DNA from: an uncultured Alphaproteobacteria bacterium | GTDB taxonomy: Bacteria > Pseudomonadota > Alphaproteobacteria > CAAHEQ01 > UBA3637 | DNA: 36,744 nt | NCBI GenBank assembly: GCA_944393195.1 | Contig: CALXZG010000011.1 | Location: 1-36,744, forward strand | Reading direction: 5' to 3' | Shown: positions 1 to 36,744 of the stretch, piece after piece | How the letters are laid out: each line of letters opens with the position of its first letter | How positions within the stretch are numbered: position 1 is the stretch's first letter | Notes under the pieces: generated by a model | The model's input: the letters and a program-made list of their open reading frames with translations, nothing else | What the model was told of the DNA's origin: nothing | Database searches by the model: none | Position numbers and translations under genes: made by a program

Positions 1-113
1 TACGATGTGTCTGTATACGTCGTCTCCTCCGGTGTCTCCGAATATGACGTGTCTGTATACGTCGTCTCCTCCGGTGTTTTCGAATACGACGTATCTGTAT
101 ACGTCGTTTCCGT
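1..113 (-). repeat. Coding 42-base tandem repeats, array 1
   Basis: About 2.7 copies of a 42-base unit run to the left edge. In the minus-strand frame each unit encodes the 14-residue EETTYTDTSYSETP. Copies differ by a few mostly synonymous bases. The array probably continues outside the window. Confidence 0.85.
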
Positions 114-1007
114 CACAGGTGTACTGGCTTCCCCAATTAAACACCCATAAGAACTATCCCATGTATATCCGCAATCTTCACAATATTCCTGATAACCCGG
201 ATTATTACACGCAACGCAACTACCACCACACCAAGTATAACCGATTTCACATTCCCGATCACTACCTGTTTCCGAAACCGTTGATATTGTCGTATCCATC
301 GGTGTCTCTGAATATGACGTGTCTGTATACGTCGTCTCTTCCGGCGTCTCCGAATATGACGTATCTGTATACGTTGTCTCTTCCGGTGTGTCTATCGACG
401 TATCCTCATAAGTTGTCTCATAGGTCGATAAATCAATTGGATTGATACACTTACCATTCTGCCATACCCAACCACAACCATTTTGACAAGAATATTCATT
501 CGTTACATCGGAACACAATTGACAGCCATTTCCACAATAAGGATCATCATAATTCTGAATATATCCGTCCGCACAATCACAGCCACAACCATTCCATGTT
601 CCACCGGATGATGTGCATAATGCTTCATTTGGAGAAGTTGCAGATACGGTTGTCTCTGTCCCAGTGGCTGAAGTCGTTGACAAAGTTGTATCCGTTCCGC
701 TCCCCGAAACGGTGGAAAGCGTCGTATCTGTTCCGGATACGGTTGATTCCGTCCCCGACACCGTTGTCGTACTGGAACTGGTCACGGACAATGTCGAAGC
801 CGATGTTAACCCGAGCGTTGCCACATTGGCCTGAATCAATTCACATAGCGGGGAGTTTAATACCCCGTCACAGGCGCATTGATCCTCCCGAATAATACAA
901 CACTTATTACTGACAACCACGTCACATTCGGTTGCCTGCGCCAAAGAAGGGAGGCACAAAATCGATAACGTTGCAATCGCACATCCACACAATAAAACCT
1001 TTTTCAT
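1..1007 (-). CDS. Secreted cysteine- and Thr-repeat-rich protein (3' end beyond the window)
   Basis: An open frame runs from ATG at 1007 to the left edge with no stop, so the C-terminus is missing; about 335 residues are visible. I translated it by hand. The N-terminus is a classical Sec signal: two Lys, a hydrophobic stretch, then LAQA followed by TECD, which suggests signal peptidase I cleavage. About 23 cysteines lie in the visible mature part, in clusters such as GCGCDC and WCGGSC. Between them are Ser/Thr-rich stretches (TVSGTDTT type, about residues 70-125) and 14-residue repeats of the form EETTYTDTSYSETP. The start lies 16 bases after the stop of the pilin-like gene, and GGAG and AGGA sequences precede the ATG, so the two genes are probably one operon. 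Function is unknown; a surface or extracellular stalk-like protein is the likeliest reading. I do not recognise a named family. Confidence 0.8.
   Translation of the reverse strand, partial: MKKVLLCGCAIATLSILCLPSLAQATECDVVVSNKCCIIREDQCACDGVLNSPLCELIQANVATLGLTSASTLSVTSSSTTTVSGTESTVSGTDTTLSTVSGSGTDTTLSTTSATGTETTVSATSPNEALCTSSGGTWNGCGCDCADGYIQNYDDPYCGNGCQLCSDVTNEYSCQNGCGWVWQNGKCINPIDLSTYETTYEDTSIDTPEETTYTDTSYSETPEETTYTDTSYSETPMDTTISTVSETGSDRECEIGYTWCGGSCVACNNPGYQEYCEDCGYTWDSSYGCLIGEASTPVTETTYTDTSYSKTPEETTYTDTSYSETPEETTYTDTS
301..413 (-). repeat. Coding 42-base tandem repeats, array 2
   Basis: A second block of the same 42-base unit lies in the same frame, separated from array 1 by a cysteine-rich module. 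The last copies degenerate to forms such as YEDTSIDTPEE. Alternation of Thr/Glu repeat blocks with cysteine modules looks like spacer-and-knob architecture. Confidence 0.8.
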
Positions 1008-1023
1008 ATCCTTTTTGCTCCTC

Positions 1024-3462
1024 TTATTTATTTTTAGTCACAAACCGCCAACCGGAATATAAACACCAGTATTTGCATGTATAAGAACCGCTTCCATTAT
1101 CTGTCATACCGTTTAATGTACAATTCGTCTTCAACGGACACCACGGCACAACACAAGAATTAACACTTCTGCCGCAAATAGTATCATTTGAAGAAGAGCA
1201 ACACCACACATGTGAGTCGTCCCGACACGGAGTACTATTACAACAACTTCCCGCAGAAGTTGTCGAACCGGAACACGTCTCAGAGACAAGATAACGCTTA
1301 GCATTAGTCTCACCATATTCTAAGACCCAGTCCCCGGAACAACACGTTCCTGTATTGTTAAAATACCTACCCAGGTTAGGATACTTATTGGGGCAATAAT
1401 TACAACGTCCACCCCCACCTCCTGCCACGATAGGAACACAACCACATGCGTCTGAATCAAAGATATAATCCCCGACACACTCCGTACTGACACAACATCC
1501 GTCACAACAGGTTTCATTTTCACCGCACGCAGTGGCATCTGTACAGCTTGTACACGAACTGCCGCTACCGCCGCCACCGCTTGTACATATTCCATCCACG
1601 CATGTTTCTCCGTCCCCACAATCGGCACCACTGGTACATGATGTCGGTGGAGTACACACGCCATTTTCACACGTTCCCTCACCGCAATCGGCATCACTGG
1701 TACAGGGTGTTGCACATATTCCGTCTGCGCGACAAATTTCACCGGCCGCACAACACGTATCACCGCACGCCGTTTCGCCCTCACCACACTCTTTCACACA
1801 CGCACAATTTTCAAAAACATACCCGTCCGCACATGTCGTTGTCGATGTACAAACACTGTCACAACACGCCTGATTCTCACCGCAATCATCATCCCCTTCA
1901 CACGGGCGCGCCCCGCATACCCCGTCATTACAAATTTCACCGGCCGCGCAACAATCATCTCCGCATACCGTTTCATCGGCCTCACAAACACGGACACAGG
2001 CACAATTTTCAAAGGTGTATCCTTCCGGACAAGATGTCGATGTACACACATCCGAACAACACGCTTCATCCGCCGAACATGTCGTTTCACAAGCGCATGT
2101 TTCCGAACTGAAAGTTTCACATCCCCCGTCACAGGCCGGTTGCTCTATACACGCATCTTGACAACAAATCTTGCCGTCTTGACATCCGCTGACACACGAT
2201 CCGTCGGAACAATAGGCGCATCCCGCACAATCCTCGTCACTGGTACATTCGGGTTCCGGCTCCTGACACACACCGTTCACACATTCTTCCCCATCACCGC
2301 AACAACTGTTGCCACATACATTGGCTACCGAACAACAGGCTCCACCGACACAGGATTCCGTCGCCGTATCACAACAAACCGTCCCACAAACGGCTATATT
2401 ATCCGGTACGGTACATGTGCCATTAATACATTGCTCACAACTTCCCGTACAATCATCACTGGTGCTACACACGCCAATGGACCCGCTGCAATCCGCAGAA
2501 CACGTCCCGTCACCGCAACATTTCGTACCACTCGAACACGTCGTTTCACAAGCCCCCGTATCCGGATTACACGCCTCACAATTGTTTTCCGAACACGTGA
2601 CACCTGCACACAAATTACAATTAGAACGACACACACCGTCACTGCAACACGTCAATCCGTCCGAACACCCCGTTTCGGCACAAGATTCATCCGGATCAGG
2701 ATCCGGATCAGGATCCGGTTCCGGGTTCGAACAACTTGCGGCACACTCCCCGTCACAACACTCTAACCCCAACGTAGCACACGATTGACACGAATCCGTC
2801 GCCGCATCAAATTGCATACATTGCCCACACCCGTTGTTCGGTTCATCATCAACACCGCATGCATCCCCATATTGAGAAAAACATAACGTCAACGGCAAAC
2901 TGCCGGCATTGACATCCCCGGGATCCGACGGCTTGCGTTCATTTTCATCAATTAACCGACAAAAATCTTCTTTTGCCTCCGCGGAAGCACTCGGCAACAC
3001 CTGTTGCCCCGCCGCATTAGTCACATAGGCAACCTTGTATTCCAAATTTCCCCGCAATAATTTTTGGCAAACACCAAAGCTGACATTTGTCATATCTACT
3101 TCAAAAGCATCTCGATTAATCACGCGGACGGATACTTCGGAAGCCAAAGGCGTTGTGTATGTATACGGCACCGCTACACCGGGCGCGGCATTAAAATCAA
3201 CCCCGCTGATAACCTCCGGCATCGGCACGGAAACATCCTTATTCTCTGCCTCCGCCTCTTCACCGTATTTTTCCAACATAAAACCCGTTCTGGAACCGAC
3301 AATTGTTTTCACAACCCAATCAACCGATTGGTTTTCTTTATGTACTTCCATGGCATACCGAAACCCCGTCACCGCTCCGACCGTCAACAATCCGATAAAA
3401 GCCAGCGTCGTCAAAGTCTCCACCATTGTCCGACCGGATTCGCTTAACCACTTTTTCAACAT
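1024..3462 (-). CDS. Giant cysteine-rich type IV pilin-like protein
   Basis: The protein has 812 residues from ATG 3462, chosen because AGGAGG sits five bases upstream; the frame extends 10 codons further up without a better site. The N-terminus has the type IV prepilin signature: a short basic leader (MLKKWLSESG), cleavage after Gly10, Glu at mature position +5 (RTMVE), then a hydrophobic segment to about residue 38. Residues 40-190 look like a pilin globular part with few cysteines. From about residue 190 to the end there are over 110 cysteines in short motifs (ECCDGEC, CCAAGEIC, CxxDxDC), with a Pro-Asp linker near residue 260 and Gly-rich linkers near residues 630 and 680. Two adjacent modules of about 60 residues are near-duplicates. 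Pilins are usually 120-200 residues, so this is a pilin anchor carrying a very large disulfide-rich head. Extracellular assembly is inferred. Confidence 0.85.
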   Translation of the reverse strand: MLKKWLSESGRTMVETLTTLAFIGLLTVGAVTGFRYAMEVHKENQSVDWVVKTIVGSRTGFMLEKYGEEAEAENKDVSVPMPEVISGVDFNAAPGVAVPYTYTTPLASEVSVRVINRDAFEVDMTNVSFGVCQKLLRGNLEYKVAYVTNAAGQQVLPSASAEAKEDFCRLIDENERKPSDPGDVNAGSLPLTLCFSQYGDACGVDDEPNNGCGQCMQFDAATDSCQSCATLGLECCDGECAASCSNPEPDPDPDPDPDESCAETGCSDGLTCCSDGVCRSNCNLCAGVTCSENNCEACNPDTGACETTCSSGTKCCGDGTCSADCSGSIGVCSTSDDCTGSCEQCINGTCTVPDNIAVCGTVCCDTATESCVGGACCSVANVCGNSCCGDGEECVNGVCQEPEPECTSDEDCAGCAYCSDGSCVSGCQDGKICCQDACIEQPACDGGCETFSSETCACETTCSADEACCSDVCTSTSCPEGYTFENCACVRVCEADETVCGDDCCAAGEICNDGVCGARPCEGDDDCGENQACCDSVCTSTTTCADGYVFENCACVKECGEGETACGDTCCAAGEICRADGICATPCTSDADCGEGTCENGVCTPPTSCTSGADCGDGETCVDGICTSGGGGSGSSCTSCTDATACGENETCCDGCCVSTECVGDYIFDSDACGCVPIVAGGGGGRCNYCPNKYPNLGRYFNNTGTCCSGDWVLEYGETNAKRYLVSETCSGSTTSAGSCCNSTPCRDDSHVWCCSSSNDTICGRSVNSCVVPWCPLKTNCTLNGMTDNGSGSYTCKYWCLYSGWRFVTKNK
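1700..2085 (-). repeat. Duplicated cysteine module inside the pilin-like gene
   Basis: Two neighbouring stretches (about 1910-2085 and 1700-1890) encode parallel modules: ACC-S-DVC or ACCDSVC, then CTST, GYTFENCACV or GYVFENCACV, and CGD-CCAAGEIC. They probably arose by internal tandem duplication. Boundaries are approximate. Confidence 0.75.
2692..2718 (-). repeat. Short GGATCC/GGATCA repeat encoding a Pro-Asp linker
   Basis: Alternating ggatca and ggatcc hexamers encode a (Pro-Asp)n linker between cysteine modules of the pilin-like protein. This kind of simple repeat can change length by slippage in multiples of six bases without frameshift. Confidence 0.75.
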
Positions 3463-3574
3463 AAAAGCCTCCTGTTTCCCCAATATCGTCACCCTGTTTA
3501 ATGCGATAGCCGACAGAACATCAAAACATTCTCCTCGGCATAATCATCGGGTTATATATCTGCACGTGATTTTA

Positions 3575-3602
3575 AGTATACTCTGTTTTTTTTTCAAATC
3601 AA
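3575..3602 (-). promoter_or_regulatory. Sigma70-type promoter for the cysteine-rich operon
   Basis: On the minus strand TTGATT is followed by 16 bases and TATACT, close to consensus. Transcription would start near 3568 and give a leader of about 105 bases before the ATG at 3462. Confidence 0.55.
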
Positions 3603-3679
3603 CCGTTTTTTATACAAAAGACGATTTTAATACGATTTTTTTTGAAAGATAATCACCCCGAATATACCCGTATAATATC

Positions 3680-3708
3680 AAAAAAAAGACACCCGACCGG
3701 ATGTCTTT
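3680..3708 (-). terminator. Rho-independent terminator after tRNA-Ala
   Basis: Minus-strand hairpin AAAGACA...TGTCTTT with an inner CGG/CCG extension, followed by a run of T. It lies just past the tRNA 3' end. Confidence 0.85.
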
Positions 3709-3712
3709 ATAT

Positions 3713-3788
<76 letters not shown>

Positions 3789-3805
3789 ATCGAAAAAGCA
3801 ATGCT

Positions 3806-3834
3806 CTTATACTCTCTTTTTTTACACTTGTCAA
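3806..3834 (-). promoter_or_regulatory. Promoter of tRNA-Ala
   Basis: Minus-strand TTGACA (full consensus), 17 bases, TATAAG. Predicted start is a few bases upstream of the mature tRNA. Its -35 box overlaps the -35 box of the divergent plus-strand promoter. Confidence 0.8.
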
Positions 3835-3856
3835 GCATTCTTTTTTGCTTTACACT
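3828..3856 (+). promoter_or_regulatory. Divergent promoter, possibly giving a leaderless mRNA
   Basis: Plus-strand TTGTCA (3828-3833), 17 bases, TACACT (3851-3856). The start point would fall at about 3863, exactly the ATG of the next gene, and no Shine-Dalgarno is visible before that ATG. The -35 shares five bases with the tRNA promoter on the other strand. Confidence 0.5.
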
Positions 3857-3862
3857 GCCTTT

Positions 3863-4453
3863 ATGAAAAAACGATACCATATTTTGACATTTATCATCCT
3901 GATGATTCCGGTTTCGGTCTATGCCATAGCCCGCTTTTTGGAGTATAAAGCCATCCGAATCATTGCAACATATGTGAACACACGCCAACTCCCCGGAATA
4001 ACCCTGAATACGGAAACACCCGTCACACGCCCCTGTTTATTTCAAGCCTGCCTGCGTATTCCCAACATAACCCTGCGTCACCCCGACGGCACCTCTTTCC
4101 AAACCGGTCCGATTGATGCCACCCTCCCCCTCCTGCCCTGGCCGACAACCCTTCGCGTCACCACACCCGATTCCGATACCCCACTCCATATACAGGCCGA
4201 CCTGACCCGCCATACGGCCACCATTCACACTTTGTCATTATCTTGGAATTCTTTTCTCTTGGATCTGAACGGCACACTCGATTATACCCTGACGACAGGG
4301 CAACTGTCCCTGCAAACCGTCGGGTTACGTTCATTTCTGATCCCCCTGCTACCACCCGAATACACACAATGGCTGTTGTTCGGACTGCGCGACACACCGC
4401 AAAAATTAACACTCTCGATACATAACGGCCAATTAACACCGACGTGGCATTAA
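3863..4453 (+). CDS. Membrane-anchored hypothetical protein
   Basis: The product has 196 residues. ATG 3863 is preferred over a TTG six codons upstream because the following MKKRYHIL starts a typical N-terminal anchor: basic residues, then about 20 hydrophobic residues, with no clear signal peptidase site. The remainder is a Thr/Leu-rich, probably beta-rich domain (LRVTTPDSDTPLHIQADL) predicted to be periplasmic. It faintly recalls AsmA-like or DUF2125-like periplasmic proteins but is shorter, so I do not assign a family. The two cysteines at about residues 58 and 63 could form a disulfide. It converges on rsmB with only four bases between stops. The coding strand is strongly C-rich like the rest of the plus strand. 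Confidence 0.7.
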   Translation: MKKRYHILTFIILMIPVSVYAIARFLEYKAIRIIATYVNTRQLPGITLNTETPVTRPCLFQACLRIPNITLRHPDGTSFQTGPIDATLPLLPWPTTLRVTTPDSDTPLHIQADLTRHTATIHTLSLSWNSFLLDLNGTLDYTLTTGQLSLQTVGLRSFLIPLLPPEYTQWLLFGLRDTPQKLTLSIHNGQLTPTWH

Positions 4454-4457
4454 CATA

Positions 4458-5720
4458 TCAACCTGTGTTTTTACGCAACAAGCACATGTAAAACCCGTCA
4501 TATCCCTGATCCGGAAAGAAACGAATACCCCCCGCTTCCGTTCGATAAGATGCCCACTTTTCCGGCACCGGCATCACGCACACCGTCCCCGTCGCCGCAA
4601 CCGCTTGAACCACGGCATCCCCTTCCTCCGGTTGCAAAGAACACGTCGCAAACACCACCTCTCCGCCGACTTTAACCAATTCCACGGCTTTACACAACAA
4701 CCGCCGCTGTAAATCCGCCAATCGTTCAATGTCCGCCGGATGTCGCACCCACTTTAAATCCGGATGCCGTTGTAAAGTCCCCGTTGCGGAACACGGCGCA
4801 TCCAACAACACCGCATCAAATATTTCCCGTCCCGGAATCGTCAACGCATCTGCCGCAACCGTTGTAACCCGTTCCGAAAAGCCAAGTCGTTTCATATTAT
4901 CCCGCACCCGTACCAACCGTTTGTCGGAAATATCAAAAGCCGTCACCTCGGCACCACGCGCCGCCATTTGAGCCGTCTTTCCACCCGGGGCCGCGCACAA
5001 ATCCGCCACCCGTTTACCGGATAAATCGGAAAACAATTGCGCCGGAACACTTGCCGCCGCATTTTGAACCCAACCGATACCGGTATTAAATCCTTCTAAT
5101 TCAGTCGGGGAACCGCCCGCCACGCGAACGCTGCCCGTCGGCAATACAATACTGCCCCATTTTTCCGCCCAAACACTCGGATTTTCCTTAACCGTGATAT
5201 CCAACGCGGGTACCGCCATCATTGCCTCGGCAATCGCCGCCGCCCGATCCGAACCATAGGCCCGTTGCCACGATTCATAGAGCCACTTCGGAAAATTCAT
5301 CGATACACCCGTATCCGCCAACGGTTGCTCCAATCGCATCAAAGCCCGTAATACACCATTAACGAATCCCGTCATCCCAGACATTCGGAAAGAACGAACC
5401 GTCTCCACCGCCGTATGAACAACCGCATGCGCCGGTGTTTCCAAAAATAAAGCCTGAATCACACTCAACCGCAACACGGCCCGAACAATACTTTGCTTGG
5501 CCGGCAACGGCTTTTTCATCAACTTGGCCAAAACGGCATCCGCCTGTCCCATTCGCCGCAAACACGTCGTCACCAACAATCGAACAAAACTTGTGTCTTC
5601 CTCGGATACGGATACGGATCGCATTTCCCGATCAAAAGCGGCATCCAACATCTGCCCGTCTTCCGTCACGGCGATTAAAATCCGAACGGCGCATCGCCGT
5701 GTTATCACTGCCCGATCCAT
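4458..5720 (-). CDS. rsmB: 16S rRNA m5C967 methyltransferase RsmB
   Basis: This 420-residue protein is the length expected for RsmB. Residues 1-135 are a NusB-like RNA-binding domain. Residues 225-420 are a Rossmann-fold SAM methyltransferase with LCAAPGGKT (motif I, 241-249), DAPCSATG with Cys310 and ATCSLQPEEG with Cys360, the two cysteines of m5C RNA methyltransferases. It transfers a methyl group from SAM to C5 of a cytosine in 16S rRNA. ATG 5720 is used rather than the TTG codon before it. It starts nine bases after the ftsZ stop and is probably the last gene of the dcw transcript. A second RsmB-like gene lies at 34883-35959. Confidence 0.93.
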   Translation of the reverse strand: MDRAVITRRCAVRILIAVTEDGQMLDAAFDREMRSVSVSEEDTSFVRLLVTTCLRRMGQADAVLAKLMKKPLPAKQSIVRAVLRLSVIQALFLETPAHAVVHTAVETVRSFRMSGMTGFVNGVLRALMRLEQPLADTGVSMNFPKWLYESWQRAYGSDRAAAIAEAMMAVPALDITVKENPSVWAEKWGSIVLPTGSVRVAGGSPTELEGFNTGIGWVQNAAASVPAQLFSDLSGKRVADLCAAPGGKTAQMAARGAEVTAFDISDKRLVRVRDNMKRLGFSERVTTVAADALTIPGREIFDAVLLDAPCSATGTLQRHPDLKWVRHPADIERLADLQRRLLCKAVELVKVGGEVVFATCSLQPEEGDAVVQAVAATGTVCVMPVPEKWASYRTEAGGIRFFPDQGYDGFYMCLLRKNTG

Positions 5721-5729
5721 CAATAAGCC

Positions 5730-7265
5730 CTATTTTCGCCGCAAAAAAGCCGGCAATTGCATATCATCATCCCAATTGAACAAGGATGAATTATCCTTTT
5801 CTTTCTTGGGAACCGGCTTGGGTGCCTGGCGCACTTTACCGATTAAGCCCGGCACAACATCAAATAACCCGCACCGCCCGGTCTTGACATTGGCATCTCC
5901 CTTTTTGACATCCAAATCAATCGCGTCTTTGATTTCGGGTACGTCCGCCACCTCGGCCGCAGCCGGCATAACCGGCGGATGTTCCTCAAACAAAGCCGGT
6001 TCCGGCATAACAGGTGCCTCTGTCAAAGTAATCGCCAAATCCGATGTCGGTCGTTCAAAGACCGTCTCCGACGCAACAAATAAAGTTTCCCGCGCCACTG
6101 TCGGCGATGTCTGTATCAAAGGCGGCTGCTCTGCCTCCGGTACAGAAGCCGTCGGAATAACCGGTTTTGCCGGTTGAGCCTGTTCCGTCGGCGTAATCTC
6201 TATCGGCTTACTTTCCGGAATTCGCGGTTTTTCCGCCACTGTTTTCGGGGCATCGACCTCATCAATACCGGTTGCCACCAAAGAAACCCGTATCTTACCG
6301 GCCAACGCCTCATCCATTGTTGCCCCGAAAATAATATTCGCATCCGGATCCAACTCGGCCACAATGCGCTCCGTCGCCGTATCCACATCACTCAACGTTA
6401 AATCCGAAGCCCCCGATACATTGATTAAAATACTACGCGCACCTTTAATCGTCGCATTATCCAACAACGGATTGGCAATCGCTTTTTCCGCCGCTTCAAA
6501 AGCGCGATTTTCTCCCGACGCCTCCCCGGTTCCCATCATCGCACGCCCCATATCGGATAAGACCGTCCGCACATCCGCAAAGTCCAAATTGATTAACCCC
6601 GGATTCATGACCAAATCCGTAATGCTCCGAACGCCCTGACACAACACGTCATCCGCAATTTTAAAAGCTTCCGCAAACGTTGTTTTGTCCCCCGCAATTC
6701 GGAACAAGTTTTGATTCGGAATAACAATTAACGTATCCACATATTTTTGCAGCTCAATAATCCCCTGCTCGGCCACACGCATCCGGCGCGCCCCCTCAAA
6801 TCGGAAAGGCTTCGACACAACGCCGACCGTCAAAATTCCCATTTCTTTGGCCATTTTGGCAATAACCGGCGCGGCCCCCGTTCCCGTACCGCCGCCCATA
6901 CCGGCCGTAATAAATAATAAATGCAGACCGGATAAATATTCCTTGACCTTATCCGCACTTTCTTCCGCCGCCGCTTTTCCTACTTCCGGATTGGCACCGG
7001 CACCCAACCCTTTTGTGACCGCAACCCCTAACTGAATCTTATCCGCCACCAATGACTTGGATAAAGCCTGCGCATCTGTGTTCGCTGCGAAAAAAGACAC
7101 CCCGCTCAATTCGGATAACACCATGTTATTCACGGCATTTCCGCCGGCACCGCCAACCCCGATAACGCCCAAATTCGGTGTTAATAACACTTCCGGAGGC
7201 GGCGTCGCCAACCCGATTTCCAATCCGTCTTCCGCTACAACACCTAAAAATTGTTCATTATCCAT
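5730..7265 (-). CDS. ftsZ: Cell division GTPase FtsZ
   Basis: FtsZ is the tubulin homologue that polymerises into the cytoplasmic Z ring. The start is ATG 7265, with GGAAAGG upstream; an in-frame extension to 7310 lacks support. The protein has 511 residues. GVGGAGGNA (about 36-44) and GGGTGTG (124-130) bind GTP, and the T7 loop NLDFADV (226-232) supplies catalytic acids. Residues 1-320 are the GTPase core. Residues 335-495 form a Pro/Glu/Ala-rich linker, long as in many alphaproteobacteria. The tail [12 protein letters not shown] is the conserved C-terminal peptide that contacts FtsA and other partners. It overlaps the end of ftsA by 22 bases. Confidence 0.98.
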
Positions 7266-8506
7266 TGTATTACCTTTCCCAACCGGCCTTTCGGCATTCT
7301 GAACTTCCACGCCGACGCGTCCGTCGACCGCCGTTCATTGTCCGATACATACCGTAATAATCCGATACATACCAGAAATGTATACGAATCAAATTGATTT
7401 GGCAAGTTTTTTATTTCAACCGGCTTCCCAACCCGCACATTTCCTTCCAACAAAGCCGCCGTTTTTTCCTTTAATCCCTGTAATTCACTCCCGCCGCCGC
7501 AAATAACCAACCGGCGCGCCGCAACGACAAAAGCCGCCTGTTCGTCCAAAATCCGACCGACACCTTCCAAAATCTCTTCCAACCGCGGCACAATAATCGC
7601 AATTAAATCCGCCCGCGGAATTTGAATGCATGCCCCCTCATCCTCACCGATAACCGGAACGATTAACCGCTCCAATTCATCCTTCGGCGACCGAAAAGCT
7701 GCCCCGTTTAACGTTTTTAATCGCTCCGCCGTTGCCAAAGATGTACTGAGTCCTTGCGCAATATCCCGTGTCAATGCATTTCCGCCGATCGGCAACGCAC
7801 CGATATGGACTAATCCGCCGTTAATAAACAAAGCCGCCGCCGTCGTTCCGGCTCCCATATCCACCGCCGTCGCACCGATTTCTTTTTCTTCATCCGACAA
7901 CACCGCCAAAGCCGCCGCATAGGGCGTTGCGACTTTCGTATCCACCGTCACATGACATCGATCCAATACCAATACAAGGTTGCGCAACTGCGCCTCCGGT
8001 ATCGTAATGACATGCACATGCGCCCCCAATACCCGGGCATCCAATCCCCGCGGATCCACGCACCCCTGTTCCTTGTCCAACACATACCCGAGCGGAAAAG
8101 CGTGCAATACCTCCTCCCCCGTTTGTAAACAAGCGGCCAAAGCCTCATCGACCAAAGTTTTAACATCTCCTGCCGTCACCTGCCACCCTTCCGGTATTTC
8201 CTTTTCCCGATAGATATGAGATGACCGCATCTGACTCGACGAAACATTCACGACCACAGATCGCACCTGCCGTTCGGCCTGCCGCTCAATCTGCTGTAAA
8301 ACTTGACCGATACATTCGGTCGCTTTGTCTAAATCCACAATAGCCCCGCCGCGGATTCCTTTGGCCGGCGCATATCCGAATCCGACGACTTCCGGCGGTT
8401 TGCTCCCGTCTGTATGTACCATCAAACCACATACTTTGGCCGTCCCGATATCCAACAAAGTCACATACGATTGCCGTCGATGCCATACAGATGATAAAGA
8501 GATCAT
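7244..8506 (-). CDS. ftsA: Cell division protein FtsA
   Basis: FtsA is an actin-fold ATPase that ties FtsZ filaments to the membrane and recruits later divisome proteins. The protein has 420 residues. The phosphate-1 region is [13 protein letters not shown] (about 17-29), phosphate-2 is [12 protein letters not shown] (about 215-226), and the adenosine motif is [11 protein letters not shown] (about 330-340). The C-terminus ends in a short basic amphipathic helix ([13 protein letters not shown]), the expected membrane-targeting sequence. GGAGG precedes ATG 8506, which overlaps the ftsQ stop as ATGA. FtsA and FtsZ are coupled by the 22-base overlap. Confidence 0.96.
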
Positions 8507-9285
8507 GACCGACCTCCTTTGTGCGTCCGCACAATTAACCGATCCGCAATCCGTAAATCAATGACCTGCAAATCCCGTCGCAGAATCTGTTCCTCCTCAT
8601 TCATCCGTTGTAACCGTTCCAAAGCCCCCGCAATATCGGTTTCCGGCAAATAAACTTCCAACCCTTCTTCCGCATCATTTAATAATAGATTCCACCGACG
8701 CCCGCCGACACGAACGGCCGACCGAACTTTAACCGCAATCTCCGGATACTGTGCCAATATCCGGATTAAAGCCGGCGTATGCTCCGGCGCGTCATCTCCG
8801 ACCACTAATAACAAACCACTTAAAATCGTCTTGTCGTCATCGATCGGTTCTCCCGCTTCATCCAAAGGCCGATACTTTTTCTGATGTTGCCACACCGCAA
8901 CCGGCTTTTTTTCCACAATCCGCACAAATAAAACGGACGGTAAATGCCGTTCAACCGATACTTCCCGCACCCATGGCAAAGCCGACAACCGTTCCCGTGC
9001 CGCCGCCAAATCAATCTCCAAAATCGGCATTCCCTGCGTCAATCCCAAAGCTGTATTGATATCTGCCAAAGATGTCCGCGCATGCCCGTCCACTTCAACC
9101 TGATCCAAAACCAAATGAGCCTTTTCCACCACAATCCGATATCCGGTACACACCGTTTCAACAACCGGTCTTCCCCATGGTGACATCAAAAAACCGACAC
9201 TCCCCGCTATCGCCAACGCGACAATCGCAACCATCGCTTTAACTTTACCGCTGATGAACGCTTTTTTTTGCTTTACTTTCCGCAT
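8503..9285 (-). CDS. ftsQ: Cell division protein FtsQ
   Basis: FtsQ is a bitopic inner-membrane protein of the FtsQBL divisome subcomplex. ATG 9285 is chosen because GGAGG lies just upstream; an upstream in-frame extension of 18 codons overlaps ddl and looks non-coding. The protein has 260 residues: a basic cytoplasmic tail, a membrane segment at about 14-35, a POTRA domain starting at LDQVEVDGHARTS (about 78), and the FtsQ beta domain to the end. The start overlaps the ddl end by 13 bases. Confidence 0.93.
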   Translation of the reverse strand: MRKVKQKKAFISGKVKAMVAIVALAIAGSVGFLMSPWGRPVVETVCTGYRIVVEKAHLVLDQVEVDGHARTSLADINTALGLTQGMPILEIDLAAARERLSALPWVREVSVERHLPSVLFVRIVEKKPVAVWQHQKKYRPLDEAGEPIDDDKTILSGLLLVVGDDAPEHTPALIRILAQYPEIAVKVRSAVRVGGRRWNLLLNDAEEGLEVYLPETDIAGALERLQRMNEEEQILRRDLQVIDLRIADRLIVRTHKGGRS

Positions 9286-10196
9286 TGCGCCTCCGACACC
9301 AAACGAACCACAACATCCCGATACGATAACCCGCAACAAACCCGCGCAATATCCGGCACCAAAGACAACGGTGTCATCCCCGGATTCGTGTTGATTTCTA
9401 AAAAGACAAGCCGCGGCCGATTCGGATCCGTCACATCATCCAACCGAAAATCACTCCGCGTCGTTCCCCGACATCCCAACACCCGATGTATTCGTTCGGC
9501 ATAATCCCGCGCCTCGACCGCAACCGACTCCGGTATCGCCGCCGGAATAATATGTTCGGTACATCCGGCCGTGTATTTGTTGTGAAAATCATAATATCCC
9601 GTTTTCGGAACAACCTCAACAATTCCGATGGCCTGCCCACCTAAAACGGCGACCGATAACTCTCGTCCCGGAATATATGCTTCCGTCAACATCATCTTGT
9701 CCGCCGGCCAAACCGCCAAAGCCGCTTCCCTGTCTGCCGTTGTCCGAACAATAGATACCCCGAAAGAGGAGCCGTCATCATTCGGTTTAAGCACATACGG
9801 CATCGGCAATTCATGCCCGACTTCAAAATCGGATCGGGAAACCACAAATCCGTCGGCAACCGGAATCCCCATTGTCCGCGCTATCCGCCGCGTCATCGCC
9901 TTATCCATTCCGATGGCCGACGCTAAAACCCCCGAATGCGTATACGGAATCCGCATCATTTCCAATAATCCCTGTATGCATCCGTCTTCCCCGTACCGAC
10001 CATGCAAAGCATTAAAAACCACATCCGGCTTTTCCCGCGTCAAAACCGCCACAAAATCCCCAATATCGGTCGTTAAATGATAGGGTATAACATCCATCCC
10101 CGCTTCCCGTAAAGCCGTGGCGACACCGTCACCACTCATCACGGAAATATCCCGCTCGGACGATAAACCACCCATCACAACCAATACTTTCGTCAT
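9273..10196 (-). CDS. ddl: D-alanine--D-alanine ligase
   Basis: Ddl joins two D-alanines with ATP hydrolysis to give the dipeptide that MurF adds to the peptidoglycan precursor. The protein has 307 residues and is an ATP-grasp enzyme. Recognisable motifs are GGLSSERDIS near the N-terminus, HGRYGEDG (about 65-72), the GMDK segment, the ATP-grasp loop KPNDDGSSFGVS, and the C-terminal EINTNPGMTPLSLVP, which holds Mg-binding Glu and Asn. The start overlaps the murB stop as ATGA. Confidence 0.97.
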   Translation of the reverse strand: MTKVLVVMGGLSSERDISVMSGDGVATALREAGMDVIPYHLTTDIGDFVAVLTREKPDVVFNALHGRYGEDGCIQGLLEMMRIPYTHSGVLASAIGMDKAMTRRIARTMGIPVADGFVVSRSDFEVGHELPMPYVLKPNDDGSSFGVSIVRTTADREAALAVWPADKMMLTEAYIPGRELSVAVLGGQAIGIVEVVPKTGYYDFHNKYTAGCTEHIIPAAIPESVAVEARDYAERIHRVLGCRGTTRSDFRLDDVTDPNRPRLVFLEINTNPGMTPLSLVPDIARVCCGLSYRDVVVRLVSEAQCGK

Positions 10197-11131
10197 CCCC
10201 GGTCAACTCCCAACTTTTTCACTTCCCATTCCAATACAACACCGCACTTTTTTAAAACGGCCGCCCGAACTTGTTCGCCCAACGCTTCAATATCCGCCGC
10301 CGTCGCCCCCCCCGTATTGATGATAAAATTAGCATGCTTGTCCGATATTACGGCCCCGCCGACACGTGCCCCACGCATACCGGCTTTTTCAATTAAACGC
10401 CACGCCGCCAATCCTTCCGGATTTTTAAAAGTTGACCCCGCCGTACGTACCCCTTGTGGCTGAGTTGCCTCCCGATGCTTTTTATACTCGGCCGTTTTTT
10501 CCCGTATCGAAGCCGCATCCGCAACCATATCTCCCGAAAAAATAGCTTCCACAAAAATCCAATCCGACGGTAAATGACATTGCCGATACCCGAACACATC
10601 CATCCCGTGCGGGTCAATGTCCACAATCTCACCCGCACCGGTAACCGCCGTCAACCGCTCCAACCGATCAAAAACCGCTTGCCCGTGCGCCCCCGCATTC
10701 ATCCGCAAAGCCCCACCGACAGATCCCGGAATACCGCATAAAAACTCAAAGCCCGCAATATTGTTCCGCTCCGCGACACGTGCCACTTCCATAACCGATG
10801 CGGCCGCCCCGCATATTAACCGATTGCCGTCAATACGAATTTCTGCAAAAGGCTTCCCTAATTTAACCACAATTCCCGGAATACCGCCGTCCCGAATCAA
10901 TACATTACTGCCCGCTCCCAAAACAGTCACCGGCTCATCCGGCAAACACCGAATTAAAACGGATAAATCCGTCACATCCGCCGGCTCAATATAAACCTCG
11001 GCCGCACCCCCGACACCAAACCACGTCTTACGCGCCAAAGGCACATGCTCCGACACAACCCCCGATAACGGTGGTAATCTGTCAATCAAAGCACTTTTCC
11101 GATGCCGTAAACGCGCCCAAAACCCTCTCAT
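10193..11131 (-). CDS. murB: UDP-N-acetylenolpyruvoylglucosamine reductase MurB
   Basis: MurB is the FAD- and NADPH-dependent reductase that converts UDP-GlcNAc-enolpyruvate to UDP-MurNAc. ATG 11131 overlaps the murC stop as ATGA and has GGGAAAG upstream; a longer frame upstream overlaps murC. The protein has 312 residues. FAD-binding motifs are VLGAGSNVLIRDGG and GIPGSVGGALRMNAGAHG. GSTFKNP carries the catalytic serine. VGGAVISDKHANFIIN and the lack of a C-terminal extension indicate the short, type II MurB. Confidence 0.96.
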   Translation of the reverse strand: MRGFWARLRHRKSALIDRLPPLSGVVSEHVPLARKTWFGVGGAAEVYIEPADVTDLSVLIRCLPDEPVTVLGAGSNVLIRDGGIPGIVVKLGKPFAEIRIDGNRLICGAAASVMEVARVAERNNIAGFEFLCGIPGSVGGALRMNAGAHGQAVFDRLERLTAVTGAGEIVDIDPHGMDVFGYRQCHLPSDWIFVEAIFSGDMVADAASIREKTAEYKKHREATQPQGVRTAGSTFKNPEGLAAWRLIEKAGMRGARVGGAVISDKHANFIINTGGATAADIEALGEQVRAAVLKKCGVVLEWEVKKLGVDRG

Positions 11132-12528
11132 TTTTTCTTTCCCTTCAACGCCTTTACCAAAGCCGACGATTGCGCGGAAATAGACCCGGCCCCCAAACAA
11201 ACCACCGTGTCATACGGCCGAATACTCGCCTGAATCATTTCCGGTAACGCCTCAAAATTCGGCACATACTTGACATTCGGATGATGGAGCGATAAATCCC
11301 GAACAAACTTTTCGGCCGTCACACCGTCAATCGGCGCATCCCCTGCCCCATATACATCGCAAACTAAAACCGTGTTCGCATCCCCGAAACTCGTCAAAAA
11401 CTCCGACCATAAATCCCGAAAACGCGTATACCGATGCGGTTGAAAGACCGCTACAACCTGCCCTTGCGTTCCGCTGCGAACCGCTTTAAGGGTTGCCCGA
11501 ATTTCAACCGGATGATGCGCATAATCATCATACACATTGACTTCCGTCCCGACGACACCGCGCAACGTTAACCGCCGCTGAATACCTTTAAATCCGGCCA
11601 GCGCCTTTTTAATAACCCGATCCGATAGCCCCATTTCGACCCCGACGGCCACCGCCGCCAACGCATTGGACACATTATGTTGCCCCATCAAAGCCAAAGA
11701 CACGTCTTTAATCTTTCTAAATTTGGCTCCGCGCCGGACAAATACGTCAAAAACCAAGCCGCCCGCTTTCGTCCGAATATGATCCGCATGCACATCCGCC
11801 TGATGACTGATACCATACGTGATAATCCGCCGATCCGGCATTTTGGCAATAACCTCCCGCACCACCGGATGATCAAAACACGCTATTGTCATACCGTAAA
11901 AAGCCGTTTGCCGTATAAAAACTTCATAAGCCCCCTTCATGTTGTCAAAAGTCTTATAAAATTCCATATGTTCCGGGTCAATGTTTGTCACAACCGAAAT
12001 CGTCGTCGGCAACCGCAAAAAAGATCCGTCCGACTCATCCGCTTCCACAACAACCCATTCGCCTTTACCCAACCGCGCGTTTGATGCCTGCGCATTTAAA
12101 ATCCCGCCGATAATAAAACTCGGCTTTTTTCCCCCTTCCATTAACAAACTGGCAATTAAGGAAGAAGTCGTCGTTTTTCCGTGCGTTCCGGATACACAAA
12201 TACTACGCTTGTATTTCAATATTTCGGCCAACATCTCCGACCGATGACCGACAGGCAATCCCCGCCGCCGAGCCTCCACCAACTCCGGATTATCCGGCTG
12301 AATAGCACTCGAAATAACAACCGCGTCCGCTCCATCCAAATGATTGGCGTCATGCCCGATAAAAACAGGAATACCCTGCTTTCGAATCCGTTCGGTATTA
12401 CCGTTTTCCGTATTGTTGGATCCTTGTACCGCAACACCTAAATCCTTTAACATTTCGGCAATCGCACTCATCCCGATACCGCCGATACCAATAAAATGAA
12501 TTTTTTTCAGGGGAATATTAATTTTCAT
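11128..12528 (-). CDS. murC: UDP-N-acetylmuramate--L-alanine ligase MurC
   Basis: MurC adds L-alanine to UDP-MurNAc with ATP. The protein has 466 residues. The UDP-binding motif GIGGIGMSAIAE is at 14-25, the ATP-binding SGTHGKTTT at 113-121, the metal-binding VEADESDGSF follows, and DDYAHHPVEIRATL with FQPHRYTR marks the C-terminal ligase domain. The N-terminal GIGGIGMSA Rossmann motif distinguishes MurC from MurD/E/F. It overlaps murG and murB by four bases each. Confidence 0.97.
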   Translation of the reverse strand: MKINIPLKKIHFIGIGGIGMSAIAEMLKDLGVAVQGSNNTENGNTERIRKQGIPVFIGHDANHLDGADAVVISSAIQPDNPELVEARRRGLPVGHRSEMLAEILKYKRSICVSGTHGKTTTSSLIASLLMEGGKKPSFIIGGILNAQASNARLGKGEWVVVEADESDGSFLRLPTTISVVTNIDPEHMEFYKTFDNMKGAYEVFIRQTAFYGMTIACFDHPVVREVIAKMPDRRIITYGISHQADVHADHIRTKAGGLVFDVFVRRGAKFRKIKDVSLALMGQHNVSNALAAVAVGVEMGLSDRVIKKALAGFKGIQRRLTLRGVVGTEVNVYDDYAHHPVEIRATLKAVRSGTQGQVVAVFQPHRYTRFRDLWSEFLTSFGDANTVLVCDVYGAGDAPIDGVTAEKFVRDLSLHHPNVKYVPNFEALPEMIQASIRPYDTVVCLGAGSISAQSSALVKALKGKKK

Positions 12529-13643
12529 ATCTGACTTCCTTTAATCATATCACACACGACGTCGGCCATTTTTGCCGCCGCATCCGGCCGCGCCAAACGC
12601 GCTGCCTGTATCGCCGCTTGCCGTAACAAAACCGGATTTTCAATCAATTGCGCCAACCGCTTGGCAAACGCTTTGGGCTGAAAATCCGATTCAACCACTA
12701 ACCACCCGGCACCGGCATCACAAAACAATCGGGCGTTTTCCATCTGATGATTATCCGCCGCCGATGGTAAAGGTACAATAATCGCCGGCCGGCCGACAAT
12801 CATTAACTCTGTCAGAGTTGACGCTCCGCCCCGCCCGATGACAAGGTGACTTTGCTTCAACAACTCCGGCATATTATCAAAAAAGCTTTTCAATACCACC
12901 TTTTTAAAACCGGCCTCCCGATAAAATTCTTCTGCCGTTGCCATATCCTCGGGTCGTACCTGCTGCGTCAATTCAATCCGCGCCCGCATCTCGGCCGGCA
13001 AAGCCAATAAAGCCTCCGGTAACCGCGTACTGAAAAACCGAGCGCCCTGACTACCGCCGAATATCAATAACCGAAACGCTTCTTTAACAGCCGGATACGG
13101 CGTTTTCATGGCTGCCAACACCCCGCTGCGCGCCGGCAACCCGACCATGACCTGAGCTGCCTCCCCCGGAACCCGTAACGTCGGTTCAAAAGATGTCGCA
13201 ATTAATCGCGCATTTCGTGCCAAAAACCGGTTAGCCCGTCCCAATACGGCATTTTGCTCATGCAATATAACCGGAACCCGCGCAAAATGAGCCGCCAATA
13301 CCGCCGGGATCGACGCATACCCGCCCACCCCGACAACCGCCGCCGGTTTTAACCGATACATTAACTTAATCGCCCGAACAACGCCAAAGCACAACTTAAC
13401 CGCGGCCTTGACTTTTCCAAAAAAAGAACGCCCCGTCACGGACTCGGCCGACAACCGGTACACATCCACCCCTTTTAACCCTTGAAAAGCCTGCCCGCGC
13501 TTATCCGTCACAAAAGCGATCCGCACCCCTTTGTCAATCAAAGCCCGCGCAATCGCCTCGGCCGGAAAGACATGCCCGCCCGATCCGCCTGTTGTCACAA
13601 TAACCAACGGCTGATTGCCGCCTTTTACCTGTTCTTTACTCAT
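12525..13643 (-). CDS. murG: Lipid II synthase MurG
   Basis: MurG is a GT28 glycosyltransferase that transfers GlcNAc from UDP-GlcNAc to lipid I on the inner face of the membrane. The protein has 372 residues. The N-terminal Gly loop is TGGSGGHVFPAEAIA (about 18-32), a central loop is FGGSQGARFFS, and the donor site is GRGGASTLTELM followed by VPLPSAADNHQMENA. It overlaps ftsW and murC by ATGA junctions. Confidence 0.97.
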   Translation of the reverse strand: MSKEQVKGGNQPLVIVTTGGSGGHVFPAEAIARALIDKGVRIAFVTDKRGQAFQGLKGVDVYRLSAESVTGRSFFGKVKAAVKLCFGVVRAIKLMYRLKPAAVVGVGGYASIPAVLAAHFARVPVILHEQNAVLGRANRFLARNARLIATSFEPTLRVPGEAAQVMVGLPARSGVLAAMKTPYPAVKEAFRLLIFGGSQGARFFSTRLPEALLALPAEMRARIELTQQVRPEDMATAEEFYREAGFKKVVLKSFFDNMPELLKQSHLVIGRGGASTLTELMIVGRPAIIVPLPSAADNHQMENARLFCDAGAGWLVVESDFQPKAFAKRLAQLIENPVLLRQAAIQAARLARPDAAAKMADVVCDMIKGSQI

Positions 13644-14764
13644 TCCAACCCTCTGCTCAAAGTCCGTCGATGCATTAACCCCAAAATCATCCCGAAAGCC
13701 AACCCGATGGATACCAAAGACGACCCACCGTATGAAATAAACGGCAATGTCATCCCTTTTGTGGGAAGCAGGTTCAATGTCGACCCCATGTTCACAATAG
13801 CCTGAAAAGCAATTTGTGTCAATAATCCGGCCACCGCTATTTGACAGAAATAATTATTCTCCCGCCGGATAAGCCAAAATCCGCGCAGCAAAATCACGGC
13901 AAAAGCTGCCACCAACACCACCGTTAAAATAAATCCAAACTCTTCCGCCGACACGGCCAAAATAAAATCCGTGTGCGCATCCGGTAATTCATACTTGACA
14001 ATGCCCTCGCCCGGCCCTTTTCCGAACCAACCCGCGTTTTGCAAGGTCTCTAATGATTTTTCAACCTGATACGCCTCCCCGGCCTCCGGATTTAAAAACC
14101 GGTCAATCCGCCCCCGAACATGATCAAAACAAAAATAAGCAATCGGCACCAAGGCGGTAAAAGCCGCCCCCAATACCCCGACCAAAACCATCGGAATACC
14201 GGATAAAAATAACTCTACCCCGAAAATCGCCGATATCGTCAATAACATCCCGATATCCGGCTGTAAAAACAATAATCCCCCGATAATCACATATAACCCG
14301 ATCGCCAACCGATATCCCGGGAATCGCCGCATTAATCGACCGGAAGCCAAAAACCAGGCACACACAACGGCAAAAGCGGGCTTCACAAACTCCGACGGCT
14401 GCAACCCGATACCCATCACGTTTAACCACCGCCGCGCCCCTTTAATTTCGGCCCCGAACAATAAAACGCCAATCATGCATAAAACACCGCCGACCAAAAT
14501 AAACAAAGCCAATCGCCGGATATGCTGTACCGATAACATCGCCGTTCCGATCATGGCAATCACCGCCGGCACTAAAAAAACAAATTGCCGATAGATAAAA
14601 TGAAAAGCCCCGATATGATTCCGCTCGGCCACCGCCGGAGAAGCCGCCAACGTTAAAAAAATACCGAACAAAATAAGGACAAAAGCACCATACAATAATA
14701 CCTTGTCCACTTGCCGCAGACGATTATACAAAAAAGACTGCACCTTAACCGCCAATTGCCGCAT
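13640..14764 (-). CDS. ftsW: SEDS glycosyltransferase FtsW
   Basis: FtsW is the division-specific SEDS protein that polymerises septal peptidoglycan with FtsI. The protein has 374 residues with about 10 hydrophobic segments. Family motifs are GIGLQPSEFVKPAF (the SEDS GxxxQPSE signature), the GKGPGEG loop, the large loop with DFILAVSAEEFGFI, and the C-terminal SYGGSSL. It starts three bases after the mraY stop. In most dcw clusters murD sits here; it is absent. Confidence 0.95.
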   Translation of the reverse strand: MRQLAVKVQSFLYNRLRQVDKVLLYGAFVLILFGIFLTLAASPAVAERNHIGAFHFIYRQFVFLVPAVIAMIGTAMLSVQHIRRLALFILVGGVLCMIGVLLFGAEIKGARRWLNVMGIGLQPSEFVKPAFAVVCAWFLASGRLMRRFPGYRLAIGLYVIIGGLLFLQPDIGMLLTISAIFGVELFLSGIPMVLVGVLGAAFTALVPIAYFCFDHVRGRIDRFLNPEAGEAYQVEKSLETLQNAGWFGKGPGEGIVKYELPDAHTDFILAVSAEEFGFILTVVLVAAFAVILLRGFWLIRRENNYFCQIAVAGLLTQIAFQAIVNMGSTLNLLPTKGMTLPFISYGGSSLVSIGLAFGMILGLMHRRTLSRGLE

Positions 14765-14767
14765 TTG

Positions 14768-15850
14768 TTACCTCAATTTTAACGTTGCCAAAGCCGCCAA
14801 CGCCAACAAAATAGACACAATCCAAAACCGAACAACCACCGTCGTTTCGGACCATCCTTTTTTTTCGAAATGATGATGTAAAGGCGCCATTAAAAAGACC
14901 CGCTTGCCGCGCAACTTAAACGACCCGACCTGAATAATGTCGGACAAAGCTTCCGCCACAAACACGCCCCCCGCGATAGCCAACACCAACTCATGCTTTG
15001 TCGCAACCGCCAACGTCCCAAGCGCACCGCCCAACGCCAACGATCCCGTATCTCCCATAAAGACCTTGGCCGGATGCGCATTGTACCACAAAAATCCCAA
15101 CGTTCCGCCAATTAAAGCCCCGCCGAATACCGCCAATTCGCCTGCCTGCTTTACATGATGAATGTGTAAATAAGCCGCATAATCCCCCCGTCCGGCCACA
15201 TAAGCAATCACCATAAAGACAAGCGTCGCCATAATCACCGGTACACTAACCAATCCGTCCAATCCGTCCGTCAGGTTCACGGCATTAGCCGTTCCCACAA
15301 TCACAACCAATACGAACGGGATATAAAACCACCCGATGTCAATGAACATGTTTTTGAAGAAGGGAATCGTTACGGTCGTTGCCATCGATCCGTTCTCCAA
15401 CCAAATCATTCCCGCGCACGCTGCCAAGCTGATCGCAAACTCTATCATTAACCGTTTTTTTCCTGAAATACCGGCCGTGTTTCGTTTTGTCAGCTTTAAA
15501 TAATCATCCGCAAAGCCGATTAATCCAAACCCAACAAAAACACCGGCCGTTATCCAAAGATACGGATTATCCAGCCGCCCCCATAATAAAACGGATACAA
15601 GGCTGGCCAACACAATTAACAATCCCCCCATTGTCGGCGTACCTTTTTTTGCCTGATGCGTCGCCGGTCCGTCGGAACGAATAGGCTGCCCCGCCCCCTG
15701 ACGCGCTTTTAACCACCGGATAAAAGCCGGCCCCGTTAACACCACAATCAAAAAAGCCGTCACGATAGCCCCGCCCGTCCGGAACGTAATATAGCGAAAC
15801 ACATTCAAAGCACTTAATGATGAACTGAATACGGATAATAAATACAACAT
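14768..15850 (-). CDS. mraY: Phospho-MurNAc-pentapeptide transferase MraY
   Basis: MraY transfers phospho-MurNAc-pentapeptide to undecaprenyl phosphate, forming lipid I in the inner membrane. The 360 residues match the family length, with about 10 membrane segments. Signatures are [16 protein letters not shown] with the catalytic aspartates, [24 protein letters not shown] and the C-terminal [11 protein letters not shown]. The ATG at 15850 directly follows the murE-murF stop. Confidence 0.97.
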
Positions 15851-18679
15851 TTATGCCCCTTTCAAAGCCGATAAAACAACCGACAGCCCCGTTCCGTTTG
15901 AGGCCTTAATCAACACAACATCCCCGTCTTGCAAATCCCGAATTAAGACCGGTACAATCTCGGCCGCCGAAGCCGCCGCCGCGCCCTGCCTGTCAAACGG
16001 CAATGCGTCAAACAAAGCATGCATTAACGACCCGACTGTATAAACCTTGTCCACACCGGCCGCCGCCAAAGCCCCGCTTAACCCGACATGCATCGCCGCA
16101 CCGGCCGCGCCCAACTCCAACATATCGCCCAACACGGCAATCTTCCGTCTCCCTTGCCGCAATCCCAACGACATAATCGACGCTGCCATCGACGACGGAT
16201 TGGCATTATACGCATCATCAATGACCCGAATACGCCGCCCGTCCGATAACATAACATTTAAACAAGCCCCTCGCCCGGCCACCGGTGCCGTATCCGCCAA
16301 AGACCGCATAGCCTGTTCAACACTGGCACCCAACGCGTCCACAGCCCCCAACACGGCCAACGCATTCATGGCAAAATGCTGTCCTAAAAATCCGATTCGG
16401 AATGATAGGTCTTCCCCATGCCAACGGGCATTCACACGCATTCCTTCCCCTTCCGGCACCGCGGATGTTAAGATAATGTCCGCTTTGGCATCTTGCCCGA
16501 AAGACGTGATTTTCTTAATACCCTGCATTGTTGCCGCATCGGCCAAAAATCCGTAAAAAGCACTATCGCGATTAATCACAGCCGTCCCTTGCCGATTCTG
16601 ATAATCAAAGATTTCCGCCTTTGCGGCCGCAATTTCCCGATCGTCGGCAAAGAAAGCCCGATGCGCCGATCCGATCATTGTCACAATCGTCACATCCGGC
16701 CGAACCATATCCGACAACTGCATTAATTCCCCCGGATGATTCATCCCCATTTCAATCACCGCATACTGCGTGTTTATCGGTAGGCGCGCCAACGTCAAAG
16801 GCACCCCGATTTGATTATTAAAATTCCCCGCTGTCGCATACGTTTCACCTTGATCCGCCAAACACCGCCGCAACATCTCTTTTGTTGTCGTTTTCCCCGA
16901 AGATCCCGTCACACCGACGAATAAAGCCTCACTCCGCATCCGCGCAAATCGCGCCATAGATTCCAAAGCTGCCGTCGTGTCCCCGACCACAATCTGTTTA
17001 GCCGCCGGAACCCGATCAACCAAATGATCCACGATACAGGTCGCTGCACCTTTGGCCACCGCCTGATACACGAAATCATGCCCGTCCGACTTTTCCCCGC
17101 GCAAAGCCACAAAAATATCACCCAATCCGATTGTCCGCGTATCGATCGAAACACCATATCCCGCGACAATATCCGACACTTTGGCCGATAACGCCAACCG
17201 TAAATCCGCCGCCGGCCAAAGCGCTGTTTTTTCGGCTTTTTGAATAGCCAACCGCGCCTCCACCCGATCATCAAAAGCATACGTCACCCCTTGAATCGTC
17301 TGTCCGGCCTCATGCCCCTTACCGGCTAGGACCAACACATCACCGGCCTGTAATGCCGCAATCGCTTGATGAATCGCCTCTTCCCGATTTTCACATACAA
17401 TCCCTTTGGGACAGGCCGCCTTAATCTCCGCCCGAATAGCCGCCGGCTCTTCAAACCGCGGATTATCGTCCACAATGTAAACAACATCCGCCAATCGATC
17501 GGCCAAAGCCCCCATCTGCGCCCGTTTACCGGTATCTCGGTTTCCGCCACAACCGAACAAACACACTAACTTACCCGTCGTATGCGGCCGTAAAGATACC
17601 AAAACCCGTTCAATTGCATCCGGCGTATGGGCATAGTCCACAAAAACCTGCGCACCGTTCGGCAAAGTCCCCATCAACTCAATCCGCCCAGACGGTGCCT
17701 GTAAAGACGGCCACAACGCCATAACTTGGGACAAATCCGCCCCAACGGCGACACATAATCCCGTCGCTGCCAATAGGTTCATAACCTGAAAATCGCCGAC
17801 GATCGCAATTTCGGCTTCATACCGCTGTCCCATCATGTCAACCACAACCCGCTGACCGGCCGCCGTCGGTTCCTGTGCAATCAATCGGAAATCAACCCCG
17901 TTTCGACCATAGGCAATCACTCGCTGTCCTCGTTCTTCTGCCACATCTTTCAAAGTCCCGAATTCGGGAACATCGGCATTCAATACCGCCACACCCCCGA
18001 CCGAAACAACTTCCGAAAATAACCGGCTTTTAGCCGCTAAATAGGCCGCCATCGTTCCATGATAATCCAAATGATCCCGCGTCAGGTTTGTAAAAGCCCC
18101 TGCCGCAAAAGTTAATCCGTCCGTCCGTCCCTGATCCAAACCGTGGCTGGACGTTTCCATCGCCACAACCTGTACCCCCTTTTCGGCCAACGTATGCAAC
18201 GTCCGATTCAACGTCACCGCATCCGGTGTCGTCACACTTCCATCTTCCCGCCAAACGGGCGATTCAACCCCGATTGTCCCCAAACTGGCGGCACATATAC
18301 CTAATTTATTTAATATCTGTTGCACATAAAACACGGTCGATGTCTTGCCGTTTGTGCCCGTCACGGCAACCTTTTTTAACCCCGCCGACGGATACAAAAC
18401 AGCCGCCATGCGCGAAACAGCCCGCCGAAGTTCCGGAACCACAATGACCGGCACATCCGCCACAACCGCCCGCTCGGCCAAAACAACAACCGCTCCCTGC
18501 GCAATGGCTTCCGGAATGAAATCCGCTCCGTCTTTTTGACTCCCCCGCAACGCGACAAAAGCATATCCGCTCTGCACATCCGCCGCCTTTAAAGCCAAAC
18601 CGCCGATTTCTGTTTCGGCCGATCCGGCCATGTCTGCCCCCTCAATCCGTGTCAGTTCAAAAAGTTCCTTTAATTTCAT
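15851..18679 (-). CDS. murE-murF: Fused MurE-MurF ligase
   Basis: A single uninterrupted frame of 942 residues encodes two successive Mur ligases. Residues 1-480 are MurE: TGTNGKT at 107-113, METSSHGL, and DNPR at 405-408, the motif specific for meso-diaminopimelate. Residues about 485-942 are MurF: SIDTRT, the second P-loop GSSGKTTTK (592-600), and DDAYNANPSSM. The protein should add meso-DAP and then D-Ala-D-Ala to the UDP-MurNAc peptide. Both ATP sites look intact, so both halves are probably active. MurE-MurF fusions are known in scattered bacteria. Gap to ftsI is four bases; mraY follows without a gap. Confidence 0.96.
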   Translation of the reverse strand: MKLKELFELTRIEGADMAGSAETEIGGLALKAADVQSGYAFVALRGSQKDGADFIPEAIAQGAVVVLAERAVVADVPVIVVPELRRAVSRMAAVLYPSAGLKKVAVTGTNGKTSTVFYVQQILNKLGICAASLGTIGVESPVWREDGSVTTPDAVTLNRTLHTLAEKGVQVVAMETSSHGLDQGRTDGLTFAAGAFTNLTRDHLDYHGTMAAYLAAKSRLFSEVVSVGGVAVLNADVPEFGTLKDVAEERGQRVIAYGRNGVDFRLIAQEPTAAGQRVVVDMMGQRYEAEIAIVGDFQVMNLLAATGLCVAVGADLSQVMALWPSLQAPSGRIELMGTLPNGAQVFVDYAHTPDAIERVLVSLRPHTTGKLVCLFGCGGNRDTGKRAQMGALADRLADVVYIVDDNPRFEEPAAIRAEIKAACPKGIVCENREEAIHQAIAALQAGDVLVLAGKGHEAGQTIQGVTYAFDDRVEARLAIQKAEKTALWPAADLRLALSAKVSDIVAGYGVSIDTRTIGLGDIFVALRGEKSDGHDFVYQAVAKGAATCIVDHLVDRVPAAKQIVVGDTTAALESMARFARMRSEALFVGVTGSSGKTTTKEMLRRCLADQGETYATAGNFNNQIGVPLTLARLPINTQYAVIEMGMNHPGELMQLSDMVRPDVTIVTMIGSAHRAFFADDREIAAAKAEIFDYQNRQGTAVINRDSAFYGFLADAATMQGIKKITSFGQDAKADIILTSAVPEGEGMRVNARWHGEDLSFRIGFLGQHFAMNALAVLGAVDALGASVEQAMRSLADTAPVAGRGACLNVMLSDGRRIRVIDDAYNANPSSMAASIMSLGLRQGRRKIAVLGDMLELGAAGAAMHVGLSGALAAAGVDKVYTVGSLMHALFDALPFDRQGAAAASAAEIVPVLIRDLQDGDVVLIKASNGTGLSVVLSALKGA

Positions 18680-18683
18680 CTTA

Positions 18684-20414
18684 TTACCTCTTTTTATGTT
18701 GTAAAGATTCTTCTATTGCCTGTTGAATATAGGCCGGCTGCTCCCATCGTTCCCGAGGGGCAACCCCTAAATACGGCGCAATCTGCGCAATAATGCTCAT
18801 GCCGACCGGCTTGGCATTCCACCCGGCCGTATTAAACATCCATGTTTCTTTAATTCGCTTAGGATCTTCCAACGTCACCAAAACCGCATACCGCGGATGA
18901 TCCATCGGGAAAGCCCCCACAAACGTCGTGCGTAAAGCCCCCCGCACATACTTTCCGTTTTCCAATAAATTAGCCGAACCCGTTTTACCTCCGACGGCAT
19001 ATCCTGTCACCGGATCCTTGGCTTTAATATCCCAATTAATGACAGCCCACATCATCCGTCGCATTGCTTCGGACGTTTCGGGCTGAATGACCTGATACTC
19101 GATTCCCGCATCATTTCCACCCCGAATAAATGTCGGCACCCGGTAATATCCGCCGTTAACCAAAGCCGCCACCCCTGCAATTAAATGTAAAGGCGTCACC
19201 GATATCCCATATCCGAAAGCCACATTCGCCGACGTAATATCCGCCCACCGTTTCCCCTGCGGATACTGCGTCCATCCCCGTTCCGGCAGTTGAATGGGCA
19301 ATCGCTCAAAAAAACCGAACCGCTTTAAAAAATCACGTTGCTTTTCCCAACCGGATTTTTGCGCAATTAACACCGACCCGATGTTCGATGAATGCATTAA
19401 AATCTCCGCTACGCTCAACATCCGGTTTTCCCCGCGATAATCTTCAATATCCTTGCGCCCGATTCGAATCGGTTGCGACGCATCAAACCGATCTCCGACC
19501 CGAATGTCTTTGTAATCCAAACCCATTGCCGTATTGAACAACTTAAACACCGACCCGAATTCATAGGTACCCAAAACCGCTTTGTTAAACCGCGCCGCCT
19601 CATCCCCGTCCGCCGCTAAATTCGGATCATAATCCGGTAAGGAAACAAGGGCTAACACCTCCCCGTTTCGCACATCCATCACAATCCCAAGCCCGCCGGC
19701 CGCCTGATACTTTTGCACTCCCTGCTGCAACGCCTGCCGTGTCATTTCCTGAACAGAGGTATCCAAAGACAACCGCACTTCACCCGCCTGCAAAGCCGCT
19801 TCATACGATTTTTCAAGTCCGGCAATACCGTGATTGTCAATGTCCGTCGCCCCTAAAATATGCGCGAATAACCGCCCTTGCGGATACGCCCGCTTTTCTC
19901 CCTTTGTTTCCTGCAAAAAGTAATACCCGAGCCAATTAACACTGTTTCGCTCTTTGGGTGTTAAATTCCGTTTAATGTATTTAAAGGATGCCGGACTGCT
20001 TAACTTGTCATACACATCATCATACTCTAAATCCGGTAAAACCTCCACCAACCGCCGCGCCGCTTCCGCCGGATTTTTAACCAACCGCGGATTAACGGAT
20101 AAATCAACCGTCGGCAAACTGGTCGCCAACACAATACCATTCCTGTCCACAATATTCTTCCGCGCCGTTTCATACTGCGTCCGTAAAACGGACGGCTTAA
20201 AATTCCGCACATGATAATCCACAATCGTCAATTGAAACAACCGCCCGATAATAACGGCAAAGCACACAACCAAAGCCGCCATAATCACCACAATCCGCCG
20301 CCGTGCCGTCAATAACACATTCTTTGTCGCCGCATCCACACACCGGTACCGATCTAAACTTTGTTGCGGAATTTCAACACCGGCCGGATAAAAATCATGC
20401 GCGCTCCGCCTCAT
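18684..20414 (-). CDS. ftsI: Septal transpeptidase FtsI (PBP3)
   Basis: FtsI is the class B penicillin-binding protein that cross-links septal peptidoglycan, partnered with FtsW. The protein has 576 residues: a cytoplasmic tail, a membrane segment at about 41-62, the PBP dimerisation domain with NIVDRNG (88-94), and a C-terminal transpeptidase. Catalytic motifs are SVFK with Ser288, SSN (342-344) and KTG (477-479). The start overlaps ftsL by ATGA. Confidence 0.96.
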   Translation of the reverse strand: MRRSAHDFYPAGVEIPQQSLDRYRCVDAATKNVLLTARRRIVVIMAALVVCFAVIIGRLFQLTIVDYHVRNFKPSVLRTQYETARKNIVDRNGIVLATSLPTVDLSVNPRLVKNPAEAARRLVEVLPDLEYDDVYDKLSSPASFKYIKRNLTPKERNSVNWLGYYFLQETKGEKRAYPQGRLFAHILGATDIDNHGIAGLEKSYEAALQAGEVRLSLDTSVQEMTRQALQQGVQKYQAAGGLGIVMDVRNGEVLALVSLPDYDPNLAADGDEAARFNKAVLGTYEFGSVFKLFNTAMGLDYKDIRVGDRFDASQPIRIGRKDIEDYRGENRMLSVAEILMHSSNIGSVLIAQKSGWEKQRDFLKRFGFFERLPIQLPERGWTQYPQGKRWADITSANVAFGYGISVTPLHLIAGVAALVNGGYYRVPTFIRGGNDAGIEYQVIQPETSEAMRRMMWAVINWDIKAKDPVTGYAVGGKTGSANLLENGKYVRGALRTTFVGAFPMDHPRYAVLVTLEDPKRIKETWMFNTAGWNAKPVGMSIIAQIAPYLGVAPRERWEQPAYIQQAIEESLQHKKR

Positions 20415-20740
20415 GACGCTGCCTCCTCGGCCGGATCAACCGGTCGTTTTACCGGTAACGGTGCCGGCCGTAAAGGCATATCGTCCCATTCCTTAATCTG
20501 CCCCGCCCCGATCGGTTTAAAATTCGTCTGCGCCACCAAAGCCCGCAACCGCACCGGATCATTCAACAAAGCCCAATCCGCTTTTAACATGTGAATTTCA
20601 CGACTGTCATTTAAAATCTGCCGGTGAATTGCCTTTAATTCTTCCTCTTTGTCAATCACGCGATACTTCAACACAAATAATTGAATACCGGATACAACCG
20701 CCAAAATTAAACACAATATATTAATCAGCCACCGCCGCAT
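20411..20740 (-). CDS. ftsL: Cell division protein FtsL
   Basis: The product has 109 residues with one N-terminal membrane segment (about 5-24), then a heptad-like helix (about 27-60) and an Asp-Pro region (LNDPVRLRALV). Position between rsmH and ftsI, size and topology identify FtsL, the bitopic partner of FtsB and FtsQ; its sequence is poorly conserved in general. The tail is Pro-rich and periplasmic. The start overlaps the rsmH stop by one base (TAATG). Confidence 0.85.
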   Translation of the reverse strand: MRRWLINILCLILAVVSGIQLFVLKYRVIDKEEELKAIHRQILNDSREIHMLKADWALLNDPVRLRALVAQTNFKPIGAGQIKEWDDMPLRPAPLPVKRPVDPAEEAAS

Positions 20741-21660
20741 TATCCCCGCCTCCGTGCCGCCCGCAACTTGGCCGAATGCGCCCGCGGATTACGCGCCAAT
20801 TCCGCGGCACCGGCCATAACCGGTTTTCGCGTCATAATCACAAAATCCCCCTGCTCCGCCACCGAACCCGCCGCCGCATACCGATTCCGATGCACACGGG
20901 CCGAGGCATGCTGAATCAAAAAGTTTTTAACAATCCGATCTTCCAACGAATGGAACGATACCACAACCAACCGCCCCTCCGGCTTTAATAATTGAATCGC
21001 CGCCGCCAAAGCCCGTTGCAATTCCCCCAACTCATCATTGACATAAATCCGCAAAGCCTGAAAAGTCCGCATCGCACTGTCCGACCCATCCTTCGGCTTT
21101 GGCATCACCTGATGAATAATATCGGCCAACTGCCCCGTCGTCACAATCGGTGCCGAAGCCCGCGCCCGAACAATCGCCGCCGCAATCCGGCGTGATGCCT
21201 TTTCTTCACCATAGGTAAAGATAATATCCGCCAACTCTTTTTCACTCAAACTGTTGACATAATCTTTCGCCGACCGTCCCGTTCCACCCATCCGCATATC
21301 CAACGGCCCATCAAATCGAAAAGAAAATCCGCGCTCCGGTTGATCGATCTGCATCGAAGATACCCCTAAATCCAATACAATTCCGTCCACCGGCTCGGAT
21401 ACCCGCTCCGCCATATTACCGAAACAATCATGGATAAAGGAAAACCGCCCCTCATACGCCTCTTCCGTTTGCAAGCCGGCCGCCATCGCCGTCGGATCCC
21501 GATCAAACCCGATAACCCGATTGGTCGGCGCCGCCTCCAAAATTGCCCGCGTATATCCCCCGGCCCCGAAAGTCCCGTCAATAAACAAGCCACCGTCCCG
21601 GCACGCCAAAGCGTCCAAAACCTCCTGTAACAAAACCGGAATGTGGGGTGTATCGCTCAT
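20740..21660 (-). CDS. rsmH: 16S rRNA m4C1402 methyltransferase RsmH (MraW)
   Basis: RsmH N4-methylates a cytosine in the 16S rRNA decoding centre using SAM. The protein has 306 residues: HIPVLLQEVLDAL at the start, SAM motif DGTFGAGGYT (about 29-38), FDRDPTA, LDLGVSSMQID, and FHSLEDRIVKNF near the C-terminus. It is the first gene of the cluster. AGGAAAGG precedes the ATG. Confidence 0.97.
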   Translation of the reverse strand: MSDTPHIPVLLQEVLDALACRDGGLFIDGTFGAGGYTRAILEAAPTNRVIGFDRDPTAMAAGLQTEEAYEGRFSFIHDCFGNMAERVSEPVDGIVLDLGVSSMQIDQPERGFSFRFDGPLDMRMGGTGRSAKDYVNSLSEKELADIIFTYGEEKASRRIAAAIVRARASAPIVTTGQLADIIHQVMPKPKDGSDSAMRTFQALRIYVNDELGELQRALAAAIQLLKPEGRLVVVSFHSLEDRIVKNFLIQHASARVHRNRYAAAGSVAEQGDFVIMTRKPVMAGAAELARNPRAHSAKLRAARRRG

Positions 21661-21700
21661 CTTGACCTTTCCTGTCGAAACATCATTTCATATTCTTTGC

Positions 21701-21729
21701 AGTATACCGAATTCTCCCCTCCTTTTCAA
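21701..21729 (-). promoter_or_regulatory. Promoter of the dcw cluster
   Basis: Minus-strand TTGAAA, 17 bases, TATACT, a near-consensus sigma70-type promoter, with about 33 bases of leader to the rsmH ATG. No mraZ gene lies between promoter and rsmH. Confidence 0.7.
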
Positions 21730-21787
21730 TCCTTTTTTTTGCGTTTTTACCCGTCTTTCCCTCAATCCCCGTCTTTTTTCAACCATC

Positions 21788-21818
21788 AAAAAAACAGCCG
21801 GCTGATACCGACTGTTTT
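21788..21818 (-). terminator. Terminator after infB
   Basis: Minus-strand hairpin AAAACAG...CTGTTTT with inner CGG/CCG, followed by T residues. It separates the infB operon from the dcw promoter. Confidence 0.85.
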
Positions 21819-21840
21819 CTTTCTGTAAAATGATTTCAGA

Positions 21841-24279
21841 TTAAACATCAAATGTTAACTTAACGGCAATTTCTTCCATTTCAAAACATTCAATGGTATC
21901 TCCCACCTTGATATCGTCATAGTTTTCAAAGCTGACGCCGCAATCAAATCCTTCTTTGACTTCTTTCACGTCATCTTTAAACCGCTTCAATTGCGACAAA
22001 GCCCCCGTATAGACCACGATATTATCCCGCAACAACCGCACTTTGGCGCCACGTTTGATAAGCCCTTCCTTGACCATACAACCGGCCACTTTGCCCACTT
22101 TCGAAATCGAAATAACCTGACGAACTTCGGCATACCCCAAAATCTTTTCTTTCAATTCCGGAGCCAACAATCCTTCAACGGCCTTCTTCATATCATCCGC
22201 AACATCGTAAATGATGGAATAATACCGAATATCCACACCGTCGCGCTTGGCCGCTTCCCGAGCCGTCGGATTGGCCCGCACGTTAAAGCCGATAACAATC
22301 GCTTTCGATGCCCGCGCCAAAGCAATATCCGTTTCGTTAATTGCACCGACACCGCTGTGTAAGACCTGAACCTTAACTTCATTGTTCGCAATCTTGGACA
22401 AGATACCGTTCAAAGCCTCGACCGACCCTTGCACATCGCCCTTAATCAAAACCGGCAACTCTTTCACCTCTCCGGCTTTAATCTGAGCCAACAAATGCTC
22501 CGCACTGCTGATTTTCTTAACCTGCAATAACTCACGTGCTTTCCGTTGCCGATACCCGGATACTTCCCGCGCCGTCGCCTCATCGGCCACGACAACGAAA
22601 TCATCACCCGCCGACGGCACGCCCTGCAACCCGATTACTTCAACCGGTTGCGCCGGCAAAGCCTCCGGTACGCGTTGTCCCTTATCATTGAACAAAGATC
22701 GAACACGGCCCCATTCCTGACCGGAAACAAACACATCCCCGATACGCAACGTTCCCTTTTGGATTAAAACCGTTGCCACGGAACCGCGCCCTTTTTCCAT
22801 ACGCGCTTCCACAACAACCCCTTCCGCCGACCGATTCGCCGATGCTTTTAAATCCAAAATTTCGGCCTGTAACAAAATGGCTTCAATCAATTTGTCCAAA
22901 TTCAACCGCTTCTTGGCCGATACTTCCGCTTCCAACACATCGCCGCCCATCGATTCCACAACAACTTCGTGTTGCAATAAATCCATCCGGACCTTCTGCG
23001 GATTAGCCCCCGGCACATCAATTTTGTTAATAGCCACAACAATCGGAACACCCGCCGCTTTGGCGTGGTGAATCGCTTCAATTGTCTGCGGCATCACACT
23101 GTCATTCGCCGCCACGACCAACACAACCAAATCCGTCACCTTCGCGCCACGCGCCCGCATCGCCGTAAAAGCTTCATGCCCCGGCGTGTCAATAAAGGTC
23201 ACCCGTTGCCCATTCGCCAATTGTACCTGATAGGCCCCGATATGCTGCGTAATACCGCCGGATTCCCCTTCTGCCACATGCGTCGAACGCAACGCATCCA
23301 ACAAAGAAGTCTTCCCGTGATCAACGTGTCCCATCACCGTCACAACCGGCGGCCGCGGAGCCATATCGGCCGGATTGTCCTGCTCCGTTTTTAACACGTC
23401 TTCCACATCCGAATCGGCAACCCGTTTGACTTTGTGTCCCATATCCTCGACAACAAGCTCGGCCGTATCCGCATCAATGGTTTGCGTAATCGTCACCATC
23501 ATCCCTAATTTCATTAAGGTCTTGACAACGGCCGCACCCTTCTCACTCATTCGGTTGGCCAATTCCTGAACCGTAATCGTTTCCGGAATAACCACTTCCC
23601 GAATAACTTTTTCCTGAGGCCGGGACGCTTCTATATGCCGCAAGCGTTCTTTTTCCTGAGCCCGCCGAATCGATGCCAAACTCCGCCGATGTCCGCGCAC
23701 TTCTGTGCCGTCATCATCGTCATCCCCGCTCGCCGACGTGTTCCGGAAAGCACTTAAATTCATCTTACCGCCGCGCTTTTCCGCGAAACCGCCTTTCCGC
23801 GGCCGTTCTTCATTGTCATGCTTGGCGCCCCCTTTTCGATTAAAAGAAGCCTCTTCCTTTTCTGCCGTCCGCTTTTTGACGGATTCGCTTTCCGCCGCTT
23901 CGGCCTGAACCGCTGCCACCGCCGCTTTTTCGGCTGCCTTGGCCGCTGCTTCCTTAGCACGTGCTTCTTCCTCCGCCCGTTTTTTCTCGGCTTCGGCACG
24001 TTCCTGTTCGGCCTTTATCCGCCGGGCTTCCTCTTCCTGCCGCGCATGCTCGGCCACCCGTTGCGCTTCTTGTACTAGCCGCAACTTGTGCGACGCATCC
24101 TCGGATAACAAAGACGGTTTTTGTTCCGTCGCCACAACCCGCTTTTTGCGCACTTCAACCCGTACGACATTCGTCCGACCGACACCAACCGTCTGCCGTA
24201 CATTGCCGCCCAACGACAAAGTCTTTTTTAATTCCAGTGTTTTTCCGGATAAAGTCAATGGTTTCTTTTCCTCTGTCAT
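21841..24279 (-). CDS. infB: Translation initiation factor IF-2
   Basis: IF-2 is a GTPase that brings fMet-tRNA to the 30S subunit and promotes subunit joining. The protein has 812 residues. Residues 1-50 are the alphaproteobacterial-type start ([14 protein letters not shown]). Residues 65-170 are a charged Ala/Glu/Arg/Lys-rich, probably coiled-coil linker. The IF2 N-terminal associated domain (about 232-285, [14 protein letters not shown]) follows. The G domain has GHVDHGKT (317-324), DTPGH (364-368) and NKID (418-421). Domains II, III and IV complete it. AAAGGA precedes the ATG. The gap to ylxR is three bases. Confidence 0.98.
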
Positions 24280-24282
24280 AAT

Positions 24283-24906
24283 CTATCCTTTCATTTCCCC
24301 CGAGCCTGTCATTAAGCTCAATTTTTTCGCTGCCGCGGCAGCTTCCTCCGATAACCGACCGCCTGTCAAAGCCACATGAACCGCCTCACCTAATCCCGCA
24401 ATTTGTCCCAATTCTTCCCGCTTGAAAACGGTATATATCGGTAAGGCATCCTCGGGTCGGTAAATTTTACTCTGTTCCCGCTCCGACGCATCCGCCGCTT
24501 CAAAAGCAACCACGGCCATTCCCTGTCCGACGGCTTTCTTAACGGCTTCATACCCAAAAACCAATAAGCCTGCCTTGCGACATAGCCCCAGCAAATTCAA
24601 ACACCGTTGCCGCAAAGCCTGTTCAACCTGTTCTGCTAAATCCGGCGGAATAACGACGGTTCCCTTCGCTGCCTTATAAAATAACCGCTTGGTAATGGCC
24701 TGTTCCAAAATCCCCCTGTCGGCCGTCAGCCAAAAACCATGCCCCGGCAATTTATTCGCCACGTCAAAGCAAATGACCCGCCCCGGCGCGGAAACAAAGC
24801 GCAACATTTCTGCCCGCGGCCTTGTTTCCTTTGTCACAAAGCACGTTTTCATGCCTTCGGGCGCCGGACCGCGCCGTTTCTTATGATTGAACCGCTTCGT
24901 CTGCAA
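24283..24906 (-). CDS. YlxR-L7Ae fusion RNA-binding protein
   Basis: This protein has 207 residues in two parts. Residues 18-95 match the YlxR (DUF448) family, with KTCFVTKETRPRAEMLRFV. Residues 100-200 match an L7Ae/L30e-like RNA-binding domain (CLNLLGLCRKAGLLVFGYEAV). The fusion, encoded between nusA and infB, is known in alphaproteobacteria. TTG 24906 is preferred as start because GGGAG lies eight bases upstream; an internal ATG at 24852 is possible. The start overlaps the nusA end by 26 bases, suggesting coupling. The exact role is unsettled; nucleoid- or RNase P-related roles have been proposed for YlxR proteins. Confidence 0.9.
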   Translation of the reverse strand: MQTKRFNHKKRRGPAPEGMKTCFVTKETRPRAEMLRFVSAPGRVICFDVANKLPGHGFWLTADRGILEQAITKRLFYKAAKGTVVIPPDLAEQVEQALRQRCLNLLGLCRKAGLLVFGYEAVKKAVGQGMAVVAFEAADASEREQSKIYRPEDALPIYTVFKREELGQIAGLGEAVHVALTGGRLSEEAAAAAKKLSLMTGSGEMKG

Positions 24907-26401
24907 ACCAATGCTCCCGTGCTTTCATGATTAAGCCGTTCGCCGTATCTTCATCCATTGCGTTTTTGCCGACGATTTCGATCAATTCATCGCTGGCCAA
25001 ATCGGCAAAATCATCTAACGTTTTCACGCCGGCTTCACCCAAAGCCGCCAACATATCCAACGTTAAGCCGTCCATGCTCTTTAACTCATCGGCCATTCCC
25101 AATTCGTCGATTTTCTTTGTCAATGTATCCTGCTTGGCTACCAAATAGGCCTTTGCCCGATTTTGCAATTCTTCCGCCAATGCTTCATCAAAACCTTCAA
25201 TCGACGCCAATTCATCCAAAGCCACATAGGCAATGTCTTCCACCCGGGCAAAACCTTCCTGAATCAAAATGTGTGCCATCATATCGTCCACATCCAAAGC
25301 CTGCATGAACAAATCCACACGTTCTTTTGTTTCGGCCTGACGATGTTCGGCTTCCTGCGCCTCGGTCATCATATCAATATGCCATCCCGTCAATTGACTG
25401 ACCAACCGAATGTTTTGACCGCGCCGCCCGATAGCTAAAGACAACTGTTCTTCACTCAAAACAACTTCCACATTCTTGGCTTCTTCATCAATGACAATCT
25501 TTAACACTTCGTTCGGGGCCAACGCATTCACGATAAATGTTGCCGGATCCGGGGACCATTGCACCACGTCAATCTTCTCACCCTGCAATTCCGTCACAAT
25601 CGCCTGCACCCGAACGCCGCGCATACCGATACAGGCCCCGCGTGCATCCACCGTCGAATCTTTTGAATAAACCGCGATTTTGGCCCGCGACCCCGGATCC
25701 CGGGACACACCTTTAACCTCAATCGTGCCATCATAGATTTCGGGAACTTCCGCCTTAAACAAAGCGGCCAAAAATTGCGGATGAGAACGCGTTAAAAAGA
25801 CCTGCGGTCCCTTTACTTCCGACCGAACATCCAACACCAAAGCCCGCAACCGGTCGCCGACACGATACGCTTCCCGCGGAATTAACTCATCCCGCCGCAA
25901 CAAAGCTTCTGCCCGACCGATTTCAATGATCAAGTTCCCGCTTTCAACCCGTTTAACGATCCCGTTGACAATCTGGCCCTTCTTATCTTTCATTTCGTTG
26001 TATTGGCACAACCGTTCGGCATCCCGCACTTTCTGCGTAATAACCTGTTTTGCCGTTTGCGCCGCAATCCGCCCGAAATCCATCGGCGGCAAAACATCGA
26101 CAATTTCATCCCCGATATGCAACGTCTTGTCCTTTTTCCGGGCATCGGCTTCCGAAATTTGCGTAAACTCATCTTCAACCGTTTCGACAACCGTCACATA
26201 TCGCGCCATCCGAATAGCCCCCGTGCTCGGATCAATCGTCGTCCGAATATCGTATTCCGGCCCGTATTTGGAACGTCCAGCCTTCGAAATTCCTTGTTCC
26301 ATCGCCTCTAAAACCGCCGCTTTATCAATTCCTTTTTCACGCGCCAGCAAATCGGCCATTTGAATCAGTTCCGGTCTGGGTAAAGTTGAAACTTGCATCA
26401 T
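24881..26401 (-). CDS. nusA: Transcription termination/antitermination factor NusA
   Basis: NusA binds RNA polymerase and modulates pausing, termination and antitermination. The protein has 506 residues. The N-terminal RNAP-binding domain (1-125) is followed by an S1 domain (about 135-200, GQIVNGIVKRVESGNLIIEI), two KH domains with GACIGMRGVRVQAI and LAIGRRGQNIRL, and two acidic helical repeats at the end (about 365-500). ATG ATG occur in tandem at 26401 and 26398; either may be used. It follows rimP by 11 bases. Confidence 0.97.
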   Translation of the reverse strand: MMQVSTLPRPELIQMADLLAREKGIDKAAVLEAMEQGISKAGRSKYGPEYDIRTTIDPSTGAIRMARYVTVVETVEDEFTQISEADARKKDKTLHIGDEIVDVLPPMDFGRIAAQTAKQVITQKVRDAERLCQYNEMKDKKGQIVNGIVKRVESGNLIIEIGRAEALLRRDELIPREAYRVGDRLRALVLDVRSEVKGPQVFLTRSHPQFLAALFKAEVPEIYDGTIEVKGVSRDPGSRAKIAVYSKDSTVDARGACIGMRGVRVQAIVTELQGEKIDVVQWSPDPATFIVNALAPNEVLKIVIDEEAKNVEVVLSEEQLSLAIGRRGQNIRLVSQLTGWHIDMMTEAQEAEHRQAETKERVDLFMQALDVDDMMAHILIQEGFARVEDIAYVALDELASIEGFDEALAEELQNRAKAYLVAKQDTLTKKIDELGMADELKSMDGLTLDMLAALGEAGVKTLDDFADLASDELIEIVGKNAMDEDTANGLIMKAREHWFADEAVQS

Positions 26402-26412
26402 ATTTTCCTTTC

Positions 26413-26907
26413 TTATCCTTGTTTCATTTGATGTTTTTGAATCAATTCGTCCGTTAAGACAAGCTTGGCTTTGGCAATATCCCGAAAAGCCACCCGCATG
26501 TCAACCCCGTCAAAATCAAAACAAACGGTCTGCCCTTCATCGGCGGTTCCCGTTAAGCGACCCTTAAACCGACGGCGACCGTTAATTTCATGGTTCAATT
26601 CAATTTTGACAATATCTCCGGCAAAACGGTCATAATCCGCCGCCCGCACCAAAGGTCGATCCACCCCCGGTGAAGATACCTCCAACGTGTACCGACCCGC
26701 AATCGGATCCGCCACATCCAACAAAGCCGACACCGTCCGACTGATATTAGCACAATCATCAACCGTCATGTCGACCCGATCTTTCCGTTCCGCCATAATT
26801 TGCAGCGTTTTCATATCCCCGCCGGACAAACTGATACGGACAATTTCATACCCCATGTCCGCCAAAGCCGGCGCAATTTCCCGTTCTACCTGCTCACATA
26901 ATTCCAT
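26413..26907 (-). CDS. rimP: Ribosome maturation factor RimP
   Basis: RimP assists maturation of the 30S subunit. The 164 residues match the family. The N-terminal domain has ALADMGYEIVRISLSGGD and MTVDDCANISRTVSALLD; VSSPGVDRPLV is the family signature, and an SH3-like C-terminal domain follows. GGGAAG precedes ATG 26907. First gene of rimP-nusA-ylxR-infB; a hairpin with a T run lies between promoter and start. Confidence 0.95.
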   Translation of the reverse strand: MELCEQVEREIAPALADMGYEIVRISLSGGDMKTLQIMAERKDRVDMTVDDCANISRTVSALLDVADPIAGRYTLEVSSPGVDRPLVRAADYDRFAGDIVKIELNHEINGRRRFKGRLTGTADEGQTVCFDFDGVDMRVAFRDIAKAKLVLTDELIQKHQMKQG

Positions 26908-26930
26908 CGTCTGCTTCCCTTTTTCTTAAT

Positions 26931-26962
26931 AAAAAAAGCGGGGCTTTTCAGTCCCACCCCCG
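26931..26962 (-). terminator. Attenuator-like hairpin in the rimP-nusA-infB leader
   Basis: Minus-strand CGGGG...CCCCG with a 14-base loop (alternative inner GUGGG/CCCGC pairing is possible), followed by C and seven T. It ends 23 bases before the rimP ATG and lies downstream of the predicted promoter, so it would terminate early transcripts rather than a previous gene. Confidence 0.5.
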
Positions 26963-26986
26963 ATATTTATTTGAGAATGTAGTGCC

Positions 26987-27015
26987 TTTATAATCCTTTT
27001 TGATTCAAAAAGCAA
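26987..27015 (-). promoter_or_regulatory. Promoter of the rimP-nusA-infB operon
   Basis: Minus-strand TTGCTT (27010-27015), 17 bases, TATAAA (26987-26992). The start would be near 26980, leaving a leader of about 70 bases that contains the attenuator-like hairpin. Confidence 0.6.
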
Positions 27016-27126
27016 CTATTTTTTTGTATTTCGGATAAAAAAATATTTTTTCCCAAGAAAAAAGGTTGCATTCACACCCCTTTTATGGCAACTTGTCATT
27101 AAATCATTCATTGAAGGAGCTGAACT

Positions 27127-28623
27127 ATGTTTTTAACAAAACCGCCTAAATTATTCCGAACAACACCGGTCGCCGATACGACCGCAACACCAACCGCTAC
27201 GGAACCGACACCGCAACCGACACCACAGGCATGGTCTCCGGCACCGATTCCGCAACCGGCTGCCGCTCCGGCACCGGCTCAACCCGTCGTCGAAACCTCT
27301 CCGGCACCGAATCCGGACCCGATAACAGAGCCCGCAACTCCGGAAACATCGGCACCGATTGCAACGAAAACCACCTCCGCAATGCCGGTCGAACAGGCTT
27401 CTCAACCAATCCCGCAGGATACCCTCGCGGAAGCCGATTTACCGACGCCGGCCGAACCGACGCCTCAACCGATTCCGCACAATATAAATACGGATACCGA
27501 AGTGGTGCGCTACGCCCGCCCGAAAGAAGCGGTCGCAACCACCGAACCGACAGAAACAATCCCCGGCGTTTCCGTAACAACCTCCGTCCAAACGTCGACC
27601 CAGTCCATGCCGGATATCGATCAACCGACGGATATCGGCAACCGCGAAAAACGCATCGTCCGCGCTCGGTCGGTTAGCTCGATTCCCTTTGCCGACTTGT
27701 GGTATACACCTGAAAAGATCGCCTATATCCGCGACGAATCCACCAAGTTTGCCTTGATTCCGTTTGAAGCCGACGATCTGAAAGACTTCTACAAAGCTTT
27801 GGAACAAGGCTATACCGGCGCATCCAGCTATGCGTTAAAATTTGCCGGAGAATCTTACCGTATCGAACGGATTGTCACCATTACCGGCGTCCAGTATAAC
27901 TGCCGTAAAATGCCGACTAAAACACCGGATATTTATACTCTCGGCCTGCCCGAACCGATTGTCGATTACTTGGTCGGTTTGTCTCAGGAAGCCGGCCTCA
28001 TCCTCTTCGGCGGTCCGACCGGTATGGGTAAAACAACAACCGCTTCGGCTCTGATGCGAAAATATCTGGAACGCGACGGCGGCTTTATGTATACCATTGA
28101 AGACCCTCCCGAAATGCCGTTGGACGGCTTGTATCACGCGGCGAACGGGGCCCTCGGCCTGTGTAAACAATGTCCGGTGGAAAATGAACGGTGGAGCGAC
28201 GGGATTAAATCCGCCCTCCGTTCCCGTCCGCGTTATATTCTGGTCGGCGAAATCCGAACGCCGGAAACCGCCTCTCAGGTTTTACGCGCCGCGACATCGG
28301 GCCACTTGGTCTTGTCAACCATTCACGCCAGCAGTGTGGAAGACTCCCTGAACTCCATCTTGAAATATGCGGCCGGTGCCGGATTGGCCGAAAGCTTGGT
28401 TGCCGACTTATTGGCACGCGGTATTTTAGCCGTTGTCCACCAAAAACTGGAAGGGACGGAAAAACTGCGGCCGGTGCTGCATACCGCATTTGCGAACCCC
28501 AACCCGTTGGTTGCCGATCAAATGCGTATGAGTATTCGCGACGGTAAAATCAACCTCGGAACGTTAATGGAAGCGCAAACAAGCAAACTGTTCCAAGGTA
28601 AACCATTATTCCGCGAATTTTAA
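27127..28623 (+). CDS. PilT/GspE-family secretion or pilus ATPase with proline-rich N-terminus
   Basis: This 498-residue protein starts at ATG 27127 with AAGGAG upstream. Residues 1-165 are low-complexity, rich in Pro, Thr, Ala and Gln, with no membrane segment. Residues 185-260 resemble the N2 domain of secretion ATPases. The ATPase core has Walker A GPTGMGKTT (296-304), Asp box TIEDPPE (323-329), Walker B ILVGEIR (371-377) and His box SGHLVLSTIHA (391-401). Such enzymes power type IV pilus extension or retraction or type II secretion. I saw no tetracysteine zinc motif as in GspE, although CKQC occurs at 346-349. The gene stands alone with its own terminator. A role in exporting the pilin-like protein at 1024-3462 is an inference. 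Confidence 0.88.
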   Translation: MFLTKPPKLFRTTPVADTTATPTATEPTPQPTPQAWSPAPIPQPAAAPAPAQPVVETSPAPNPDPITEPATPETSAPIATKTTSAMPVEQASQPIPQDTLAEADLPTPAEPTPQPIPHNINTDTEVVRYARPKEAVATTEPTETIPGVSVTTSVQTSTQSMPDIDQPTDIGNREKRIVRARSVSSIPFADLWYTPEKIAYIRDESTKFALIPFEADDLKDFYKALEQGYTGASSYALKFAGESYRIERIVTITGVQYNCRKMPTKTPDIYTLGLPEPIVDYLVGLSQEAGLILFGGPTGMGKTTTASALMRKYLERDGGFMYTIEDPPEMPLDGLYHAANGALGLCKQCPVENERWSDGIKSALRSRPRYILVGEIRTPETASQVLRAATSGHLVLSTIHASSVEDSLNSILKYAAGAGLAESLVADLLARGILAVVHQKLEGTEKLRPVLHTAFANPNPLVADQMRMSIRDGKINLGTLMEAQTSKLFQGKPLFREF

Positions 28624-28642
28624 AAACGGAATAGCGAACATC

Positions 28643-28673
28643 AAACACCCTGCTTTGTCGGGGTGTTTTTTTT
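28643..28673 (+). terminator. Terminator after the ATPase gene
   Basis: AAACACCC/GGGTGTTT stem with a 10-base loop, ending in a run of T on the plus strand. Confidence 0.88.
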
Positions 28674-28731
28674 ATAGCACCATCCGATACTCCCTTGCGT
28701 CCACCAAAGTCGAGCTTGCCGCCACCCGCCC

Positions 28732-28758
28732 CATAGGCCCATATCCTATGTATTAGGA
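28732..28758 (+). promoter_or_regulatory. Overlapping inverted repeats at the peroxiredoxin ribosome binding site
   Basis: CATAGG (28732-28737) pairs with CCTATG (28745-28750). The overlapping TCCTA (28744-28748) pairs with TAGGA (28754-28758), which touches the Shine-Dalgarno AGGAAAGGAG. The two pairings exclude each other. Could be an operator or an RNA switch; equally could be chance. Confidence 0.3.
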
Positions 28759-28771
28759 AAGGAGCTTGAAC

Positions 28772-29560
28772 ATGACCGAAACAACACCGATAACCGAATC
28801 CTGCCCGCCGACACTCCCCTTAATCGGCGACAAAGCCCCTGCTTTTATGGCCGAAACGACCCAAGGCGTCATCAATTTTCCCGAAGACTATCATGGCCAT
28901 TGGACAATTTTGTTCAGTCATCCGGCCGATTTTACCCCCGTCTGTACGACCGAGTTCATCCTGTTCGCCCAATTGGCTGATGAATTTGAAGCCCTCAATA
29001 CGCGCCTGCTCGGCCTCTCCGTTGACAGTTTATCCAGCCATATTGCCTGGCTGTACGCCATTGAAGAACAAGTTAAATTCCACGGATTGGATCACATCCA
29101 TATTCCCTTCCCGTTAATAGCGGATCTCAGTCAGGATATCGCCCGTAAATACGGCATGATTCATCCGGGTAGCGGCACCACCAAAACCGTCCGTGCCGTC
29201 TTTTTCATCGACCCGCTGGGCATTATTCGAACCATCCTCTATTATCCCACAACCACAGGCCGTAATTTTGACGAAATTCTCCGTATCTTAATCAGCCTGC
29301 AAACCGCCGACGCATTCGGTATTTCAACACCGGCCAACTGGCGCCCCGGTGACGATGTCATTACCAATAATCCGACCACCGTTCCCGATGCACAACGTCA
29401 GGCCGCCGATAACGCCGGCAAAACAGATGTCTGGTTCTTGTCCTTAACCGAATTGCCCGGCGAACAAATCCGAAACAAATTATTCCACCCCACACCGCAA
29501 CCAACAATCGACCGCGCCCCGAAAGCGAAGCGAACAAAGACACGCAAAAAGAAAAAATAA
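28772..29560 (+). CDS. Peroxiredoxin, Prx6-like
   Basis: Thiol peroxidase that reduces hydrogen peroxide and organic peroxides. ATG 28772 is chosen: AGGAAAGGAG lies seven bases upstream, while TTG two codons earlier is too close to it. The protein has 262 residues. The peroxidatic motif is HPADFTPVCTTEF with Cys58. DPLGIIRTILYYP and NWRPGDDVI are typical of the Prx6 (1-Cys) branch. Only one other cysteine, Cys11, is present, so resolution may use Cys11 or an external thiol. The last 15 residues are strongly basic (KAKRTKTRKKKK), not typical of the family; nucleic acid or membrane contact is possible. Confidence 0.92.
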   Translation: MTETTPITESCPPTLPLIGDKAPAFMAETTQGVINFPEDYHGHWTILFSHPADFTPVCTTEFILFAQLADEFEALNTRLLGLSVDSLSSHIAWLYAIEEQVKFHGLDHIHIPFPLIADLSQDIARKYGMIHPGSGTTKTVRAVFFIDPLGIIRTILYYPTTTGRNFDEILRILISLQTADAFGISTPANWRPGDDVITNNPTTVPDAQRQAADNAGKTDVWFLSLTELPGEQIRNKLFHPTPQPTIDRAPKAKRTKTRKKKK

Positions 29561-29563
29561 TCC

Positions 29564-29595
29564 TTGTCCCCTTTTCCGAAACGAAAAGGGGACAA
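29564..29595. terminator. Perfect 13-bp hairpin between convergent genes
   Basis: TTGTCCCCTTTTC and its exact complement enclose a 6-base loop. It lies between the stops of the peroxiredoxin (plus) and phosphoesterase (minus) genes, where a two-way terminator is expected. There is no long T run outside the stem, so its efficiency is unsure. Confidence 0.5.
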
Positions 29596-29606
29596 AACAC
29601 AATCCG

Positions 29607-30746
29607 CTACTTTGTCGGCTGAATCGTAATCAACGTTATTTCGGATGGTGATAAAAACCGCATCTGGGGTCCCCATTGCCCGGCACCGCGGGAAACATAT
29701 AAAACCCGCTTTCCATGCCGATAAACACCCGCTAAATATGTGTTCCCCAACTTGGCCAACACATGAAACGGAAAAATCTGTCCGCCGTGTGTATGCCCTG
29801 ATACCTGTAAATCCGCCGAGTTCCCGACCATATCAAACGTCTTCGGCGTATGCGCCAACAAAATCGTTAAATCCTCCGGATCGGCCAAAGCCAACGCTTT
29901 CTCCGGATTCGGTGCCCGCCCGATACGCGCCCCCTGAACATCCGGTACCCCGGCCACAACAATGCGATCGGCCACCCGCCGCCCCTCATTCATTAAATAC
30001 ACAATACCCGCGGCATGAAACAATTTCTCGGCCGCGCCGCGTCCCGTGTAAATTTCATGATTACCGTCTGTCGCATACACCCCCATCGGCGCCCGCAACT
30101 GTCCCAAAATAGCCACAAAATCCTGAATAACATCCGCTCTGTCATCCCAAATATCCCCCGGCAAAGCAATAATATCCGGCTTTAACGCATTGACTGCCGC
30201 CACCATTCCCCGCACTTTGTCCCGCGACAAAGCCCGATGAACATGAATATCCGGCAATGCCGCCACCGTCACAGGCACCGTTATTTTATCGGATTCCAAG
30301 ACAACCCGACGCACCGCCGGCACACGCATTCCGGCATACAAAGACCAAGCCGCTATCGCCAAAACGACAAGCCCCAACCCGATATTCGCCTTTAACACCG
30401 CTCCGGCATCAAACGGGGACGGCATTCCCCGAAAGATTGCCTTTAACCCGATCCACCCAACATCCCGCATCAACATAAACGAAAAGAATAAAAAGACAAC
30501 GACGAATAAAAAATAAGCCGTGTACGTCACAACAACATACCCCGTTCCGTTCCCGACATGACTGTCCCGCAACAAAAACGGCGATAAAAAGACCGCAACA
30601 ATCCCAACCGCCAAAAGCACCTTTCCCCACATCGGAACGGCGTGTAATGCCGTCAACCGCAACGTTATCAGTCCGGCTACCGCAAACGCAACGAATAATA
30701 ACGTTCCGATCATACCGATTACCTCAATCCACCGCCAATTCATCAT
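29607..30746 (-). CDS. YaeI/YkuE-like membrane metallophosphoesterase
   Basis: This protein has 379 residues; either of two tandem ATGs (30746, 30743) may start it, with GAGGG upstream. About four hydrophobic segments fill residues 8-145 and probably anchor it. The catalytic domain has the calcineurin-like motifs in order: DIHVH (about 168), GDIWDD (about 197), GNHE (about 230), LAHTP (about 292) and SGHTHGGQI (about 312), giving a two-metal centre. Relatives include E. coli YaeI, acting on phosphodiesters or lipids such as UDP-diacylglucosamine-type substrates; the substrate here is not known. It overlaps the end of the uracil-DNA glycosylase gene by 23 bases and is probably co-transcribed. 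Confidence 0.88.
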   Translation of the reverse strand: MMNWRWIEVIGMIGTLLFVAFAVAGLITLRLTALHAVPMWGKVLLAVGIVAVFLSPFLLRDSHVGNGTGYVVVTYTAYFLFVVVFLFFSFMLMRDVGWIGLKAIFRGMPSPFDAGAVLKANIGLGLVVLAIAAWSLYAGMRVPAVRRVVLESDKITVPVTVAALPDIHVHRALSRDKVRGMVAAVNALKPDIIALPGDIWDDRADVIQDFVAILGQLRAPMGVYATDGNHEIYTGRGAAEKLFHAAGIVYLMNEGRRVADRIVVAGVPDVQGARIGRAPNPEKALALADPEDLTILLAHTPKTFDMVGNSADLQVSGHTHGGQIFPFHVLAKLGNTYLAGVYRHGKRVLYVSRGAGQWGPQMRFLSPSEITLITIQPTK

Positions 30747-31311
30747 AAGCCCTCTTGATCTCTTGAATGTCTTGCCACATCAACCATTTGGGAGATCCCG
30801 GTGCTTTGGATTGATTCCGTAATAAATACGAGGGATGAAAAATCGGCATCATTTTGGCACCATACGGCCCGTCGAACCATTGACCGCGAATTTTACTGAT
30901 AGACGTTGCTCCGGTAATAAAAGATGTCAACGCCACCTTACCGCACAAAATAATAATCTTCGGCTTTAAAATAGCCATCTGCGCATCCAAATACGCCCGA
31001 CAGGCTTCCTTTTCCGACGGCAACGGATCCCGATTGTTCGGCGGGCGACATTTTAATGTGTTGCAAATATAAACATCCTTTTCCCGCGACAATCCGACGG
31101 AAGCCAATATCTTATCCAACAACTGCCCCGCCCGTCCGACAAAAGGCTTACCTGTCTGATCTTCGTTAAACCCCGGTGCTTCCCCGATTAGCATTAACTT
31201 GTGATTCGGCCGCCCGTCCGAAAATACAATGTTCGTCCGCGTCTGCCCCAAAGGACACTTCTGACATCCTAAACATTGCTCTTTAATTTTCTCTAATTCT
31301 TGTTCCATCAT
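30724..31311 (-). CDS. Family 4 uracil-DNA glycosylase (Fe-S)
   Basis: The enzyme removes uracil from DNA at the start of base excision repair. The start is ATG 31311 (or the adjacent ATG 31308), with AAGGAAG upstream; a longer frame to 31380 lacks support. The protein has 195 residues. CLGCQKCPLGQTRT, LKCRPPNNRD and Cys104 supply the four iron-sulfur cysteines (probably Cys16, Cys19, Cys88, Cys104). GEAPGFNEDQTGKPFVGRAG is the active-site motif, and FHPSYLLR near residue 155 is the uracil-contact motif. Family 4 enzymes are common in alphaproteobacteria. Confidence 0.94.
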   Translation of the reverse strand: MMEQELEKIKEQCLGCQKCPLGQTRTNIVFSDGRPNHKLMLIGEAPGFNEDQTGKPFVGRAGQLLDKILASVGLSREKDVYICNTLKCRPPNNRDPLPSEKEACRAYLDAQMAILKPKIIILCGKVALTSFITGATSISKIRGQWFDGPYGAKMMPIFHPSYLLRNQSKAPGSPKWLMWQDIQEIKRAYDELAVD

Positions 31312-31397
31312 TTTGTTCTTCCTTTTATCGGACAGTATGCCCGAATTTCCCCCGTATTTCAAGGAAAAAATAAGGCTCAACCGATAAACACCGAACG

Positions 31398-31425
31398 AAA
31401 AAAGCGGCGGATATCACTCCGCCGC
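31398..31425 (-). terminator. Terminator after the antiporter gene
   Basis: Minus-strand GCGGCGGA/TCCGCCGC stem of 8 bp, 6-base loop, followed by six T. Confidence 0.92.
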
Positions 31426-31452
31426 ACGCCGTAAGGTCGCTACCGCCTGATC

Positions 31453-32913
31453 TTAAATATGAATCAATCCGCGGATGAAAGCATATAAGGCCACAACGGC
31501 AACCGCCACAATACCGACGGCCAAAGCTTTTTCCGGATCGGTGAACATAGGTGCCGTCGACGCCGTGTCGCGTCGTGCCCAAATATAAACCGGAATTCCC
31601 AAAGCAATAAAAACCGTTGCCATCAACAAATAACTGATGCCGGCCGCATATAATAACCAAACGGCATACACGGTTCCCAACATACCGGTCAACAAAGCAC
31701 CAAACCGGCTGACTCCCGTATTTTGCGGAAATTCGTGATCTTCGCATATTTTCCACAAAAATAAACACGACATCAAATACGCCGGCAAAACCATCACGCC
31801 CGTAATTGACAACATCGTGTTCCACGCATTGCTGGCAAAGTAGACCATAATCATCGCCGCCTGCATTAAAGCGCTCGTCACCCACAAAGACACATTCGGT
31901 GATCCGGCTTTGTTTTCCCGACCGAAGAAACGCGGGAACGTACCGTTTTTAGCCATTGCATACGGCATTTCGGCCACAATCATCGTCCACGATAACCAAC
32001 TGGCCAAAATCGCAATAATAACCCCAACGTTCATAAGCCACGATCCCCACGGACCGACAACGGCCTCCAAAACACCGGCCGTCGACGGATTAGCAATCCC
32101 CGCCAACTCGGCACGACTCATAAACCCGAACGGTAGAATCGATAATAAGACGTAAATCGCCAAACATCCTAAAAATCCGATTAAGGTCGCCCGACCGACA
32201 TACGACTGACGTTCCGCCCGACCGGACAACACAACGGCCCCTTCAATCCCGATGAAAGACCATAACGTCACCAACATCGTGTTTTTAACCTGATCGCCGA
32301 CATTACCCAACCGACTTTCGGACAGCTTACCCCAAAAATCAAAGTCAAATTTATCAAAGTTGAAAACAAGCGTCATAATAATGATGAATAAGACAAGCGG
32401 TACAATCTTGGCAATCGTCACGACCAAGTTGATCATGGTCGCCTGTTTAACCCCGCGCAAGACTAAAAAATTGAAAAACCAAATCAGGAACGATCCGCCG
32501 ATAACGGAATATAAATTATTTCCTCCCGTAAAAACACCCGGAAAGAAATAATTAAACGCGTCCATCGTAATAACGGCATACCCGACGTTTCCAAAGATTT
32601 GACACAACCAATAACTCCATCCGATGTTAAATCCCATATAGGGTCCGAACCCCGATCGAGCATACATGTAAACACCGGACGTCAAATCCGGCCGCGCATC
32701 CGATAAAATCCGAAACGTATTCGCAATAAAATACATTCCGAATCCCGTGATTAACCACGCAATAATCACCGAACCGACGGCGGCACTCTGCGCCATGTTT
32801 TGGGGCAAAGAAAAAATCCCGCCGCCAATCATCGAACTGACAACAATACCCGCCAATCCGAACACGCCCAACTTACCGGCCGTACTCATCTGCTGCTGTT
32901 TTTTTTGAACCAT
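31453..32913 (-). CDS. aaxC: APC-family basic amino acid antiporter, probably arginine/agmatine (AaxC-like)
   Basis: An inner-membrane transporter of 486 residues with about 12 membrane segments and the APC signature GIVVSSMIGGGIFSLP near residue 22. LWSFIGIEGAVVLSGRAE (about 220) is typical of the ArcD/AaxC basic amino acid group. AGGAG precedes ATG 32913. It lies directly downstream of a pyruvoyl-dependent arginine decarboxylase, the same pairing as chlamydial AaxB-AaxC, so exchange of external arginine for internal agmatine is the likeliest activity. Arginine/ornithine exchange cannot be excluded from sequence alone. An intercistronic stem-loop separates the two genes. Confidence 0.85.
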   Translation of the reverse strand: MVQKKQQQMSTAGKLGVFGLAGIVVSSMIGGGIFSLPQNMAQSAAVGSVIIAWLITGFGMYFIANTFRILSDARPDLTSGVYMYARSGFGPYMGFNIGWSYWLCQIFGNVGYAVITMDAFNYFFPGVFTGGNNLYSVIGGSFLIWFFNFLVLRGVKQATMINLVVTIAKIVPLVLFIIIMTLVFNFDKFDFDFWGKLSESRLGNVGDQVKNTMLVTLWSFIGIEGAVVLSGRAERQSYVGRATLIGFLGCLAIYVLLSILPFGFMSRAELAGIANPSTAGVLEAVVGPWGSWLMNVGVIIAILASWLSWTMIVAEMPYAMAKNGTFPRFFGRENKAGSPNVSLWVTSALMQAAMIMVYFASNAWNTMLSITGVMVLPAYLMSCLFLWKICEDHEFPQNTGVSRFGALLTGMLGTVYAVWLLYAAGISYLLMATVFIALGIPVYIWARRDTASTAPMFTDPEKALAVGIVAVAVVALYAFIRGLIHI

Positions 32914-32929
32914 TTTATTCTCCTTTCTC

Positions 32930-32972
32930 GCCTGAACGGCGGACGAAACAAACCGCTTCGACCGCCTCAGGC
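32930..32972 (-). promoter_or_regulatory. Intercistronic stem-loop between decarboxylase and antiporter genes
   Basis: GCCTGA-GGCGG pairs with CCGCC-TCAGGC, 11 bp with a two-base bulge and a 19-base loop. No T run follows, and the AGGAG of the antiporter gene lies just downstream. It looks like an mRNA stabiliser or partial transcription block, not a terminator. Confidence 0.5.
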
Positions 32973-32986
32973 AATACCCTTACGCC

Positions 32987-33571
32987 TTACTTTTTTAATA
33001 CAACGGCCGGCGCATTTTCAAAATTCAGGAATCCCAAAGCCGTTAGGGAATACCCGAAAGCCTGTTCAATATTGACAAAGTTATGATAGAATTGGAAATC
33101 GCTGTGTTGTTCCATACCCCGCAATTGCAATTCATGGTTCAAAGACTTCGTCAACCACATTTCGGCATGCGCTTTGGCAATATCGTCATCAATGTATGTG
33201 TCAAAATATTCCACATATTCGGCCGCCCATCCGCCGACAAATTGCCCGTTTTTCTTGCCCCATACAATACCGACACCGGTGGCGATCGCCTTGTGATCTT
33301 CCCGACGCGCACCGTTGCCCGCCATAATGACCTCTAACACGGCCCCGTGCTTAAACGTATCGGCAACCTGATCAACCGGTACAATGTTGTTGAATAACTC
33401 CGGCGGTAAAACCGACGTGTAGGGAACAACGTTAAAATCTTGAATTTTCGCCTCTGTCAAAGCCGAATCATAACAAAAAGTTTCAAACGGTTGCGGCGGA
33501 ATGCCGTCATCTGCCTGCCCGGCCCCGCCGGTATGAAAAGCAAGCGTCGGATATCTTGTCCCATATGCCAT
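32987..33571 (-). CDS. aaxB: Pyruvoyl-dependent arginine decarboxylase (AaxB-like)
   Basis: This enzyme converts arginine to agmatine and CO2, consuming a proton, using a pyruvoyl cofactor made by self-cleavage. The protein has 194 residues, like chlamydial AaxB. The self-processing site is PYTSVLPPE with Thr52-Ser53; cleavage would turn Ser53 into the pyruvoyl group, at the same positions reported for the Chlamydia enzyme. [20 protein letters not shown] (about 95-114) is the family-specific core with the catalytic Glu region. AAAGGAGG precedes ATG 33571. It precedes the antiporter gene, with which it should form an arginine-dependent acid-resistance or arginine-consumption pair. Confidence 0.92.
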
Positions 33572-33732
33572 TTTATTTTTCCTCCTTTAAATAAGATCGG
33601 TGCGACATTGCACCTTGTCATCATATGGTTTCCCACCGGAACACCCGTCAACCCAACCAAAAGTCGGCTGGTAAAGCCACTTTTCCGTCTCTATGTAAAG
33701 AATGTATCTTTTATTTTAACTAGGGAGGAAAC
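33572..33732. other. Divergent intergenic region with two inverted repeats
   Basis: This 161-base gap serves aaxB (minus) and a small periplasmic protein gene (plus). It holds GGTGC-6-GCACC (33599-33614), within the likely aaxB leader, and a 10-bp stem with a bulged C, AAAAGT/ACTTTT plus GGCT/AGCC (33659-33684), between the two likely promoters. I could not place either promoter firmly: TTGACG on the minus strand has only a weak -10. Confidence 0.4.
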
Positions 33733-34074
33733 ATGAAACATCTATTGATCGCCGGTGTTGCCGCTTTGGCCATAGCCGGTTCTTTTGCAGTCAACGCCGA
33801 AACCATGACGGGTAAAGTTCTGTCCCGCAACGGCAACCAAATTACCTTGCAACAAAAAGACGGCACCATTAAATCATTGACTTTGACGGATAACACCACC
33901 TACCGTAAAAAGAAAATGATGAAAAAAGATAAGGTCAAACAAGGTCGCACCATGAAAAAAGGCGAATCCTACTATCAACCGATGCTGGATGAAGACGATT
34001 GGATTGAAGTCGTCTATACACCGACGGAAGATAACGACCTGATTATGGAAGACGTCACTGTCTACGACGATTAA
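33733..34074 (+). CDS. Small periplasmic protein of unknown function
   Basis: The product has 113 residues with a Sec signal peptide: basic start, hydrophobic core, and cleavage expected after Ala22 (VNA, then ETMTG). The mature part starts with a short beta-rich segment (GKVLSRNGNQITLQQKDG), a pattern seen in DUF5666/OB-like periplasmic proteins. A Lys/Met-rich stretch (KKKMMKKDKVKQ) and an acidic C-terminus (YTPTEDNDLIMEDVTVYDD) follow. The Met/Lys and acidic patches might bind metal; this is only a guess. AGGGAGG precedes the ATG, and a strong terminator follows, so it is a single-gene unit. Confidence 0.82.
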   Translation: MKHLLIAGVAALAIAGSFAVNAETMTGKVLSRNGNQITLQQKDGTIKSLTLTDNTTYRKKKMMKKDKVKQGRTMKKGESYYQPMLDEDDWIEVVYTPTEDNDLIMEDVTVYDD

Positions 34075-34096
34075 TCCCTTCTTGTCATCATAACAC

Positions 34097-34126
34097 ATCC
34101 CCTTCTTCGGAAGGGGATTTCTTTTT
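34097..34126 (+). terminator. Terminator after the small periplasmic protein gene
   Basis: ATCCCCTTC-TTCG-GAAGGGGAT: a 9-bp stem with a stable UUCG tetraloop, followed by a T-rich tail. Confidence 0.92.
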
Positions 34127-34154
34127 CCCATCCCCGTCTTTCCCCCTAAAAAAC

Positions 34155-34183
34155 TTGACTTTTGTCGCGTTTTTGTGTACCCT
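34155..34183 (+). promoter_or_regulatory. Promoter of rlmE
   Basis: TTGACT, 17 bases, TACCCT. Predicted start near 34190, about 13 bases before the rlmE ATG, with AAGGAA as ribosome binding site inside that short leader. Confidence 0.65.
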
Positions 34184-34202
34184 GATAAAAAAGGAATCAG
34201 AT

Positions 34203-34886
34203 ATGCAGTTTAACTCACGCCCCCTCAAAACACACCTCAAAAAAGTTCGTGGCCGTTCGGCAAGCTCCGCAAAATGGCTTCAACGCCAACTCAACGATCC
34301 CTATGTGGCCGAAGCGCATCGCCAAGGATATCGCGGGCGGGCGGCTTTTAAAATCATCCAACTCAACGACCAATTTCATTTTTTTAAGCCCGGTCGCCGT
34401 GTCGTCGATTTAGGCTGCGCCCCCGGCGGTTGGTCCCAAGTCGCCGTCCGTATGGTTAAGTCAACCCCGGAAAATCCGCTGGTTGTCGGTATGGACTTAC
34501 TCCCCGCCGATCCGATTCCCGGCGCAAACCTCGTCCAAATGGACTTTACGTCCGACGAAGCACCGGCGCAATTACAACAAATGCTCGGCGGACACAAAGC
34601 CGACATCGTCATGTCCGATATGGCGGCCAATACCACGGGTATCCATAACATCGACCACTTGCGGATTATGGGATTGCTGGAAATGGCTTACGATTTTGCG
34701 GTGCAAGTCCTCGCCCCCAACGGTACCTTTATCGCCAAAATTTTTCAAGGCGGCACCGAAAATCAATTCTTGGCTCAAATGAAAAAAGATTTTACAACCG
34801 TAAAACACGCCAAACCGGACGCCAGCCGGAAAGATTCCTCCGAATTTTACGTTATCGCCACCGGTTTTAAAGGACACACACCATGA
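34203..34886 (+). CDS. rlmE: 23S rRNA 2'-O-methyltransferase RlmE (FtsJ)
   Basis: RlmE methylates the 2'-O of a uridine in 23S rRNA using SAM. ATG 34203 is chosen because the promoter -35 starts at 34155 and AAGGAA lies upstream. The protein has 227 residues. Catalytic residues are Lys50 (RAAFK), Asp139 (MSDMAAN), Lys179 (AKIFQG) and Glu214 (SSEFY). The SAM motif DLGCAPGGWSQ is at 69-79. The N-terminus is basic, as usual. It overlaps the next gene by ATGA. Confidence 0.96.
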   Translation: MQFNSRPLKTHLKKVRGRSASSAKWLQRQLNDPYVAEAHRQGYRGRAAFKIIQLNDQFHFFKPGRRVVDLGCAPGGWSQVAVRMVKSTPENPLVVGMDLLPADPIPGANLVQMDFTSDEAPAQLQQMLGGHKADIVMSDMAANTTGIHNIDHLRIMGLLEMAYDFAVQVLAPNGTFIAKIFQGGTENQFLAQMKKDFTTVKHAKPDASRKDSSEFYVIATGFKGHTP

Positions 34887-35959
34887 AGCCCGAGGCTATC
34901 CTGACCGCCGCGGCCGAATTGTTGACGCTCATCGCCGACACGCCACAACCGGCCAACGAAGTCATTAACGCGTATACCCGTGCCCGCCGATATATCGGGT
35001 CAAAGGATCGCCGCCAATTAACGGACATCGTCTGGAATTACCTGCGCCATCAAAATCGCCTTGATTACCTCTACCCGAATAAAACCATAGCCGAAAAGGT
35101 GCAAGCCCTCCCCACCTGCCCCGATTATATTCCGAACGCACCGGACGCCGTGAATTGGGAAGTCCCCGATTGGCTGATTCCCCTGATTCCCAATGCCGCT
35201 ACGGAACTCCCCGCCTTATTGCAACCGGCACCGATTGTCTTGCGCGCCAACGGTGACCGAGACACCATTCGACAACACCTGTTAGCCGAAGGATTGACCA
35301 CCGAACTGACCACTCGTTCTCCGTACGGCCTGATTCTGACAAAACGAACCAATTTAACCGCCTCCCCCACCTACCAAAAAGGTGAAGTCGAAATTCAAGA
35401 TGAAGGTTCACAACTCGTCGCCTTTGCAACCGGTATCCGACCGGGGGACACCGTTCTGGATTATTGCGCCGGTGCCGGCGGTAAAAGCCTGATTTTTGCC
35501 CAAATGATGCAGAATCAAGGCCGAATCCTCGCCCACGATAAATCGGATCGCAGTTTGTCCGAACTGCGTCGTCGTGCCGTTCGGGCGCAAGCCACCTGTA
35601 TCACCGTCCAAAAACCGATACGGGAAACGACCGTCGACCACGTTGTTGTGGACGCGCCGTGCTCGGGAACGGGAACATGGCGCCGTTGTCCGGATGCCCG
35701 ACGCAAACTCACCCACGACCAATTACAAACCTTAGTTCAAACACAGGCTGATATCCTGGATAAAGCCGCCGCTTTTGTGCGTCCCGGCGGATACTTGTCA
35801 TATATGACCTGTTCATTGACCCAATGGGAAAACGGGGATCAGGCCGACGCCTTTCTAACCCGCCACCCGGATTTTCAAGAAACCGCCCGCCATACATTTT
35901 CCCCGGCGCAAACCAATACCGACGGCTTTTTCATCGCCACCTTCCAACGCGTGAAATAA
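34883..35959 (+). CDS. RsmB-like rRNA cytosine-C5 methyltransferase (second copy)
   Basis: This NOL1/NOP2/Sun-family m5C methyltransferase has 358 residues. It has SAM motif DYCAGAGGK (193-201), DAPCSGTGTWRRCPD with Cys260, and MTCSLTQWENG with Cys310. The N-terminal 1-70 is a short helical region rather than a full NusB domain. It differs clearly from the RsmB at 4458-5720 and probably modifies another cytosine; the target is not deducible. The gene starts within the rlmE stop (ATGA), so the two rRNA methyltransferases are translationally coupled. The coding strand is C-rich. Confidence 0.93.
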   Translation: MKPEAILTAAAELLTLIADTPQPANEVINAYTRARRYIGSKDRRQLTDIVWNYLRHQNRLDYLYPNKTIAEKVQALPTCPDYIPNAPDAVNWEVPDWLIPLIPNAATELPALLQPAPIVLRANGDRDTIRQHLLAEGLTTELTTRSPYGLILTKRTNLTASPTYQKGEVEIQDEGSQLVAFATGIRPGDTVLDYCAGAGGKSLIFAQMMQNQGRILAHDKSDRSLSELRRRAVRAQATCITVQKPIRETTVDHVVVDAPCSGTGTWRRCPDARRKLTHDQLQTLVQTQADILDKAAAFVRPGGYLSYMTCSLTQWENGDQADAFLTRHPDFQETARHTFSPAQTNTDGFFIATFQRVK

Positions 35960-35964
35960 CACCC

Positions 35965-36744
35965 CTACCGACACAGGGCGCCGTTGTTACCAATGCTCCA
36001 ATGGTCAGGCCAGACCGCGCCTGACCGGGGATTTACATAATACGAAGCACACCCACTTATCTTCGTGCTTGTCCAATACCACTCGTATGTCGTGTGCGCC
36101 CATCCACTACAACTACCATAATAATTATTTGCCTTAACTGTTGCTAATTCTTCCGCCGTACACCCGTCTGTCACCGGTGCTAAACGCTTCCCAAGTGCAT
36201 CACAGAAGTTCTCCGCCGCATGATATGACATATAATCCGTTGACGCTGTGTATTCGGTTCCGTTAATTGTTACACTCGTGCTACTGATTGTTTCACACGT
36301 TCCGTTCAAGGCCTGACAACCATAGGTCGATTGGCAATATTGATTGTCCCCGGTGCAATCCGCATTCGTCAAACATTCTCCCTCTGTTTTAGTTGAAGTA
36401 CATTCATAACTGTACGTTGATGTATTATATTGGCACCATTCCCCCTCACCGCAACATTGGTTGGAACAAGCCTCTCCATTCGGACAATAAACGCAATAGT
36501 ATCCGCAGGAGGCATTCCCCTCTTTCGCACCCGGACATTTGGTACATGTACCCATATAGGAATATCCGTCCCCGACAACCGGATTATCCGCATCCGGACA
36601 TGCTACACATGAACCACCCCACGGATTTCCATACCAAAACTCTCCGTCATTGGTACACTTGTCATCAACCACACATTCCCCAGTATTAAAGTCATGATAC
36701 TCATTCGTACCACACTCCTGCGCCCACGGATCATCTCCGTCGTC
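35965..36744 (-). CDS. Cysteine-rich surface protein with lectin-like C-terminal domain (5' end beyond the window)
   Basis: The frame is open to the right edge, so the N-terminus is missing; 259 residues are visible, with about 25 cysteines. A GTG inside the frame at 36672 is not a convincing start, because the upstream codons continue the same cysteine-rich style (CGTNEYHDFNTGEC). Residues 1-145 of the visible part are short cysteine modules (CVACPD, CTKCPG, CSNQCCGEGEWC). The last 110 residues (YHAAENFCDALGKRLAP, WYWTSTKISG, ending in NNGALCR) recall the FISUMP/DUF1566 C-type-lectin-like fold. It is probably exported. The full protein may begin with a pilin or signal sequence like the two at the left end. 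It ends six bases from the convergent methyltransferase gene. Confidence 0.75.
   Translation of the reverse strand, partial: DDGDDPWAQECGTNEYHDFNTGECVVDDKCTNDGEFWYGNPWGGSCVACPDADNPVVGDGYSYMGTCTKCPGAKEGNASCGYYCVYCPNGEACSNQCCGEGEWCQYNTSTYSYECTSTKTEGECLTNADCTGDNQYCQSTYGCQALNGTCETISSTSVTINGTEYTASTDYMSYHAAENFCDALGKRLAPVTDGCTAEELATVKANNYYGSCSGWAHTTYEWYWTSTKISGCASYYVNPRSGAVWPDHWSIGNNGALCR

Follow-up and report, generated by a model that had tools for sequence, protein, structure and literature searches.

The window, that is, the whole 36,744-nucleotide stretch of an uncultured Alphaproteobacteria contig analysed here, carries close to its start a giant type IVb pilin-like gene and, immediately downstream, the gene of a putative secreted partner (Table 1). 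The pilin-like gene reads on the minus strand from an ATG at 3462 to a stop codon at 1024-1026 through 812 uninterrupted codons, with a strong Shine-Dalgarno sequence (AGGAGG) before the ATG, and an alternative GTG start at 3492 would lengthen the protein by 10 residues. Two of its 118 cysteines lie in residues 1-185 (C132 and C168) and the other 116 in residues 186-812, where they make up 18.5% of the sequence. The first-pass annotation had described a head of about 600 residues with more than 110 cysteines, and this count over the last 627 residues agrees with it; the ORF is intact and the observation is confirmed as real.

Table 1. Features of the giant pilin locus, in positions of the window.
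Feature	Position	Strand	Basis or remark
Giant type IVb pilin-like gene	1024..3462	(-)	Intact ORF, AGGAGG before ATG; 812 aa, 118 Cys; stop included
Prepilin leader, residues 1-10 (MLKKWLSESG), predicted cleavage after Gly10	3433..3462	(-)	Gly10/Glu15 invariance, sequence
Type IVb pilin domain, residues 11-200, conserved C132 and C168	2863..3432	(-)	AlphaFold2 model, VIA-align neighbours
Cysteine-rich head, residues 201-812, predicted chain of short beta-hairpins	1027..2862	(-)	Cys count, full-length model
(PD)n linker, residues 247-259	2686..2724	(-)	6/12-nt tandem repeat; PEPDPDPDPDPDE in protein
66-residue module, copy A, residues 463-528	1879..2076	(-)	Direct repeat, offset 66
66-residue module, copy B, residues 529-594	1681..1878	(-)	Direct repeat, offset 66; 57% identity over best 60 residues
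Partner gene, Sec-type signal peptide by eye, 26 Cys, 14-residue Thr/Ser repeats	3..1007	(-)	Cut by contig end

The partner gene starts 16 nt downstream of the giant pilin gene, in the same direction and with its own ribosome site, and contains 42-nt tandem repeats, within which the contig terminates. Profile searches found no family match for the partner protein. Cysteine-rich secreted genes also lie downstream of two orthologues of the giant pilin (L075 and L077), and the Thr-rich gene near the first of these has a layout similar to that of the partner, although sequence similarity between the two was not detectable. In the CofB and TcpB systems, trimers at the pilus tip load the secreted proteins CofJ and TcpF, which are encoded in the same operon (PMC9565799). 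An adjacent gene for a secreted partner, which is a feature of this type, is present here with a signal peptide recognised by eye, and by analogy its layout recalls the CofB/CofJ and TcpB/TcpF pairs.

Pilin domain, pilus machine and cysteine-rich head

The leader of the giant pilin is followed by RTMVETLTTLAFIGLLTVGAVTGF, which begins RTMVE and continues with about 20 mostly hydrophobic residues, so that Gly stands at position 10 and Glu at +5; the short charged leader, Gly, Glu+5 and hydrophobic helix of a class III signal peptide are all present in the sequence. Neither Gly10 nor Glu15 varies among 16 relatives and paralogues or among nine orthologue-like sequences. The prepilin site that the first-pass annotation had proposed (Gly10, RTMVE, Glu+5) is therefore upheld, together with a domain model that is type IVb-like, and no homologue lacking the Gly/Glu+5 pattern appeared among these 16 and nine sequences. 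The mature +1 residue of type IV pilins is usually Phe, Met or Leu, from which the Arg of the giant pilin departs. C132 and C168 are invariant within the close subfamily and are positioned like the D-region disulfide of pilins, with a bond predicted between them.

The HMM search advised by the first-pass annotation gave a divided answer: no curated pilin profile matches the giant pilin (Pfam up to E 10; none in NCBIfam), but one of its orthologues clears TIGR02532 with 16.8 bits against a cut-off of 16.3. When a profile of the relatives was compared with PDB sequences, five of the six weak matches were pilins; TcpA, one of them, aligned across most of the domain. The AlphaFold2 model of residues 1-205 (pLDDT 82, pTM 0.75) gave no significant match with Foldseek alone, whereas a second look with VIA-align separated the type IVb pilins. 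Indeed, all 11 best rows are type IVb pilus-system proteins (ten are entries for pilins, and the other, 3eoi, is an E. coli protein named PilM), the best neighbour being Salmonella PilS (3fhu; Z 10.3, 3.1 A over 131 residues), with TcpA at Z 7.3, CFA/III and CofA at 6.9-7.2, the tip minor pilins TcpB and CofB at 5.9 and 5.1, and the first unrelated fold down at 3.5; a single Z below 8 is weak alone, and the argument rests on the unanimity of the rows and on the gap below them. The full-length model repeated the type IVb result in a comparison that spanned the pilin domain only (residues 37-200). On the conserved motif, the model and the relatives, the N-terminal ~200 residues are thus a predicted type IVb pilin domain, and we count the giant protein as a pilin because of the PDB profile matches, the invariant Gly10 and Glu15 and the type IVb-like model.

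The host genome, a 1.15-Mb draft of 24 contigs and 88.6% complete, encodes one prepilin peptidase of 231 aa (E 2e-18), in which PF01478 is the sole domain matched in Pfam, a methyltransferase domain not being among the matches; this is the enzyme whose absence the first-pass annotation had held to speak against a pilin. An operon on contig 7 comprises TcpQ and the accessory protein PAP_PilO (both exceeding their Pfam cut-offs), a lipoprotein secretin that most resembles the PilN type IVB family (TIGR02520, 281.8 bits, just under the cut-off of 287.7), a 910-residue ATPase and an inner-membrane T2SSF platform protein. From these matches, the operon is a predicted R64/TCP-like type IVb pilus system. 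The likely candidates for the major subunits are short pilins with 4 Cys and a length of about 143-162 aa, which cluster on contig 2. In the window itself, an ATPase at 27127-28623 (+) with a long Pro/Thr-rich N-terminus is nearest to the PilT/PilU family (112 bits, far below the cut-off of 319), and this match makes it a candidate pilus retraction motor. On contig 3 (L026; G000:C3, about 98-100 kb), a T2SSE-type ATPase lies beside an ORF that by eye is VirB10-like, of T4SS type, and a pilin start follows downstream.

Regarding the disulfide machinery, which the first-pass annotation had also proposed to look for, the genome encodes a DsbA-like protein in addition to the prepilin peptidase, but DsbB and VKOR, the expected partners of DsbA, were not found in this 88.6% complete genome. 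A DsbA-like protein encoded at L065:5885-6850 (G000:C17) is rich in Cys in the N-terminal stretch that precedes its membrane helix, and just downstream of it a pilin gene begins.

Neither the whole giant pilin nor its head matches Pfam, NCBIfam or PDB sequences. The duplication of 60-residue modules claimed at first pass is real, but its period is 66 and not 60: the best 60-residue window is 57% identical, while shuffling the head 200 times gave at most 32%. Moreover, the motif C-x2-5-CC-x-C-x-C occurs 10 times, where 1.7 occurrences are expected and the maximum in 1000 shuffles is 7. Structure prediction, another check named at first pass, was confident for the type IVb-like pilin domain but poor for the full length (pLDDT 53, pTM 0.37); within the head, regular short beta-hairpins were modelled at residues 400-460, 480-518 and 545-625 with pLDDT of about 60-84, and the remainder is unmodelled. 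With modest confidence, the head can be read as a row of small disulfide knots, and its cross-linked state is what composition and this model point to. In one paralogue, matches below threshold were obtained to Dickkopf_N (E 0.002) and EB (E 0.007), whose modules share with the head small repeated units with CC and DC spacing; the giant pilin itself differs in having no such match at E up to 10, and we claim no homology.

Relatives and paralogues

About 34 pilin matches were found in the giant pilin's own 1.15-Mb genome (G000), and its N-terminal type was found in all 43 family genomes searched, with at least 74 matches in some of them. In a sample of 240 genomes of the class, 13 had any match at 1e-12, three of these being from the giant pilin's genus. 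Strong domain matches to the close subfamily occur in nine genomes of the same family (G000, G001, G003, G008, G012, G013, G019, G057 and G058). A contig scan with the giant pilin as single query found no relatives, and a scan with an alignment of relatives led to 8 named loci. The named relative records are MAGs of uncultured Alphaproteobacteria, several from ruminants and deer. Their heads hold from 21 to at least 117 Cys; two pilins of more than 1200 residues (L081 and L082, with at least 109 and at least 117 Cys) also contain long Thr/Ser repeats and are both cut by contig ends. The orthologues sit in differing gene neighbourhoods, and when the rsmB-ftsZ neighbourhood was sought around them, synteny was not seen. 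The first-pass interpretation is thus supported at its core, but the giant pilin is less unusual than it implied: the head size is extreme, yet the architecture is common in its own genome, and the Cys counts of other large pilins in the family run from 21 to at least 117.

Truncated or chimaeric pilin copies occur at G000:C1:185634, C6:7890 and C22:4528 and at the contig ends of C2 and C17. Recombination among pilin copies together with assembly breaks is suggested, because several contigs start or end inside pilin genes. More broadly, such pilins account for up to dozens of genes in a reduced-genome family of gut Alphaproteobacteria, and the pilus is therefore probably a main interface of these bacteria with the host, mucus or other cells. 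A possible link to Rs-D84, a gut order with reduced genomes (PMC12306168), was considered.

Proposed mechanism and alternatives

What was observed comprises the pilin domain, the conserved signal, the peptidase and the machine, the operon layout, the head composition and the repeats. On this basis we consider it reasonably probable that the giant pilin belongs to a type IVb pilus as a modular minor pilin, probably located at the tip, and displays a disulfide-hardened stalk. The prepilin peptidase of the genome would cut the leader after Gly10, and the R64/TCP-like machine encoded elsewhere in the genome would polymerise the pilin domain. As so large a head could hardly be packed into the filament body, the giant pilin would then most likely sit at the tip or initiate the filament. 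The head may cross the secretin of the PilN type stretched out as a chain of small hairpin modules stabilised by disulfides, may act as a protease-resistant stalk or adhesin, and would carry the co-transcribed secreted Cys/Thr-rich partner, as CofB carries CofJ and TcpB carries TcpF. This mechanism raises the physical question of how a heavily disulfide-bonded head passes through a secretin, as well as that of how, in an anaerobic gut, the head is oxidised when no DsbB or VKOR can be recognised.

CofB and TcpB, from the CFA/III and TCP pili, share with the giant pilin the same predicted N-terminal type IVb fold, a large C-terminal extension and a secreted partner in the same operon (PMC9565799). 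In contrast, their extensions consist of beta-repeat and H-type lectin domains, whereas that of the giant pilin is a string of Cys-rich modules and its putative partner is Cys/Thr-rich. The lectin-like domain 3 of CofB and TcpB was not seen in the giant pilin, in a structure comparison that spanned residues 37-200 with the head mostly unmodelled. PilV of the R64 and TP114 thin pili is likewise a large minor pilin of an R64-like machine that displays variable C-terminal modules (PMC9045228), but the giant pilin matches no PilV or shufflon profile, and variety here comes from about 34 gene copies and DGR-like hypermutation in seven paralogues (see below) and not from DNA inversion. A modular pilin is defined as a pilin module with an extra module not specific to pili; 264 architectures were counted, the most extreme one named having 860 residues with 12 copies of another motif (PMC8179133). 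The giant pilin has this build, with a pilin domain to about residue 200 followed by 612 residues of Cys-rich sequence. As in PilB (vWA) and PilC (lectin) of Streptococcus sanguinis, a functional module appears grafted onto a pilin (PMC8179133), but here the module exceeds 600 residues of Cys-rich repeats and contains no known domain. Modular pilins are thus already known (PMC8179133); what is new is the Cys-knot head together with its size, and the expansion across the whole family, and a pilin with a cysteine-knot string of more than 600 residues was not found in the literature searched.

Several other readings of the same gene must be weighed. It is hardly credible that the gene is a dead member of a repeat-rich pilin family or a product of mis-assembly: several pilin copies of the same genome are indeed truncated or at contig ends, and the contig of the giant pilin itself ends inside the partner-gene repeat, but the uninterrupted ORF with its strong ribosome site and the relatives of full length that other genomes contain, with 31-46% identity in the pilin domain, argue against this. 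It also seems improbable that the head is mainly metal- or redox-buffering, in the manner of a metallothionein, and not a structural or adhesive stalk. Such a role would suit 118 Cys with one His in the head and a genome in which no DsbB or VKOR was found, but the CC and C-x5-C spacing, the Gly/Asp turns and the predicted hairpins resemble disulfide knots, a paralogue shows weak EB/Dickkopf similarity, and the exported location together with a DsbA-like protein favours oxidation.

Another unlikely reading is that of an initiator or pseudopilin which resembles a pilin but remains in the envelope, with the N-terminus as an anchor and the head as a rigid periplasmic or surface coat. In its favour, the size and low-complexity Cys content of the head suit a coat, the many paralogues of one genome could tile a surface, and the tip location is deduced. 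Against such a coat, the secretin, ATPase and platform genes form a complete-looking T4b operon, and Glu+5, which in type IV pilins is needed for assembly rather than anchoring, is invariant in 16 sequences. We also find it rather doubtful that the role of the pilus and of the proteins at its tip is in mating between cells or in DNA transfer instead of attachment to host or mucus. The machine is R64-like (PilN, PilO, TcpQ/PilL-type), PilV tip variants choose recipient cells in such systems (PMC9045228), and immediately upstream of a further pilin copy (L026) there is an ORF for a T2SSE-type ATPase that is similar to a T4SS component, but the giant pilin matches no Pfam model at E up to 10, PilV and shufflon models included.

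Retroelement signatures and variable tips

Seven paralogues of about 415 residues in the giant pilin's own genome (L006, L008, L009, L011, L016, L017 and L020; G000) end in SSGxV, a variable stretch and ALCR, or a close variant of this. In the variable stretch, codon positions 1, 2 and 3 show 15, 18 and 3 changes, and outside it the third position is always the most variable, as in the N-terminal part with 24, 22 and 118 changes. At the level of sequence, this codon pattern is the mark of A-directed mutation of AAC/AAT codons, that is, the signature of a retroelement of the DGR type. A truncated reverse transcriptase lies directly after one hypervariable pilin gene (L057:1355-2158; G000:C1), departs from the reverse transcriptase sequence after about residue 210, and is the only reverse transcriptase match in the genome; no template repeat for these paralogues turned up in the loci retrieved. 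For the giant pilin itself, a DGR variable repeat was considered and rejected, its C-terminus being by inspection unrelated to the ALC[RH] termini.

In three relatives (L126:3644-7742, L125:3350-7454 and L128:3592-8864), a small protein, a template repeat and an intact reverse transcriptase come after a Cys-rich pilin gene, and a nearby small secreted protein bears at its end a variable repeat that matches the template repeat. The mismatches between template and variable repeat fall at a template A in 9 of 10, 11 of 11 and 9 of 9 cases. Sub-cut-off matches to NF033474 and PF22296 point to an Avd-like protein in two of the three (L125 and L126).

DGR targets with putative pilin structures have been noted before (PMC6642488), and the tip proteins of Bacteroides type V pili are known DGR targets (PMC12632263). 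The likeness to our case is that of hypermutated pilus-borne proteins in gut bacteria, here in the seven paralogues, but the pilus is of type IVb and the giant pilin has no variable repeat. The use of DGRs on type IVb pilins was not found in the literature searched, the principle itself being known. Together, about 34 pilin genes, some with a hypermutated tip, suggest a large and changeable set of surface hooks. With a confidence that falls a little short of even, we propose that the type IVb pilus of this family is an exchangeable display, in which dozens of pilins would carry disulfide-knot stalks, some would bear lectin-like tips rewritten by reverse transcriptase, and the giant pilin would be a long-stalk member with a secreted tip partner. 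If true, this would be a DGR-diversified type IV pilus, and the linked retroelement signature would extend targeted hypermutation from the type V pili of Bacteroides to type IV pili. It should be noted that a second DGR type, apparently phage-borne, is also present in relatives (L123, L124 and L129), where template and variable repeats differ almost only at A.
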